Assembly: GCF_030816725.1 (NCBI RefSeq)
Contig: NZ_JAUSYG010000001.1
Coordinates: 2,604,001 to 2,668,000 of the forward strand
Length of the DNA stretch: 64,000 nucleotides
From: Pseudarthrobacter defluvii
GTDB taxonomy: Bacteria; Actinomycetota; Actinomycetes; Actinomycetales; Micrococcaceae
Reading direction: 5' to 3'
How positions within the stretch are numbered: the first letter of the stretch is position 1; each line of letters starts with the position of its first letter. The position numbers and the translations under genes are program-made. Shown here in pieces: positions 1 to 64,000 of the stretch. The notes below the pieces were generated by a model. The model ran no database searches, was not told where the DNA came from, and saw only the letters and a list, made by a program, of their open reading frames with translations.

Positions 1-422
1 CGCATATCCAGCGGGGCATCGAAAGAGTAGGCGAAGCCGCGCTCACGTTCGTCCAGCTGGAGGGAGGAGACACCCAGGTCCATCAGGATGCCGTGTACTT
101 CGGCCACGCCGAGGTCTGCCAGGACGTCCTGGATCTCGTCATAGACCGCATGGACCAGGTCGGTCCGGGCGGCGAAAGGAGCCAGCCGCTCCCCCGCGAG
201 GGCCAGCGCTTCCTCGTCACGGTCAATGCCGATGAGGTGGAGGTCGGGAAACCTCTGGAGCATGGCTTCCGAGTGCCCGCCCATCCCCAGCGTCGCATCT
301 ACCGCGACGGGGGTCTCGCCGCGCAGTCTGGCCGCTTCGAATCCCGGTGCCAACAAATTAATGCACCGGTCGCGGAGGACCGGCACATGGCGTTCGGACG
401 TGGGTTTGGGTTGATCGGTCAC
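1..422 (-). CDS. rsmH: 16S rRNA (cytosine(1402)-N4)-methyltransferase RsmH, 5' part only
   Basis: N-terminal 140 codons of RsmH (MraW), which methylates N4 of C1402 in 16S rRNA using S-adenosylmethionine. The gene runs off the left edge. The minus-strand reading gives the family start ([13 protein letters not shown]), the SAM-binding stretch [15 protein letters not shown], then [10 protein letters not shown] and [11 protein letters not shown]. Start chosen at the GTG at 422, preceded by AAAGGA at 7-nt spacing. It lies just downstream of mraZ in the same direction, the usual head of the division and cell-wall cluster. The product is certain; only the C-terminal half is missing. Confidence 0.95.
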
Positions 423-587
423 GCCTGGTCCTTTCCCGCCGTCGTTGTCACCTGATGCTTCTGGGACCAGATCCCCATCCGCGCCTACCGTTCCGCCCGC
501 CTGGCTCCGGGGAAGGTGAGCCAGGTTGGCAGCCGATGGGCCGGCTGGAGATCTCATCCAAGAAACCACGCAGCCCCGCTCCGGCAC

Positions 588-1016
588 TCAGAGAATGCCG
601 GGAATGGGATCGTCAGTTTCGGAAAAGGCCGTCTCCTTCTCCGCAAGGTATTCATTCCAAGCCTGGGCGTCCCAGATCTCGGCGCGGGTACCGGCGCCGA
701 TAACGGCAAGTTCCCTTCCGAGTCCTGCATACTCCCGGAGCGCCGGTGGAATGGTCACGCGCCCCTGCTTGTCAGGTACCTCGTCAGAGGCTCCAGAGAG
801 AAATACGCGGATGTAGTCACGTGCCTGCTTGGAGGAGATTGGCGCCTCCCGCATCTGCTCGTGGACCCGTGCAAATTCCTTCTCACTGAAGACGTAGATG
901 CAACGTTCCTGGCCCCTTGTGAGCACCAAGCCGCTGGCAAGTTCCTCGCGGAACTTAGCGGGGAGAATGATCCGCCCCTTTTCATCCAGACGTGGCGAGT
1001 GAGTGCCCAGAAACAC
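588..1016 (-). CDS. mraZ: Transcriptional regulator MraZ
   Basis: 142 aa, the normal MraZ length. The protein carries two SpoVT/AbrB-like (MraZ) folds: [24 protein letters not shown] near the N-terminus and a second copy around residues 85-105 ([18 protein letters not shown]). MraZ forms ring-shaped oligomers that bind tandem boxes ahead of its own gene and control the division/cell-wall cluster. Start is a GTG (1014-1016). rsmH follows 165 bp downstream on the same strand. An array of GTGG boxes lies 62-91 bp upstream (separate entry), so autoregulation is likely. Confidence 0.96.
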
Positions 1017-1077
1017 TGGCCCACCGCCTGTCCGCTGTCAGGAACTGCACATCCCCTATGTTGCAACCACCCTCTTA

Positions 1078-1107
1078 TGTCCTCCACATTACTCCACTTT
1101 CCACCAC
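1078..1107 (-). promoter_or_regulatory. MraZ box array (three GTGG-N6 repeats)
   Basis: On the minus strand three 10-bp units follow each other without gap, each beginning GTGG: GTGGTGGAAA, GTGGAGTAAT, GTGGAGGACA. A 10-bp period of TGGG/GTGG-type boxes ahead of mraZ is the known operator layout for MraZ. A CATAAT hexamer upstream (near 1138-1143, minus strand) could be the -10, which would put the boxes in the 5' leader. The identification rests on position and periodicity. Confidence 0.8.
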
Positions 1108-1180
1108 AGTCAACGCAGAAAGGGCCGCGCGGCGCTGCGATTATGGGAAAAGAGGCGTGAAATGGCGCGGATTTACGGCA

Positions 1181-1200
1181 GTGGTGGAAAGTGGAGGACT
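1181..1200 (+). promoter_or_regulatory. Second, oppositely oriented GTGG box pair upstream of mraZ
   Basis: Two further 10-bp GTGG units on the plus strand. The first 16 bases (GTGGTGGAAAGTGGAG) are an exact inverted copy of the first 16 bases of the mraZ-proximal array at 1092-1107, with 73 bp between the arms. No plus-strand gene starts nearby, so it more likely serves the mraZ promoter from upstream than a second gene. Confidence 0.55.
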
Positions 1201-1276
1201 TTTGGCATCGCCAGCGCTGGCGCATTTGATCAGCCCCCCTCGACCGGTCTACGCCCTCGAAAATGTTCCTTAAATG

Positions 1277-1306
1277 CGAAAAGACCCGCCGCAGCGGGTC
1301 TTTTCG
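1277..1306 (-). terminator. Rho-independent terminator after the DUF3040 gene
   Basis: Perfect 13-bp stem (1277-1289 with 1294-1306), 4-nt loop, T-run inside the 3' arm. It lies 63 bp past the DUF3040 stop and ahead of the mraZ promoter region, so it insulates mraZ. With the MraZ arrays it accounts for most of the gene-free stretch 1017-1368. Confidence 0.85.
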
Positions 1307-1368
1307 TGCAATTCCCCTATCAAGGGGGAGCGGAATGGAGGGGCCTAAATGACCACGCGCCAAACCTC

Positions 1369-1740
1369 CTAGGGCTCTCCCCGGCGGCGCTCGTCCCAGC
1401 GCTCTTCCAGGCTGCTCATGAACGAACTCCGTTGCTTGCCTGGCTTCGTTCCCCCGGCCTTGGCCCCGGCGCCCCCGCGGGAACTTTTCATGGTGGCGAA
1501 ATACACTCCGGCACCCATGACAACGAAGCCCAGGACTCCGACGAAGATGTTTTGGAGGGTGACACCGACCAGCAACAGGAAGACACCGGCAAGCGCGCAG
1601 AGGACCCCAATAACTACATGCCTCGTAGACCATGAACGCCCGGGGTCCGAACCCATCGAGTTCGCGAACTTCGGGTCGTCCTCGTGAAGCTGCTTCTCAA
1701 GCTGCTCAAGCAGCTTCTGTTCGTGCTCCGACAGCGGCAT
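1369..1740 (-). CDS. DUF3040 family membrane protein
   Basis: 123 aa. It starts MPLSEHEQKLLEQLEKQL, the DUF3040 signature, followed by DDPKFANSM, two adjacent hydrophobic segments (about residues 39-57 and 61-80), and a basic tail rich in K, R and G. Start set at the ATG at 1740, with a strong AAAGGAGG at 7-nt spacing; a longer reading upstream lacks that site. In actinobacteria this small membrane protein often sits close to mraZ. Its function is unknown. The gene is monocistronic, closed by the hairpin at 1277-1306. Confidence 0.9.
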   Translation of the reverse strand: MPLSEHEQKLLEQLEKQLHEDDPKFANSMGSDPGRSWSTRHVVIGVLCALAGVFLLLVGVTLQNIFVGVLGFVVMGAGVYFATMKSSRGGAGAKAGGTKPGKQRSSFMSSLEERWDERRRGEP

Positions 1741-1992
1741 CACGACCTCCTTTTGTAGGCCAACGTCCGGGCTGATCCCAGCCACTACTTCTACTCCGTA
1801 GAACGCCTTCCATTGCTGGGAAGTTCCCGTTTTCGCCGGCCGTGGCAAAAACGGGGTTTCAGCATGCGTTCGCGGAGCGGGAGCATGTCCAAGAGGGGTC
1901 CGGCAGTAAGTCCATTCACTCGAAACTATGTACCTCTAAGGATAGATTGTTGAGGGCCGATCTGAAAGACGGCAATGACTTCGGCGGACGCT

Positions 1993-3225
1993 TCAGGCGG
2001 GTCGCTGTGCGCCGTCTCCGGACCGGTTCTCCGGCTCCATCAACCGGGCGGGCAGGACGGACTTGCTGCCGAACCTGCGGGTCACCTGGTCCAGGGCCTG
2101 TTCCGCCGCCCTCCAGTTTTCGTCCCGACGGTCGAAGCTCAGCTGCAGGGAGGTGCGCGCCGCCTCCTCGAGCTGCTCCGCCCTGACGCCCACGAGCCGT
2201 ACCGCCATGGACCTTGTCCCGAGGGACTCCAGGAGCTGGAGCGCCACGGCGTAGATCAGCTGGGCGCTGTCCACCGGGGTCTGCACCGTCCTGCTGCGGG
2301 CGACGGTGGAAAAGTCGGCGAAGCGCAGCTTCAGCGCCACCGTCCTGGCCACCATTCCGGCACTGCGCAACCGGGCTGCGGTGCGGTGTGAGAGCCGCAG
2401 CAGTTCGCGGCGGAGGAGGGCTTCGTCGCCGGTATCGGTGGCAAAGGTCTCTTCTGCCCCAATGCTCTTCTCCAGCCGCACCGGTGTGACCGGCCGGGGA
2501 TCTATTCCCCAGGCAAGCTGGTGCACATGCTCCCCGGTGGCCCCAAGGACCTTCTTCAATGAGGACAAGGGTGTTGCCGCAACGTCCGCTACCGTCCTGA
2601 TTCCCATCTTTGCCAAAACCTCCCCGGTCTTGGCGCCCACACCCCAGAGGGCCCCCACCGGGAGGCTGTGCAAGTAAGGAACGGTTTCATCCGGTCCGAT
2701 CAGCAACAGCCCGTCCGGCTTGCACCGGGTGGAGGCAATCTTGGCCACGAACTTGGTTTCCGCGATTCCCACGGAGGCGGTGATGCCCAGTTCGGCTGCC
2801 ACCCGACGGCGGATCAGCTCGCCGATTCCCCGAGGGGGACCCAGCCGCCGGAGCGCACCGGTGACGTCCAGGAAGGCCTCATCCACACTGAGGGGCTCCA
2901 CGAGGCCGGTGATGGATTCGAAGATGGCCATCAACTGCCCGGACACCTCGTAGTAGAGCTTGTGCCGGGGTTCAATGACAACGGCTTGCGGGCACATCCG
3001 CATTGCCACTGCCATGGGCATGGCGGACTTGACGCCAAACGCGCGGGCTTCGTAGGAGCCGGAGAGCACAACGGACCGCTCCCCTGGGAAGCCCACGATC
3101 ACAGGTTTGCCGCGAAGTTCGGGACGTGTCCTGAGCTCCACCGAAACAAAGAAGGCATCCATATCCACGTGCATGATGCACGTGCGCCGGCGGCCCTGGG
3201 ACCGCGCGGCCGATGGCTGGTTCAT
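1993..3225 (-). CDS. dinB: DNA polymerase IV (Y-family, DinB)
   Basis: 410 aa from the chosen ATG at 3225; an internal ATG at 3174 (MHVDMDAFF) is also possible. Error-prone translesion polymerase. Palm motifs are clear: HVDMDAFFVSVE (first catalytic Asp) and SVDEAFLDVTG (Asp-Glu pair). A helix-hairpin-helix region follows (LWGVGAKTGEVLAKMGIRTVADVA), then the little-finger domain (SIGAEETFATDT). No C-terminal beta-clamp motif is obvious in the last 20 residues. It is divergent from the lipoprotein gene at 3348, with 122 bp between the starts. No clear LexA box was seen. Confidence 0.95.
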   Translation of the reverse strand: MNQPSAARSQGRRRTCIMHVDMDAFFVSVELRTRPELRGKPVIVGFPGERSVVLSGSYEARAFGVKSAMPMAVAMRMCPQAVVIEPRHKLYYEVSGQLMAIFESITGLVEPLSVDEAFLDVTGALRRLGPPRGIGELIRRRVAAELGITASVGIAETKFVAKIASTRCKPDGLLLIGPDETVPYLHSLPVGALWGVGAKTGEVLAKMGIRTVADVAATPLSSLKKVLGATGEHVHQLAWGIDPRPVTPVRLEKSIGAEETFATDTGDEALLRRELLRLSHRTAARLRSAGMVARTVALKLRFADFSTVARSRTVQTPVDSAQLIYAVALQLLESLGTRSMAVRLVGVRAEQLEEAARTSLQLSFDRRDENWRAAEQALDQVTRRFGSKSVLPARLMEPENRSGDGAQRPA

Positions 3226-3347
3226 ACCTGCGGGCCCCACGCCTGCAATCCTATCGGCTTGCAGGCGCAGCACCGTTTGTCAGGAGCGTTATGGAGGCTG
3301 GCTACACTGGAGGCTGGTTCGCCAACAACACCAGGAGGAAAGTCTCT

Positions 3348-3872
3348 GTGACGGCTATTGGAAACTTCAGGCCCGCCGGCTTGGCCGCGCTTGCCGCGGC
3401 AGCGGTTCTGGCCCTGGCCGCCTGCAGCCAGACCCCGTCCGGGCAGGCAGAGCCATCCCAGTCCGCGTCCGTTGCTGCCACCCAGTCCAGCCTCACGGCC
3501 TCCCCCAGCCCTTCGGCGTCGCCCCATACCTCCGCCACTGTCGGCGCGGTCGTGGCGGGCTTTCCGCAACAGCTCCTCCCCCTCATGACGGGGGCGTCAG
3601 TGGTGTCCAGCAGCTTCGACAAAGCCTCTGCCCCCGCCACAGCCGCCCTGGTCGGGACTGTAACCGCCCCCACCGCCTCCGTCGTGGACTTTTATACGAA
3701 GGCGCTGGAAGGCCAGGGCTTCAAGGCCGTGCCCGGTGACAAGGTAGGCGGGGTGGCTTCAAAGGATTTCGTCCGCGGTGACAACGAAACTGTGAACCTT
3801 TCGGTGGTGGAGGCCGCAGGTGTTTCCACCTTCACCATCGGTGCCAACGTGGCAGCTGAGTCAGCCAAGTGA
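3348..3872 (+). CDS. Small secreted lipoprotein of unknown function
   Basis: 174 aa. Start is the GTG at 3348, 9 nt after AGGAGG; the longer reading upstream overlaps the dinB promoter and lacks a site. The N-terminus is a lipoprotein signal peptide ending LALAAC, so Cys is the predicted lipidated residue (about residue 28). A Ser/Ala/Pro/Thr-rich linker follows (to about residue 65), then a compact domain with ASVVDFYTKALEGQGFKAVPG. No family recognised. Its stop overlaps the start of the polyprenyl synthase gene (GTGA), so the two are probably translated together at the envelope. Confidence 0.85.
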   Translation: MTAIGNFRPAGLAALAAAAVLALAACSQTPSGQAEPSQSASVAATQSSLTASPSPSASPHTSATVGAVVAGFPQQLLPLMTGASVVSSSFDKASAPATAALVGTVTAPTASVVDFYTKALEGQGFKAVPGDKVGGVASKDFVRGDNETVNLSVVEAAGVSTFTIGANVAAESAK

Positions 3873-4963
3873 CAGCGGCAGAGCAGCTACGGAATGAACA
3901 AGCCGACTTCGTGGCAGGGGTAGCCGGCGAGCTTACCGGCTTCCTGGCCGCACGGCAGTCCGTGATGTCCGGCATTTCCCCGGACATTGAACCGATTATG
4001 GGTTCAATCTCCAACCTGGTCACCGGCGGGAAGCGCCTCCGTGCCCTGATGTGCTACTGGGGCTGGCGGGGCGCCGGCGGGGAAGCCGGGGCCGGCCAGG
4101 TTGTCACGGCGGGGGCCGCGCTGGAGCTGTTCCAAGCTGCTGCCCTGATCCATGACGACATCATCGACCGCTCCGACACCCGGCGGGGCGGTCCCAGTGT
4201 CCACCGCCGCTTCAGCCAGCTGCACACGTCCCAGGGCTGGGCACTGGACAGCGAGCGGTTCGGCCAGGCCGCAGCCATCCTTGCCGGCGACCTCTGCCTG
4301 TCCTTCAGCGAGGAGGCCTTCACCGACATCGGTGAACGGGCGGCGGCGGGAAGCAGGGCACGGCTGATCTTCAACCTCATGCGCGCAGAGGTCATGGCCG
4401 GACAGTATCTGGACATCCTGGAAGAAGTGGCCGGTCCTGTCCGGGACCGGGCGGGAGCGGTCAGCAGGGCGCACTCCATCATCCGGTTCAAGAGCGCCAA
4501 GTACTCCACGGAGCACCCCCTGGCGCTCGGCGGAGCCCTGGCTGGAGCGTCGAATGAATTGCTTCGCGGCTACTCGGCATTCGCCCTTCCGCTTGGTGAA
4601 GCCTTCCAGCTCCGCGACGACGTCCTGGGCGTGTTTGGCGATCCGCTGACCACCGGCAAGCCGGCAGGGGACGATCTGCGTGAAGGAAAGCGCACTGTTT
4701 TGGTGGCGCTGGCCCTGGACCAGGCTTCCCCTGAAGAGTCCGCGTTCATTGACGCGCGCCTGGGCAGCCCCGATCTGTCCGAAGCTGACATCGTGGAGAT
4801 CCGGCGCATCATCGAGGATTCGGGAGCATTGCAGGCCACCGAAGTCCTCATTGGTGAATTCGGTGCCGCGGCATTCGATGCCCTTGACGGGCTCCCCTTG
4901 GATGATCTGGCCAAGACTGCGCTGCGGAAGCTGACTGAAGCAACCGTCAGCCGAGCCTCCTGA
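3869..4963 (+). CDS. Polyprenyl (geranylgeranyl-type) diphosphate synthase
   Basis: 364 aa, all-trans prenyl chain elongation with isopentenyl diphosphate. First Asp-rich motif LIHDDIIDRSDTRRG near residue 95, GGKRLR upstream of it, and the second motif QLRDDVLGVFGD near residue 250. The GTG start overlaps the lipoprotein stop by 4 bp. Place in the region matches idsA2 (Rv2173) next to Rv2175c and pknL in mycobacteria. Chain length cannot be set from sequence alone; C20 or longer for quinone or carotenoid supply is likely. Confidence 0.92.
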   Translation: MTAAEQLRNEQADFVAGVAGELTGFLAARQSVMSGISPDIEPIMGSISNLVTGGKRLRALMCYWGWRGAGGEAGAGQVVTAGAALELFQAAALIHDDIIDRSDTRRGGPSVHRRFSQLHTSQGWALDSERFGQAAAILAGDLCLSFSEEAFTDIGERAAAGSRARLIFNLMRAEVMAGQYLDILEEVAGPVRDRAGAVSRAHSIIRFKSAKYSTEHPLALGGALAGASNELLRGYSAFALPLGEAFQLRDDVLGVFGDPLTTGKPAGDDLREGKRTVLVALALDQASPEESAFIDARLGSPDLSEADIVEIRRIIEDSGALQATEVLIGEFGAAAFDALDGLPLDDLAKTALRKLTEATVSRAS

Positions 4964-4972
4964 AGCCGGGAC

Positions 4973-5326
4973 CTACCAGGCCAGGGTTTGGGCCCTGCGC
5001 CTGATTTCGGTTTTGCGGCCTTCCCGCAACGCGTCAATGGGGCGCCCACGCAGTGACTCATCGGCCGTAAACAGCCAGACGATCAGGTCCTCATCCGAGT
5101 AGCCGGCATCTGCCAGGACCACAATGGTCCCCTTGAGGCTGTCCACCACCTGGCCGTCCTGGATGAATTCGGCGGGAACGGACCGGATGTTGCGTTCCCC
5201 GACCCGCAGTGCCGCCAGGGACTTTTCGTCAATCAGGCTGTGGACCTTGGTGATGGAGACATCTAATAAACGGGCGACATCGGGCAGTGGCAACCACTCG
5301 CCCACCAGGTTTTCTACATTACTCAC
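4973..5326 (-). CDS. Rv2175c-type winged-helix DNA-binding protein
   Basis: 117 aa. The N-terminal half is an excisionase-like helix-turn-helix (LPLPDVARLLDVSITKVHSLIDEKSLAALRVGE), the C-terminal half the Rv2175c domain (IPAEFI-like VPAEFIQDG, then GYSDEDLIVWLFT and the basic GRPIDALREGRKTEIRRRAQTLAW). In Mycobacterium tuberculosis Rv2175c is a DNA-binding substrate of PknL; here pknL lies 1.7 kb away, so the same link is plausible. It converges on the polyprenyl synthase gene and diverges from the LysM gene. Confidence 0.9.
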   Translation of the reverse strand: MSNVENLVGEWLPLPDVARLLDVSITKVHSLIDEKSLAALRVGERNIRSVPAEFIQDGQVVDSLKGTIVVLADAGYSDEDLIVWLFTADESLRGRPIDALREGRKTEIRRRAQTLAW

Positions 5327-5426
5327 GGATCAAGGTTGCCACGCAGCCCAGCCCGACGCCTAGTCGAGCCAACCCGTTCCGCCCCTGGCCTGCGGACACT
5401 CCCGAAAAGAAGGCATTGCGGGAGTT

Positions 5427-5458
5427 CATGAATTTCTTGTGCTAACGCGAAATTCGTG
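5427..5458. promoter_or_regulatory. Imperfect inverted repeat between the Rv2175c-like and LysM genes
   Basis: CATGAATTTC (5427-5436) faces GAAATTCGTG (5449-5458), 9 of 10 bases paired, 12-nt spacer. It sits about 100 bp from the Rv2175c-like start and 118 bp before the LysM gene, in AT-richer DNA. It could be an operator for either gene, or the Rv2175c-like protein's own site. Position is the only support. Confidence 0.35.
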
Positions 5459-5575
5459 AGAGATTCACATTCATCACAGTTGTAACACTGATAACTTAAG
5501 TCACAGTAGTATCAAGATTGACAGCGGCATCCCCGCCCGCGTCCGCACCCGCAGTTGAGAAGAGGATTCCTTCCG

Positions 5576-6952
5576 ATGACGATGTCCCGCTCGCCCAAGC
5601 AGCCCCCCAAACCGAGTCTGCCAATGATTGCCGCCACTACTGCGGCACTGCCAGCGGTCGTCCTGTCATCCCTGGCCCTTGCCCAGCCGGCCGCAGCGCA
5701 GCAGCCGGTGCGGAGCATCCCCAGCAGCCTCGCAGCAGCCATGAAGGCCCAGGCGGCCGCAAAGACGGCGGGGGCAGTTATCCCCGCTGCAGTCGTCTCA
5801 ACCACCATTCCGGCAGCCTTCCAACCTGCACAGCCGGCGGCGCCTGCGGAGTACACGATCGTCCGTGGCGATACGGTCAGCGCCATCGCGGGCCGTTTCG
5901 GCCTGGACACCGGGGAAATCCTCAAGTTGAACAACCTGCAGGCCAACACCATCATCTACCCCGGCCAGAAGCTCAAGCTTTCCGGCTCGGCCGCGCCGGC
6001 GGCACCCGCACCCGCACCCGCCGCCGCTCCGGCGCCGGCACCTGCCGGCGGGGCAACCTACACGGTAAAGTCCGGCGATACGTTGGGCGCCATCGCCGCG
6101 AGGCACAACGTGGCCCTCTCTGATCTCTTCAACTGGAACAACCTCTCCATGCGTTCCATCATCTATCCGGGACAGAAAATCAAGGTGGGCGGCGGCTCCG
6201 CGCCCGCCCCGGCGGCCCCCGCGGCACCGGCACCTGCACCCGCGCTGGCAAACACCTCGGCTCCGGCGGCAGGCTCCTACACCATCAAGCCCGGCGATAC
6301 ACTCTCGGCGATCGCATCCCGGCACGGGGTGAAGTTGTCCGACCTGCTCTCCGCGAACAAGCTGGGCATGGCCTCCATTATTTACCCGGGCAGCAAACTG
6401 GTCATCCCTGGCGGCTCCGGCCAGCCGGCCCCGCAGCCCGCGGCAGCGCAGCCGTCCGCCGCTCCCCTGGTGCCCAGTTCCTTCCTGGGATTCAGCTACC
6501 CGGCCGCCGTGGTCAGTTCGGCGAATGAGAACAAGGCCCTGCTGAATGCTTCTCCCGTTCCCTCACGGGAGGAAATGAAGAACATCGTTGCCGATACGGC
6601 CCGCCGCATGGGAGTGGACACCTCCCTGGCCCTTGCTTTTGCCTTCCAGGAGTCCAGCTTCAACCAGCGGGCCGTGTCACCCGCCAACGCGATCGGCACC
6701 ATGCAGGTCATTCCCAGCTCCGGCCAGTGGGCATCAGACCTCGTGGGACGGAAACTGAACCTGCTGGATCCGTACGACAATGCAGCGGCCGGCGTGGCCA
6801 TCATCCGGCAGCTGCTGGCCACCAGCAAGGACCAGGACACAGCAATCGCCGGTTACTACCAGGGCCAGTACTCGGTGAGCAAGTACGGCCTGTACGACGA
6901 CACCAAGGCATATGTTGCCGCGATCAGGGCACACCAGAAGAGCTTCCGCTGA
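5576..6952 (+). CDS. Secreted peptidoglycan hydrolase with three LysM domains and a lytic transglycosylase domain
   Basis: 458 aa from the ATG at 5576, which has AGAGGA 9 nt upstream; a TTG at 5555 has none. A signal peptide (to about residue 42, ending AQPAAAQQ) is followed by three LysM repeats (YTIVRGDTVSAIAGRFG, YTVKSGDTLGAIAARHN, YTIKPGDTLSAIASRHG) separated by Ala/Pro linkers. The C-terminal SLT-type domain carries ALAFAFQESSFNQRAVSPANAIGTMQVIPSSG, where the Glu of QESSF is the expected catalytic acid. It probably binds glycan and cleaves septal or side-wall peptidoglycan. Neighbour to the PASTA kinase, closed by a strong terminator. Confidence 0.92.
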   Translation: MTMSRSPKQPPKPSLPMIAATTAALPAVVLSSLALAQPAAAQQPVRSIPSSLAAAMKAQAAAKTAGAVIPAAVVSTTIPAAFQPAQPAAPAEYTIVRGDTVSAIAGRFGLDTGEILKLNNLQANTIIYPGQKLKLSGSAAPAAPAPAPAAAPAPAPAGGATYTVKSGDTLGAIAARHNVALSDLFNWNNLSMRSIIYPGQKIKVGGGSAPAPAAPAAPAPAPALANTSAPAAGSYTIKPGDTLSAIASRHGVKLSDLLSANKLGMASIIYPGSKLVIPGGSGQPAPQPAAAQPSAAPLVPSSFLGFSYPAAVVSSANENKALLNASPVPSREEMKNIVADTARRMGVDTSLALAFAFQESSFNQRAVSPANAIGTMQVIPSSGQWASDLVGRKLNLLDPYDNAAAGVAIIRQLLATSKDQDTAIAGYYQGQYSVSKYGLYDDTKAYVAAIRAHQKSFR

Positions 6953-6979
6953 GCTCCTGCCCCTGACCATTTCAGTGGC

Positions 6980-7018
6980 ACGGGTCCGAACCGTTACCGG
7001 TTCGGACCCGTTTTCGTT
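6980..7018 (+). terminator. Rho-independent terminator of the LysM gene
   Basis: Perfect 14-bp stem (6980-6993 with 6998-7011), TTAC loop, followed by TTTCGTTT. It separates the LysM gene from the pknL promoter. Confidence 0.93.
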
Positions 7019-7041
7019 TCGGCCGCGTTTTGCTGCGGGAT

Positions 7042-7053
7042 TAGGATCGTAAG
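7042..7053 (+). promoter_or_regulatory. Candidate -10 (TAGGAT) for leaderless pknL mRNA
   Basis: TAGGAT fits the actinobacterial -10 pattern TANNNT and ends 6 nt before the GTG at 7054, so transcription would start on the start codon. No Shine-Dalgarno fits that GTG at normal spacing. The same TANNNT-N6-RTG layout occurs at the DAHP synthase and AAA+ genes. Confidence 0.55.
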
Positions 7054-9150
7054 GTGCAGGAACACGTGTCAGACCCAGTTGCAGGGACGCTGGTGGACAA
7101 CCGCTACGCCGTCACCTCCAGGCTTGCCCGTGGCGGAATGTCCACCGTCTATCTCGCAGTGGACCAGAGGCTGGACCGCGAAGTGGCACTGAAAGTGCTG
7201 CACCCCCACCTCGCTGCCGACGAGAACTTTTTGGACAGGCTGGGGCGGGAAGCCAAAGCCGCTGCCCGGCTGTCCCACCCCCACGTGGTGGGGGTCCTCG
7301 ACCAGGGCCACGACGGCAACACGGCCTACCTCGTCATGGAGTACATCAAGGGCCATACGCTCAGGGATGTCATCCGGGACAGGGGCGCCCTCCCGCCCAG
7401 GCTCGCCCTGGCACTGATCGATCCGGTGGTGGAGGGGCTGGGCGCAGCGCACGCAGCCGGTTTCATCCACCGTGACGTGAAGCCAGAAAATGTCCTGATC
7501 GCCGATGACGGCAGGATCAAGATCGGCGACTTCGGCCTGGCACGCGCCGTCACCAGCTCAACGAGCACCGGTGCGTTGATCGGAACAGTGGCCTACATCT
7601 CGCCGGAACTGGTTCTGGGCAAACCCGCGGACGCTCGCAGCGATGTCTACTCCGTGGGGATCATGCTGTATGAAATGCTGACTGGCCGGCAGCCGTTCGA
7701 GGGTGAGGTGCCCATCCAGGTGGCCTACCAGCATGTCAACGGCGCTGTGGGTCCGCCGTCGGACCAGGTACCCGGGCTGGCCGGCGAGGTCGATGAACTG
7801 GTGCAGTGGTGTACTGCCAATGATCCCGAAAACCGGCCGGTGGACGGCAATGCGCTGCTCCAGGAGCTGCGGCATATCCGGACCCACCTCACGGATGCGG
7901 AGCTTGACCTGCAGCCCCCTGCAGCAGTGGCTTCCGCCTCCCAGCACCAGACCGAGGTCCTGGGGCGCGCCAGCAATCCCACCACCTTGCTGCCCCCTTC
8001 GCGGCCCGCCGCGCCCGCCTACCCGCCCGGGCACTCGGTGCGGGCGCAGGACCGGTCGGACGCAGGACAGGTTCCAGCCGCCCAGGTGGCCCACTATCAG
8101 CGGCCGGGTCTGGCGCTGCCCGACGACGACGATTCCGACGGCGGCTGGTCTCCCCCGCCGCCCCGGCTGGGGAAGCGGGCCCAGCGGCGCGCCGACAAGG
8201 AAGACGAGAAGCTGAGGGCCCTGGCCGCCGCAACGCCGGTGCGTACGCTCCGGGAGGGAAATCCACGCCGCCGCGGCGTCCTCTGGATCCTGGTCCTGAT
8301 CGTCGCCGCGCTCCTGGCCACGGGCGCCGGATGGTTCTTCGGCATGGGTCCCGGTGCGGCAGCCGCGGTACCGGCGGTGGCCAACAAGACGGTAGCCCAG
8401 GCCCAGCAGGTGCTCAGCGGAGTTGGTTTCCGCTCAACAACGAGCGACGTGTTCGACGACGAGGTTCCCACCGGGCTGGTGGTGGGCAGTGAGCCCGCCG
8501 CGGGGACCCAGATCCGGAAGTTCCAGCCCGTCTCACTGCTGGTCTCGAAGGGTCCGCAGCTGTTCCCCCTGCCCACACTGAGCGGTGGCACGCTGGAGGA
8601 AGCGAAGGGCTCGCTGAACGCGGCGGAGATGGCGATGGGAACGGTGACCGAAAAGTTTGACGAGGATGCGGCGGCGGGCATCGTCCTGTCGCAGGACCCG
8701 GCAGCCGGCACCCCCGCCCGCCACGGCACCCCCGTGGCGATTGTTGTTTCCAAGGGTCCACAGCCCATCGCCGTTCCCTCAGTCATCGGGAAGTCCGAGG
8801 ATGACGCCGTGGCGGCAGTCGAGGCAGCCGGGCTTACTGCCGAAGTGGCCCCGGACGAGGTGTTCGACCGGGACGTCCCGGCGGGCGACGTCGTCCGCCA
8901 GTCCCCTGCCAACGGGACACTGACCCGGGGCGGCACGGTCACGTTGACCATCTCCAAGGGCCCCAAGATGGTGAATGTCCCCAGCTACATCGGCAAGCAG
9001 GCCACCGAGGCACGCAAGGCGCTGGAGGCGCTGGGCTTCCAGGTCCGGGTAAACAACATCCTGGGCGGTTTCTTCGGAACCGTGCGGGACCAGTCACCGG
9101 TGGACCGGGAAGTCCCGGAGGGCTCGGTCGTCACCATCACCGTGGTGTAG
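7054..9150 (+). CDS. pknL: Ser/Thr protein kinase with PASTA domains (PknL/PknB type)
   Basis: 698 aa. Kinase domain residues 15-275: Gly-rich loop LARGGMSTVYLA, Lys in VALKVL, catalytic HRDVKPENVLI, DFGLAR, and SPELVLGKPADARSDVYSVG. A Pro-rich juxtamembrane stretch follows (to about 405), one membrane helix (about 407-430), then four extracellular PASTA repeats to the C-terminus (each with VPxVxxKxxxxA and SxGP ends). PASTA domains sense muropeptides or lipid II. GTG at 7054 is preferred because of the -10 spacing; GTG 7066 with AGGA is the alternative. Likely targets in the window are GarA (24793) and the Rv2175c-like protein. The mycobacterial PknL lacks PASTA domains, so this is the PASTA-bearing form. 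Confidence 0.93.
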   Translation: MQEHVSDPVAGTLVDNRYAVTSRLARGGMSTVYLAVDQRLDREVALKVLHPHLAADENFLDRLGREAKAAARLSHPHVVGVLDQGHDGNTAYLVMEYIKGHTLRDVIRDRGALPPRLALALIDPVVEGLGAAHAAGFIHRDVKPENVLIADDGRIKIGDFGLARAVTSSTSTGALIGTVAYISPELVLGKPADARSDVYSVGIMLYEMLTGRQPFEGEVPIQVAYQHVNGAVGPPSDQVPGLAGEVDELVQWCTANDPENRPVDGNALLQELRHIRTHLTDAELDLQPPAAVASASQHQTEVLGRASNPTTLLPPSRPAAPAYPPGHSVRAQDRSDAGQVPAAQVAHYQRPGLALPDDDDSDGGWSPPPPRLGKRAQRRADKEDEKLRALAAATPVRTLREGNPRRRGVLWILVLIVAALLATGAGWFFGMGPGAAAAVPAVANKTVAQAQQVLSGVGFRSTTSDVFDDEVPTGLVVGSEPAAGTQIRKFQPVSLLVSKGPQLFPLPTLSGGTLEEAKGSLNAAEMAMGTVTEKFDEDAAAGIVLSQDPAAGTPARHGTPVAIVVSKGPQPIAVPSVIGKSEDDAVAAVEAAGLTAEVAPDEVFDRDVPAGDVVRQSPANGTLTRGGTVTLTISKGPKMVNVPSYIGKQATEARKALEALGFQVRVNNILGGFFGTVRDQSPVDREVPEGSVVTITVV

Positions 9151-9153
9151 GCA

Positions 9154-9180
9154 AGGTGGGCCGGCGCTGCCGGCCCACCT
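9154..9180. terminator. Hairpin between convergent pknL and DAHP synthase genes
   Basis: Perfect 11-bp GC-rich stem (9154-9164 with 9170-9180), 5-nt loop, four bases after the pknL stop. No T-run on either strand, so it is either a weak bidirectional terminator or a 3'-end stabiliser. Confidence 0.6.
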
Positions 9181-9199
9181 GAGCCGTATGGCTTTGTCC

Positions 9200-10591
9200 C
9201 TAGTGCCTGGCGAGGGCGCCGGCCACCAGGAAGGCCATTTCGAGCGACTGCATGTGGTTCAGCCTCGGATCGCAGACTGACTCGTAGCGGTCCAGGAACG
9301 CTTCCTGGTCAATCGGGTCCGCGCCGCCCAGGCATTCGGCAACGTCGTCGCCGGTCATTTCAACGTGCAGGCCGCCGGGTACCGTGCCCAGGCCGTGGTG
9401 CACCTCGAAGAAGCCCCGCACTTCGTCAATGACGTCGTCGAAATTGCGCGTCTTGTAGCCGTTGGGCGAGGTGACGGTGTTGCCGTGCATGGGGTCGGTA
9501 ACCCACAGGACCTGTGCGCCGGAGGCAGTGACCTTTTCGACGACGGCGGGCAGCTTCCCGCGGATGTTTCCGGCGCCCATGCGGGTGATGAAAGTCAGGC
9601 GGCCGGGCTCGCGGTCCGGGTCCAGCTTGTCGATCAGGCGCAGGGCGTCGTCGCCGGTGGTGGACGGGCCGAGCTTGACCCCGATGGGGTTGCGCACCCG
9701 CGAGAGGAAGTCGACGTGCGCGTGGTCAAGTTCGCGGGTCCGCTCCCCGATCCACAGGAAGTGCGCGGAGGTGTCGTAGGGGAAACCGGTGCGGGAGTCG
9801 ATGCGGGTCAGGGCACGTTCGTAATCCAGCAGCAGGGCCTCGTGGCTTGCGAAGAACTCGACGCGCTTGAGGGCTTCGAAGTCGGCGCCGCAGGAGTCCA
9901 TGAACTTGATGGCACGGTCGATGTCCCGGGCCAGCGACTCGTAGCGGGCGTGCGCCGGGTTCTCGGTGAAGCCCTTGTTCCACTGGTGCACGGAGCGAAG
10001 GTCCGCGAAGCCGCCTTGGGTAAAGGCCCTGATGAGGTTCAGGGTGGAGGCGGACGTGTGGTACGCGCGGAGCATGCGGGCGGCGTCGTGGCCCCGTGAC
10101 TCGGGGGTGAACTCGTAGCCGTTGACGATGTCGCCGCGGTAGGCGGGCAAGGTAACGCCGTCGCGGGTTTCGTCGTTGGAGGAGCGCGGCTTGGCGAACT
10201 GGCCTGCCATCCGGCCCATTTTGATGACGGGCATGGCCGCGCCGTAGGTGAGGACCACTGCCATCTGGAGGATGGTTTTGACGCGGGCACTGATCTTGTC
10301 CGCGGTGGCAGCCTCGAAGGTTTCTGCGCAGTCGCCGCCCTGCAGCAGGAACGCCTTGCCCTGGGCTGCAGCAGCAAGCCGCTCGCGGAGCACATCCACT
10401 TCGCCTGCGAATACCAGCGGCGGAAGGACGGACAATTCCTTTACGGAAGCTTCAAAAACATCCCGGTCCTGCCAGCTGGGCTGCTGGGAAATGGGAAGGT
10501 CCCGCCAGTTGTCGAGTCCGGGATAGTTGGCCGCTCCGCTCTGGGCGGTACTGGACAGCGAAAAGGCGGGTTTTGCAGATAGCTCAGTCAC
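9200..10591 (-). CDS. aroG: Class II 3-deoxy-7-phosphoheptulonate synthase (DAHP synthase)
   Basis: 463 aa, first enzyme of the shikimate pathway: phosphoenolpyruvate plus erythrose 4-phosphate to DAHP. It belongs to the class II (plant/actinobacterial) family: LDNWRDLPISQQPSW near the start, FLLQGGDCAETF, IKMGRMAGQFAKPRS, VTDPMHGNT, and GLHVEMTGDDVAEC. The GTG start has no usable Shine-Dalgarno, but TAGTCT lies 6 nt upstream, as at pknL, so a leaderless mRNA is likely. Neighbourhood with pknL matches mycobacterial Rv2176-Rv2178c. Product certain. Confidence 0.96.
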   Translation of the reverse strand: MTELSAKPAFSLSSTAQSGAANYPGLDNWRDLPISQQPSWQDRDVFEASVKELSVLPPLVFAGEVDVLRERLAAAAQGKAFLLQGGDCAETFEAATADKISARVKTILQMAVVLTYGAAMPVIKMGRMAGQFAKPRSSNDETRDGVTLPAYRGDIVNGYEFTPESRGHDAARMLRAYHTSASTLNLIRAFTQGGFADLRSVHQWNKGFTENPAHARYESLARDIDRAIKFMDSCGADFEALKRVEFFASHEALLLDYERALTRIDSRTGFPYDTSAHFLWIGERTRELDHAHVDFLSRVRNPIGVKLGPSTTGDDALRLIDKLDPDREPGRLTFITRMGAGNIRGKLPAVVEKVTASGAQVLWVTDPMHGNTVTSPNGYKTRNFDDVIDEVRGFFEVHHGLGTVPGGLHVEMTGDDVAECLGGADPIDQEAFLDRYESVCDPRLNHMQSLEMAFLVAGALARH

Positions 10592-10603
10592 CCTCTAAGA
10601 CTA
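10592..10603 (-). promoter_or_regulatory. Candidate -10 (TAGTCT) for leaderless DAHP synthase mRNA
   Basis: On the minus strand TAGTCT, then six bases (TAGAGG), then the GTG start codon. Spacing equals that at pknL and the AAA+ ATPase. The AGAGG directly against the GTG is too close to serve as a ribosome binding site. Confidence 0.5.
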
Positions 10604-10690
10604 ACGGCAGGGCGGCACCGGAGGGCACCGGGCCGTCACGCTGCCGCGTCTCCCCGTCACAACTGGGGTGCGTCCTCTTCGAAGGTTCGG

Positions 10691-11515
10691 TTATCCGGCG
10701 GCTGTGGTGCCGGCGTCGTCCTCTGCGCCATCATGCCCGGCGGTCGGACTGCCGGGCATGCCGTCCTGTACAAATCCGCCCCCGTCAGCCACCGGGGCCG
10801 CCAGGGGCTCCGCTGCGGCCCGTGGTTCCCCGGGCTTGCCGACGAGCCGAAGCTTCACCACGGCCGCGTATTCGTCCACGTACTCTTGCCCGGAAAGCCG
10901 CAGCAGGCTGGACATGATCTCATCGGCGACCTTGCGCTGGACCGCCCGGTCCTCTGCCTGCTCCGGGTACTGGCTGAAGTCAAGGGGTTCACCGAAGATC
11001 ATGCCGATCCTGCGGATGTTGGGCAGCCGTTTGCCGATGGGCTGGACTTTGTCGGTGCCGATCATGGCAACGGGAATCACCGGGACCCCGGCCTGCAGCG
11101 CCAGCCTGGCCACACCCACCTTGCCGCGGTACAACCGCCCGTCGGGGCTCCGCGTACCCTCCGGGTAGATGCCCAGCAGGCCGCCTGCGTTGAGTACTTC
11201 CATTCCTGCATTCAACGACGCCGCGGAGGCCGCGCCTCCGGACCTGTCCATGGGCAATTGGTTGGTGAGGCGGAAGAACGCGGCCGTCAGCCTGCCCTTG
11301 ATGCCCGTGCCCGTAAAGTATTCCGACTTTGCCAGGAAGACCACGGGCCGGTGCACCATGAGCGGCATAAAAATGGAATCGGAAAAAGACAGGTGGTTGG
11401 AAGCGATGATGGCAGCTCCCTGCGCCGGGATGTTGTCCAGGCCTTTGACCCAGGGCCGGAAAAGCAGCTTGATCACCGGACCGAGGAAGATCCTTTTCAT
11501 GACCCAATAGAACAC
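10691..11515 (-). CDS. 1-acyl-sn-glycerol-3-phosphate acyltransferase (PlsC family)
   Basis: 274 aa, GTG start with GGAGAGG upstream. Phospholipid synthesis: acylates lysophosphatidic acid at the inner membrane face. Acyltransferase blocks are visible in order: NHLSFSDS (H-x4-D), FFRLTNQLPMDR, GIYPEGTRS, and VPVIPVAMIG. The last about 45 residues are a low-complexity Ala/Gly/Asp tail. Corresponds in place to Rv2182c of mycobacteria. It diverges from the hydrolase pair at 11627. A second PlsC lies at 30667. Confidence 0.92.
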   Translation of the reverse strand: MFYWVMKRIFLGPVIKLLFRPWVKGLDNIPAQGAAIIASNHLSFSDSIFMPLMVHRPVVFLAKSEYFTGTGIKGRLTAAFFRLTNQLPMDRSGGAASAASLNAGMEVLNAGGLLGIYPEGTRSPDGRLYRGKVGVARLALQAGVPVIPVAMIGTDKVQPIGKRLPNIRRIGMIFGEPLDFSQYPEQAEDRAVQRKVADEIMSSLLRLSGQEYVDEYAAVVKLRLVGKPGEPRAAAEPLAAPVADGGGFVQDGMPGSPTAGHDGAEDDAGTTAAG

Positions 11516-11626
11516 GTGGCGAACCTCTCCGGAAGGCGGCTTCCAGTCCCCGCGTCGGGCCTGGCCAGCGATTCAATGCAACCCTACTCTAGTGAGATTT
11601 GGGTGGAACAGTGACACGATGGAGTC

Positions 11627-12415
11627 ATGACTGAAAGCAGCCTTCCGCCCCGTCCGGCCGCTTTCAGCTATCCAGGCCACGGCCCCAACGCCCGCATCGG
11701 CGTCGCCCTGTGCCACGGGTTTACGGGCAGCCCGCTGAGCATCATGCCGTGGGCGCAGCACCTGGCGGACCTGGGGTACGCAGTGACCGTCCCCCTGCTC
11801 CCGGGCCACGGGACGGACTGGCGCCAGCTTGCGTTGACCGGCTGGAAGGACTGGTACCGCAGCTACGAAAAGGCCTTCCTCGACCTTGCCGGCCGGACGG
11901 ACGCGTGTTTCACCGCGGGCCTGTCGATGGGCGGTGCCATCGCACTGCTCGCGGCAGCCCGTTATCCAGTGGCGGGGGTCAGCGTGGTCAACCCGGGTCT
12001 GAGCTTCTACGACTGGCGGGTGCGGATCATCGGCCTCCTTAAGTACGTCCAGCGCACCACCGTCCCCCTCCAGGAGGACCAGACCAACGCCCCTGCAACG
12101 GATGACGGCGACTACTCGCTGACTCCACTGTCTGCCGTGCACGAGCTTAAGAAGCTGTTCGCCGCCGCCGTACGCGGCCTGCCCAGGGTGGATGCCCCGG
12201 TCCAGGTCTTCAAGTCACGCACCGATGGCGTGGTCCCGCCCACATCAATGGCGCTGCTGCGGAAAGGACTGGGCGCGAACCTGGCGGAAGTGATGGACCT
12301 TGCCAGCAGCGGACATGTGGCTACTCTGGACGTTGACGCGCCTGCGATCTTCGCCAGGTCGGGCGAATTTTTCGCCGCACACGCCCGCCGCACCACTTCC
12401 TTGGAGACGCCATGA
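11627..12415 (+). CDS. Alpha/beta hydrolase (carboxylesterase/monoacylglycerol lipase type), copy 1
   Basis: 262 aa, ATG start. Oxyanion region ALCHGFTGSP, lid region LLPGHGTDW, nucleophile elbow GLSMGG with Ser near residue 104, an Asp in FKSRTDGVVPP, and catalytic His in SSGHVATLD. This layout is that of Est30-like carboxylesterases and bacterial monoacylglycerol lipases. Its stop overlaps the start of a clear paralogue (ATGA). Near acyltransferase and acyl-CoA ligase genes, so a role in glycerolipid turnover is plausible; the true substrate is unknown. Confidence 0.9.
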   Translation: MTESSLPPRPAAFSYPGHGPNARIGVALCHGFTGSPLSIMPWAQHLADLGYAVTVPLLPGHGTDWRQLALTGWKDWYRSYEKAFLDLAGRTDACFTAGLSMGGAIALLAAARYPVAGVSVVNPGLSFYDWRVRIIGLLKYVQRTTVPLQEDQTNAPATDDGDYSLTPLSAVHELKKLFAAAVRGLPRVDAPVQVFKSRTDGVVPPTSMALLRKGLGANLAEVMDLASSGHVATLDVDAPAIFARSGEFFAAHARRTTSLETP

Positions 12416-13218
12416 CCTCCGGTCCGGACCACAGCCCGTTCAGCAGCGCCTTCAGCGGCGAAGGACCCCGCACGGGAGTAGTGCTGTCCCACGGGTTTAC
12501 GGGCAGCCCGCATGGCCTGCGCGCCTGGGCCACGGCCTTCGCCGCGGCCGGCTTCGCCGTCCGGATGCCGCTGCTGCCCGGGCACGGGACCACCTGGCAG
12601 GACCTGGCACGCACCCGCTGGCAGCAATGGCACGGCGCCCTGGATGATGCCTTCCTGGAACTGGACGCCGAGTGCGACCAGGTCTTCGCAGCCGGCCTGA
12701 GCATGGGCGGTGCACTGGCCCTGCGCGTTGCCGCCACCCGCCCGGTGGCCGGAGTGCTGCTGGTGAACCCCGGGCTGGTGATTGACGATCCGCGGGCACC
12801 GCTGGCCGGAATTCTCAAGCTGGTGCTGAAGAGCACCCCGTCCATCGGCAACGACATCCTCAAGGCGGGTGTGGACGAAGGCGCCTACGCCCGCACCCCC
12901 GTGGCCGCTGCCCATGAACTTAACAAGATGTTCAAGGACACGGTCCGGCTGCTTCCCCGGGTCACAGCGCCCGTCCAGGTTTACCGTTCCGCCGTGGACC
13001 ACGTGGTGTCCGACTCCAGCATGGACGTCCTTCGGCGCGGGCTGGAGCATGCTCCCCTGGAAGTGGTCCGGCTCGAAAACAGCTACCACGTCGCCACGCT
13101 GGACAACGACGCCGACCGGATCTTCGAGGGGTCGGTGGACTTTATCCGGCGGGTGCTGCAGGAAACGCCGGCCAGCCCTGCGGGTTCAGGACAGGAGGTC
13201 CACCGTGAACAGGCCTGA
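12412..13218 (+). CDS. Alpha/beta hydrolase (carboxylesterase/monoacylglycerol lipase type), copy 2
   Basis: 268 aa, starting in the 4-bp ATGA overlap with copy 1. Same order of motifs: VLSHGFTGSPHGLRAWA, LLPGHGTTW, GLSMGG (nucleophile Ser), YRSAVDHVVS (Asp), and NSYHVATLDNDA (His). The pair shares these blocks almost word for word and looks like a tandem duplication followed by divergence. The 3' end overlaps the next gene by 14 bp, so three proteins come from one mRNA. Confidence 0.9.
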   Translation: MTSGPDHSPFSSAFSGEGPRTGVVLSHGFTGSPHGLRAWATAFAAAGFAVRMPLLPGHGTTWQDLARTRWQQWHGALDDAFLELDAECDQVFAAGLSMGGALALRVAATRPVAGVLLVNPGLVIDDPRAPLAGILKLVLKSTPSIGNDILKAGVDEGAYARTPVAAAHELNKMFKDTVRLLPRVTAPVQVYRSAVDHVVSDSSMDVLRRGLEHAPLEVVRLENSYHVATLDNDADRIFEGSVDFIRRVLQETPASPAGSGQEVHREQA

Positions 13219-13771
13219 CTCGGAACAGCCCGACCAGGGCGCCAACCAGGACGACGCCGTATGGCTGGACCTGGTGGCCCGGCTGGAATCAGACACGGTG
13301 GCGACACGCCCCGATTCCCCCGGCACGGAACAACGACCGGCCGCGGGGGCGGAAGCGGCTCCGGAAACACCGACGCGGGCCTCCTTCGGCGACTTCGATC
13401 CCTTGGGCCTGGCGGGACGGCCGCCTGCCGAACCGTCGGCGGCGCAACGCCAGGCGGAGGCGGGAGGGCAGGACAGCCACGGTGCGGCAGGGTCCACGGA
13501 GGGCCCCAGGGATTATGAGGTGGACGACGGCGACGAAGAGTTCGTGCCGGAGGAGCCACCCAGCCTGGCCGGCACGGAGCCGCTGACCATGCTGGCCTGG
13601 CTCGGGGCCGTGGGGGGCCCGGTGGCGCTGCTCTTGTCGGCCATGTTCTGGCGCTCGGCGCCCCTGCTTGCCATCGTGGGCATCGTTGCCGCGTTCGTCC
13701 TGGGGACGGTGTACCTGATCATGAAGCTGCCGCAGGAAAAGAACGGGGACGACGACGGCGCCAGAGTGTAA
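13205..13771 (+). CDS. Hypothetical protein with two C-terminal membrane helices
   Basis: 188 aa. Start is the GTG at 13205, with AGGAGG 6 nt before it, inside the end of the hydrolase gene. Residues 1-115 are acidic and low in complexity (DDGDEEFVPEEPP near the end) and probably cytoplasmic and disordered. Two hydrophobic helices follow (about 120-143 and 147-167), then a short charged tail. No family recognised; often such proteins follow this hydrolase in Arthrobacter-like genomes. It may anchor the hydrolases to the membrane, a guess from co-translation only. Confidence 0.75.
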   Translation: MNRPDSEQPDQGANQDDAVWLDLVARLESDTVATRPDSPGTEQRPAAGAEAAPETPTRASFGDFDPLGLAGRPPAEPSAAQRQAEAGGQDSHGAAGSTEGPRDYEVDDGDEEFVPEEPPSLAGTEPLTMLAWLGAVGGPVALLLSAMFWRSAPLLAIVGIVAAFVLGTVYLIMKLPQEKNGDDDGARV

Positions 13772-13812
13772 CACACCCGGCGGCCCGCCGTCGTCGTTAA
13801 CTGCCCTGGTCG

Positions 13813-14901
13813 TTAACTGCGGACGCGGCTGCTGACGCGCGAAAGGTCCGCCGCACCGATGAGGCCCGCGTTGGGGCCCAGTGCCGCGAGCTCGATTCCC
13901 GCAGCGGGGCGGAACCCCCGGCCCGTCAGGTTCCGGGCGAAGGCCTTGCGGGCCGGCTCAACCAGCAGGTCACCCGCTGAGCACAGGCCGCCGCCGATCA
14001 CGAAGAGGCCCGGGTCCAGGGCCGCTGCCAGGTTGGCCAGCCCAAGCCCCAGCCACTCCCCGACTTCCTCGATCAGTTCGCGCGAGGCCCGGTCGCCGGC
14101 CAGTGCCAGGTCGGTCACGATGGCTCCCGTGATGGCTTCCGGATGTCCGCCCACGGCTGCCAGCAGGTCTTGGGCCACCGGGGAATTGGACCGGGCCAGG
14201 AGCCTTGCTTCACGGCCCAGGGCGTTGCCCGACGCGTACTGTTCCCAGCATCCGCGGTTGCCGCATTCACACCGGTGCCCGCCCGGCATGATGATCTGGT
14301 GGCCGAACTCCCCTGCCACGCCGAACCGGCCGCGCTCCACCCTGCCGTCCATCACCATGGCGCCGCCGATGCCGGTCCCAAGGGTGATGCACACCAGCCG
14401 GTCCTCCCCCTGGCCCGCGCCGAAGCGCCACTCAGCCCACGCTGCTGCATCGGCGTCGTTGGTCAGGAGCACCGGGCGGCGAAGGAGCCGCTGGAGGTTT
14501 TCACGCAGCGGCTCGTTGCGCCAGGCCAGGTGCGGGCTGAAAAGAACGGTTCCGCCGGCCAGGTCCATCCACCCGGCGGCACCGATGCCCACCGACCAGA
14601 TGCGGTGGCCCCGGCTGAGTTCCTCCACCAGTTCCACGATGACCTGTTCCACTGCGCGTGGATCCGTTCCGGGGGTGGAGCGGCGGGCCTCGCTGAGGAT
14701 CCTTCCTTCAGCGTCCACCACTCCCGCGGCCACCTTGGTACCGCCGATATCTATCCCGATAGCCAGTCCCTTGCGGCCCAGGCGAAGGTGTCCGCCCGTA
14801 CCGCCATGGAGCTGCCCGGCCCGGTAGGAAGCGGGACGGCGGCGCCAGGGGGCTGGTCTTTTCAGGGGGCCGGCCTGATCGCCGGGCAACGGTCCGTACA
14901 T
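13813..14901 (-). CDS. ROK-family glucokinase
   Basis: 362 aa from the ATG at 14901; the first 45 residues are basic and not part of the domain. ATP-dependent hexose phosphorylation. Motifs: IGIDIGGTKVAAGVVD (phosphate loop), LTNDADAAAWAE (catalytic Asp), LGTGIGGAMV, EFGHQIIMPGG with the ROK zinc site HRCECGNRGCWEQYASG (CxCGxxGCxE), and FVIGGGL. Glucokinase is favoured over a repressor because no helix-turn-helix precedes the kinase. It converges on the hydrolase operon. Confidence 0.88.
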   Translation of the reverse strand: MYGPLPGDQAGPLKRPAPWRRRPASYRAGQLHGGTGGHLRLGRKGLAIGIDIGGTKVAAGVVDAEGRILSEARRSTPGTDPRAVEQVIVELVEELSRGHRIWSVGIGAAGWMDLAGGTVLFSPHLAWRNEPLRENLQRLLRRPVLLTNDADAAAWAEWRFGAGQGEDRLVCITLGTGIGGAMVMDGRVERGRFGVAGEFGHQIIMPGGHRCECGNRGCWEQYASGNALGREARLLARSNSPVAQDLLAAVGGHPEAITGAIVTDLALAGDRASRELIEEVGEWLGLGLANLAAALDPGLFVIGGGLCSAGDLLVEPARKAFARNLTGRGFRPAAGIELAALGPNAGLIGAADLSRVSSRVRS

Positions 14902-15072
14902 AGTCCACCATTCTAGGCGGGCGGCAGGATTGTCTTGACATATAACCCCGCACGCGGCGTCCATTGACGACTAAGTTACTCGCCAGTAGGTTTATGTACT
15001 GCACGGTTCCGCCGGGGGTACTAGTCTTTAGGCAACCCCCTGCGCGGGACTTCAGATATCAAAGGAGCTATA

Positions 15073-16881
15073 GTGCGCGAATTCAGTGTTCCGCCCCTGG
15101 TTGTTGTCCCACCGGAAACCAACATCACCGACCTGGTGTTGCGGCAGGCGGCCAAGCCGGGCAACCCGGCACTGTTTTCCCGCCTGGACGCGGCAGGTGC
15201 CTGGCGCGACGTGCCCGCCACCGAGTTCCTCGCTGACGTCACGGCGCTGGCCAAGGGCCTGATCGCCAGCGGAGTGGGCGCCGGGGACCGCGTTGGCATC
15301 ATGTCCCGCACCCGTTACGAATGGTCCCTCGTTGACTTCTCCATCTGGTTTGCCGGCGCCGTGTCAGTGCCGATTTATGAGACCTCCTCCCCCTCCCAGG
15401 TTGCCTGGAACCTGGGGGACTTGGGCGCCGTGGCCGCTTTCGGCGAGTCCGCCCACCATGAGAACGTCATCCGCCAAGCCGTTACCGCCGAGGGGCTCAC
15501 CGCGGTCCAGCACGTGTGGCAGCTCGAGGGCCAGGGCCTGGACACCCTCCGCGAGGCGGGCCGCGGTGTCAGCGACGAAGAACTGGAGTCCCGCCGCAGC
15601 GCCGCCGGCCTCCGCGATGTGGCCACCATTATCTATACCTCCGGAACCACAGGACGCCCCAAGGGCTGCGAACTCACGCACGGCAACTTCGTGGAGCTCT
15701 CGGACAACGCCCTGGCCATCATCGGCGAGATTGTCCACGAGAACGCCAAGACCATCATGTTCCTGCCGCTGGCCCACGTGTTCGCCCGCTTCATCTCGGT
15801 CCTGGCCATGGCCGCAGGAACCACCGTGGCCCACACCCCCGACATCAAGAATCTCCTTGCCGACCTTCAAAGCTACGAACCGACATTCATCCTGGCGGTG
15901 CCCCGGGTCTTCGAGAAGGTTTACAACTCCGCGCTGACCAAGGCCGAGGACGGCGGCAAGGGTGCCATCTTCCACCGGGCTGCCGAAACCGCCATTGCCT
16001 ACTCGAAGGCCCGGCAGGACGGACGGGTGGGGCTGGGCCTGAAGTTGCGGCACGCACTGTTCGACAAGCTGGTCTACGGCAAGCTGCGTGCGGCGATGGG
16101 CGGACATGTGGCACACGCAGTGTCCGGCGGCGGCCCCCTGGGCGAGCGGCTGGGGCACTTCTTCCAGGGCATCGGCCTGCAGGTGCTGGAGGGATACGGC
16201 CTCACCGAGACCACCGCACCCATCACCGTGAACACCCCGTCGCGGATCAAGATCGGCTCGGTGGGCAAACCGTTGCCCGGCAACGCCGTCAAGATTGCCG
16301 ACGACGGCGAGATCCTGGCCAAGGGCGTCTGCGTCATGCAGGGCTACTACAAGCGGGACGACCTTACCGGGGAAGCCTTCACGGACGGCTGGTTCCACAC
16401 CGGGGACATCGGCCGGCTGGATGACGAGGGTTTCGTCTGGATCACCGGCCGCAAGAAGGAAATCATCGTCACCGCAGGCGGCAAGAACGTCATCCCCGCC
16501 CTGCTCGAAGACCAGATCCGGGCTGATGCCCTGGTGTCACAGGTGCTGGTTGTGGGCGACAACCGGCCCTTCATCGGGGCCCTGGTAACCCTTGACCAGG
16601 AAGCCCTTCCGGGCTGGCTCCAGCGCCACGGGCTGCCCGCGGACACCACGCTGGAGCAGGCCGCCGCCAATCCGGTGGTGAAGGCAGCAGTGCAGGATCT
16701 CATCACCGCGGCAAACACCTCCGTTTCCCAGGCCGAGGCCATCAAGTCCTTCCGCATCGTGCCGGCCGACTTTACCGAAGCCTCCGGCCACCTCACCCCC
16801 TCCATGAAGGTGAAGCGGGCGCAGGTGATGAAGGACTTCGAAACAGTCATCGAGGAAATGTACTCAGCACCGCGCTCCTGA
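15073..16881 (+). CDS. Long-chain fatty acid-CoA ligase (AMP-forming, FadD15-like)
   Basis: 602 aa, GTG start with AAGGAG 6 nt upstream. Activates fatty acids to acyl-CoA through an acyl-adenylate. Signature sequences: IIYTSGTTGRPKGCELTH (P-loop), LPLAHVFARF, VLEGYGLTETTAP, DGWFHTGDIGRLD, and ITGRKKEIIVTAGGKNV. The C-terminal Lys lies in LTPSMKVKRAQV. Corresponds to Rv2187 in mycobacteria by neighbourhood. Closed by its own terminator. Confidence 0.94.
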   Translation: MREFSVPPLVVVPPETNITDLVLRQAAKPGNPALFSRLDAAGAWRDVPATEFLADVTALAKGLIASGVGAGDRVGIMSRTRYEWSLVDFSIWFAGAVSVPIYETSSPSQVAWNLGDLGAVAAFGESAHHENVIRQAVTAEGLTAVQHVWQLEGQGLDTLREAGRGVSDEELESRRSAAGLRDVATIIYTSGTTGRPKGCELTHGNFVELSDNALAIIGEIVHENAKTIMFLPLAHVFARFISVLAMAAGTTVAHTPDIKNLLADLQSYEPTFILAVPRVFEKVYNSALTKAEDGGKGAIFHRAAETAIAYSKARQDGRVGLGLKLRHALFDKLVYGKLRAAMGGHVAHAVSGGGPLGERLGHFFQGIGLQVLEGYGLTETTAPITVNTPSRIKIGSVGKPLPGNAVKIADDGEILAKGVCVMQGYYKRDDLTGEAFTDGWFHTGDIGRLDDEGFVWITGRKKEIIVTAGGKNVIPALLEDQIRADALVSQVLVVGDNRPFIGALVTLDQEALPGWLQRHGLPADTTLEQAAANPVVKAAVQDLITAANTSVSQAEAIKSFRIVPADFTEASGHLTPSMKVKRAQVMKDFETVIEEMYSAPRS

Positions 16882-16893
16882 GGCCCATGACAG

Positions 16894-16934
16894 CGAAAGG
16901 GACCGCCCGCCACGGGAGGTCCCTTTCGTTGTTT
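16894..16934 (+). terminator. Rho-independent terminator after the acyl-CoA ligase gene
   Basis: 11-bp stem (16894-16904 with 16918-16928), G/C-rich loop that can pair further, followed by TTGTTT. Confidence 0.88.
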
Positions 16935-16969
16935 CACTGACATCGCCACTGCGGTTTGGAGCCGGGTAC

Positions 16970-16981
16970 TACAGTGGATGC
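16970..16981 (+). promoter_or_regulatory. Candidate -10 (TACAGT) for leaderless AAA+ ATPase mRNA
   Basis: TACAGT (16970-16975), six bases, then the ATG at 16982. No Shine-Dalgarno is present between the terminator above and this ATG, which favours leaderless initiation. Confidence 0.6.
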
Positions 16982-18022
16982 ATGGCTCCCAGCCGCCGTC
17001 CGCTCGACGACCTGCGCGAAACCATCGGCCATCTGGCCGATCAACTCAAGCTGCCCAATTCGGAGCGCGTTGACGACCTGGTGGGCGATCTCATCGGCAC
17101 CAGGCCCGGTCCGGCCCGGCCGCTGTCCGAGGTGCAGGCCGAACTCGATGCGCTGGTCGGACTGGAGACCGTGAAGGAACAGGTGCGCGCCCTCGTCGCG
17201 CTGCTCCAGGTCCAGGCCCGCCGTAAGGCGCACGGCCTTCCGGAGGTTGCCACATCACAGCACCTGGTCTTCCTCGGAAACCCGGGCACGGGCAAGACCA
17301 CCGTGGCGCGGCTCCTGGCCGAGATGTACCGCGCGGTCGGCCTGCTGCAGAAAGGCCACCTGGTGGAGGTTGACCGTTCGGGCCTGGTGGGGCAGTACGT
17401 CGGGCAGACTGCCATCAAGACGGACCGGGTCATCAGGCGTGCCCTGGACGGCGTCCTGTTCATCGATGAGGCCTATGCGCTGGCCCCGGAGGACGGCCGG
17501 ATGGACTTCGGCCCCGAGGCGATCGAGGTCCTGCTCAAGCGGATGGAGGACCACCGCCACCGCCTGGTGGTGATCGTGGCCGGGTACCCGCGGCTGATGG
17601 AGGCCTTCTTGCTCTCAAACCCCGGGCTGCGTTCCCGGTTCGCCCGCGAGATCACTTTCCCCGACTACTCAGTCGAGGCACTCCAGACGATCTTCCACCA
17701 AATGCTGGCCCAGCACGAGTACACGCTGGAGCCGGGTGCGGACCAGATGCTGCGCCGCATCCTCACCGGGCTCCACGCGGGCGAGGACTCCGGCAACGCA
17801 CGGTTCGCCCGAACACTTTTTGAACAGGCGCTCAACCGGCAGGCGCTGCGGCTGTCGCGGGACGAGGAACAAAGCCTGGACGCGCTCGACCGCGAGGCCG
17901 TCATGACGCTCACCACGGAGGACATCGTCGAGGCCGCGCTGGCTTTGGGCGAGGAGCCGGAGCCGGAACCGACAGAGCCGCCGGAACCGGAGCAGCCACG
18001 ATGGTGGCGCTGGCTGGTCTGA
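16982..18022 (+). CDS. AAA+ ATPase of the CbxX/CfqX (SpoVK-like) family
   Basis: 346 aa. An N-terminal helical region (1-50) is followed by a single AAA+ module: LVGLETVKEQVRALVALLQV, Walker A GNPGTGKTTVA, pore-loop-like LVGQYVGQTA, Walker B GVLFIDEAYALAP, sensor-1 VVIVAGYP, and arginine finger region NPGLRSRF. The tail is a run of Glu/Pro followed by RWWRWLV, an aromatic end that could contact membrane or a partner. Members elsewhere remodel Rubisco or work beside ESX secretion; neither neighbour is present here. Function unknown. It converges with pyc across a long hairpin. Confidence 0.88.
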   Translation: MAPSRRPLDDLRETIGHLADQLKLPNSERVDDLVGDLIGTRPGPARPLSEVQAELDALVGLETVKEQVRALVALLQVQARRKAHGLPEVATSQHLVFLGNPGTGKTTVARLLAEMYRAVGLLQKGHLVEVDRSGLVGQYVGQTAIKTDRVIRRALDGVLFIDEAYALAPEDGRMDFGPEAIEVLLKRMEDHRHRLVVIVAGYPRLMEAFLLSNPGLRSRFAREITFPDYSVEALQTIFHQMLAQHEYTLEPGADQMLRRILTGLHAGEDSGNARFARTLFEQALNRQALRLSRDEEQSLDALDREAVMTLTTEDIVEAALALGEEPEPEPTEPPEPEQPRWWRWLV

Positions 18023-18071
18023 CTGCTCCCCGTAAGTTGGAGAATTTCAGTCCAACTTACGGGGAACAGTC
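18021..18071. terminator. Long hairpin between convergent AAA+ and pyc genes
   Basis: 21-bp arms (18021-18041 and 18051-18071) with one mismatch and a 9-nt loop; the left arm begins within the AAA+ stop codon. No T-run on either strand. Probably a bidirectional terminator or mRNA end protector. Confidence 0.65.
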
Positions 18072-18108
18072 CAGCACGCGTGGACGATATTGCCGTCCGT
18101 AGTGCTGC

Positions 18109-21100
18109 TTACTGTTCGATGACCAGCAGCAGGTCGCCACCCTGGACCTGCTCGACTGCGGAGATGGCGAGGCGGGACACCTTGCCGGCTACCGGCGTCG
18201 TAATTGATGCTTCCATCTTCATTGCCTCGATGGTTGCCACCGTGTCTCCTGCCTTGACCGTGTCGCCCGGCTTGACCGTGACGGTGACGGCGCCGGCGAA
18301 GGGGGCGGCCACCTGGCCGGGCTGGGCGGGATCGGCCTTTTCGGCGGCCTTGACGTTGCTCACCACGGATCGGTCGCGGACCATGACCGGGCGCGACTGT
18401 CCGTTGAGGGTGCACATGACGGTGCGCATGCCCTTTTCGTCCGGCTCCGAGACAGCTTCCAGGGAGGCGATGAGGCGGACGCCGCGCTCCAGCTGGATTT
18501 CGTGCTCGGTGCCGCGCTGCAGGCCGTATAGGTAGTCGCGGGTGTCCAGGACGGAGATGTTGCCGTACGTCTCCACACTCTTCAGGTAGTCCTTGGTGGG
18601 ACCGTCGAAGAGCAACCGGTTCAGCGTGTGCTGGCGGGTCTTGGAATCCGACTTGAGCGCAGCGCTGTCCTCCGCGCTTAGCTCGACGTCGCGTACCTTC
18701 ACGCTCCTGCCCTGCAAGGCCTTGGTGCGGAAGGGTTCGGGCCAGCCGCCGGGAGGATCTCCGAGTTCGCCGGACAGGAAGCCGATGACGGAGTCGGGGA
18801 TGTCGTAGTTCTGCGGGTTGGCTTCGAAGTCGGCGGGATCGGCGTTGAGGCCCACCAGGTGCAGGGCGAGGTCGCCCACCACCTTGGAGGACGGCGTCAC
18901 CTTCACCAGGTGCCCCAGGATCCGGTCGGCGGCGGTGTACATGTCCTCGATGGCCTCGAACCGCTCCCCCAGGCCCAGGGCCATGGCCTGCTGGCGCAGG
19001 TTGGACAGCTGGCCGCCGGGGATCTCGTGCTTGTACACGCGTCCGGTGGGGCCGGGCAGGCCGGACTCAAAGGGCGCGTAGACGCGGCGGACAGCTTCCC
19101 AGTACGGCTCAAGCGAGCTGACGGCTTCCAGGCTGAGGCCGGTGTCCCGCGGCGTGTGGGCCAGGGCAGCAACAAGGGCCGACGCCGACACCTGGCTGGT
19201 GGTGCCGGCAAGCGACGCGGATGCCACGTCCACAGCATCCACGCCTGCGTCTACAGCCGCCAGCAGGGTGGCCAGCTGGCCGCCTGCGGTGTCGTGCGTG
19301 TGCAGGTGCACGGGCAGGTCGAAGCGTTCGCGGAGCGCAGCAACGAGCTTGGCGGCGGCGGCGGGCCGCAGCAGTCCTGCCATGTCCTTGATGGCCAGGA
19401 TGTGCGCTCCGGCGTCAACGATCTTCTGCGCCAGCCCCAGGTAGTAGTCCAGGGTGTAGAGCTTCTCTGCCGGATCCAGCAGGTCGCCGGTGTAGCAGAG
19501 CGCCACTTCCGCCACCGCGGTACCGGTGGCCCGGACTGCGCGGATGGCCGGAGCCATCTGGTTGACGTCATTCAGGGCATCGAAAATGCGGAAGATGTCG
19601 ATGCCGGTGGCCGCAGCCTCGTTGACGAAGGCTTCGGTGACCTCTTCGGGGTAGGGCGTGTAGCCCACCGTGTTGCGGCCGCGCAGCAGCATCTGGATGC
19701 AGACGTTGGGCAGGGCCTTGCGCAGGGCAGCGAGACGGTCCCAGGGATCCTCGCCCAGGAAGCGCAGCGCCACATCGTAGGTGGCACCGCCCCACGCCTC
19801 GACGGACAGCAGCTGCGGCATGAGGGCCGTCACGGCGGGGCCGGCGGCAACGAGGTCCCGGGTGCGGACACGGGTGGCCAGCAGGGACTGGTGCGCGTCG
19901 CGGAAGGTGGTGTCGGTGACGGCGACGGCGTTCTGCTCCCGCAACGCGCGTGCGAAACCTTCCGGGCCCAGCTCAAGGAGCTTCTGGCGTGAACCGGGTG
20001 CCGCCTGCTTGTCCTTGACGTCGGGCAGCTTGTGGGCGGGATCGGAATGCAGGGTCAGCTCGCCGTTGGGCTTGTTGACGGTGACGTCGGCCAGCCAGGT
20101 CAGGAGCTTGGTACCGCGGTCCGCGGAGACGCGGGCCTTGAGCAGTTCCGGGCGCTGGTCGATGAAGTTCGTTGCCACGTCGCCGGCGATGAAATCAGGG
20201 TCATCCAGCACAGCCTGGAGGAAGGGAATGTTCGTGGAGACACCGCGGATGCGGAACTCGGCCAGGGAGCGGCGGGCACGGGCAACCGCCGTTGGGTAGT
20301 CCCGGCCGCGGCAGGTGAGCTTGACCAGCATGGAGTCGAAGTGGGGGCTGATCTCGGCGCCGGAGTAGACGGTGCCGCCGTCGAGCCGCACACCGGCGCC
20401 GCCGGCCGAGCGGTACCCGGTGATCTTTCCGACGTCCGGACGGAACCCGTTGGCGGGATCCTCGGTGGTGATGCGGCTCTGGAGGGCGGCGCCGCGCAGC
20501 TTGACGGTGTCCTGCGAGAGGCCCAGGTCGGCGAGGGTTTCACCGGAGGCAATCCGCATCTGGGCCTGGACCAGGTCCACATCCGTGACTTCCTCGGTGA
20601 CAGTGTGCTCCACCTGGATGCGCGGGTTCATCTCGATGAAGACGTGCTGGCCTGCCCGCTCACCCTCGGTGTCCACCAGGAACTCGACCGTACCGGCGTT
20701 GACGTAGTTCAGGGCCTGGGCGAACTTGACCGCATCCCGGTAGAGGGCCTGGCGGATGCCTTCGTCCAGGTTGGGGGCAGGAGCGATCTCGATGACCTTC
20801 TGGTGCCGCCGCTGGATGGAGCAGTCGCGCTCAAAGAGGTGCATGACATTGCCCTCGGCGTCGGCGAGGATCTGCACCTCGATGTGCCGGGGGCGGAGGA
20901 CCGCCTGCTCAAGGAACATGGTGGGGTCACCGAATGCGGCGTCGGCTTCGCGCATGGCCGCCTTCAGGGCTTCGGGCAGTGCCTCGCGGGTATCCACCCG
21001 CCGCATACCGCGGCCGCCGCCGCCGGCCACAGCCTTGGCGAAAATAGGGAATCCGATCTCGTCGGCCGCGGCCAGGAGCTCGTCCAGGTCCTTGGACGGC

Positions 21101-21507
21101 TCGCTGGACTTCAGGACCGGTACGCCGGCCGCGCGGGCGGCCTTCAGGGCCGCAACCTTGTTTCCGGCAAGCTCCAGCACTTCGGCGGGCGGGCCCACGA
21201 AGGTAATGCCTGCTTCCTTTGCTGCCCGGGCCAGTTCCGGGTTTTCGGAGAGGAATCCGTAGCCGGGGTAGATCGCGTCCGCACCGGACTCCTTGGCCAC
21301 CCGTACCACCTCCGCGACGTCAAGGTATGCCCGGACGGGGTGTCCTTCCTCGCCGATCAGGTAGGCCTCGTCCGCTTTCTGGCGGTGGATCGAGTTTCGG
21401 TCCTCTTGGGGAAAGACGGCAACGGTCTTGGCGCCCAGCTCGTAGCCGGCGCGGAAGGCCCTGATCGCGATTTCACCGCGGTTGGCCACCAGAACTTTGG
21501 AAAACAT
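18109..21507 (-). CDS. pyc: Pyruvate carboxylase
   Basis: 1132 aa, single-chain biotin enzyme making oxaloacetate from pyruvate, bicarbonate and ATP. Biotin carboxylase residues 1-450 (KVLVANRGEIAIR, GGGGRGMRRV, FIEMNPRIQVEHTVTEEVT). The carboxyltransferase covers about 530-810 (TTFRDAHQSLLATR, metal site HLHTHDT). The C-terminal carrier has the biotin Lys in EAMKME near residue 1097. ATG start with GGAGAA just upstream. Anaplerosis fits the dicarboxylate and propionate genes farther on. Three long plus-strand readings opposite it are shadows. Confidence 0.97.
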   Translation of the reverse strand: MFSKVLVANRGEIAIRAFRAGYELGAKTVAVFPQEDRNSIHRQKADEAYLIGEEGHPVRAYLDVAEVVRVAKESGADAIYPGYGFLSENPELARAAKEAGITFVGPPAEVLELAGNKVAALKAARAAGVPVLKSSEPSKDLDELLAAADEIGFPIFAKAVAGGGGRGMRRVDTREALPEALKAAMREADAAFGDPTMFLEQAVLRPRHIEVQILADAEGNVMHLFERDCSIQRRHQKVIEIAPAPNLDEGIRQALYRDAVKFAQALNYVNAGTVEFLVDTEGERAGQHVFIEMNPRIQVEHTVTEEVTDVDLVQAQMRIASGETLADLGLSQDTVKLRGAALQSRITTEDPANGFRPDVGKITGYRSAGGAGVRLDGGTVYSGAEISPHFDSMLVKLTCRGRDYPTAVARARRSLAEFRIRGVSTNIPFLQAVLDDPDFIAGDVATNFIDQRPELLKARVSADRGTKLLTWLADVTVNKPNGELTLHSDPAHKLPDVKDKQAAPGSRQKLLELGPEGFARALREQNAVAVTDTTFRDAHQSLLATRVRTRDLVAAGPAVTALMPQLLSVEAWGGATYDVALRFLGEDPWDRLAALRKALPNVCIQMLLRGRNTVGYTPYPEEVTEAFVNEAAATGIDIFRIFDALNDVNQMAPAIRAVRATGTAVAEVALCYTGDLLDPAEKLYTLDYYLGLAQKIVDAGAHILAIKDMAGLLRPAAAAKLVAALRERFDLPVHLHTHDTAGGQLATLLAAVDAGVDAVDVASASLAGTTSQVSASALVAALAHTPRDTGLSLEAVSSLEPYWEAVRRVYAPFESGLPGPTGRVYKHEIPGGQLSNLRQQAMALGLGERFEAIEDMYTAADRILGHLVKVTPSSKVVGDLALHLVGLNADPADFEANPQNYDIPDSVIGFLSGELGDPPGGWPEPFRTKALQGRSVKVRDVELSAEDSAALKSDSKTRQHTLNRLLFDGPTKDYLKSVETYGNISVLDTRDYLYGLQRGTEHEIQLERGVRLIASLEAVSEPDEKGMRTVMCTLNGQSRPVMVRDRSVVSNVKAAEKADPAQPGQVAAPFAGAVTVTVKPGDTVKAGDTVATIEAMKMEASITTPVAGKVSRLAISAVEQVQGGDLLLVIEQ

Positions 21508-21796
21508 ACTTCTCCTGCATCATTGCGGGTGGATCGATGAGTGGTCACAGTGTCTAGGACCTACAAGGACAAACACAAATCTTTGTGGTCACGGTCACAG
21601 ATTTTTCCGTCATGTCCTGAACGCTTTCAGCCTGGCTGGCGGAAACGGCCCCGGCAGCACAGCCGGTGCCATGCCGACGCCCGATAAAGCAGGATTCGCC
21701 GGCGCATCAACATATGATGTGTAGGGCGGCAGGACCGTCCGGCTTTGGCTCTGCCGAGGCAAACATTACCCCCAACACGGCATCCGGCGTTAGGTT

Positions 21797-22627
21797 TTGG
21801 TCTCTCAAGTGCAAGTAGTCAGCATCAGCAGCCTTAAGGGTGGAGTCGGCAAGACTTCCGTCACCACAGGATTGGCGTCTGCGGCGCTGTCCGCGGGAGT
21901 ACGCGCGCTGGTGGTGGACCTGGATCCACATGCTGATGCCACTACCGCTCTGGGTGTCCAGCCCGGCGAACAGCTGGATATTGGCAGGATGCTCAAGAGC
22001 CCCCGCAGGGCAAAACTGGCGGAGAACGTGGTCCGCAGCAATTGGGCTGACCGCACCGCCTCGAACGGTTCCGGGCCCGCCGTCCTGGATGTCGCCGTCG
22101 GCTCCGCCTACACGGGTATCTATGACCGGCCGGACCTGGGCCGCCGTGACCTCCGCCGGCTTTCCGCCGTGCTGGCCGGCGCCAATGACTACCAGCTGGT
22201 GCTGATCGACTGCCCGCCGTCCCTTAACGGGCTGACGCGGATGGCGTGGGCTGCCAGCGACAAAGTTGCCCTGGTTGCCGAGCCCGGCCTGTTTTCGGTT
22301 GCCGGCACCGAACGCACCATGCGGGCCATCCAGCTGTTCAAGCAGGAGTTCGCCCCGAGCCTCTCACCGGCAGGGATCGTGGCAAACCGGGTCCGGAGCG
22401 GCTCGTCCGAGCACACGTACCGCCTGGCCGAGATGGAGTCTATGTTCGGCGAGCTCCTCTTGAGTCCGCGGATTCCGGAACAGGCCAACTGGCAGCAGAT
22501 CCAGGGCGCTGCGCACCCCGTCCACCACTGGCCCGGGGATTCGGCCAAGTCGGCTGCCGGCCTGTTTGACGACCTGCTGTCCAACCTGATGGCCACCGGC
22601 AGCGGCCTGCGGAGCCGCGCCCGCTGA
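21797..22627 (+). CDS. ParA/MinD-type ATPase, orphan
   Basis: 276 aa from TTG 21797, or 272 aa from GTG 21809; no clear ribosome binding site decides. Deviant Walker A SLKGGVGKTSVTTGLA, Walker A' VVDLDPHADATTALG, Walker B LVLIDCPPSLNGL, and ANRVRSGS. No parB-like gene follows, and the window holds a second, typical ParA at 36055. Single ParA-like proteins position chromosomes, plasmids or cell-pole complexes. The gene lies alone between pyc (divergent) and a merR gene (convergent) and ends in a strong terminator. Role unknown. Confidence 0.85.
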   Translation: MVSQVQVVSISSLKGGVGKTSVTTGLASAALSAGVRALVVDLDPHADATTALGVQPGEQLDIGRMLKSPRRAKLAENVVRSNWADRTASNGSGPAVLDVAVGSAYTGIYDRPDLGRRDLRRLSAVLAGANDYQLVLIDCPPSLNGLTRMAWAASDKVALVAEPGLFSVAGTERTMRAIQLFKQEFAPSLSPAGIVANRVRSGSSEHTYRLAEMESMFGELLLSPRIPEQANWQQIQGAAHPVHHWPGDSAKSAAGLFDDLLSNLMATGSGLRSRAR

Positions 22628-22666
22628 AGCGGCTGCAACGCCCGCAGCGCGCAACGACACTTGAAC

Positions 22667-22704
22667 GATAAGGGGCGCCCTCCAGCCGGAGGGCGCCCCT
22701 TATC
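22667..22704. terminator. Bidirectional terminator between the orphan parA and merR
   Basis: Perfect 17-bp stem (22667-22683 with 22688-22704) with AGCC loop between convergent genes. Confidence 0.9.
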
Positions 22705-22720
22705 TGCTTGGCTGTTCGGG

Positions 22721-23314
22721 TCAGCTGATCTTCCGCGCGGCCCGGCGCTTGCTCAATTCGTCGTCGGGAAAGGACTGCTCGGCCGCGTGTTCGCTGGGCA
22801 GCGAAGCCAGGCTGCCCTCCACCTCGCGCCAAACCCGCCCAACCGCAATGCCGAAAACTCCCTGGCCGCCCTGGACCAAGTCAATGACCTCATCGGCGGA
22901 CGTGCACTCGTAGACGCTGGCGCCGTCGCTCATGAGCGTGATCTGGGCCAGGTCCTCAACCCCGCGCTCCCGCAGGTGTTCCACCGCGGTACGGATCTGC
23001 TGGAGGGATACCCCGGTGTCCAGGAGCCGCTTGACCACCTTGAGCACCAGGATGTCGCGGAATCCATAGAGCCGCTGCGAACCGGATCCTGCAGCGCCAC
23101 GGACGGCAGGTTCAACGAGACCGGTACGGGCCCAGTAATCGAGCTGGCGGTAGGTGATTCCGGCGGCTTTGCAGGCGGTGGGGCCGCGGTAGCCGGCGTC
23201 TTCGTCGAGTACGGGAAGATCCTCGGTGAACAGGAGGCCCTGGGCACCACTCACGGGCACAGCAACACCAGCCTTGGGCTGCTTTAGCCCGCCTGCTTCG
23301 CCTTTGGGACTCAC
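22721..23314 (-). CDS. MerR-family regulator (Rv1830-like)
   Basis: 197 aa from the GTG at 23314, with AAGGAGG 7 nt upstream; a longer reading to 23482 has no such site. MerR helix-turn-helix at about residues 43-110 (RGPTACKAAGITYRQLDYWARTGLVEPAVR, then QRLYGFRDILVLKVVKRLLDTGVSLQQIRTAVEHL). The C-terminal part is a small domain without the Cys of metal sensors. Order merR, bifunctional nuclease, ftsR, garA, gcvH matches Rv1830-Rv1826 of mycobacteria. Confidence 0.9.
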   Translation of the reverse strand: MSPKGEAGGLKQPKAGVAVPVSGAQGLLFTEDLPVLDEDAGYRGPTACKAAGITYRQLDYWARTGLVEPAVRGAAGSGSQRLYGFRDILVLKVVKRLLDTGVSLQQIRTAVEHLRERGVEDLAQITLMSDGASVYECTSADEVIDLVQGGQGVFGIAVGRVWREVEGSLASLPSEHAAEQSFPDDELSKRRAARKIS

Positions 23315-23547
23315 CTGGATCCTCCTTGTCGTACGCTCCCTTGGTACTGATACGGCAGCATGTGCATGAAGACCATGCGTGTAATTTTTCCGCGGGGCGC
23401 ACTTTCCAGTGTGACTTGCGCGGCTGCCGTTAGCAAGGAAACTTGATACTTCGACGTTAGGCCCGGCGGGTCCCGAGGTCAAAGACCTTCGGGGCTTGGA
23501 AGAGGCGTGTCGAAAGTTTCAGCCTTAACTTTAACCTTAACGTGACC

Positions 23548-24051
23548 TTAACCGTCGAAATCCTCGGGTTCCACGTCGTCCAGGAACTCGCGGAAGCGGC
23601 GCAGCTCGCGTTCCTCGTCAACCGTGGGGCCGGGCTCGGCGTCCTCACCCTCGTCGTGCTCGGTGATACGGACCCCGGCCTCGTCCATCACGGAATCAGC
23701 ACACCAGATGCGGCACTTGGCGCGCAGCGCAACCGCAAGCGCGTCGGAGGCCCGCGAGCTCACGGTGGTTCCGTTTTCAAACTGCAGCTGCCCGTAGAAG
23801 ATGTTGTCCTCCACGGCCACAATATTGACGCTGACCACGGAGTGGCCCAGGGACTCCACGACATCCACGAGGAGGTCGTGCGTCATGGGCCGGGGCGGGA
23901 CGACGCCCTGCTGTGCCAGGGCAATGGCGCTGGCCTCCGGTGTGCCGATCCAGATGGGCACATGGCGTTCGCCGTGCATCTCCTTGAGCAGGACCAAGGG
24001 CTGGTTGGAAGGCAGTTCGATGCGAACGCCTACAATCTCGACTTCGATCAT
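23548..24051 (-). CDS. Bifunctional nuclease family protein (DUF151, Rv1829-like)
   Basis: 167 aa. The DUF151 core spans residues 1-130: MIEVEIVGVRIE, LLKEMHGERHVPIWIGTPEASAIALAQQG, RPMTHDLL, and SRASDALAVALRAKCRIW. A C-terminal acidic tail follows (DDVEPEDFDG). Plant and Thermotoga relatives have been reported with DNase/RNase activity; the role here is unproven. Its ATG touches the stop of the upstream ftsR-like gene, so the two are probably co-transcribed. Confidence 0.9.
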   Translation of the reverse strand: MIEVEIVGVRIELPSNQPLVLLKEMHGERHVPIWIGTPEASAIALAQQGVVPPRPMTHDLLVDVVESLGHSVVSVNIVAVEDNIFYGQLQFENGTTVSSRASDALAVALRAKCRIWCADSVMDEAGVRITEHDEGEDAEPGPTVDEERELRRFREFLDDVEPEDFDG

Positions 24052-24769
24052 CAGATGTCCATGCGTGAGATGTGGTCCTGCACCAGGGCCCTGTGCAGGG
24101 TGAGGCAGAGGTCGCTGATTTCACGGGCGGCCTCCGCTGCCCGCGCCTGCGATGCCGAGTCCTTGCGGGAGGCAAGCGGCGCGACTGCACGTTCCACCAG
24201 GCCGAATTCCCGTTCGGCCGCCGCCTGGAAGGGCCGCAGGTGGCGGGGTTCCAGGCCGTGGCTTTCCAGCTGTACGCAGGCCCGGGCAACCTGGAGGGCG
24301 TGCTCGTCGAACTGGCCGTTGCTGTGGCTGATGAGGCCGAAGCTCAGGAGTGACTGCAGCAGGGGAACGCTGGCGCCGGATTCGGTGCGGAGCTGTTCCT
24401 CGCTGAGCTTGCGGCCGCGGTTTTGCAGCTCGGCGGCCAGCTCATCGGAGACGATGCGTGGGGACACCACGACGCCGGGCGGCAGGTTCTCCGGCCGCTC
24501 TCTCCCCTGTCGATGGCGTCAAGGTAGTCCTTGATGACTTTCAGGGGCAGGTACTGGTCCCGCTGCAGCGCCAGCACGAAGCGCAGCCGCTCGACGTCGC
24601 CGTCGGAATACTGCCGGTAGCCTGCAGGCGTGCGGCGGGGGTTAATGAGCCCCTTCTCCTCGAGGAACCGGATCTTCGACGCGGTCATGCCCGGGAAGTC
24701 GGCGCTCAGCTGGGCCAGGACTTCGCCGATGTTCAGGACCTGGGGACCCCGGCGTTCCGGTTGTGCCAT
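24051..24769 (-). pseudogene. ftsR: MerR-family regulator FtsR-like (Rv1828), interrupted by a 2-bp frameshift
   Basis: The N-terminal half (24769 down to about 24504) reads as MerR domain: VLNIGEVLAQLSADFPGMTASKIRFLEEKGLI, then PAGYRQYSDGDVERLRFVLALQRDQYLPLKVIKDYLDAIDRGE. The C-terminal half continues in another frame (PENLPPGVVVSPRIVSDELAAEL to LVQDHISRMDI). The break is at the CT/GA dinucleotide run 24498-24504; removing two bases gives one 238-aa protein. Both halves keep family residues, so either a sequencing slip or a very recent mutation. FtsR activates ftsZ in Corynebacterium. Start ATG 24769 or GTG 24775. Confidence 0.85.
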
Positions 24770-24792
24770 TGCCACAGGCAGCGGTCCCCCGG

Positions 24793-25269
24793 TCAGCTGC
24801 GGCCTGCCGCCGTGGCAGGGCTCAGGTAGAAGGTGAGGCGGAACTTGCCGATCTGGACTTCGCTGCCGGACTTCAGCTCAACCCGGTCCACCCGGTCATG
24901 GTTGACGTAGGTGCCGTTGAGGCTGTTCTTGTCAACGACCTCGAAGCTGCGCGGGGTGCGCCGGAATTCGACGTGGCGCCGCGATACCGTGACGTCGTCC
25001 AGGAAAATATCCGCGTCCGGGTGGCGGCCTGCGGTGGTGACATCGGAGTCCAGCAGGAACCGGGCACCGGCGTTCGGGCCGCTGTGGGCCACGAGCAGCG
25101 CCGAACCGGCGGGCAGCGCTTCAACCGAGTTGCGCTCGTCCGAGGACAACTTGGGGGCGATGGTGGGTTCGTCGGTGACGGGGGTGAGATGGATCGAGGT
25201 GGTCTCCGACGCCCTAGCCGCACCCGTGCCGTAATCCCCATCGGCAGGGTTGTGTCTGTGGCCAGCCAT
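24793..25269 (-). CDS. garA: FHA-domain regulator GarA/OdhI
   Basis: 158 aa, GAGGAGG six nt before the ATG. The N-terminus carries ETTSIHL (residues 22-28), the phosphothreonine motif used by PASTA kinases. The FHA domain (about 56-150) has GRHPDADIFLDDVTVSRRHVEF and KNSLNGTYVNHDRV, the phosphothreonine-binding loops. GarA/OdhI binds and inhibits 2-oxoglutarate dehydrogenase and regulates glutamate metabolism; phosphorylation closes it on itself. PknL at 7054 is the only such kinase in the window and a plausible writer. Confidence 0.94.
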   Translation of the reverse strand: MAGHRHNPADGDYGTGAARASETTSIHLTPVTDEPTIAPKLSSDERNSVEALPAGSALLVAHSGPNAGARFLLDSDVTTAGRHPDADIFLDDVTVSRRHVEFRRTPRSFEVVDKNSLNGTYVNHDRVDRVELKSGSEVQIGKFRLTFYLSPATAAGRS

Positions 25270-25425
25270 GGATTCCTCCTCTTAGACGTTGCGGGCATCG
25301 AACCCGCAACCAACATTTGCTCTCCGGCCCTGCCTGCAGGTCCGGCACCGGCACCCGTTCCCGGCTTTGACGTGCGGAGACGCATTGCCTGCGGCGCGGG
25401 GCCGGACCGGAATTACCCGTTAGCT

Positions 25426-25812
25426 TTAGCCTACCTGTTGTTCGTACTCGGATGCACTGAGCAAAGACTCAACGGCGTCAGGTTCGGCGAGTTTGACCTC
25501 GATGAGCCAGCCGTCACCGTAGGGATCGGTGTTGATCAGGGCCGAATCGGTGTCGAGGGAGTCGTTTTTGGCCACGACTTCACCGGAAACGGGCGCGTAG
25601 ATGTCGCTGACGCTCTTGGTGGACTCGACTTCGCCCACCACTTCGTTTGCCGTAATCTTCGTGCCGACCTCAGGCATCTGGGCGTACACGACATCTCCCA
25701 GGGCATCCTGGGCAAAGTCGGTGATTCCCACGCGGACCACGCCGTCGGCATTCGGGGCGGTGACCCACTCATGCTCGGCGGTGTAGGACAGGTCTTCGGG
25801 AATGTTGCTCAT
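25426..25812 (-). CDS. gcvH: Glycine cleavage system H protein
   Basis: 128 aa from the ATG at 25812 (MSNIPEDLSYTAEHEW). Lipoyl carrier of the glycine cleavage complex; the lipoylated Lys is residue 66 in VESTKSVSDIYAPVSGEV. The longer upstream reading is not family-like. It stands apart from gcvP and gcvT, which are not in the window, and clusters with garA, as in mycobacteria. Confidence 0.95.
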   Translation of the reverse strand: MSNIPEDLSYTAEHEWVTAPNADGVVRVGITDFAQDALGDVVYAQMPEVGTKITANEVVGEVESTKSVSDIYAPVSGEVVAKNDSLDTDSALINTDPYGDGWLIEVKLAEPDAVESLLSASEYEQQVG

Positions 25813-25931
25813 GGGAGGCCTTTCATCGGGGTACACGCCAATGTCAAAAGGGGCACGCAAAACGGGCCGCCGCTGAAAGTATAGGCATATCTGCCGGGGC
25901 CGGCACGGGGGCTTTCTGACAAGATGGGGCC

Positions 25932-25976
25932 ATGAATGCAAGCATCGGTGCAGCGTCCCTGGAACTGGGCGGGTAG
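25932..25976 (+). CDS. Possible 14-codon leader peptide before the DNA glycosylase gene
   Basis: ATG-to-TAG reading of 14 codons (MNASIGAASLELGG), ending four bases before the glycosylase ATG. The glycosylase lacks a good Shine-Dalgarno, so translation might be coupled through this leader. A chance short frame is equally possible. Confidence 0.25.
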   Translation: MNASIGAASLELGG

Positions 25977-25979
25977 GCC

Positions 25980-26849
25980 ATGCCGGAACTTCCTGAAGTC
26001 GCCGGCCTCGCTGGGTTCCTGGACGAACAGCTGCGGGGCTGCGTGGTCACCAAACTGCAGATCGTCTCCTTTGCCGTGCTCAAGACCGCCGACCCGCCCT
26101 ACAACGCCATCGAGGGACGGACGGTGTCAGGCGTGCGCCGGTTCGGGAAGTTCATCAGCGTCGACACGGACGGTATTTCCCTGGTGTTCCACCTGGCACG
26201 GGCAGGATGGGTGCGTTTCACCGACTCCCCTGCCGACAGCCAGCTCAGGATGGGCAAGGGCCTCATCGCGGTCCGGGCAGCGTTCTCGGGTCCCCAGGGG
26301 CCGCGCGGGCTGGACCTGACCGAGGCGGGCACCAAGAAGAGCCTGGCCGTCTACGTGGTGCGGGATCCGCAGGAGGTGCCGGGCATCGCCGCGCTGGGCC
26401 CGGATCCCTTTACCGAGGCGTTCGACGCCGACATGCTGGCAGAGATCCTGGCCGGCAGTTCCCAGCAGATCAAGGGACTCCTGCGCAGCCAAAGCGTCAT
26501 CGCGGGCATCGGCAACGCCTACAGCGATGAAATCCTGCACGCCGCGCGAATCTCGCCGTTCGCCGTCGCCAAGTCCCTGGACCGTGGCACGGTGCAGGTG
26601 CTGTACGACGCCATCCACAGCGTGCTTGGGGAGGCGCTGGCGGAAGCGGCCGGCAAGCCGCCCAAGGACCTTAAGGACGTCAAGCGGAGCCACATGCGCG
26701 TGCACGCGCGCACCGGCGAGGCCTGTCCGGTCTGCGGTGATACCGTCCGGGAGGTGTCCTTCGCGGACACCGCCCTTCAGTACTGCCCCACCTGCCAGAC
26801 CAAAGGCAAGATGCTGGCGGACCGCAGGACGTCGAAGTTCCTGAAGTAA
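25980..26849 (+). CDS. Fpg/Nei family DNA glycosylase
   Basis: 289 aa. Starts MPELPEVAGL, with Pro-2 and Glu-3 as the catalytic pair for base excision and beta/delta-elimination. A Lys in RRFGKFISVD corresponds to the beta-clamp Lys. The H2TH region contains QIKGLLRSQSVIAGIGNAYSDEILHAARISPF, and the C-terminal zinc finger is CPVCGDTVREV-CPTC. The family (often misnamed Fpg) repairs oxidised bases; whether this one prefers 8-oxoG or pyrimidines is open. Divergent from gcvH. Confidence 0.93.
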   Translation: MPELPEVAGLAGFLDEQLRGCVVTKLQIVSFAVLKTADPPYNAIEGRTVSGVRRFGKFISVDTDGISLVFHLARAGWVRFTDSPADSQLRMGKGLIAVRAAFSGPQGPRGLDLTEAGTKKSLAVYVVRDPQEVPGIAALGPDPFTEAFDADMLAEILAGSSQQIKGLLRSQSVIAGIGNAYSDEILHAARISPFAVAKSLDRGTVQVLYDAIHSVLGEALAEAAGKPPKDLKDVKRSHMRVHARTGEACPVCGDTVREVSFADTALQYCPTCQTKGKMLADRRTSKFLK

Positions 26850-27015
26850 CAAGATCCGGCACCCGGGGCGTCATCCGGCGACTGTGGCAGCCGAGCGGAC
26901 AGTATCCCGGGTGAAAGGATTGCGATTCGGGACTTCCGGTCCTGCCCGGGCACGCCCTCGGAGCGTAGCGTCTTGATCAAGGCTCGCAACTCTCGATCAG
27001 CACAAGGGGGCCACA

Positions 27016-28797
27016 ATGCGCAGCTCTCGTCCCGCCGTCCTGGTAATGGCCTTGGCCCTCGCCCTCGGCGGTGGACCCGGGGGCACTGGCCTGGCCCCGG
27101 CGGGGGCCGTTGCATCAGCGGTGGTTGCGCAGCAGAGCGTTCCGGCATCCATGGCGGTGCAGCAGGCCGGCGACGACGCGATCGTCCAGCATTATGAGCA
27201 GCTCGGCGGCAGCGCATCGTTTCTCGGCCCGCCAGTGGGGAGCGCGTACGACATCGCCGGGGGCCGCGCCCAGGACTACACCGCCGGCACGATCTACTGG
27301 AGCGCCGGCACCGGAGCGCGCGAGGTGCACGGGGCAATCCGCGGACGCTATCTCGCCTTGGGCGGCCCAGCCGGGTTCTTTGGCTTCCCCCTGACGGACG
27401 AGACCGCCGCCCCGGGCGCCGCCGGCCAGTACAACGACTTCGCCCGCGGCACGATCTACTGGAGCCCCGGCACCGGGGCGCACGAGGTGCACGGGGCAAT
27501 CCGCGGACGCTATCTCGCCTTGGGCGGACCAACCGGGTACCTGGGCTTCCCGCTCACCGACGAGACCAACGTCCCGGGCGCCGCCGGCCAGTACAACGAC
27601 TTCGCCCGCGGCACGATCTACTGGAGCGCCGGCACCGGCGCACACGAGGTGCACGGGGCGATCCGCGGACGCTATCTGGAGCTCGGCGGGCCAGCGGGGT
27701 TCTTTGGCTTCCCCGTGACGGACGAGACCGCCACTCCGGGCGCCGTTGGCCAGTACAACGACTTCGCCCGCGGAACGATCTACTGGAGCCCCGCCACTGG
27801 GGCGCACGAGGTGCACGGGGCGGTCCGCGGACGCTACCTGGAGCTCGGCGGCCCGTCCGGCGCGCTCGGATTCCCCGCGACGGACGAGACCGGCACCCCG
27901 GACGGGGTCGGCCGGTACAACCACTTCAGCGGCACGAGCGCCGGCTCATCGATCTACTGGTCGCCCACCACGGGAGCCCACGAGGTGTATGGAGCCATCC
28001 GGGCCCAGTGGGCGGCCCTCGGTTGGGAGCGCAGCCGGCTCGGCTACCCGACAACCGGCGAGTATGGCATCACGGACGGGCGCCGCAACGACTTCGCGCA
28101 CGGTTCGATCCTGTGGCACGGGGCCAGCGGCAGGACCGAGGTCATCTACACCACCGTCCCGTCGGCGCTCCTGGGCGTTGACCTCGAGCGCATTCCCACA
28201 ACGCAGAAGGTTGTCGCGCTCACGTTCGACGCCGGCGCCAAGGACGCCGCTCTCCGATCGATCCTTGCCACCCTCGCAGCGAACGGCGTCCCGGGTACGT
28301 TCTTCCTCACCGGAGATTGGGTCAACCAGTTCCCCTCCGACCCCGCGCTGATCTACAACGCAGGACATCGGATCGGCAACCACTCCATGACCCACCCGGA
28401 CTTCACGACCCTGACCGACGCCCAGATTGCGGCCGAGATCGGCAACGCGCAGAGGACGATCGAGACGGCCGGAGGCAACCCGCTCCCGTTCTTCCGCTTC
28501 CCGTTTGGCGCCCGGGACTCCCGCACGATCGCAGACGTCAACGCCGCCGGCTACACGGGAATCCGGTGGACCGTTGACACCCTGGGCTGGCAAGGAACCA
28601 TGAACGGAACGCGCGGCCCGGGCTTCATCGTCCAGCGCGTCATGGCATCAGCACAGCCCGGGGAGATCATCCTGATGCACCTCGGCTCGAACCCCGACGA
28701 CGGCTCTACACTCGACGCCGCAGCCCTCCCCCAGGTGATCTCCCAGTTCCGGGCGGCAGGTTACGGCTTCGTCACCCTCGACGCCGCCCTCGGTTAG
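27016..28797 (+). CDS. Secreted LGFP-repeat protein with polysaccharide deacetylase (NodB) domain
   Basis: 593 aa; ATG with AGGGGGCC upstream. Signal peptide to about residue 32. Residues 55-375 hold six LGFP repeats of about 53 aa (YLALGGPAGFFGFPLTDE-type, each with a GTIYWS and HEVHGAIRGRY block); the DNA repeats with a 159-bp period. Residues 385-593 are a NodB domain: VALTFDAGAKDA, HRIGNHSMTH (metal His pair), FRFPFGARDS, VDTLGWQG, and IILMHLG. In motif 1 the usual second Asp is Ala, as in some actinobacterial members. It likely deacetylates a wall glycan while held on the surface by the LGFP part. Monocistronic. Confidence 0.9.
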   Translation: MRSSRPAVLVMALALALGGGPGGTGLAPAGAVASAVVAQQSVPASMAVQQAGDDAIVQHYEQLGGSASFLGPPVGSAYDIAGGRAQDYTAGTIYWSAGTGAREVHGAIRGRYLALGGPAGFFGFPLTDETAAPGAAGQYNDFARGTIYWSPGTGAHEVHGAIRGRYLALGGPTGYLGFPLTDETNVPGAAGQYNDFARGTIYWSAGTGAHEVHGAIRGRYLELGGPAGFFGFPVTDETATPGAVGQYNDFARGTIYWSPATGAHEVHGAVRGRYLELGGPSGALGFPATDETGTPDGVGRYNHFSGTSAGSSIYWSPTTGAHEVYGAIRAQWAALGWERSRLGYPTTGEYGITDGRRNDFAHGSILWHGASGRTEVIYTTVPSALLGVDLERIPTTQKVVALTFDAGAKDAALRSILATLAANGVPGTFFLTGDWVNQFPSDPALIYNAGHRIGNHSMTHPDFTTLTDAQIAAEIGNAQRTIETAGGNPLPFFRFPFGARDSRTIADVNAAGYTGIRWTVDTLGWQGTMNGTRGPGFIVQRVMASAQPGEIILMHLGSNPDDGSTLDAAALPQVISQFRAAGYGFVTLDAALG

Positions 28798-28860
28798 CTG
28801 GCCCCCGGGGCTGGCCACGCGTGGAAGGGGCTTGGCCGGGTGGTTTAATCCCGACAACGC

Positions 28861-28896
28861 AAAAGCCGCGGAAACCCTTAAGTTTCCGCGGCTTTG
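28861..28896 (-). terminator. Rho-independent terminator of tRNA-Pro
   Basis: 12-bp GC-rich stem with a short loop (CCTTA region) and a T-run on the minus strand, directly after the tRNA 3' end. Confidence 0.9.
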
Positions 28897-28973
<77 letters not shown>

Positions 28974-29109
28974 CTGGTTCCGCCGTTCTCCGCTGAACTC
29001 AACCCGTAGGTTTTCATCAGCAGTCCGGCCGAACCACCTAGAAGAGCTTACACGATCCGGAGGGGTGCCTGTGACACTTTCCCGTGATCAGCTCCCAGGT
29101 GTGTCGGAT

Positions 29110-30657
29110 TTAACGCTTCCGGCCCCGCTTCTCACGCACGCGCATGCTGACTTCAATGGGCGTGCCTTCGAATCCAAATGTTTCGCGCAACCGGCGGGTG
29201 ATGAACCGGCGGTAGCCGGGGTCGAGGAATCCGGTGGTAAACAGCACGAACTTCGGCGGCCGGCTGGAGGCCTGGGTGCCGAAGAGGATGCGCGGCTGCT
29301 TGCCGCCGCGGACCGGGTGCGGGTGCGCGGCCACAAGTTCACCCAGGAAGGCATTCAAGCGTCCTGTGGCAATGCGCCGGTCCCAGTTCTCCAGGGCCAG
29401 GTCCAGCGCAGGAACCAGGCGGTCCTTGTGCCAGCCGGTCTTTGCCGAGATGTTGACGCGCGGAGCCCAGTCGACGTGGGCCAAGTCCTGCTCGATCTCG
29501 CGCTCCAGATAGCGGCGGCGTTCGTCGTCGAGCAGGTCCCACTTGTTGAAGGCCAGGACCAGGGCGCGCCCGGACTCGATGGCCAGCTGAAGGATGCGCA
29601 CGTCCTGCTCGCTGAGGACCTCGTCCACGGCAAGGAGCACGACGGCGACCTCCGCCTTCTCGAGCGCGGCCTGCGTCCGGAGGGAGGCGTAGTAGTCCGC
29701 GCCCTGGGCCATGTGCTGGCGGCGGCGGATGCCGGCTGTGTCCACGAAGCGCCAGGTGCGGCCGCCAAGTTCGATGAATTCGTCCACGGGGTCCCGGGTG
29801 GTGCCGGCGGTGTTGTCCACCACCACGCGTTCGGATCCTGCCAGCTTGTTCAGCAGCGAGGACTTGCCCACGTTGGGGCGGCCAATCAGGGCAATGCGGC
29901 GGGGACCGCCGGAACGCTCCACACCTTCAACGGTGGAGAACTCAGGCAGCACATCCATGACATGGTCCAGGAGGTCGGCCACCCCGCGGCCGTGCAGTGC
30001 CGAGACCGGGTACGGCTCGCCGAAACCAAGGCCCCACAGTGCTGCGCTGTCGGCTTCCTGGGCAAAGTCGTCCACTTTGTTAGCCACCATGATGACCGGC
30101 TTCTTGCTGCGGCGCAGCATCTTCATGACGCCTTCATCGGTGGCGGTGGCGCCGACGGCGGAGTCAACCACGAAAAGGACGGCATCGGCGAGTTCGACTG
30201 CCATCTCGGCCTGCTCGGCAACCCTGGCGTGGATGCCGCGGGCGTCGTGTTCCCAACCCCCGGTGTCCACCAGAGTGAAGTTCCGGCCGTTCCAGTTCGC
30301 GGAGTACATCACGCGGTCGCGAGTAACGCCGGGGGTATCCTCCACCACCGCTTCACGGCGGCCCAGGATGCGGTTCACCAGCGTGGACTTGCCCACGTTC
30401 GGACGGCCGATAATGGCAAGGACGGGGTCCAGCTTGAGGGGGCCTTCGAGGTCCTCGTCGCCGTACTCCCCGCTCAGCAGGGCGGCGTCGTCCTCGTCAA
30501 GCTCATAGTCCTCCAGGCCGGCCCTGAGGGAGGCGGCACGCAGCTCCGCTTCGTCGTCGTCAATCGCTGCCAGGCGCTCGGCAACCTGGTCGGTGCCTGC
30601 GGGCCTGTATTCGTCTTCGGCGCCGGAATGCCCGGAGGTCTGGGTGGTGTCGCTCAT
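29110..30657 (-). CDS. der: Ribosome biogenesis GTPase Der (EngA)
   Basis: 515 aa; AAGGAC before the ATG. Two GTPase domains in tandem: G1 [11 protein letters not shown] and again [11 protein letters not shown], with DTGG and DTAG switch-II motifs, NKVD and NKWD specificity motifs, and a C-terminal KH-like domain (basic end REKRGRKR). An acidic N-terminal extension of about 75 residues is typical of actinobacterial Der. It binds the 50S subunit during maturation. Last gene of a minus-strand run cmk-plsC-der. Confidence 0.96.
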
Positions 30658-30666
30658 TGCAAGTCC

Positions 30667-31383
30667 TTAGTGGTCATCTGCCGGCGTCCCGGCTACTGCT
30701 GTCAAATCTTTGGTGTCAGCGAAAGGCAGGGGCTGCCCGCTGAGTTGGATGGTGTCCTGGACGTGCCCTGCCAGCGCTGCACGGATCTCCCGCGCCGCCC
30801 TGTCCATTGAAGCACGCCCGGTTTCGCCTGCCCGGCGGGCCAATGTGAGGGCGGACCCAAAGCTGACGTGGAAACGGCGCCCGGGCCGCGGAACAAAGTC
30901 CAGGTGCTCATCGCCCCGGCGGGTGCCCAGGATGGCAACCGGCACCACCGGCGCCCCGGAGTTCAGCGCCAGCCAGGCCACGCCGCCGTTGATGTCCGCG
31001 GCTGCCCCGCTCCCCCGGGTTCCTTCAGGGAGGATCCCAACGCACCGCCCGGCGTCGAGCACGTCCTTGCAGCGCTGCAGCGCAGCGCGGTCGCCCCGGC
31101 GGTCCACCGGAAGCTGGCCGGAGGCGGTCAGAACCTTGCCCAGGAGACCTTTGAACATCTCCTGCTTCACCAGGATGTGCATGGGCCGGGGCGCGGCGCC
31201 GAACATCACTGGCCCGTCCAGGAGACTGATGTGGTTGGCCGCGAAAATCACCGGGCCGCCGGTGGGCACGTTGCTTCTGCCGGTCACACTGGTCCGGTAG
31301 ACCAGATGGTCGAGGATCCAGCCCACCGGCCTGCTCCACGCCATGGTCAGGTTGGACGGCAGGACGGCCACGGACTCAGTCAC
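30667..31383 (-). CDS. 1-acyl-sn-glycerol-3-phosphate acyltransferase (PlsC family), second copy
   Basis: 238 aa from the GTG at 31383, AAGG upstream. The start overlaps the true cmk stop by 8 bp, which supports a coupled cmk-plsC-der operon. Motifs: FAANHISLLDG (H-x4-D), LTASGQLPVDR, GILPEGTRG, and APVVPVAILG. Same enzyme class as 10691 but only distantly similar. The cmk-plsC-der order is common in actinobacteria. Confidence 0.92.
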   Translation of the reverse strand: MTESVAVLPSNLTMAWSRPVGWILDHLVYRTSVTGRSNVPTGGPVIFAANHISLLDGPVMFGAAPRPMHILVKQEMFKGLLGKVLTASGQLPVDRRGDRAALQRCKDVLDAGRCVGILPEGTRGSGAAADINGGVAWLALNSGAPVVPVAILGTRRGDEHLDFVPRPGRRFHVSFGSALTLARRAGETGRASMDRAAREIRAALAGHVQDTIQLSGQPLPFADTKDLTAVAGTPADDH

Positions 31384-32090
31384 GGTTGAGGACCTTGGTG
31401 ACAATCACGAGGGCGGCATCGACGGTCTGCTCGAAGTCCAGGTCAGAGGAATCCAGCGTCACTACCCCGGAAGCGGCCTGCGTGAAGTTAACCACGGTGG
31501 GAGTCCTGGGCATCGCGGTGCGTTACCTGGGCTGCCAGCTGCTCGGCGTTCTGCGTTCCGCCCAGCTGGATGCCCCGGCGGCGCAGGCGGGCTTCCTCGC
31601 TGGCGGTGAGGAGCATGCGCACCTCGGCCCCGGGGGCGACGACGGTGGTGATGTCACGTCCTTCCACCACCATGCGGCGGTGGTGCTTTTCGATCAGGTC
31701 CCGCTGCCGCCGGATCAGTTCGGTGCGGGCACCGAGCGTGGTGGCGACGGCGCTGACGGCGGAGGAGATGGCCGGCTCCCGGATGGCATCAGTGACGTCC
31801 ACGCCACCGACCCGGACATATTCCTCCAAGGGGCTGGTGCTCAGTTCCAGGACGAAGTCGCGGGACGCCTGCTCCACCGCAGCGCCGTCTTCCAGGTCGA
31901 CGCCTTCGGTGACGCAGTACCAGGTCAGGGCACGGTACATGGCGCCGGTGTCCAGGTAGGCCAGCCGGAGCCTGCGGGCAACTTCCTTGCTCACGCTGGA
32001 CTTTCCGGAGCCTGAGGGCCCGTCGATGGCAACCACCAGCGGCCGGCCGATGCGCAGGGCGCGCATGGATTCGAGGAGTTCCTGTGTCAT
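31376..32090 (-). pseudogene. cmk: Cytidylate kinase, frameshifted by 1 bp near the C-terminus
   Basis: CMP/dCMP kinase, essential in most bacteria. The N-terminal frame shows AIDGPSGSGKSSVSKEVARRL (P-loop), YLDTGAMYRALTW, VEGRDITTVVAPGAEVRMLLTAS, and ends early after HRDAQDS. Sequence after that continues in another frame (TVVNFTQAASGVVTL to VIVTKVLNRD, stop 31376-31378), which is the normal family C-terminus. One extra base in the GGG run at 31499-31501 (plus strand) explains the break; without it the protein is 237 aa. ATG 32090 overlaps the tyrA stop. A sequencing error is the simplest reading. Confidence 0.88.
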
Positions 32091-33199
32091 TACTGAAGTA
32101 CCCGCCATCCGCGGTCGTTGAGAGCTTCGATCAGGTGGTCGTGCTTGTTCGGCAACACGGAGATTTCCACCATACCCACGTTTTGGCCCGACGAGTGGTC
32201 AAGCCGCAGGTCCTCCAGGTTGACGCCGATCTCCCCGATCTCGGTGAGCAGCCGGGCGATTTGGCCGGGTTTGTCATCCACCAGGACGGTAAGCCACGCG
32301 TAGGCCTGCGGCGGGCCGCCGTGTTTCCCGGGGATGCGCGCCTGTCCGGCGTTGCCCTCGCTCATCAGCTGCGCGAGGTCCAGCCGTGCCCCGGGTGCGG
32401 TGGGGTCCTCCAGGGTTCCAATCAACCGGTTCAGGTCTTCCCGGACACCGTAAAGGATCTCCACCACCTTGTCCGCGTTGCCGCCAAGGATCTGGACCCA
32501 CAGGGTGGGGTCGCTGGCTGCGATCCTGGTGACGTCGCGCAGGCCGTTGCCCGCCAGGGACAGCGCATGCAGCGGAGTTCCCTGCAGCCGGCTGGCCAGC
32601 AGCGAGGACATCACCTGGGGCAGGTGCGAGACCAGCGCAACAGCTTCGTCGTGTTCGTCCGCCGTGAACTGCGAGACGACGGCCCCAAGGTCCGAGGCGA
32701 GCGAGCGGGCCACCTGCAAGGCGGCACCGGACGTTTCCTCCGAGGGGCAGAGCACCCAGGGCATGGAGGTGAAAAGTTCACCGCGTGCCGCCACCGGGCC
32801 GGACTTTTCCCGTCCCGCCATTGGGTGGGTCCCCACGTAGCGGGACAGGTCCACGCCGGATTCCCGCAGCCGGGCCAGGATGTGCGCCTTCACGCTGGCG
32901 ATATCGATGACCACAGCATCCGGGTAGGTGGACAAGGCGGCGAGGACGACGTCGGCCGTCACGTCAGGCGGAGCAGCCACCACCACAAGCTGCGGCGACG
33001 CGTCGCCGAGTTCGGACAACGGGCGGCCGGCACCGATGTCCACGGCCACCGCCTGGTTGGTGGGCGACGGGTCGGAAAGGAATACGGGCACACCGCGCCC
33101 CCGCAGGCCCAGCCCGATGCTGGTGCCCAGCAGCCCGGTACCGATGACCACCACCGGGCCGTCCAGGTGGCCGCGGCCCTGGCTTTTGAACGCCGACAT
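32090..33199 (-). CDS. tyrA: Prephenate dehydrogenase with ACT domain
   Basis: 369 aa. Tyrosine synthesis: NAD(P)-dependent oxidative decarboxylation of prephenate. Rossmann motif VVVIGTGLLGTSIGLGL, catalytic His in VGTHPMAGREKSG, the second His in SHLPQVMSS, and a C-terminal ACT domain (AWLTVLVDDKPGQIARLLTEIGEIGVNLEDL) likely for tyrosine feedback. Coupled to cmk (TAATG). Together with the class II DAHP synthase it covers two aromatic steps in the window. Confidence 0.94.
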   Translation of the reverse strand: MSAFKSQGRGHLDGPVVVIGTGLLGTSIGLGLRGRGVPVFLSDPSPTNQAVAVDIGAGRPLSELGDASPQLVVVAAPPDVTADVVLAALSTYPDAVVIDIASVKAHILARLRESGVDLSRYVGTHPMAGREKSGPVAARGELFTSMPWVLCPSEETSGAALQVARSLASDLGAVVSQFTADEHDEAVALVSHLPQVMSSLLASRLQGTPLHALSLAGNGLRDVTRIAASDPTLWVQILGGNADKVVEILYGVREDLNRLIGTLEDPTAPGARLDLAQLMSEGNAGQARIPGKHGGPPQAYAWLTVLVDDKPGQIARLLTEIGEIGVNLEDLRLDHSSGQNVGMVEISVLPNKHDHLIEALNDRGWRVLQ

Positions 33200-33202
33200 G
33201 CG

Positions 33203-34438
33203 TCAGAGTCCTACGGATGCCAGCAGGTGGCCGACTTCCTGCTTGCCCAGGTTGCGGATGCTGCCCTGGCGCTGGTCGCCGAGCCCGATCGGGCCCACCT
33301 TGACGCGCACAAGCCGCTGGACCGGGAAGCCGACGGCATCGAACATGCGGCGCACGATGCGGTTCTTGCCCGAGTGGAGCACAACTTCGATCAGCACGTG
33401 GCCGGGCGTGGAATCGACCAGGCGGAAGGAATCCACGGCAGCGACGCCGTCCTCCAGCTCAACGCCTGCCTTCAGCTGGGCACCGACACCCTGCGGGAAC
33501 GGCCCGCGCACCTGCACCAGGTAGGTCTTGGGCACCTCGTAGGACGGGTGGGTCAGCCGGTTTGCCAGTTCGCCGTCGTTGGTCAGCAGCAGCAGGCCTT
33601 CGGTGGCGACGTCGAGCCGGCCAACGTGGAAGAGGCGTTCGCCAGTGTTCTTGTTGCTCTTCAGGAAGTCGCTGATGCAGGGCCGCCCCTCGGGGTCCTC
33701 CATGGTGGACACCACGCCCTTGGGCTTGTTGAACACCATGTACACCAGGTTCTCGTCCAGCTGGATCCGCAGGCCGTCAACGTGGATGACGGCGGTCTTG
33801 GGGTCGACGCGGACGCCGAGCTCGGTAACCACCTGGCCGTCCACCTCCACGCGGCCCTCGGCAATCATCTCCTCGCAGACGCGGCGGGAGGCGACTCCTG
33901 CTGACGCCATGACTTTCTGGAGGCGGACGCCGTCGGAATCGTGGAGGTCCGACTGGGGAACGTTGCCGCGGGGGTGCTTTTTCCGGGCCGGTTTGCGGAC
34001 CGGGCCCAGGTTCTGGCCGAAGCGTTCGCTGCCGAACGCGCGGGAAGCGGCTGCGCCGGGGGCGCCGGTGCGGGCCTTGGGCTTGGGGGCGCCGGTGCGG
34101 GCCTTGGGCTTGGGGGCGCCGGGAGTACCCGGGGCCTTCTTGGCGCCGGGCTTGCGGGCGGCAGGCTTGCGCGACGACGGCTTGGCACCCCTGGTGCCCT
34201 CCGTCCCCTGTCCGGGCTGGCTCCCGGCGAGGTCGGGGTCGATGAAGCGTTCCTCGCGGGGCTTGGGAGCGCGGTGGGGACGGTCCCCACCGAATCCTGC
34301 AACCCGTTTTCCTGTGCCCCCGCGGGAGCCCCCGCTGAAGCTGCCGCCCTGTGGGCTGCGCTGCTGGGAGTTGTTGCGTTCGTTTCCGCCGCGTCCCGAA
34401 CTGTTACGTGGTGAACCCTGGCGTCCCGCCTGTGTCAT
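33203..34438 (-). CDS. Pseudouridine synthase of the RluB/RsuA family
   Basis: 411 aa; AAGGAC before the ATG. A long basic Gly/Arg/Pro/Lys-rich extension (1-165) precedes the S4 domain (VRLQKVMASAGVASRRVCEEMIAEGRVEVDGQ). The catalytic domain contains HVGRLDVATEGLLLLTNDGEL with catalytic Asp in RLD and KNRIVRRMFDAVG. It modifies a U in 23S rRNA. The extension is repetitive (APKPKARTG twice in tandem) and probably binds RNA nonspecifically. Position between scpB and tyrA/cmk matches Rv1711. Confidence 0.93.
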   Translation of the reverse strand: MTQAGRQGSPRNSSGRGGNERNNSQQRSPQGGSFSGGSRGGTGKRVAGFGGDRPHRAPKPREERFIDPDLAGSQPGQGTEGTRGAKPSSRKPAARKPGAKKAPGTPGAPKPKARTGAPKPKARTGAPGAAASRAFGSERFGQNLGPVRKPARKKHPRGNVPQSDLHDSDGVRLQKVMASAGVASRRVCEEMIAEGRVEVDGQVVTELGVRVDPKTAVIHVDGLRIQLDENLVYMVFNKPKGVVSTMEDPEGRPCISDFLKSNKNTGERLFHVGRLDVATEGLLLLTNDGELANRLTHPSYEVPKTYLVQVRGPFPQGVGAQLKAGVELEDGVAAVDSFRLVDSTPGHVLIEVVLHSGKNRIVRRMFDAVGFPVQRLVRVKVGPIGLGDQRQGSIRNLGKQEVGHLLASVGL

Positions 34439-34563
34439 GACCCGTCCTTCAATGTGTTTTGGCCGGCAGCGATGTCCAAGGACAACCCTAGCCAGCCGCG
34501 CAGACTTCGTCTGCCCTGATAACTAAAACTGGTAAATACGTGCTGCAGGCAGGGGTGGCCTGC

Positions 34564-35235
34564 CTACATGGTGTCGGCGTCGTAGAACTCTGCGATCCCG
34601 TCAAGCCCCGGAAGGTGCGGTGACAGCTGGGGCAACTCCTCCACTGAACCAATTCCCATCCGTTCGAGGAAGTAGGAAGTAGTTCGGTAAAGGATTGCGC
34701 CGGACTCGGGATCTGTTCCCGCGTCCTCGATCAGCCCGCGCTGGGCCAGCGTCCGTACGACAGAGTCAACATTGACCCCGCGAATTGCGGACACGCGCGC
34801 CCGGGAAACGGGCTGGCGGTACGCGATGACCGCCAGTGTTTCCAACGCCGCCTGGGTGAGCCTGGCCGTCTGCCCCTCAAGCACGTACTTGCCCACAATG
34901 TCGGCAAACTCGGCGCGGGAGTAGATCCGCCAGCCGCCGGCGATGTTCCGCAAGTCAAAACCCCGGGGGCTGGAACCGATACCAGCGTGGCTGGCACTCT
35001 CCATCTCCGGGGCTTTAACAGTATAGCCGTTATACTCACGCTGCAGTTCGGCCAGCAGGGAGCGGACCGAGTCCACCGTCAGCCCCACCCCTGCGGCCAG
35101 CTCCTCCTCCGTGGCCGGCTCGTCCAAAACCATGAGGACGGCTTCCAGGGCAGCCTTGGCTCCCCCGGGAAGGTCGGCGAAGTCCGGCCCGTGGCCGGTG
35201 TCGTCCTGCTGCTGCGTATCCTGCGACGGGTTCAC
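34564..35235 (-). CDS. scpB: Segregation and condensation protein B
   Basis: 223 aa, GTG start in a 4-bp overlap with scpA. Winged-helix ScpB: ALEAVLMVLDEPATEEELAAGVGL, GWRIYSRAEFADIVGKYVLEGQTARLTQAALETLAVIAYRQPVSRARVSAIRGVNVDSVVRTL. It joins ScpA and SMC to compact chromosomes. Order parA-scpA-scpB-pseudouridine synthase matches Rv1708-Rv1711. Confidence 0.95.
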   Translation of the reverse strand: MNPSQDTQQQDDTGHGPDFADLPGGAKAALEAVLMVLDEPATEEELAAGVGLTVDSVRSLLAELQREYNGYTVKAPEMESASHAGIGSSPRGFDLRNIAGGWRIYSRAEFADIVGKYVLEGQTARLTQAALETLAVIAYRQPVSRARVSAIRGVNVDSVVRTLAQRGLIEDAGTDPESGAILYRTTSYFLERMGIGSVEELPQLSPHLPGLDGIAEFYDADTM

Positions 35236-36047
35236 AGTTGCTCCTCGAATTCTTCGCTTAGGTTTTCCGCCGACCAGTCCCGGCGGTCGGCCGTCCAGTG
35301 GATGGCAAGGTCCGCCAGCGGGGAGAGCTGGTCGAACGAGACAGCCCGGTCCCGGAACAGTTCCAGAAGTGCCAGGAACCGGGCCACCACCACCAGGGTG
35401 GACCCGGCGTCTGCGATCAGGGAACGGAAGGTCAGCGGCGACTCCTGCTGGAGCCTGAGGCCCAGCACTTCTGCCTGCTCCTTGACGCTGACGTTGCTGC
35501 CGTGCAGGTGGCCAAGCCCCACCTGGGGTGGCTGCGCGGGCGCCTTGGGCCGGAGCGCGGCTTCAGCCAAAGCCGCAAACTGCTGGGGCGTGTGCTTCCA
35601 GACCAGCTCGGGCAGCATCGCGGCAAAGTGTTCCTCCAACGCCACCTGCCGGGGAAAGCGCCGGCCTTCCTGATGCAGGGTTTCGCCCAGGATGCCTGCC
35701 ACCTGCTTGAAGGCCTTGTACTGGAGCAGCCGGGCAAAGAGGAGGTCGCGCGCCTCCAGCAGCGCGATGTCCTCGTCGTCCTCGACTTCACCGGCGGGGA
35801 GCAGCCGTGCCGCCTTGAGGTCAAGCAGGGTGGCGGCAATCACCAGGAACTCGCTCGCCTCATCCAGCGCCCATTCCTCGCCGAGCTGCTGCAGCTTCCG
35901 GATGTACTTGATGAACTCATCCGTGACGGTGGCGATGGCCACTTCGGTGATGTCCAGCTGGTGCTTGGCGATCAGCCCGAGGAGGAGGTCGAACGGACCC
36001 GTGAAGTTGGCCAGCCGCACCTCGAAGCCGGGCTTGGTTTCGGCCAC
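35232..36047 (-). CDS. scpA: Segregation and condensation protein A (kleisin)
   Basis: 271 aa, GTG start. FEVRLANFTGPFDLLLGLIAKHQLDITEVAIATVTDEFIKYI is the N-terminal SMC-neck helix bundle; ASEFLVIAATLLDLKAARLLP follows. The C-terminal winged helix contains TLVVVARFLALLELFRDRAVSFDQ. It bridges SMC heads. Starts eight bases after the parA stop. Confidence 0.95.
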   Translation of the reverse strand: MAETKPGFEVRLANFTGPFDLLLGLIAKHQLDITEVAIATVTDEFIKYIRKLQQLGEEWALDEASEFLVIAATLLDLKAARLLPAGEVEDDEDIALLEARDLLFARLLQYKAFKQVAGILGETLHQEGRRFPRQVALEEHFAAMLPELVWKHTPQQFAALAEAALRPKAPAQPPQVGLGHLHGSNVSVKEQAEVLGLRLQQESPLTFRSLIADAGSTLVVVARFLALLELFRDRAVSFDQLSPLADLAIHWTADRRDWSAENLSEEFEEQL

Positions 36048-36054
36048 GGCGTGG

Positions 36055-36966
36055 TTAGGGTGCGCCGCCGCGGGAGATCAGCTCCTTGGCGAGCCGGCGG
36101 TAGGCGTCAGCACCCACATGGTTCCCGGCGTAGCTGGTGATGGGCTCCGCGGCCACGGTGGCGTCCGCGAACTTGATGGAGCGCTTGATGACGGTTTCGA
36201 AGACCTTGTCACCGAACGCTTCCACCAGCCGGGTAATGACTTCACGGCTGTGCAGGGTCCGTGCGTCATACATGGTGGCCAGCACGCCGTCCACCTGAAG
36301 GCGGGGGTTCAACCGGTCCTGGACTTTGTCGATGGTTTCAACGAGGAGGGCCACGGCGCGGAGCGCGAAGAACTCGCAGATGAGCGGGATGATGACGCCA
36401 TGGGCCGCGGTGAGGGCGTTGACGGTCAGGAGGCCCAGGGACGGCTGGCAGTCGATGAGGACGACGTCGTAGTCGTCTTCGACTTTCTTCAGCGCACGGT
36501 CCAGGACCTGTTCACGCGCCACCTCGTTGACCAGCTGCACTTCCGCGGCGGAGAGGTCGATGTTGGCCGGCAGCAGGTCCACGTTTTCCACGCCGGTCTG
36601 GTGGATGGCGTCGCGGATGTCCACCTTGCGGTCCATCAGGACGTTGTACACCGTGAGGTCCAGCTCGTGCGGGTTGACGCCCAGACCGGCGGACAGGGCA
36701 CCCTGGGGGTCGAAATCCACCAGCAGGACGCGGCGGCCGTATTCGGCGAGCGCCGCCGCGAGATTAATCGTGGAGGTGGTCTTTCCCACGCCGCCCTTCT
36801 GGTTGACCATGGCGATCACGCGGGCCGGACCGTGGGAGGACAGCGGCGCGGGGTCCGGGAACTCACGGTATGGGCGCCCCGTGGGCCCCATCACCGTGTT
36901 TTCGAGGTCGAATTCCGTGCCCTCCAGAGTTGCTGAACCCTGTTCGCTGCTCACGTATTTGTCCAC
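36055..36966 (-). CDS. ParA-family ATPase linked to scpAB
   Basis: 303 aa from the GTG at 36966; GTG 36954 is also possible. Walker A VNQKGGVGKTTSTINLA, VLLVDFDPQGALSAGLG, Walker B VVLIDCQPSLGLLT, and VLATMYDARTLHSREV. The N-terminal extension of about 50 residues (NTVMGPTGRPYREFP) is characteristic of the Rv1708 group. In relatives xerD precedes it directly; here xerD is 12.5 kb away. It probably acts in chromosome organisation with ScpAB rather than with ParB. Confidence 0.92.
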   Translation of the reverse strand: MDKYVSSEQGSATLEGTEFDLENTVMGPTGRPYREFPDPAPLSSHGPARVIAMVNQKGGVGKTTSTINLAAALAEYGRRVLLVDFDPQGALSAGLGVNPHELDLTVYNVLMDRKVDIRDAIHQTGVENVDLLPANIDLSAAEVQLVNEVAREQVLDRALKKVEDDYDVVLIDCQPSLGLLTVNALTAAHGVIIPLICEFFALRAVALLVETIDKVQDRLNPRLQVDGVLATMYDARTLHSREVITRLVEAFGDKVFETVIKRSIKFADATVAAEPITSYAGNHVGADAYRRLAKELISRGGAP

Positions 36967-37128
36967 ACTTTCGATGACGGTGATTTCCTGCCGCTGGCTC
37001 GCCAGCGCCGATCGTTCTGCTCCCTAGGTTACAGCGCCCGACACGGTATTCGACGGAACTTGACTTTCCCCGGATGTTGAGCCTTGACCCTCTAGCTGAG
37101 GTCGAAGGTTGAGGCGGACGGGAACACA

Positions 37129-37163
37129 AAACCGCCCCCGCAGCGTGGCTGCAGGGGCGGTTT
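37129..37163 (-). terminator. Rho-independent terminator of the dicarboxylate transporter gene
   Basis: 16-bp stem with one mismatch and a 3-nt loop, followed on the minus strand by TTTTGTGTT, 23 bp past the transporter stop. Confidence 0.88.
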
Positions 37164-37185
37164 CGGATCGGCTGGGTGCGTGGTG

Positions 37186-38529
37186 CTAGGCCTTTGCTGC
37201 CTCGCGTGCGCCTTCTTCCTTCGGCGCCATTTCGCCGTGCCCGGCGATCATGGTCTGCTCGTCGAAAGGCACTTCGCCGGAGAGGACCCGGGCGACCTGC
37301 CCGCCGTCGATCTCCTTGACCCAGGTTCCCACCAGGACCGTTGCTACGGCGTTGCCGGTGAAGTTGGTCAGGGCGCGGGCCTCGGACATGAAGCGGTCGA
37401 TACCCACGATCATGCCCACGCCGCCCAGCAGTTCCGGACGGTGTGCCTGCAGGCCGGCGGCGAGGGTGGCCAGGCCCGCGCCGGTCACGCCGGCCGCACC
37501 CTTGGAGGCGATGATCATGAAGACCAGCAGGGAGATCTGGGCCCCGAGGTCCAGCGGCGTTCCCATGGCGTTGGCCACGAAGAGGGAGGCCATGGTCAGG
37601 TAGATGGCCGTGCCGTCCAGGTTGAAGGAGTAGCCGGTGGGGACGGTGACGCCAACAACAGGCTTGGAGACGCCCAGGTGCTCCATCTTCGCGATCAGGC
37701 GCGGCAGGGCAGCTTCGGAGGACGAGGTGGAGAAGATAATGAGGTACTCACGGGCCAGGTACTTCATGAGCTTGAAGATGTTCACCCCGGCAACCACCTG
37801 GAGCAGGCCGCCCAGGATGACCACAATGAAGAGTGCGCAGGTGATGTAGAAGGCGATCATGAGGGTGAACATGCTCACGATGGCCTGGAATCCGGTAGCG
37901 CCGACGACGGCGGCGATGGCACCGAAGGCGCCCACCGGAGCGAGCCACATGATCATGATGAGGATGCGGAACACGAGGGCCTGGGCGTGGCCAATGGCCT
38001 TGAGGATCGGTGTGCCCTGGGCGCCCATCTTCTGCAGTGCGAAGCCAACCAGGATGGCGGCAAGGAGGGTGGGCAGGACGGGGATGTCGCCGGGAATGAT
38101 GCCCATCAGGAAGTCCACGGTGCTGTCCGTGGCGGCCTTCTTGTTGGGATCGTAGGGCGTGAGCTTCAGGCCCTCACCCGGGTGGATCAGGTTGCCCACC
38201 ACCAGGCCGATGGCCAAGGCGAAGGTGGACATGATGATGAAGTAACCGAGCGCCAGGCCGCCGACTTTGCCCACGGTGGCTGCCTTGGCGATGGAGCCGA
38301 TGCCCAGGACGATGGTGCAGAAGATGACCGGAGCGATCATCATCTTGATGAGCTTGACGAAGCCGTCGCCCAGGGGCTTGAGGGATTTGCCGACCTCGGG
38401 GAAGATCAGGCCAACCAGCGCGCCCAGAATGACGGCCGCGATAACGGCGATGTAGAGGTAGTGGGACTTGTCCAGTCCCTTGCGCCGCGGGGCCGCGGTC
38501 TCGAGCGACTCTCCTCGTTGAGAAGCCAT
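37186..38529 (-). CDS. dctA: Dicarboxylate/cation symporter (DctA family)
   Basis: 447 aa, AAGGAGACACAC before the ATG. Na+/H+-coupled uptake of C4-dicarboxylates such as succinate, fumarate and malate. About eight hydrophobic helices and two re-entrant loops. Family blocks: GDGFVKLIKMMIAPVIFCTIVLGI, STSSSEAALPRLIAKMEHLG (Ser-rich HP1), and PTGYSFNLDGTAIYLTMASLFVANA. Divergent from a DcuS/DcuR-type system, the usual regulator of such transporters. Confidence 0.94.
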   Translation of the reverse strand: MASQRGESLETAAPRRKGLDKSHYLYIAVIAAVILGALVGLIFPEVGKSLKPLGDGFVKLIKMMIAPVIFCTIVLGIGSIAKAATVGKVGGLALGYFIIMSTFALAIGLVVGNLIHPGEGLKLTPYDPNKKAATDSTVDFLMGIIPGDIPVLPTLLAAILVGFALQKMGAQGTPILKAIGHAQALVFRILIMIMWLAPVGAFGAIAAVVGATGFQAIVSMFTLMIAFYITCALFIVVILGGLLQVVAGVNIFKLMKYLAREYLIIFSTSSSEAALPRLIAKMEHLGVSKPVVGVTVPTGYSFNLDGTAIYLTMASLFVANAMGTPLDLGAQISLLVFMIIASKGAAGVTGAGLATLAAGLQAHRPELLGGVGMIVGIDRFMSEARALTNFTGNAVATVLVGTWVKEIDGGQVARVLSGEVPFDEQTMIAGHGEMAPKEEGAREAAKA

Positions 38530-38686
38530 GTGTGTCTCCTTGTGGATATTCTGATAGACGCTGCGGCGCAGTCTCTGGGCTCAACACGTCCTTGCAATGT
38601 GATACCCATCATTCGGCACCCCGTGATTCAGCTCACCGTTGCGTTCATATTGGTCGCGGCACCCGCAGGGTCAACTGGAGGTACGC

Positions 38687-40321
38687 ATGATCCACCGCTG
38701 GAGCATTGCCCGCCGGCTCTTCCTGGCGAACCTGCTGATCGTCGTCTCCTTTATCGCCATTGTGGGAACGGCCGCGTACGTGGACGCCAGGGACCGCACC
38801 TACGACGAAGCAGGCCGCCGGATGGAAGGGGTGGCCGCCTCCATCGCCGCCAATCCCCTGGTGCTGCAGGCCGCAACGACGCCGGATCCGTCCGCCCTCC
38901 TGCAGCCCTACGCCAGCGATGTATCCACTGCGGCGCACATCGATTTCATTACCATCATGGCTCCGGACCGGACCCGGTGGACGCACCCGCGGGACGAGGA
39001 GCTGGGCCGCCCCTACATCGGCTCCATTAACGCCGCGCTGCGGGGCCAGGCGTTCACGGAAGTGACGGCAGGCACCCTTGGACCCTCCGTCCGGACCATC
39101 GTGCCGGTCAAAGACTCCACGGGGACGGTCAAGGCCCTCGTGGCGGCCGGGGTTACCGTCCGCAACGTCGACGTCGCCCTGGCCGGCCGCCTCCCGGTCC
39201 TGCTGGCCGTCGGCATCGCCCTGCTGGTGGGAGGTTCCCTGGCATCCTGGCTGCTGGGCCGCTACCTGCGGCAGGTGACCCGCGGGTGGGGGCCCGAACA
39301 ACTCGCCCAGCTGTTCGCGTACTACGAATCCGTCCTGCACTCGGTCCGCGAAGGCCTCATACTGATCGACGCCAGGAAGCGCGTGGTGATGTACAACGAC
39401 CAGGCTGCCGAACTGCTCGGCCTGCCGGAGACGGGCAGCAACGATCCCACCCGTCCTCCCTCGCTGGCGGAACTGCCCCTGGACAGTGAACTGCGCAGCC
39501 TGTTCGACTCCGGGCGGACCACCAAGGACGAGATGGTCCTGGCCGGATCCCGGGTGCTGGTGGTGAACCAGGGCCCGGCGCGGGGTCCCGACACCCCCGG
39601 GTCACGCGGGAAAGTGCCAGTGTACGGAACCGTGGCAACCCTCCGGGACCGGACAGAGATCGAAGCGTTGGGCAACGAACTGCAGACCATGCGGACCCTT
39701 TCGGATGCGCTCCGGGCACAGACCCACGAACACGCCAACAGGCTGCACACCATGGTTTCGCTCCTGGAGCTGGGCCGGACCGGGGAAGCCCTGGACTTTG
39801 CCACGCAGGACCTTGCCCTGAGCCAGCAGCTGACCGACGACATGGTGAGATCGATCGACGAGCCGGTGGTGGGCGCCCTGGTGATGGGGAAGGTGGCCGA
39901 GGCCCACGAGCGCGGTGTCCAGCTGGAGGTGTCCACCCTCAACTCCGGCACCGCCCCCGGCCTGGCTGTCCAGGACCTGGTGACGATTCTGGGCAACCTG
40001 CTGGACAACGCCATCGATGCTGCCGCCGAGGCACCGCCGCCAAGGCGGGTGGTGCTGACCCTGGAGGCGGACGAGGAAGGCCTGGACATCGCCGTCAACG
40101 ATTCCGGGGCGGCCATCGATCCCGGGGATTCCGAGAAGATCTTCCGGCATGGATACAGCACGAAGCCCGCAGGGACGGGCGGCCGGGGCATTGGCCTGGC
40201 GCTGGTCCGGCAGGCGGTGCAGCGACTGGGCGGTACGCTGGCCACTAATGGTCGGCGCGGCGCCAAGTTCGAAGTATTCCTGCCTGCGGCGGTGTCCGTG
40301 GAGAAGGAGCAAAGACAGTGA
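38687..40321 (+). CDS. Sensor histidine kinase of the DcuS/CitA type
   Basis: 544 aa from the ATG at 38687 (GGAGGT 5 nt upstream). First membrane helix about 9-32, a periplasmic PAS-like sensor (about 35-165, YVDARDRTYDEAGRRMEGVAASIAANPLV), second helix 167-190, and a cytoplasmic PAS (YYESVLHSVREGLILIDARKRVVMYND). H-box is QTHEHANRLHTMVSLLELG with His as phosphorylation site. ATP domain: NLLDNAIDAA, GRGIGLALV. Detects C4-dicarboxylates or citrate in known members. The GTGA overlap couples it to the regulator. Confidence 0.93.
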   Translation: MIHRWSIARRLFLANLLIVVSFIAIVGTAAYVDARDRTYDEAGRRMEGVAASIAANPLVLQAATTPDPSALLQPYASDVSTAAHIDFITIMAPDRTRWTHPRDEELGRPYIGSINAALRGQAFTEVTAGTLGPSVRTIVPVKDSTGTVKALVAAGVTVRNVDVALAGRLPVLLAVGIALLVGGSLASWLLGRYLRQVTRGWGPEQLAQLFAYYESVLHSVREGLILIDARKRVVMYNDQAAELLGLPETGSNDPTRPPSLAELPLDSELRSLFDSGRTTKDEMVLAGSRVLVVNQGPARGPDTPGSRGKVPVYGTVATLRDRTEIEALGNELQTMRTLSDALRAQTHEHANRLHTMVSLLELGRTGEALDFATQDLALSQQLTDDMVRSIDEPVVGALVMGKVAEAHERGVQLEVSTLNSGTAPGLAVQDLVTILGNLLDNAIDAAAEAPPPRRVVLTLEADEEGLDIAVNDSGAAIDPGDSEKIFRHGYSTKPAGTGGRGIGLALVRQAVQRLGGTLATNGRRGAKFEVFLPAAVSVEKEQRQ

Positions 40322-41031
40322 GCAACATCCGTGTCCTCGTTGTCGAAGACGAGGCCATCGCTTCGGCGGCCCACGCCGCATACGTGGGGCGGCTGGAAGG
40401 GTTTGAGCTTGCAGGGACTGCACCCGACGGCCAGTCCGCCCTGCGGCTGCTGAACGAATTCGTGGCCGCGGGCGAGCCCGTGGAACTGGTCCTGCTCGAC
40501 ATGAACCTGCCGGACCTCCACGGCCTGGACATCGCCAGGCGGATGCGCTCTGCTGGGATCCTTGCGGACATCATCGCCATCACGGCCGTCCGGGAGCTGG
40601 CAATTGTGCGCAGCGCCGTCGCCATCGGCGTGGTCCAGTACCTGATCAAGCCCTTCACGTTCGCCACGTTCTCCGACAAGCTGGAAAACTACCGCCAGTT
40701 CCGTCAGCAGCTGGCCGGTTCCAGCGTGGGCCCCGGCAAAGGAGGCGCCTCCCAGAGTGAGGTTGACCGGGCGTTCGCCAGCCTTAGGGCACCGTCCGAA
40801 CTCCCGCTGCCCAAGGGCCTCTCCACCTCGACCCTCGGCTCCGTCCAGGAGTTCCTGCGCCAACAACCCGAGGCTGTATCCGCCACCGAGGTCATGGACG
40901 CCCTGGGCATGTCCCGCGTCACGGCGCGGCGCTACCTCGAGTACCTTGCCGACGCCGGCACGGTGTCCCGGACTGCCCGTTACGGCACGCCGGGAAGGCC
41001 GGAGAACGAATACCGCTGGAACGCCCGCTGA
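40318..41031 (+). CDS. Response regulator of the DcuR/CitB type
   Basis: 237 aa. Receiver domain 1-125: VLVVEDEAIASAAHA (acidic pocket), phospho-Asp in LVLLDMNLPDLHGLDIA, TAVRE and the Lys in LIKPFTF. A helix-turn-helix of the CitB group follows at the C-terminus (VQEFLRQQPEAVSATEVMDALGMSRVTARRYLEYLADAGTVSR). It probably turns on dctA from the 157-bp divergent region. Confidence 0.93.
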   Translation: MSNIRVLVVEDEAIASAAHAAYVGRLEGFELAGTAPDGQSALRLLNEFVAAGEPVELVLLDMNLPDLHGLDIARRMRSAGILADIIAITAVRELAIVRSAVAIGVVQYLIKPFTFATFSDKLENYRQFRQQLAGSSVGPGKGGASQSEVDRAFASLRAPSELPLPKGLSTSTLGSVQEFLRQQPEAVSATEVMDALGMSRVTARRYLEYLADAGTVSRTARYGTPGRPENEYRWNAR

Positions 41032-41067
41032 CCCCGTATCGGCGGCCAGAACACTCTTGCCGTGCCC

Positions 41068-42973
41068 TCAGCCGGCCTGGCCCCGTCCCACCCGCAGCAC
41101 TCCAACCAACTGCTCGATGACCCCTGGATCCTCGATGGTGGAGGGCACCGTATACTCCTCGCCGTCGGCTATCTGCCGCATGGTCTTTCGGAGGATCTTG
41201 CCGGAGCGCGTCTTGGGCAGGGCATCCACCACGGTTACATGCTTGAAGTCCGCCACGGCACCGATGTCCCGGCGGACCAGTGCCACCAGATCCTTGGCGA
41301 GGACGTCTTCAGGGATGTCGACCCCGGATTTGAGCACCACATAGCCGCTGGGACGCTGGCCTTTGAGGGGGTCTGCGAGGCCAACCACGGCGCACTCGGC
41401 AACGGCCGGGTGCTGCCCGATCACCTGTTCCATGGCGCCGGTGGAGAGCCGGTGGCCGGCGACATTAATGATGTCATCGGTGCGGCCCATGACGAACAGG
41501 TAGCCGTCCTCGTCGCGGTACCCGGAATCGCCGGTGGCGTAGCAGCCTTCAAAGGCCTGGAGATAGGAGGAGATGAAGCGTTCGTCGTTTCCCCACAGGG
41601 TGGTGAGGGTGCCCGGTGGCAGCGGCAGGCCCAGCACGATGTTGCCTTCGGTGCCGGGCTCCACTTCCATGCCGGCGCCATCAAGGATCCGCAGCCGGAA
41701 GCCGGGCATCGGAACACTCGGGGACCCGGCCTTGATGGGCAGCGGCTCCAGCCCCCGCGGGTTGGCACATATAGCCCAGCCGGTTTCGGTCTGCCACCAG
41801 TGGTCCACCACCGGCACACTCAGGACCCGCGAGGCCCAGTGGAACGTGTCCGTGTCCAGCCGCTCACCGGCCGTGAACAGCGTCCGCAGGCTGGACACGT
41901 CATAGTTCGTGAGCAAGGACGCGTCCGGGTCCGCCTTGCGGATGGCCCGCAGCGCCGTGGGCGCGGTAAAGAGCACGCTGACCTTGTGGTCCTGGACAAC
42001 CCCGCCAGAAAGCACCGGCATCCGGGGTCCCCACCGGCTTGCCTTCGTACATCACCGTGGTGGCTCCAGCCAGCAGCGGTCCGTACACAATGTAGGAGTG
42101 CCCCACTACCCAGCCGACATCCGAGGCGGTCCACATAACGTCGCCGGGCCCGACGTCGTAGATATTCTCGAGCGTCCAGCGCAGGGCGACGGCGTGGCCT
42201 CCGTTGTCCCGCACCACCCCCTTGGGCGTACCGGTGGTTCCGGACGTGTAGAGGATGTACAGCGGGTCCGTCGCCTTCACGTCGACCGGGCCAGCGGGCT
42301 CAGCCGAGGCCATGGCCTCGTCCCAGTCCAGCCAGCCGGCGTGGTCCGCCGCCGCTGACGCAAATCCCCCGCGCGCTTTGACCAGCACGGGAATGTCCCG
42401 CGTCCCCGCCAGCTCAAGCGCCTCGGCGACGGCCGGCAGGTACTCGATCCGGCGGGCCGGTTCAATGCCGCCCGAAGCGGTCACCACTGCGGCAGGTGCG
42501 GCGTCCCTGATCCGGGCTGCAAGCTCTTTGGGCGCAAAGCCGCCGAAAACCACGGAATGGACCGCGCCCAGCCTGGCAGTGGCCAGCATGGCGATGGCCG
42601 CTTCCGGGATCATCGGCATGTAGATCACCACCCGGTCCCCTTTGCCCACGCCGTTGCCGCGGAGCACACCGGCAAAGCGCTCAACCAGGTCCAGGAGTTC
42701 CGCGTAGGTATAACGCTGCTGGGTCCCCAGCATGGCGGAGTCGTGGATCAGGGCGTCCTGCCCTCCGCGCCCCTCGGCGACATGCCGGTCCAGCGCGTTG
42801 TAGCAGGTGTTCAGGATGCCGTCCGGGAACCAGCCGTACAGTGGCGCCCGGCTGGAATCCAGGGCGTTGCTTGGCGGAGAAGTCCAGGCAATGCTATGCG
42901 CTGCCTCCAGCCAGAAAGATTCGGGCTGTTCAACGCTGCGCTGGTAGCTGTCCCGATAGCTGTTGGTGACCAT
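41068..42973 (-). pseudogene. prpE: Propionyl-CoA ligase (PrpE), frameshifted by 1 bp in the middle
   Basis: Upstream frame: YRDSYQRSVEQPESFWLEAAHSIAW, ILYTSGTTGTPKGVVRDNGGH (adenylation P-loop typical of PrpE), up to YEGKPVGTPDAGAFWR. The next frame continues without loss (VVQDHKVSVLFTAPTALRAIRKAD, DHWWQTETGWAI, YATGDSGYRDEDGYLFVMGRTDDIINVAGHRLS) and keeps the C-terminal Lys in KTRSGKILRKTM. One extra base in the CCCC run 42000-42003 accounts for the shift; the intact protein would be 634 aa. Makes propionyl-CoA for the methylcitrate cycle encoded divergently. Probably a read error. Confidence 0.87.
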
Positions 42974-43042
42974 GAGGTAATCCCATCCACGACATTGTGA
43001 TGCAGCTCATGGTAGTGGCAAGACAGTGCGGCCGACAAGAGG

Positions 43043-43054
43043 TCTGTATACAGA
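43043..43054. promoter_or_regulatory. Palindromic operator TCTGTATACAGA (GntR site 1)
   Basis: Perfect 12-bp palindrome in the divergent prpE-gntR region. Its core TGTATACA recurs 64 bp on. Likely bound by the GntR protein encoded at 43148. Confidence 0.7.
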
Positions 43055-43106
43055 AATGCCACCACCCGGGACTCTTCTGCCCAAAGTACTGTCCCAAGCG
43101 GCCGCT

Positions 43107-43120
43107 CCTGTATACACTGG
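43107..43120. promoter_or_regulatory. Second operator with core TGTATACA (GntR site 2)
   Basis: CCTGTATACACTGG carries the same 8-bp palindromic core (43109-43116) 64 bp, about six helical turns, from site 1, and 31 bp before the gntR start. Confidence 0.68.
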
Positions 43121-43147
43121 TTGGGTTATCAGTGGAAGGAGCCAGCC

Positions 43148-43804
43148 ATGCGTGCCAGTGACAAGGCGTACGCCGCCCTGCGCGACGACATCATCGAATG
43201 GCGCCTGGCCCCCGGAACGGTCCTCGCCGAAGTGGAACAATCCGAACGCCTCGGCGTCTCGCGCACGCCGCTGCGGGAAGCGCTGGGCCGCCTTACAGCG
43301 GAAGGGCTGACGACGGCGGGCGGCCGCGGCGTCGTCGTTACCGATATATCCCTTGAGGACATCGATGAGCTCTTCGAGCTGCGCGAAACACTTGAGGGCA
43401 GGGCCGCGGCACTGGCCGCCCGGCGCGGGGACGCGGCAACGTTCGAGCGCCTGCAGCACGAGCTGCTCCGGGCCCCGGAGCTTGTCAGCGGCGACGAGCC
43501 GGCACTCCACGACTACTACGAACTGGTGGGCAGGCTGGACGCTGCCATTGATGCCGCCATCTCCAATTCCTACCTGGCCCAGGCCATGCGCAGCCTGCGC
43601 GTCCACCTGGTCCGCATCCGGCGGCTGGCAGCCGACGACGCGCGCCGCCTCACGGCCGCAGCCGCCGAGCATGCCGCCATCGCAGAAGCGATCGCAGCCG
43701 GCAATCCGAAGCTCGCCGAGGCGGCCACCATCGTCCACCTGCACCGCAGCCTCTCCCACGTCAAAGCAACGCACACACCCCACCCGAAGGAGCACCATGG
43801 TTAA
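43148..43804 (+). CDS. GntR-family regulator of the methylcitrate operon (FCD subfamily)
   Basis: 218 aa from the ATG at 43148 with AAGGAG upstream. N-terminal winged helix ([48 protein letters not shown]). FCD ligand domain with the metal-site pattern (Asp in [19 protein letters not shown] helix, [27 protein letters not shown]). Its stop overlaps the prpD start by 8 bp, so regulator and enzymes share one mRNA. The inducer is likely propionyl-CoA or 2-methylcitrate, by analogy. Confidence 0.92.
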
Positions 43805-45317
43805 GGAACACCACGTCCGCGTCTACAAGAGCGAAGAAAACCTGCCCCGCGAGGACCAGCTTGCCTACAAGATCGCCCAGGTCGCGGCGGACCCCGTTGC
43901 TGTCTCCGGTGAAGTGACCGACATGGTGATCAACCGCATCATCGACAACGCGTCGGTGGCCATCGCCTCCCTGAACCGGGCTCCCATCGTCGCGGCCCGC
44001 GCCCAGGCGCTGACCCATGGCCCCAGCACCGGCGGCAAGGGCTCCAAGGTCTTCGGCATCGGCGAGCGCGTGGCACCGGAATGGGCCGCCTGGGCCAACG
44101 GAGTGGCCGTCCGCGAGCTGGACTATCACGACACCTTCCTCGCCGCCGACTATTCCCACCCCGGCGACAACATTCCCCCAATTCTCGCCGTGGCCCAGCA
44201 CGTCGGCTCCAGCGGGCACGACCTGATCCGCGGCATCGCCACGGGCTATGAGATCCAGGTGAACCTGGTCAAGGCGATCTGCCTGCACAAGCACAAGATC
44301 GACCACGTGGCGCACCTTGGCCCCTCCGCGGCTGCCGGAATCGGCAGCCTGCTGGGACTCGACGTCGAAACCATCTTCCAGTCCGTGGGGCAGGCGTTGC
44401 ACACCACCACCGCAACCCGGCAGTCCCGCAAGGGCGAGATTTCCACCTGGAAGGCGCACGCCCCGGCGTTCGCCGGCAAGATGGCCATTGAATCCGCAGA
44501 CCGGGCCATGCGCGGCCAGACCTCTCCCGTGCCCATCTACGAAGGCGAAGACGGCGTCATCGCCTGGATGCTGGACGGCCCGGACGCGTCCTACATGGTG
44601 CCGCTCCCCACTCCGGGCGAAGCCAAGCGCGCCATCCTGGACACCTACACCAAGGAACACTCGGCCGAGTACCAGGCGCAGGCCTGGATCGACCTGGCCC
44701 GCAAGCTGCACCGCGAACACCCTGAGGTGACGGACCCGGCCAACGTCGAATCAGTCCTGATCAAGACCAGCCACCACACCCACTACGTGATCGGCTCCGG
44801 CGCCAACGATCCCCAGAAATACTCCCCCACCGCGAGCCGGGAAACCCTGGACCACTCCATCCCGTACATCTTCACCGTCGCCCTGCAGGACGGCGCCTGG
44901 CACCACGTGGACTCTTACGCTCCGCAGCGCGCTGCACGGCCGGACACCGTGGAGCTCTGGCACAAGGTGACCACCGTGGAGGATCCCGAATGGACCCGCC
45001 GGTACCACTCCCTGGACATCGCCGAGAAGGCCTTTGGCGGGTCAGTGGAGATTACGCTCAAGGACGGCTCAGTCATCACCGACGAGATCGCCGTGGCCGA
45101 CGCGCACCCGCTGGGTGCCCGGCCATTCGCCCGGGAACAGTATGTCAACAAGTTCCGCACCCTCGCCGCGGGGCTGGTGGAGGAGGCCGAAATCGAAAGG
45201 TTCCTCGCCGCCGTCGAACGCCTCCCCCACCTCGCCGCGGGCGAACTGGACCAGCTGAACATCACAGCCGCCCCGGGCGTCATCGACCTGGCCGCGGCAC
45301 CGAAGGGACTCTTCTGA
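43797..45317 (+). CDS. prpD: 2-methylcitrate dehydratase
   Basis: 506 aa from the ATG at 43797, GAAGGAG 5 nt upstream. Iron-independent MmgE/PrpD family: dehydrates 2-methylcitrate to 2-methyl-cis-aconitate. Blocks seen: [67 protein letters not shown], and [35 protein letters not shown]. The last TGA overlaps the prpB ATG. Confidence 0.95.
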
Positions 45318-46222
45318 TGCTGTACTCCAAGACCACCCCGGAGCAGAAACGGATCCGTTTCCGGGAGCTGCTGTCCTCCGGCACCATCCAGCAGTTCCCG
45401 GGCGCGTTCAACCCGCTCTCGGCCCGCCTGATCGAGGAAAAAGGCTTCGCCGGGGTCTACATCTCCGGCGCCGTCCTGGCCAACGACCTGGGCCTGCCGG
45501 ACATCGGGCTGACCACGCTGACGGAGGTGGCCACCCGCGCCGGCCAAATCGCCCGCATGACGGACCTGCCCTCGATCGTCGACGCCGATACCGGGTTCGG
45601 CGAGCCCATGAACGTGGCCCGCACCGTGCAGGAACTCGAAAACGCCGGCCTGGCCGGCTGCCACATCGAAGACCAGTTCAACCCCAAGCGCTGCGGCCAT
45701 CTGGACGGCAAGAACGTGGTGGACCTGGACACCGCTACCAAGCGGATCCGGGCCGCCGCTGACGCGCGGCGTGACCCGAACTTCCTGATCATGGCGCGGA
45801 CCGACATCCGCGCCACCGACGGCCTGGAAGCAGCCCAGGAGCGGGCCCGGGCTCTCGTGGAAGCCGGGGCGGACGCGATTTTCCCGGAAGCCATGAAGGA
45901 CCTCAGCGAGTTCCAGGCCATCCGGGACGCGGTGGACGTACCCATCCTGGCCAACATGACTGAGTTCGGCAAAAGTGACCTGTTCTCCGTGGACCAGCTG
46001 GCCGGCGTCGGCGTCAACATGATCATCTATCCGGTCACCCTGCTCCGTAGTGCCATGGGCGCTGCTGAGCGTACTCTGGAATCGATCAAGTCCGACGGCA
46101 CCCAGGAGGCACAGGTCCCAAGCATGTTGACCCGTGCCCGGCTCTATGACCTCGTTGACTACGAGGCCTACAACCACTTTGACACCGGGGTGTTCAACTT
46201 CCGGATCCCCGGCGTCCGGTAG
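45317..46222 (+). CDS. prpB: 2-methylisocitrate lyase
   Basis: 301 aa, start coupled to prpD (TGATG). Splits 2-methylisocitrate to pyruvate and succinate. PEP mutase/isocitrate lyase barrel: IVDADTGFGEP (Mg-binding Asp), the lid motif CHIEDQFNPKRCGHLDGK with catalytic Cys in KRCGH, and ARTDIRATDGLEAA. Succinate and pyruvate feed the TCA cycle, next to dctA and pyc functions in this window. Confidence 0.95.
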   Translation: MLYSKTTPEQKRIRFRELLSSGTIQQFPGAFNPLSARLIEEKGFAGVYISGAVLANDLGLPDIGLTTLTEVATRAGQIARMTDLPSIVDADTGFGEPMNVARTVQELENAGLAGCHIEDQFNPKRCGHLDGKNVVDLDTATKRIRAAADARRDPNFLIMARTDIRATDGLEAAQERARALVEAGADAIFPEAMKDLSEFQAIRDAVDVPILANMTEFGKSDLFSVDQLAGVGVNMIIYPVTLLRSAMGAAERTLESIKSDGTQEAQVPSMLTRARLYDLVDYEAYNHFDTGVFNFRIPGVR

Positions 46223-46258
46223 GACCCGGGATCCCCGCAAGAACGAAGGAGTTTCAGC

Positions 46259-47398
46259 ATGGCTGAAAATGAGATCAAAAAGGGCCTTGCCGGCGTCGTG
46301 GTTGACTACACCGCGGTTTCGAAGGTCAACCCGGACACGAACTCGCTGCTGTACCGGGGCTATCCCGTCCAGGAGCTGGCGGCCAAGTGCAGCTTCGAGG
46401 AAGTCGCCTACCTGCTCTGGAACGGCGAGCTGCCCACCAAGGAGCAGCTGGCCGAATTCACCGCGAGGGAGCGGGCCGGAAGGGCTCTTGACCCCGTGGT
46501 CAAGCAGGTCATCGACGCCTTGCCGGTGACGTCGCACCCGATGGATGTCTGCCGGACCGCGGCATCCGTGATGGGCGCCCGGCACCCGCTGGCCGAGGAC
46601 TCCTCCCGGGAAGCGAACATGGCCAAGGCCGTGGACCTGTTCGCGGCCATGCCAGCGGTGGTGGCCTATGACCAGCGCCGCCGCCACGGCCAGGAACTCG
46701 TGGAGCCGCGCGACGACCTGGGCTATTCGGCGAACTTCCTGTGGATGGCCTTCGGAGAAGAACAGGTGCCGGAAGTGGTGGAGGCCTTCAACGTCTCGAT
46801 GATCCTCTACGCCGAGCACTCCTTCAATGCGTCAACGTTCACCGCCCGCGTCATCACGTCCACACTGTCCGACCTGCACTCAGCAGTGACAGGAGCCATC
46901 GGGGCTTTGAAGGGTCCGCTGCACGGCGGTGCGAATGAAGCCGTGATGCACACTTTCGACGAGATCGGCATCCGGCAGGAGGAGTCCCTCGAGGAGGCTG
47001 CCGCGCGGGCGAAGGCCTGGATGGAGGATGCCCTGGCGCAGAAGAAAAAGGTCATGGGCTTCGGCCACCGCGTCTACAAGCACGGCGATTCCCGGGTCCC
47101 CACCATGAAGGCCGCCCTGGACAAGATGATCGCCCACTACGGCCGCCCCGAGCTGCTGGGGCTGTACAACGGCCTGGAAACGGCGATGGACGAGGCCAAA
47201 GCCATCAAGCCGAACCTCGACTACCCCGCCGGGCCCACGTACCACCTCATGGGCTTCGATACACCCACTTTTACTCCCCTGTTCGTGGCCAGCCGGATCA
47301 CCGGCTGGACCGCGCACATCATGGAGCAGCTCGATGCCAACTCGCTGATCAGGCCGCTGAGTGAGTACAACGGCGTGGAGGAACGGCACCTTCCGTAG
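46259..47398 (+). CDS. prpC: 2-methylcitrate synthase / citrate synthase
   Basis: 379 aa, GAAGGAG before the ATG. Condenses propionyl-CoA with oxaloacetate. Citrate synthase motifs: LLYRGYPVQELAAKCSFEEVAYLLWNGELP, catalytic His in YAEHSFNASTF and in GPLHGGANEAVM, and GFGHRVYKHGDSRV, with Asp in FTPLF-preceding GFDTP. Bifunctional use with acetyl-CoA is common in actinobacteria. Last gene of the operon, followed by an unusually long terminator. Confidence 0.95.
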   Translation: MAENEIKKGLAGVVVDYTAVSKVNPDTNSLLYRGYPVQELAAKCSFEEVAYLLWNGELPTKEQLAEFTARERAGRALDPVVKQVIDALPVTSHPMDVCRTAASVMGARHPLAEDSSREANMAKAVDLFAAMPAVVAYDQRRRHGQELVEPRDDLGYSANFLWMAFGEEQVPEVVEAFNVSMILYAEHSFNASTFTARVITSTLSDLHSAVTGAIGALKGPLHGGANEAVMHTFDEIGIRQEESLEEAAARAKAWMEDALAQKKKVMGFGHRVYKHGDSRVPTMKAALDKMIAHYGRPELLGLYNGLETAMDEAKAIKPNLDYPAGPTYHLMGFDTPTFTPLFVASRITGWTAHIMEQLDANSLIRPLSEYNGVEERHLP

Positions 47399-47409
47399 CG
47401 CCGGGCAGG

Positions 47410-47461
47410 AACGCCCGACGGCGGGAGGGCACTTTGGTGCCCTCCCGCCGTCGGGCGTTTA
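47410..47461. terminator. Terminator with a 23-bp stem after prpC
   Basis: Perfect 23-bp stem (47410-47432 with 47437-47459), TTTG loop, then TTAA. Shared with the convergent Nudix gene. Confidence 0.93.
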
Positions 47462-47480
47462 ACGGCTTGGCGGTTGGCAG

Positions 47481-47963
47481 CTAACCCAGGAGGCTTTCAG
47501 ACGAAGCGACGGATTCGTTGTCGGTGTGCATGGTGACCACCACGTTGACCCTCCGGCCCTCCAGCACCACCGGCAGCCAGTGGTCGGCGTCCTGCCACAT
47601 GCGGTCCACCGGCAGGGTGTCCACCCGGAACCACTCGGGCAGGATCTCGTCGCTGGGTTCCGGTTCGCCCTGCCAGGTGCGCGCGGTAAAGAGCCGGGTG
47701 GCCATGTTCCATTCGGGCCGCGCGGGGAAGACGAACCGGACGGTTCCGGCATCCGCCAAATCTTCGTGGCGGAGCACCACGGCGGTTTCTTCAAGCACCT
47801 CACGGATCACCGCCTGCGCGTGAGTCTCCCCCGGCTCCACATGGCCACCGATGCCCACTATCTTTCCTTTGCCGAACCCGGTTTGCTTCAATCCCAGCAA
47901 TACCTCGGTCCCGGTGGGACCTTCCCGCAGGAGGAAGCAGAGTGTGACAGAAGCGAATTCCAT
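47481..47963 (-). CDS. Nudix hydrolase of the MutT/8-oxo-dGTPase type
   Basis: 160 aa. The Nudix box is complete: GGHVEPGETHAQAVIREVLEETAVVL. The remainder resembles MTH1-like 8-oxo-dGTP diphosphatases (FGKGKIVGIGGHVEPGE, WNMATRLFTARTWQGEPEPSDEILPEWF). There is no Shine-Dalgarno; a TAGGGT hexamer ends 7 nt before the ATG, so leaderless translation is possible. Sits between the prp operon and the sigma-factor pair without overlap. Confidence 0.9.
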   Translation of the reverse strand: MEFASVTLCFLLREGPTGTEVLLGLKQTGFGKGKIVGIGGHVEPGETHAQAVIREVLEETAVVLRHEDLADAGTVRFVFPARPEWNMATRLFTARTWQGEPEPSDEILPEWFRVDTLPVDRMWQDADHWLPVVLEGRRVNVVVTMHTDNESVASSESLLG

Positions 47964-47999
47964 GTGCCCAACCCTATAGCCGGGTACGAGGCGGCGAGG

Positions 48000-48791
48000 C
48001 TATCCAGCCGCAGGGCCGTCGCCAACGAGTTCCGGCCGGAGTTCCACCGGGATTCCTTTTTGCCCGAATTCTTTGTCCATCGCCTGCTGGGGGGTCAGGC
48101 TTTGGTTGTTCAAGGCTTGGAATTCCCAGTTGAAGACACTGGAGTAGGTCTGCTGGAAGTCGCAAAGGAACCGGCCATCCCGCAGTTTGGCAATCTGGTA
48201 CCACGCGTTGCCCCCATCGAGCTGGAGGGCCTTGGCTCCCTCATCCGAGATGGAGAAGGCCAGCCACCCGCCGGCACAACCCAGGACGGTGTAGAGATGT
48301 TGTTGGTCGGCGGGGATCGGAAAGATTATGCGCTGCTGGTCGCTTCGCTGCAGGTCCACGTTGTCCATGGTGCAGGGCACGCCGCCGGTGCTCAAGCCAC
48401 CGGCCGCAGGGTTCCCAGGTTGAGCCGTGGAGGGTGATGCGGTGGCGGTGGGTTGTTCACTCGCAAAAGGTGTGGCATGCGGACTGGCGGGCGCAGGGTT
48501 TCCGGCTGACTCCGAGGGCGCCACGCCGGGTGTCGGCATGGGCCGCTGTGTCATGGTTCCGCCAACGTACACCGCACCAGCCACAGCTGCGGCTGCGAGG
48601 ACGGTCGCGGCCGTTGTCCGGACGGCTGTCCGTCCCCGCTGGTTGCCGCGTTCCGGTGCCGGTGCCGCCAAACGGATGACTTCGGTTTCCGCAGTTGGCG
48701 CAACGGACGGGGCAGCTTCGCTTCCGGCCACCGTGTTCGGTGGCGTCGGCCGGGGTTTGGCGGCCTTCATCAACTGCTCGATGCGATCCAT
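48000..48791 (-). CDS. Single-pass membrane protein paired with an ECF sigma factor; candidate anti-sigma factor
   Basis: 263 aa from the ATG at 48791 (AAGGAC upstream, overlapping the end of the sigma gene). Short cytoplasmic part 1-70 (MDRIEQLMKAAKP at the start), one membrane helix about 73-92, a Pro/Ser/Ala/Thr linker to about 150, then an extracytoplasmic domain with three Cys (PCTMDNVDL, VLGCAGGW, FLCDFQQTY). It lacks the HxxxCxxC zinc motif of classical anti-sigma factors. Gene order suggests it holds or signals to the sigma factor. No family recognised. Confidence 0.75.
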   Translation of the reverse strand: MDRIEQLMKAAKPRPTPPNTVAGSEAAPSVAPTAETEVIRLAAPAPERGNQRGRTAVRTTAATVLAAAAVAGAVYVGGTMTQRPMPTPGVAPSESAGNPAPASPHATPFASEQPTATASPSTAQPGNPAAGGLSTGGVPCTMDNVDLQRSDQQRIIFPIPADQQHLYTVLGCAGGWLAFSISDEGAKALQLDGGNAWYQIAKLRDGRFLCDFQQTYSSVFNWEFQALNNQSLTPQQAMDKEFGQKGIPVELRPELVGDGPAAG

Positions 48792-48793
48792 GG

Positions 48794-49297
48794 CTAGTCC
48801 TTCCGTTCGGTCATGAGATGTGCCGGTGCCGCCTTGGCGAATGCCCGGCGTGCACGGTGCAGCCGTACGGCAGCAGTTGAGGGGGAACATTCAAGGGCCT
48901 GGCCAAGTTCGGGGATGGTGAGGTCATCCCAATAACTGAGCATGAGGATCTCGCGGTCCCGCTCGCGAAGGTGGCCAAGTACTTCCGCTACCGCGGCTTG
49001 TTCCCCGGTTTCTTCCTGCAGGACGTTGCGGCCTGCCTCGTCCTGCAACCGGTCAAGGAGTTCCTGGCGGCGACGGCGCCCCCTGTATTCGTTAGCGAGC
49101 ACATGCCGGGCCGTGGCGATCAGCCAGCCGATGCCGGGTGGCTCGGGAAGTTGTTTCTGCCAGGCAATTCGGAACACATCGGCCGCCAATTCCTCGGCCC
49201 GTCCCGTGTCGCTGATGCGGCACGCGATGTACCGGTAGACCCGCCCCGAATGCCGGGAATGCAGATCGATGAATGCCTGCTCTTCCGCTGTCAACAT
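48794..49297 (-). CDS. ECF-type RNA polymerase sigma factor
   Basis: 167 aa; GGGGGG 7-8 nt before the ATG. Region 2 at 8-70 (FIDLHSRHSGRVYRYIACRISDTGRAEELAADVFRIAWQ, then PGIGWLIATARHVLANEYR) and region 4 at 105-160 (AVAEVLGHLRERDREILMLSYWDDLTIPELGQALECSPSTAAVRLHRARRAF). Followed immediately by the membrane partner. A GGAAC/GTC promoter upstream hints at autoregulation. Confidence 0.93.
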   Translation of the reverse strand: MLTAEEQAFIDLHSRHSGRVYRYIACRISDTGRAEELAADVFRIAWQKQLPEPPGIGWLIATARHVLANEYRGRRRRQELLDRLQDEAGRNVLQEETGEQAAVAEVLGHLRERDREILMLSYWDDLTIPELGQALECSPSTAAVRLHRARRAFAKAAPAHLMTERKD

Positions 49298-49321
49298 GGT
49301 ATTTCCCCCCGGACACGTGAT

Positions 49322-49348
49322 GACTTCTTCTTGAAGACTAAGTGTTCC
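49322..49348 (-). promoter_or_regulatory. Candidate ECF promoter (GGAAC-N19-GTC) of the sigma gene
   Basis: GGAAC (49344-49348, minus strand) and GTC (49322-49324) with 19 bp between fit the -35/-10 pattern of many actinobacterial ECF sigma factors. Located 25-51 bp before the sigma ATG, as expected for self-transcription. Confidence 0.5.
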
Positions 49349-49422
49349 GGGCGGGGCTGGTTCTTACAGCGGGGGGAAAATTATTCTGGGGATTGGTTGC
49401 AGCGTCAGGGGCAGGACTCGCC

Positions 49423-50445
49423 TCAGCCCAACGCCCTCGGGTGCGCCGCGGCGTAGATCTCGCGCAGGGTATCGGCAGTGACCAGCGTGTACACCTGGGT
49501 GGTGGTCACGGAGGCGTGGCCCAGCAGTTCCTGCACCACCCGGACGTCCGCCCCGCCTTCGAGCAGGTGGGTGGCGAACGAGTGCCGCAGCGTGTGCGGG
49601 GAAACATCCCGGGTGATGTTGGCCTTCTCCGCGGCCGCCTTCAGGATGGTCCAGGCACTCTGCCGGCTGATCCTGCCGCCGCGGGCATTGAGGAACAGCG
49701 CCGGCGTGCCCTTCCCCTTGGCGGCGAGGAGCGGCCGGCCGCGGACCAGGTAGGCGTCCAGCGCTCGGGCCCCATAGGAACCCAACGGGACCAGCCGCTC
49801 CTTCGAACCCTTTCCGAACAGCCGGACAACGGCTGGCCCGGACTCCGGTTCCGCCAGAGAGATGTCGTCCACGTCCAGCCCCACGGCTTCGCTGATCCTG
49901 GCGCCGGTGGAGTAAAGGAATTCGAGGAGTGCCCGGTCCCGCAGTCCCGTGGCGGTGTCCGTTCCAGCGGCCTCCAGGATGCGCGTCACCTCATCAACGC
50001 TGATGGCCTTCGGCAGCCGCTTGCCGGCCATCGGCGGGTGGACCTCGCTGGCCGGATCGGCCGGGGTGTACCCCTCGAGGGCCCAGAACTTGTGCAGCCC
50101 CCGGACAGCCACGACGGTCCGGGCTGCCGAGCGTACGCCAAGGGTGGAACCGCCGTCGGACCCGTCGGAGAGCGCACGGACGTAACCGGTGACGTGGTGG
50201 CGGGTGATTTCCTCGGGCCGGGTGCAGCCGGCGGCGGTGAGGTATCGGGCGTAGCGGGCCAGGTCACGGCGGTAGGCGGCCAGCGTGTTCACGGCCAGGC
50301 CGCGCTCCACGCCCATGTGCTGCAGGTAATCGGTGATGGCCCGGTCGATGGCGGGCGGAATGTCCGCAGGGACCGCGCCGGCAGAACGCACTTCCGCAGC
50401 CGGTTGGACAGACGGTGCCGCTTCAGCCGCGGGACCCGGGACCAT
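49423..50445 (-). CDS. xerD: Tyrosine recombinase XerD
   Basis: 340 aa; ATG in a TGATG overlap with the upstream Nudix gene. SAM-like N-terminal domain ([38 protein letters not shown]), then catalytic Arg in [15 protein letters not shown], Lys in [52 protein letters not shown] (His-xx-Arg, His, nucleophile Tyr). Resolves chromosome dimers with XerC at dif. Chromosomal rather than phage-like because of its run pyrG-Nudix-xerD, as in Rv1699-Rv1701. Confidence 0.95.
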
Positions 50446-51122
50446 CAGCGCTGGCTTGGGTGTGCGGGCCAGGGCGCGTCGGCGGGCCTGAGGTCTTCAT
50501 AGTTGCCGGTCCGGGCGGCCGCGGCGGCAAGGATTCCGACGACGGCGGACGGGTTGTGCAGGCGGCCCGCCAGGACGGATGCCACGGCATCGTCCAGGGC
50601 GATCCAGTGGAATTCGATCTCCGCTTCCTCTTCCGTGCGCTCGTGCCGTTCGTGGTGCGGCACCTCGGTGAGGTCGCGGGCCAGGTAGATGCGGATGGCC
50701 TCGCTGGAGGATCCCGGGGAGTTAAAGACATCTGCCAGCACGTTCCACGTCCCGGCGGCGAGGTCGGCCTCCTCAGCGAGTTCGCGGGCTGCCCCCACGA
50801 CGAAGTCTTCGCCTTCAACATCCAGCAGGCCCGCGGGGACCTCCCAGAGGTCCATGCCCACCGGGTGCCGGTACTGCTTCAGGAGGAGGATCTCGCCTTC
50901 GGCGTTCATGGGCAGGATGGCGACGGCGCCGGGGTGGTCGATGTAGTCGCGGGTGAGGGCGTCCCCTGACTCGGAGAGCTGGAAGGTGTCGCTGACGACG
51001 TCCCAGATCCGGCCCTGGTAGACCTTCTCCGTAGACAAAAGACGGCGCGGGCTTGGTGCATCCGAAACCTGTTTCGCAGGGGTGGCTTCAGGTGTACCAG
51101 GCATCGCGCCGTCCTTTTTCAT
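50445..51122 (-). CDS. ADP-ribose pyrophosphatase (Nudix)
   Basis: 225 aa from 51122; ATG 51104 with AAGGAC at 7 nt is the better-supported start (219 aa). Nudix box: [24 protein letters not shown]. The ADPRase features [19 protein letters not shown] and the Pro in [17 protein letters not shown] follow the family. Hydrolyses ADP-ribose to AMP and ribose 5-phosphate. Directly follows pyrG and overlaps xerD. Confidence 0.92.
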
Positions 51123-51129
51123 CTCTTGG

Positions 51130-52920
51130 CTACTTAGCGGTAACGCTACCCGATGCTGCAGCCTCGCCGTCCGCGGGCGCAGCCGTGTCGGCAGGGGCTT
51201 GACCCGTGTCCTGGTGGTTCGCGTTCTGGTGGTCCAGGGCAGCCTTCACCAGTCCGGCGAACAGCGGGTGCGGGCGGGTGGGCCGCGAGCTCAGCTCGGG
51301 GTGGGCCTGCGTGGCCACGTAGTACGGGTGGACGTCGGCAGGCAGCTCGACGAATTCCACCAGTTTGCCGTCCGGGGACATTCCGGAGAAGACCAGGCCC
51401 TTGTCCGCGATCTGCTGGCGGTACTTGTTGTTGACCTCGTAGCGGTGCCGGTGGCGTTCGCTGACTGTGGTCTTGCCGTAGGTTCCGGCGATGACCGATC
51501 CTTCGTCGAGCTTGGCTTCGTAGAGGCCCAGGCGCATGGTTCCGCCCAGGTCGCCGCGGCCCTCGACGTACTCCAGCTGCTCCTCCATGGTGGCGATCAC
51601 CGGGTACTTGGAGTCCGGCTCGAACTCGCTGGAGGAGGCGCCTTCCAGGCCCACCACGTTGCGGGCGTACTCGATGACCATGCACTGCAGGCCAAGGCAC
51701 AGGCCCAGGACCGGCAGCTTGGTTTCCCGGGCGAACTTCAGGGCGCCCAGCTTGCCTTCGAGGCCGCGGATGCCGAAGCCGCCCGGCACGCAGATGGCGT
51801 CCACGCCGTCGAGCGCCTTGATGGCGCCTTCACGGGTCTCGCACTCGTCCGACGGGACCCAGCGGATCTTCACCTTGGTCTCGTTGGCGAAGCCGCCGGC
51901 GCGCAGCGCTTCGGTGACCGAGAGGTAGGCATCCGGCAGGTCGATGTACTTGCCCACCAGGGCAATCTCGACCTGGTGCTTGGGGTTGTGGACAGCCTCG
52001 AGGAGGCGGTCCCAGCTGGTCCAGTCGACATCCTTGAACGGCAGGTCCAGGGCGCGGACGATGTAGGAGTCCAGGCCCTGTGTGTGCAGGGTCTTGGGGA
52101 TGTCGTAGATGCTGGGGGCGTCCGGGCACCCGATGACGGCTTCAAGGTCGACGTCGCACATGCGGCCGATCTTGGCACGCATTGCCTCGGGAATTTCGCG
52201 GTCAGACCGGATGACGATTGCTTCCGGCTGGATGCCGATGGAGCGCAGGGCTGCCACCGAGTGCTGGGTGGGCTTGGTCTTCAGTTCCTGCGAGGGCCCG
52301 ATGTACGGGACCAGCGAGACGTGGACAAAGAAGACATTGCCGCGGCCCACGTCCTGGCGGACCTGGCGGGCGGATTCGAGGAACGGCTGGGATTCGATGT
52401 CGCCAACGGTGCCGCCGATTTCGGTGATGATCACGTCCGGGGCGTTTTTGCCCTCGGCGGGCAGGCGCATGCGGCGCTTGATCTCATCGGTGATGTGCGG
52501 GATGACCTGGACGGTGTCCCCCAGATATTCGCCGCGGCGTTCCTTGGCGATCACCGTGGAGTACACCTGGCCGGTGGTCACGTTCGCGGAACCTTCGAGG
52601 TTCTCGTCGAGGAAACGCTCGTAGTGCCCGATGTCCAGGTCCGTCTCGGCGCCGTCGTCGGTGACGAAGACCTCACCGTGCTGGAAGGGGTTCATCGTGC
52701 CCGGATCCACGTTGAGGTAGGGATCGAGCTTCTGCATCGTGACGGACAGGCCGCGTGCCCGGAGCAGGTGACCGAGGCTGGACGCCGTCAGACCCTTACC
52801 GAGCGAGGACGCCACACCACCGGTAACGAAAATGTGCTTTGTCATCTTGGAGGAACCCGGGAACCGGGAATTTACACGGGAATTTGATCGCTGCACCACG
52901 GAGTTCGAGCCTATCATCAT
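51130..52920 (-). CDS. pyrG: CTP synthase
   Basis: 596 aa; the ATG at 52920 has GGGAAGG at good spacing, whereas the internal ATG at 52845 ([10 protein letters not shown]) has none. Amidoligase domain [24 protein letters not shown], with [39 protein letters not shown]. The class I glutaminase has Cys in [13 protein letters not shown] and the His-Glu pair near [19 protein letters not shown]. The last 35 residues are a disordered Ala/Asp tail. Confidence 0.96.
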
Positions 52921-52943
52921 TTGCGCCTTCCCGTGGGTGCCGG

Positions 52944-54683
52944 TCAGGCCCGCTGCGGCAGGAGCTTGGCGTCGTCCAGCAGCTCCCGGGCGTGCGCCTG
53001 GGCCGACTCCGAGTCCTCCTGGCCGGCCAGCATCCGGGCGAGCTCACGCACCCGCTCCGCCTCGTCGAGGAGGCGGACGTCGCTGGAGGTGAACCCGGTG
53101 GAGGTGCCGCCGTCGGCTCCCCTGACTGAGGTCTTGGTCACGGTGATGTGCTGGTCCGCGAAGGCGGCCACCTGCGGCAGGTGCGTCACCACCAGCACCT
53201 GCACGTGGCGTGCCAGCATGGCAAGGCGGCGGCCGATCTCGACGGCGGCGCGCCCGCCCACGCCTGCGTCCACTTCGTCGAAGACGAACGTGGGGACGGG
53301 ATCGACGGCGGCCAGCACCACTTCGATGGCCAGCATCACGCGGGACAGCTCACCGCCGGACGCACCTTTGCCCAGCGGCCGGGCCGGGGCGCCGGAGTGC
53401 GGCTGCAGCAGGAAGCTGATCTCGTCCGCGCCGTACGGGCCCAGCTGCCCTGCGGAATCCAGGTTGATCACCAGGGTGGCGTCGGCCATGGCCAGGGCCT
53501 TGAGCTCGGCGCTGACCCTGGCTGACAGGTCTTTGGCGGCCTTGGCCCGGATCCTGCTGATGGCTGCCGACTGCTTCTTCAGCTCCGCTTCGGCACGGAC
53601 CACCTCCGCGTCCAGGGACTCGATGCGGGAGGAATCGTCCTGCAGCTCGTCGAACCTGATGCGTGCCTTCTCCGCCCATTCCAGCACCTCGTCAATGGTG
53701 GGGGCGTATTTGCGCACCAGCTTGGCCAGGGCGGCGCGCCGGTCCTCGATCTCGGCGAGCCGTTCCGGGCCCTCGGAGTCCAGGCCCGCCTGGTAGCTCG
53801 CCAGCTCGGTGGCGATGTCGTTGAGCAGGAAGCCCACCTCCGCCAGCCGGGCGGCAGCGGACCCCAGCTCGGCGTCGTGCTCCGCCACGTGCTCCAGGGT
53901 CCGTTTGGCGGAGTCCACCAAGGTGGTGGCGTCACCTGCCTCACCGAAGTCCTCGGCAATGAGGGCCTGGTGCGCAGTGCTGGCGGCGATCCGCAACTCC
54001 TCGACGTTCGCCAGCTTCACGGCCTCGGCCTTCAGCAGTTCGTCCTCCCCCGGCTGGGGGTCCACGTCATCGATCTCAGCAAGGGCGGCCTCCAGGGATT
54101 CGGCTTCCCGGAGCCTGTCCCGCGCGGCGCTGCGCAGGCTGTCCAGTTCCGCCTGGCTCGCCTTCCAGCGGCCGTAGAGCTCCTGGTACGCCGCCAACGG
54201 CCCGGCCAGCGTCTCCCCGGCGAACTTGTCCAGGGCTTCGCGCTGCGCCGTGGCACCCTTAAGCCGGATCTGGTCCGACTGGCCGTGCACCACCACCAGT
54301 GATTCACCGATTTCTGCCAAGACACCCACCGGGGCGGCCCGGCCACCCAGGAACGCGCGGCTCCGTCCGTCCGCGCCCAGCCGGCGGGCCAGGATCAGCT
54401 CTGTGCCGCCGTCGAACTCCTCGGCGTCAGCGCCGGCATCCAGGGCACGTGCGACGGCTGGGTGTCCGATGTCGAGCTTAAGCACCGCTTCGGCGGTGGC
54501 GCTCTTGGCACCGCTCCTGACAGCCCCTGCGTCCGAGCGGGCGCCTAGCAGCAGTCCGACGGCGGTGACCACCATGGTCTTCCCCGCCCCGGTTTCGCCG
54601 GTGACCACGCTCAGCCCCGGGCCGAGCGGAAGCGTTGCGTCGGTGATGACGCCGAGATCACGGATTCTCAGTTCTTCAAGCAT
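52944..54683 (-). CDS. recN: DNA repair protein RecN
   Basis: 579 aa from the ATG at 54683, four bases after the nadK stop. SMC-like ATPase for double-strand-break repair. Walker [24 protein letters not shown], a coiled coil in the middle (about 150-390), signature [19 protein letters not shown], Walker [17 protein letters not shown], and [17 protein letters not shown]. The nadK-recN order is that of Rv1695-Rv1696. Confidence 0.95.
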
Positions 54684-54687
54684 TGAT

Positions 54688-55710
54688 TCACTTCGCAGTC
54701 GACGGATCGGGATCGCTGTCGGGGCCCTCAAGACGCGCGGGCAGCGGCGGCACGGGCCGGGGCGTCCGCACCACGGGAATGGGGCCCGTGTGCACGGCGT
54801 CGGACTTGGGCACCGGGCCGCGCCAGCCGTGGATTGGCAGCTGGAACTTGCGGACCAGGCGGGCTGAGAACGGGGTCTGGTGCGTGCGGGCCAGCCGGAC
54901 AGGGGTGGCCGACTTGGTCACTTCCACGCGTGCGCCGGGCGGCAGGTCAACCGAGCGCCGGCCATCGCACCAGAGGACCCCCTGGGCGTCAGTCCGGCCC
55001 AGCACCTCAACGGCGAGCTTGGACCTGGGCGACACGACGAGCGGCTTGGCGAAGAGCGCATGGGCGCTGATGGGCACAATCACCAGCGCCTCCACCTCGG
55101 GCCATACCACCGGTCCACCGGCGGAAAACGCGTAGGCAGTGGAACCCGTGGGGGTTGCGAGCACAATGCCGTCGGAGCCGAAGGAGGTCAGCGGTCGCTC
55201 GTCCACCTCCGTCACCACTTCCAGCATCCGTTCGCGGTTGGCTTTTTCGATGGCGGCTTCGTTTAAAGCCCAGGTGTGCCAAATCTTCTGGCCGCGGACC
55301 CAGACCTGGACATCAATGGTCATCCGCTCTTCCACCGTGTATTCCCGGCTGGCGATCCACTCGACGGTCTGGGCCAGGTCCGCCCGCTCACTTTCGGCCA
55401 GGAACCCCACGTGGCCCAGGTTGACGCCCAGCAGGGGCACATCAACTTCCCGGACCAGTTCGGCGGCCCGCAGGATGGTTCCGTCGCCGCCCAGGACCAT
55501 GACGAGTTCGACGTCGGGCAGCTGGACGTGGTCGTGGAGCACCTCCACCGGCTGGGCGAGGTGGCCAAAGAACCGCTCCATGTCACCCAGTTCGGACTCC
55601 TGCATCACGGGGACCATGCCCGACGCCTGCAGCAGGGCGCAGGCTTCCCAGGCGGCCTTCAGTGACTCCTCGCGGCCGGTGTGGGCAAGGACCAGTACAC
55701 GCCTGCTCAT
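54688..55710 (-). CDS. nadK: NAD kinase
   Basis: 340 aa. Phosphorylates NAD to NADP. Motifs: LVMVLGGDGTILRAAELV (GGDG), LGVNLGHVGFLAE, the conserved NEAAIEKANRERMLEV, GIVLATPTGSTAYAFSAGGPV. The C-terminal about 45 residues are Pro/Arg-rich and outside the fold. The ATG follows the tlyA stop by 13 bp. Confidence 0.95.
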   Translation of the reverse strand: MSRRVLVLAHTGREESLKAAWEACALLQASGMVPVMQESELGDMERFFGHLAQPVEVLHDHVQLPDVELVMVLGGDGTILRAAELVREVDVPLLGVNLGHVGFLAESERADLAQTVEWIASREYTVEERMTIDVQVWVRGQKIWHTWALNEAAIEKANRERMLEVVTEVDERPLTSFGSDGIVLATPTGSTAYAFSAGGPVVWPEVEALVIVPISAHALFAKPLVVSPRSKLAVEVLGRTDAQGVLWCDGRRSVDLPPGARVEVTKSATPVRLARTHQTPFSARLVRKFQLPIHGWRGPVPKSDAVHTGPIPVVRTPRPVPPLPARLEGPDSDPDPSTAK

Positions 55711-55723
55711 CAGGTTCCGCTCT

Positions 55724-56539
55724 CTAGTGGTTCGGCCAGATTTGTCCGAGCAATGCAGCTGCTGCTGCCTCTCGCTCTTCGATCTTAGGCAAGTCTTTGG
55801 TGATCCTGCGTTTTATCCACAGGAAGTATTCGACGTTTCCGTCCTGTCCCGGCAACGGACTTGCCGCCAGCCCGCACAGGTCCAGCCCGGCGTCGAGCGC
55901 TGCGCCGGCAACCTTCTGGACGGCCATCCGCCGCTCGCGTTCCGACGTAACCACCCCCGTGCGGCCCAGCCGGTCCTTTCCTATTTCGAACTGCGGCTTG
56001 ACCATCAGCACCAGGTCACCGCCGGGTTCGGTGCAGTCGGCCAGCGGCTGCACCACCAGGGTGAGGGAGATAAAGGACAGGTCCGCCACGGTCAGGGCGG
56101 CAGGGCCGGCGATGTCAGCCGGGTCCATGTACCTGACGTTCATGCCCTCATGGACGTCCACGCGGGGGTCGTTGCGGAGGTGCGGCACCAACTGGCCGTG
56201 TCCGACGTCGACCGCCACCACCTGCGCGGCACCTCGCCGAAGGAGGACGTCGGTGAAGCCCCCGGTGGAGGCACCGGCGTCGAGGCACCTTTTGCCCTGC
56301 GCCGAGACCTGGGGGAAGGCGTCGAGGGCGCCGGCCAGCTTGTGCGCGGCACGGCTGGCGTAGGTGTCGTTGTCATCGAGTTCGACGGCGAGGTCCCGGC
56401 TGTCGTCAACCTGCTGGGAGGCTTTGGCCAGGACCTGGCCACCGGAGGTGACCTTGCCGTCGGCGATGAGCGAGGCCGCGTGGGTCCGCGACCTCGCCAG
56501 GCCGCGGGCCACCAGCGCCTGGTCGAGGCGGACGGGCAT
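55724..56539 (-). CDS. tlyA: TlyA-family rRNA 2'-O-methyltransferase
   Basis: 271 aa. N-terminal S4 domain (RLDQALVARGLARSRTHAASLIADGKVTSGGQ) and a FtsJ-like SAM domain (CLDAGASTGGFTDVLLRRGAAQVVAVDVGHGQL, VADLSFISLTLV, VLMVKPQFEIGKDRLGR). In mycobacteria TlyA methylates 16S and 23S rRNA and its loss gives capreomycin resistance. The ATG overlaps the stop of the small upstream gene (TGATG). Confidence 0.94.
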   Translation of the reverse strand: MPVRLDQALVARGLARSRTHAASLIADGKVTSGGQVLAKASQQVDDSRDLAVELDDNDTYASRAAHKLAGALDAFPQVSAQGKRCLDAGASTGGFTDVLLRRGAAQVVAVDVGHGQLVPHLRNDPRVDVHEGMNVRYMDPADIAGPAALTVADLSFISLTLVVQPLADCTEPGGDLVLMVKPQFEIGKDRLGRTGVVTSERERRMAVQKVAGAALDAGLDLCGLAASPLPGQDGNVEYFLWIKRRITKDLPKIEEREAAAAALLGQIWPNH

Positions 56540-56802
56540 CAGGCTGCCCCGCCGGCGCGATTGGCTGCCGCCCGGACCTGGTCGATAGGATCGCTGTTGA
56601 GTGCCGCCAGCAGCTCGTCGTGGAGTTCGTTGTAGACGCTTTCGTGGTCCGCGGCGGGAAGGCCGGGTATGTCGAGAAGCCTGGCCATGGCCCGTCCCAC
56701 CTGCGGATCAGCGCCGTCCTGCCCGATGTCCCGCATGGCCGCGTTCGGCCACTCCGGGGCGGGCTGGGCTGTCGAGTCGTCCGGTTCGGTCAGCTCAGTC
56801 AT
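56539..56802 (-). CDS. Small conserved hypothetical protein (Rv1693 position)
   Basis: 87 aa, MTELTEPDDSTAQPAPEW at the start; the rest is helical (DPQVGRAMARLLDIPGLPAADHESVYNELHDELLAALN). It occupies the place of Rv1693 between the HAD phosphatase and tlyA and is translationally coupled to tlyA. No function known. Confidence 0.8.
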   Translation of the reverse strand: MTELTEPDDSTAQPAPEWPNAAMRDIGQDGADPQVGRAMARLLDIPGLPAADHESVYNELHDELLAALNSDPIDQVRAAANRAGGAA

Positions 56803-56811
56803 TGAACCAGT

Positions 56812-57801
56812 CTAGTGATCCAGCCACACCAGCTTGGGTGCCTGGGCAGTTGCGGCCTCCGGTGTCTCCGCCCACCAGGCCGCGCACGCAGCGCGCCAGG
56901 AGTTCAGGTCGTCCTGGCTGCCAATGATGCCCACCGCTCCGTTGGCTACGCGCGCGGTCGCTTCCCCGCAAATGTAGGTGCCGTCGTCGAGCGTCACCTC
57001 CGGGTACGGGCGGTGCAGGTCCCCCAGGTCCGCGATGATGTAGTTGGGCCGTTCCGGGGAGCGGGCTGCAAGGATGGTTTCGCGGGTGTCGACGCCGGTC
57101 AGCACCGCCACGGTGGCGAAGCCGGCGTTGTTGCCGCCCAGGATGTCTGTGTCCAGCCGGTCCCCCACCACCAGGGGGCGCTCGGCCCCCAGGCGCTTGG
57201 CGGCGGAGTGGAACAGCGGCGCCTCGGGTTTACCCGCGACTTGGGGCTGCTGCCCGGTGGCGGCAGCGACGGCGGCCACCAAGGTGCCGTTCCCGGGGGC
57301 GATCCCGCGTGCCTGGGGAATGGACATGTCCGTGTTGGTGGCCACCCACAGGGCGCCGGCGTTCACAACATAGGTGGCTTCGGCCAGGTCCTTCCAGCCG
57401 ATGGCGGGGCTGAAGCCCTGGACCACGGCCACCGGCTCCTCGTCCTGGCTGCCCACCGGGACCAGGCCCGCCAGCTCGATTTCCCGGGCCAGCGCCGGGC
57501 TGCCGGTAATCAGGATCCGCGACCCGGGCGCCAGCAGCGAAGCAAGCAGGTCCGCCGCCGCCTGCGAGGAACTGACCACCTGGTTGTCCTCGGCGGGTGC
57601 ACCGAGTTCACGCAAGTGTGCTGCAACCTCTGCCGGCGAACGGGAGGCGTTGTTGGTTACGTACCCCAAGCCGATGCCGAGCCCGGCGAGCTGTTTCAGC
57701 GATTCAACAGCTCCGGGAATTGCGTGCGGACCTGCGTACACCACGCCGTCCAGGTCTGCCAGCAGGGCATCGAAGCGGGAAACCAGGGAAGCCTCACTCA
57801 T
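56812..57801 (-). CDS. HAD-IIA family phosphatase (Rv1692-like)
   Basis: 329 aa. ALLADLDGVVYAG carries the nucleophile DxD pattern, GYVTNNASRSP the motif-II region, and VVGDRLDTDILGGNNAGFATVAVLTGV motifs III/IV. The C2B cap makes it a NagD/phosphoglycolate-phosphatase type. Rv1692 in mycobacteria has been described as a glycerol 3-phosphate phosphatase, which may hold here. Spacing to neighbours is 6-9 bp, so part of the operon. Confidence 0.93.
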   Translation of the reverse strand: MSEASLVSRFDALLADLDGVVYAGPHAIPGAVESLKQLAGLGIGLGYVTNNASRSPAEVAAHLRELGAPAEDNQVVSSSQAAADLLASLLAPGSRILITGSPALAREIELAGLVPVGSQDEEPVAVVQGFSPAIGWKDLAEATYVVNAGALWVATNTDMSIPQARGIAPGNGTLVAAVAAATGQQPQVAGKPEAPLFHSAAKRLGAERPLVVGDRLDTDILGGNNAGFATVAVLTGVDTRETILAARSPERPNYIIADLGDLHRPYPEVTLDDGTYICGEATARVANGAVGIIGSQDDLNSWRAACAAWWAETPEAATAQAPKLVWLDH

Positions 57802-57807
57802 GGGCGG

Positions 57808-59514
57808 TCAGTCCCGCCGTTCTTCATCGTCCAGGGTGTTCGAGTCTTCGAGGACGTCGTCGCCTGCCTCTTCCGGTGCCGCAGCCTCAAGCTCGTCGTG
57901 TTCCACCGAGTCCTGGTCCGATTCCGCGTCGTCCGAAACGAAGTAGTCGGCGTCCTGGTCATCGAAGCTGCTGTCCTGGGCTTCCCTTGCGTCTGTAACG
58001 CGGGCGCTTTCGGCGGCAGGGGCAGCGGGAGCCGCTGCCGTGACTTCGGCTCCGGCTTCGGCTCCGGCTTCGGCTTCCGGGGCGGAGGCAGTGGAAGCAC
58101 GGTCCAGCATCCGGCGGCGCTCAGCCTCTTCCCGGGCCTCCTCTTCCTCGTCCCAGCCGAGGTCGATAATCTCGGGTTCCTGGTCCACACCCTGGCCCAG
58201 GGCATTTTCCGCCACCACGGCCTGACGGCTCCACTTCTGCGACTCTTCGTCGCGTCCCACCGCTGCCAGGGCGTCGGCGTAGGCACGGAAGAGACGCGGG
58301 CTGTAGGAGAACGCGCGGTTGATGTCCAGCTGCGGGATCTCAAGTTCCGCCACCGCTGCATCCAGTTGGCCGAGGTCGGTACGTGCTCCGGCGGCCACGA
58401 TGGCCAGCTCTACCTTCCCGGGCGCGTCGAGATCCTGGGCTTCCTCGGAACGGGCAACATCAAGGGCCCGGTCGGGGCGGCCCAGGCCACGTTCGCAGTC
58501 GGCCATGACGGGCAGATGCACATTGGAGCCGCTGATCCGCCGGAAGGTCCGGAACTCGCGCAGCGCCTCACCGTAGTGGCCGGCAGCGTAGGCGGTCAGG
58601 CCAACGGCTTCGCGAACAGCAGCGAGCCTACCGCCACGACGGCTGGCGGCAAGTGCGTGCTGGAAGGCCAGTTCGGGCTCGTCGTCGATGAGGCGGCCGG
58701 CCATGACCAGGTGGCGAGCCACCCACTCCGCGCTCTTGGACTCGAGGGTCTTGATCTGGTGCTGCGTGGCGCGGTCCAATTCCTTGCCCGTGACGTCCTC
58801 GTCGATTTCGGGCGAGCGTTCACGGTCCGGCCGGTTGGCGCTGCGAAGGTCGGCAGCGTTGGGCACGCGGGCGGGGCGTTCCTCCTGGCGGTCGCGGCCG
58901 AAACTGCGGGGACCGGATCCGCGGCCGGAGTCAGCACGGCTGTCGCCGCGGTTGTTGTCGCGGTCAAAGCTGCGGGGCGCCCGCTCTTGACGGTCACCGA
59001 ACGGTTTGCGGTTGTCACCGCCGAAGCCACGGCGATCGCCTTCGCCGTCGCGGCGGGGACGGTCGCCGTAGGGCTTGCGGTCGCGGTCACCGAACGGCTT
59101 GCGCTCACGGTCACCGGCACCGCCGAAACCACGGCGATCACCTTCCCCATCACGACGCGGACGATCACCAAACGGCTTACGGTCACGGTCACCGGCACCG
59201 CCGAAACCACGGCGATCACCTTCCCCATCACGACGCGGACGATCGCCATAGGGCTTGCGCTCACGGTCGCCGGCACCGCCGCCGAAACCACGGCGATCAC
59301 CTTCCCCATCACGACGCGGACGATCACCAAACGGCTTACGGTCCCGGTCGTCGAAAGACTTACGCTCCCCGCCACCGGTAGCTCCTCCGCGGGAGAAGTT
59401 GTTACCCTCACGGTCCGACCGGGACCTGAACCCACGCGGCTCACCGCCGGAGTTGTTGTTGCCGCGGAACGCGCCGCGGTCGTTGCCGCGGTTGCCACCG
59501 TTGTGCTCGGCCAT
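57808..59514 (-). CDS. Low-complexity RGG/RD-rich protein with TPR-like C-terminal half (Rv1691-like)
   Basis: 568 aa from the ATG at 59514 (CAGGAGGAA upstream). Residues 1-230 are Arg/Gly/Asp-rich repeats built on a 26-27-residue unit (RDRKPFGDRPRRDGEGD-type). The DNA repeats with 78-81-bp periods between about 59020 and 59360. Residues 265-440 are helical pairs of TPR kind (EWVARHLVMAGRLIDDEPELAFQHALAASRRG, GHYGEALREFRTFRRIS, GRPDRALDVARSEEA). The tail is acidic. The highly charged N-terminus suggests RNA binding and disorder; function unknown. Confidence 0.82.
   Translation of the reverse strand: MAEHNGGNRGNDRGAFRGNNNSGGEPRGFRSRSDREGNNFSRGGATGGGERKSFDDRDRKPFGDRPRRDGEGDRRGFGGGAGDRERKPYGDRPRRDGEGDRRGFGGAGDRDRKPFGDRPRRDGEGDRRGFGGAGDRERKPFGDRDRKPYGDRPRRDGEGDRRGFGGDNRKPFGDRQERAPRSFDRDNNRGDSRADSGRGSGPRSFGRDRQEERPARVPNAADLRSANRPDRERSPEIDEDVTGKELDRATQHQIKTLESKSAEWVARHLVMAGRLIDDEPELAFQHALAASRRGGRLAAVREAVGLTAYAAGHYGEALREFRTFRRISGSNVHLPVMADCERGLGRPDRALDVARSEEAQDLDAPGKVELAIVAAGARTDLGQLDAAVAELEIPQLDINRAFSYSPRLFRAYADALAAVGRDEESQKWSRQAVVAENALGQGVDQEPEIIDLGWDEEEEAREEAERRRMLDRASTASAPEAEAGAEAGAEVTAAAPAAPAAESARVTDAREAQDSSFDDQDADYFVSDDAESDQDSVEHDELEAAAPEEAGDDVLEDSNTLDDEERRD
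59020..59360. repeat. Tandem 78-81-bp coding repeats
   Basis: Near-identical units begin near 59123, 59201 and 59282, with a more divergent copy before them. They encode the RD/RGG repeats of the protein at 57808. In-frame unit length suggests gain and loss by recombination. Confidence 0.85.
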
Positions 59515-59699
59515 ATGGATTCCTCCTGTTGTGAGCCGACCACTGGCGCAACTGCAGCCGCTCGTTTCGTTTCCTACGCGACCCGAAATCAAGCGCTTCG
59601 AAGTCCGTACATCTTCATCAATTCTAGTGGAGCCGCAAAATGCCGCGGGACAGCGGAAGCCCTGGGAGCGGCATCGTGGCCAGCTTCACAGCTCAACGA

Positions 59700-59867
59700 A
59701 CGCCCGCTCACGTTTGGCAGGTTCCTCCCCGACGCCCGCTCATGTCTGGCAGGTTCATCTTGAACGCAGGCTCTCATGGCTTTGATAGCTATGAGAGGGT
59801 GTCGATGGTTTACCTGTCAGGGGTGAGCGGGGGTTGATCGTTTAGCTGTCAGGGGTGAGCGGGGGTC
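59700..59867. mobile_element. Symmetric inverted-repeat element (MITE or insertion-sequence remnant)
   Basis: About 168 bp. Four copies of a 22-23-bp unit with consensus ACCTGYCARRSRTGAGCGGG: two facing left (59701-59722, 59733-59754) and two facing right (59812-59833, 59844-59866). Each pair has a 32-bp period. The exact centre holds an 11-bp hairpin (59771-59797, CTCTCATGGCT/AGCTATGAGAG). No coding frame inside. The layout matches double transposase-binding sites at element ends brought together, as in a MITE. Together with the 5S terminator it is what the gene-free stretch 59515-59963 holds; nothing else was seen there. Confidence 0.65.
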
Positions 59868-59922
59868 CTGGGGCTGGTCCCGGTATTGGGTTCGTTTTGG
59901 GTGGTGTGTTGTTAAATGTGGG

Positions 59923-59948
59923 AGGCCCCAACCGTGTGGTTGGGGCCT
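59923..59948 (-). terminator. Terminator of the rRNA operon
   Basis: 11-bp stem (59923-59933 with 59938-59948), 4-nt loop, past the 5S 3' end on the minus strand, followed by CCCACATTTAAC. Confidence 0.85.
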
Positions 59949-59963
59949 CGACCTCAATGATTG

Positions 59964-60081
59964 TTCCGGCGGTGACCTACTCTCCCACACCCTCCCGGGT
60001 GCAGTACCATCGGCGCTGTGGGTCTTAGCTTCCGGGTTCGGAATGGGACCGGGCGTTTCCCCCACGCTATGACCGCCGTAA
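59964..60081 (-). rRNA. rrf: 5S ribosomal RNA
   Basis: About 118 nt. Minus-strand sequence begins TTACGGCGGTCATAGCG and ends GTCACCGCCGGAA; the ends pair as helix I. The loop sequence CCCATTCCGAACCCGGAAG is invariant for 5S. Ends are approximate within a few bases. Confidence 0.96.
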
Positions 60082-60200
60082 CCCTTTCACCCGCTCCCCC
60101 GCGTTGGTGTTGCTTTGGGGGTGGGAAGACTGTGGTTACAACATGTGGTGTTGTATTCAGTTGTGTTGGTTCCCTGTGCAACCCGTGTGTTGCGGGGGTT

Positions 60201-60242
60201 GTTGGTTGGGAACCACATAGTGGACGCAAGCAGAATTTGTAT
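60201..60242 (-). ncRNA. 3' arm of the pre-23S rRNA processing stem
   Basis: The plus strand here reads almost the same as the minus strand at 63506-63545. In the transcript the two therefore pair across the 23S, a stem of about 40 bp that RNase III would cut. The core ACATAGTGGACGC is identical in both arms. Confidence 0.75.
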
Positions 60243-60259
60243 GTTTCTGTGTGGTGTAA

Positions 60260-64000
<3,741 letters not shown>

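Follow-up and report, generated by a model that had tools for sequence, protein, structure and literature searches.

In the available excerpts of two papers, REPs are described as repeats that are located within 20 bp of the 3' end of genes and pair up head to head as dimers (PMC3733652), and REPINs as inverted doublets of REPs that are linked to RAYTs (PMC3116915). With REPs, BIMEs and REPINs, as these excerpts describe them, the arrays reported here share that they are short extragenic repeats near gene 3' ends with a preference for convergent and unidirectional gaps, that they form foldable head-to-head doublets, and that they fall into many sequence families (PMC3733652; PMC3116915). Clusters, the form in which the present repeats occur, are described there as frequent in REPs of the GTAG type (PMC3733652; PMC3116915). 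The element that led to these arrays lies behind an rRNA operon, in a window of 64 kb (the whole stretch of DNA that was analysed; positions 2604001-2668000 of a 4.58-Mb genome in one contig).

Structure of the element behind the rRNA operon

The element at 59700..59867 has two arms, arranged head to head, in each of which three units follow one another on a 32-bp ladder (Table 1). The first-pass annotation had seen in it four unit copies in two inverted pairs with a common 32-bp period, placed around a central hairpin. The four copies (59700 and 59732 on the minus strand, and 59823 and 59855 on the plus strand), their period and the hairpin are all real, and the midpoint of the hairpin (59784) indeed coincides with that of the element (59783.5), but a third, degenerate pair (starting at 59764 on the minus strand and at 59791 on the plus strand, with 15 bases between its cores) had been missed, the plan being 3+3 instead of 2+2. 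Nor is the hairpin unrelated to the units, as it consists of the inner ends of this third pair (5 and 7 bases) and the gap between them; ten of the 11 pairs of its arms are Watson-Crick pairs and one is a G-T pair. As single-stranded RNA, the plus strand of the element folds with -105 kcal/mol (z -8.3) and the minus strand with -72.4 kcal/mol (z -6.3). A terminator scan, which requires a T run, gave no match at the inverted repeat behind the 5S rRNA, and rRNA and tRNA were the only matches above the Rfam gathering score in the window, the array matching no RNA family. The next gene (57808-59517, minus strand) encodes a product with a repetitive Arg/Gly/Asp/Asn-rich N-terminal region, for which no Pfam or NCBIfam family was found.

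Table 1. Features of the element and of the adjoining end of the rRNA operon (window positions).
Feature	Position	Strand	Remark
Core, left arm unit 3 (outermost)	59700..59711	-	ACGCCCGCTCAC on +; perfect match to the main spelling of the genome
Core, left arm unit 2	59732..59743	-	ACGCCCGCTCAT on +
Core, left arm unit 1 (innermost, degenerate)	59764..59775	-	ACGCAGGCTCTC on +; on the 32-bp ladder
Central hairpin	59771..59797	.	Arms 59771-59781 and 59787-59797; loop TTGAT
Core, right arm unit 1 (innermost, degenerate)	59791..59802	+	ATGAGAGGGTGT; on the 32-bp ladder
Core, right arm unit 2	59823..59834	+	GTGAGCGGGGGT; a frequent variant in the arm next to the rRNA
Core, right arm unit 3 (outermost)	59855..59866	+	GTGAGCGGGGGT
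12-bp perfect inverted repeat behind 5S	59922..59949	-	Possible end of the rRNA operon
5S rRNA of the operon that precedes the array	59964..60080	-	

Within the window, the pattern CTGNCANNNNTGAGCGGG had four perfect matches, all of them inside the element. With up to two mismatches, ten matches were found versus 3.9 expected, a number reached in none of 100 shuffles. The tandem pattern with three mismatches was marginal by count (six matches versus 2.2 expected, with 3 of 100 shuffles reaching six), its matches with no or one mismatch being confined to the element.

Anatomy of the unit

The unit is 32 bp long. Its core (R-ACGCYCGCTCAC-N-T, or the reverse complement of that) is conserved, whereas the remaining bases, about 20, drift. 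The anatomy of the unit was derived from 157 clusters with 748 units, collected under a limit of two mismatches to the core, which inflates core conservation. Outside the core, the T two bases behind is conserved in 94% and the purine before in 97% of the cases; the other spacer positions are mostly conserved at 31-61%, with two at 68-73%. Of 488 same-strand neighbours, 440 keep a distance of 32 bp, a share that is inflated because the loci were partly found by a 32-bp tandem pattern. In G052, a core search without a spacing condition gave same-strand neighbours at 32 bp 22 times and at 64 bp twice (hand count of the complete listing). Free from circularity are this spacing, the comparison of spelling (over 14 genomes) and of spacers, and the conservation of bases beyond the search word. 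Opposite-strand neighbours stand head to head in 93 cases versus tail to tail in nine, and the gap between the innermost cores amounts to 13 in 38 and to 4-6 in 37 of 112 cases, with smaller groups near 24 and 37.

No stem inside the unit was found when 205 spacer-distinct arrays were searched for covarying neighbouring pairs, only columns 14-17 standing out (z 4.5), and a unit-level hairpin was ruled out on this ground. In 51% of the arrays, the two innermost head-to-head cores have identical sequences, versus 33% between arrays (112 junctions, a set without duplicates, without junctions close to the ends of loci and without pairs that had fewer than three units); the second unit pair is at background (25% versus 29%; 80 arrays). 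As the innermost pair covaries and the second does not, only the innermost hairpin looks constrained, and one long functional hairpin was likewise rejected for lack of covariation in the second pair.

Distribution of the arrays

Used as a query against its own genome, the element gave ten more matches, distributed over eight places, and pattern searches retrieved at least 15 arrays there. The genome search for further unit copies, which the first-pass annotation had proposed as a check, thus yielded many; the other outcome that it had considered, single copies near rRNA operons, did not hold, as most copies follow or adjoin ordinary genes. A regulator private to rRNA operons was rejected for the same reason. 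The tandem pattern was found in at least 120 stretches of named genomes, those listed all being titled Arthrobacter, Pseudarthrobacter or Paenarthrobacter. Among 61 genomes of the genus, 17 matched the core of the own genome with one mismatch allowed, and 53 matched the relaxed core GTGANNGNGNGT placed twice at 32 bp without mismatch; the reversed control pattern of this relaxed tandem core matched none of the 61. The number of relaxed pairs ranged from 0 to 296 per genome, with the highest number in G045. Eight of the 61 genomes had no pair by the relaxed pattern, units still being visible in two of them (G029 and G038), which indicates that the arrays are not indispensable.

In a draw of genomes from the family, matches were found in seven of eight genomes of the same genus and in two of 141 others, both of genus g11, the control patterns being non-zero in two g11 genomes (two in G413 and four in G431). 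When genomes were drawn from the order, a core close to that of the own genome was found in three of 297, namely two of this genus (eight drawn) and one other. In G461, which belongs to g11, the 17 clusters listed all had the same spelling of the core, and the spacer (CACGACGTGGA-like) was in large part conserved as well; most sampled members of g11 besides G461 lacked arrays. One 102-base consensus in the spelling of the own genome had no match in PLSDB and INPHARED, and the exact tandem pattern of that genome had none in IMG/VR, so that a phage or plasmid origin was rejected for this spelling.

Genome-specific spelling of the core

Between genomes, the spelling differs at positions 5, 6, 8 and 10 of the 12-bp core. 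The commonest core word is GTGAGCGGGCGT in the own genome and G083, GTGAGAGAGCGT in G144, G266 and G242, GTGAGGGAGCGT in G032 and G214, GTGAGCGCGCGT in G055 and G052, GTGACCGGGCGT in G051, GTGATGGGGCGT in G003 and GTGAGCGAGCGT in G461 of the other genus. When the first unit of each listed cluster was compared (139 clusters from 14 genomes), with these four positions left free in the search, the agreement at them was 0.49 within genomes (928 pairs) versus 0.05 for units of different genomes (8663 pairs); in 1000 shuffles of the labels, 0.49 was never reached, the largest value being 0.13. Mixed spelling occurred in G000, G051, G052 and G083. Spelling shared among genomes may simply reflect close kinship.

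The spelling differs even at orthologous sites. Between genes that read as nitrilase-like and rlmB-like, the arrays L109, L157 and L168 are spelled differently from L300 (G144) and L308 (G214), and between genes that read as paaZ-like and VOC-like, L112, L152 and L146 are spelled differently from L293 (G214), these gene names being a reading of the sequences. Similarly, the rRNA sites of G000, G011 and G017 are spelled differently from those of G050, G059 and G020, orthology being judged from the flanks.

The spacers behave otherwise, as seen in a comparison of all 71 listed. In G052, spacers more than 5 kb apart agree in 10.1 of 20 bases (706 pairs, of which seven reach 16 and none reaches 18), and in G011 in 10.4 of 20 (456 pairs, of which 15 reach 16 and four reach 18). 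With distant spacers identical in about 10 of 20 bases, the common cores are mostly not recent copies. All spacer pairs of G011 with at least 17 of 20 bases in agreement join two rRNA-linked arrays, and the four pairs with at least 18 of 20 therefore indicate that arrays do get copied between operons. That cores are alike across unlinked loci while the spacers drift points to a reader acting in trans. The alternative that these are simple tandem repeats, expanding by slippage without any reader, would explain why adjacent units within an arm resemble each other more (0.48-0.49) than do units of different arrays (0.36). Yet slippage cannot explain the agreement of cores between unlinked arrays with differing spacers in one genome, which makes it a most unlikely account.

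Arrays behind rRNA operons

Of 20 stretches taken downstream of rRNA operons, three were too short and 17 were readable, and in ten of the latter at least two units stood on the ladder, one of these ten (L392) being no better than the control. In a relaxed scan of these regions, control matches occurred in five of the 17 (L382, L388, L390, L391 and L392), with eight in the control of L390 versus six real ones, although controls are partly inflated since a reversed array keeps its period; L392 has two units, and the calls at the other four rest on the core words as read. Arrays were found at three of the five operons of G011 and at two of the five of the own genome (the one in the window and 3311011-3311139). 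Two further operons of the own genome were read and were empty, and the stretch behind its fifth operon was too short, no pair being listed nearby in the relaxed-core search of the 61 genomes.

In rRNA-linked arrays, core position 3 is C in 33 of 36 units of the rRNA-side arm and G in 36 of 39 units of the far arm, a count read by eye that leaves out the chance matches in L388 and L391 and in which operons from the same genome do not count as independent. Two spellings show the contrast clearly, that of the own genome and GAGAG (for example, in L382-L384, L390, L391, L393 and L394); in the far arm of G050, it is seen in one of three units. Where present, this contrast suggests that sites are rewritten in place.

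Position of the arrays relative to genes

Relative to genes called in this analysis on the basis of codon usage, arrays tend to lie close behind stop codons. Of 166 gene 3' ends with an array no more than 300 nt away, 85 have it at a distance of 15 nt or less, some arrays overlapping the stop codon; start-codon sides are within 20 nt in seven of 95 cases, overlaps included. Divergent gaps hold nine of 125 arrays, versus 116 divergent gaps among 512 gaps of at least 60 bp (p 4.5e-5; 36 more arrays at locus edges were left out of the gap classes), and one of 47 arrays in the loci found by the relaxed pattern, mostly of other spellings. The flanking genes resemble ordinary metabolic and regulatory genes, and no mobile gene or transposase family was present among the 25 listed of 176 families for 89 flanking proteins (91 chosen), a listing from which a rare mobile gene may have escaped. 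A location behind genes is, nevertheless, equally expected of a tolerated parasite, as is known for REPs from the excerpted part of PMC3733652. As to the distribution along the genome, array clusters were scarce in the middle third of assemblies (six of 50 listed clusters in G000, G011 and G052; p 0.0008), and G144 had two of 15 listed clusters there (hand count). Among five assemblies looked at, only G144 begins in an apparent DnaA frame, and this scarcity is therefore not interpreted.

The sense strand of the arrays is C-rich and often begins directly after stop codons, which would suit an action at the RNA level, with the C-rich sense repeats serving as Rho-loading sites and the innermost hairpin as a stabiliser of transcript ends. 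Such an action would also fit the covariation of the innermost pair, including L218, in which the same changed base occurs in both innermost cores, and thus in both arms, as well as in the neighbouring unit. At tandem genes, the innermost stems have more G-U than A-C on the sense strand (23 versus 14), but over all 112 innermost pairs the two are nearly equal (223 versus 217). The outermost unit has the prevailing orientation toward the stop codon in 111 of 116 cases within 40 nt, and in 36 of 44 within 60 nt in the relaxed-pattern loci. This was rejected as proof of RNA-level action, as the head-to-head plan forces most of it; the informative subset, arrays with a single orientation, counts ten sense and four antisense (p 0.18). 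Furthermore, a 12-bp core, a 32-bp ladder and a species spelling are probably not what Rho needs, and at tandem genes the antisense and sense arms show similar conservation (mean mismatches 0.75 and 0.61, respectively; p 0.46), which favours a reading at the DNA level. An RNA-level role is hence considered quite improbable.

Gain, loss and mobility

Within a dihydrolipoamide-acyltransferase-like (E2-like) gene (L041 1837-1913; L319-L322), arrays of two to three units form an in-frame part of the linker. This linker is filled in the own genome, G011, G017, G056 and G009, and short in G001, G026, G035 and G007; in G003, it is intermediate and without cores. An empty site in relatives, of which the absence was to speak against the mobile element that the first-pass annotation had in mind, was thus found. 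As genomes differ in whether they have an array at this site, whole arrays do get gained or lost. No target duplication was visible in the alignment of filled and empty linkers, which are too variable to exclude one. The element in question, a MITE with paired transposase-binding ends, would account for the inverted symmetry and the multiple copies. However, unit number and plan vary between arrays, some having a single orientation, unlike the fixed length and terminal inverted repeats of a MITE. Taken with the flanking-protein families listed, among which there was no transposase, this leaves the MITE hardly credible.

A Y1 transposase was found in one of the 61 genomes of the genus (G032, with only two matches, C169:14061 and C38:8682) and not in the own genome, and RAYT-driven REPINs were rejected on this ground. 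Alternatively, the arrays may be selfish repeats of the REP/REPIN kind that are non-autonomous and owe their upkeep and former spread to a mobilising enzyme that is not RAYT, in which case the spelling would follow the enzyme and gene ends would be tolerated insertion sites. Their location behind genes, head-to-head doublets and hairpins are as in REPs, and both the wide range of pair counts per genome and the presence or absence of an array at one orthologous coding site would be expected of such repeats. The rarity of the Y1 transposase speaks against it, as does the dissimilarity of distant spacers, which gave no sign of recent dispersal outside rRNA operons. Of three pairs of similar arrays at distant places that were compared, those of G055 and G032 share flanks of 1.5-1.8 kb, being segmental duplications; the third pair, from G051, sits at the ends of contigs, where no judgement is possible. 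In addition, several orthologous positions are kept across spellings, and the flanking-protein families listed include no mobile one. Selfish repeats of this kind are, on balance, a serious but doubtful possibility.

A putative trans-acting factor

In view of the similar conservation of sense and antisense arms, the near-helical spacing (32 bp being about three helix turns) and the asymmetry of the cores, a DNA-binding protein is a likelier reader than one that acts on RNA. Tentatively, and with somewhat less than even confidence, we take the arrays to be read at gene ends by a putative trans-acting factor of changing specificity that most likely binds DNA; the strongest rival of this view is the REP-like selfish element with another enzyme. 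The array of protein-binding sites that the first-pass annotation had offered as its second reading survives in this form: putative sites fit the conserved core, the drifting spacers, the near-helical spacing and the genome-wide agreement of the cores, but they are not special to rRNA operons.

Such a factor would read every core on nearly the same helix face, and its specificity would shift between lineages, dragging the sites of each genome along. Less surely than the factor itself, bound arrays might, as the simplest role for their sites, form two-sided barriers or insulators at gene ends, which would stop transcription leaving the gene (here, read-through from the rRNA operon) as well as antisense transcription entering it; the innermost head-to-head pair may add a hairpin to the barrier. 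In its widest form, this model would comprise a genus-wide barrier or insulator at gene ends, with a single putative, fast-evolving DNA-binding factor, phased arrays at gene ends that number in the dozens to hundreds and include those of rRNA operons, and site sets that are rewritten in place into a species code. All of this together is rather unlikely. If true, it would represent a genome-wide co-evolution of a DNA reader and its sites in bacteria, outside restriction-modification and transposase systems.

Comparison with known repeat systems

Arrays of this family have apparently not been described before. The core of the own genome, read as GTGAGCGGGCGT, had no match in the openly licensed literature, and six other core words, including the reverse complement of the own one, led to no Arthrobacter paper by title in that literature. 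Among the titles on Arthrobacter repeats that were listed from it, no description of the arrays was found, which may exist elsewhere. Arthrobacter and Actinobacteria are not named in the main text of PMC3733652, the genus is not mentioned in the main text of PMC6006769 on related nucleases, and RepRanger gives, in the excerpt available, only repeat counts for one Arthrobacter genome (PMC12306157).

Like REPs, the arrays are extragenic and preferably located behind genes, with those inside the E2-like gene as an exception. Several features set them apart from REPs, however. First, the REP unit is an imperfect palindrome and the array unit has no stem. Second, head-to-tail dimers of REPs are absent, under-represented or negligible in the part of PMC3733652 that treats them, whereas direct 32-bp ladders are common here. 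Third, a RAYT/Y1 transposase accompanies the arrays in no more than one of 61 genomes. In the REPIN the head-to-head doublet is the moving unit; the innermost head-to-head pair of the arrays is also frequent, and covaries, but no movement was seen. The arrays also resemble CGTC-tagged REPs, which the same excerpts describe as extragenic, mostly head to head and without an associated transposase (PMC3733652). The array unit often reads CGTC or CGTT at one end of its core, as these do. They differ in having an 8-9-bp stem and a 4-5-nt loop in each unit and, according to these excerpts, in being rarely clustered (PMC3733652).

Outside the REPs, two further systems bear comparison. Mycobacterial interspersed repetitive units are, like the arrays, tandem intergenic units of actinobacteria that often touch stop codons, but their units are longer and have one orientation instead of standing head to head, and we know of no species spelling among them. 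In eukaryotes, the TTF-I/Reb1 terminator boxes are repeated asymmetric binding sites behind rRNA genes and may serve as a guide to how the arrays could act; no homology is claimed, and ordinary genes carry arrays here as well. Dispersed repeats at gene ends are thus already known. Here, by contrast, a drifting spacer accompanies a short core that is much the same throughout a genome and varies from one related species to another, even at orthologous sites. A drifting spacer next to a genome-wide core is the trace that would be expected from co-evolution with a trans-acting reader. Arthrobacter is a mostly harmless, cultivable soil genus, in which tests are practical. The arrays open to testing the long-standing question of whether REP-like repeats serve their host or themselves.
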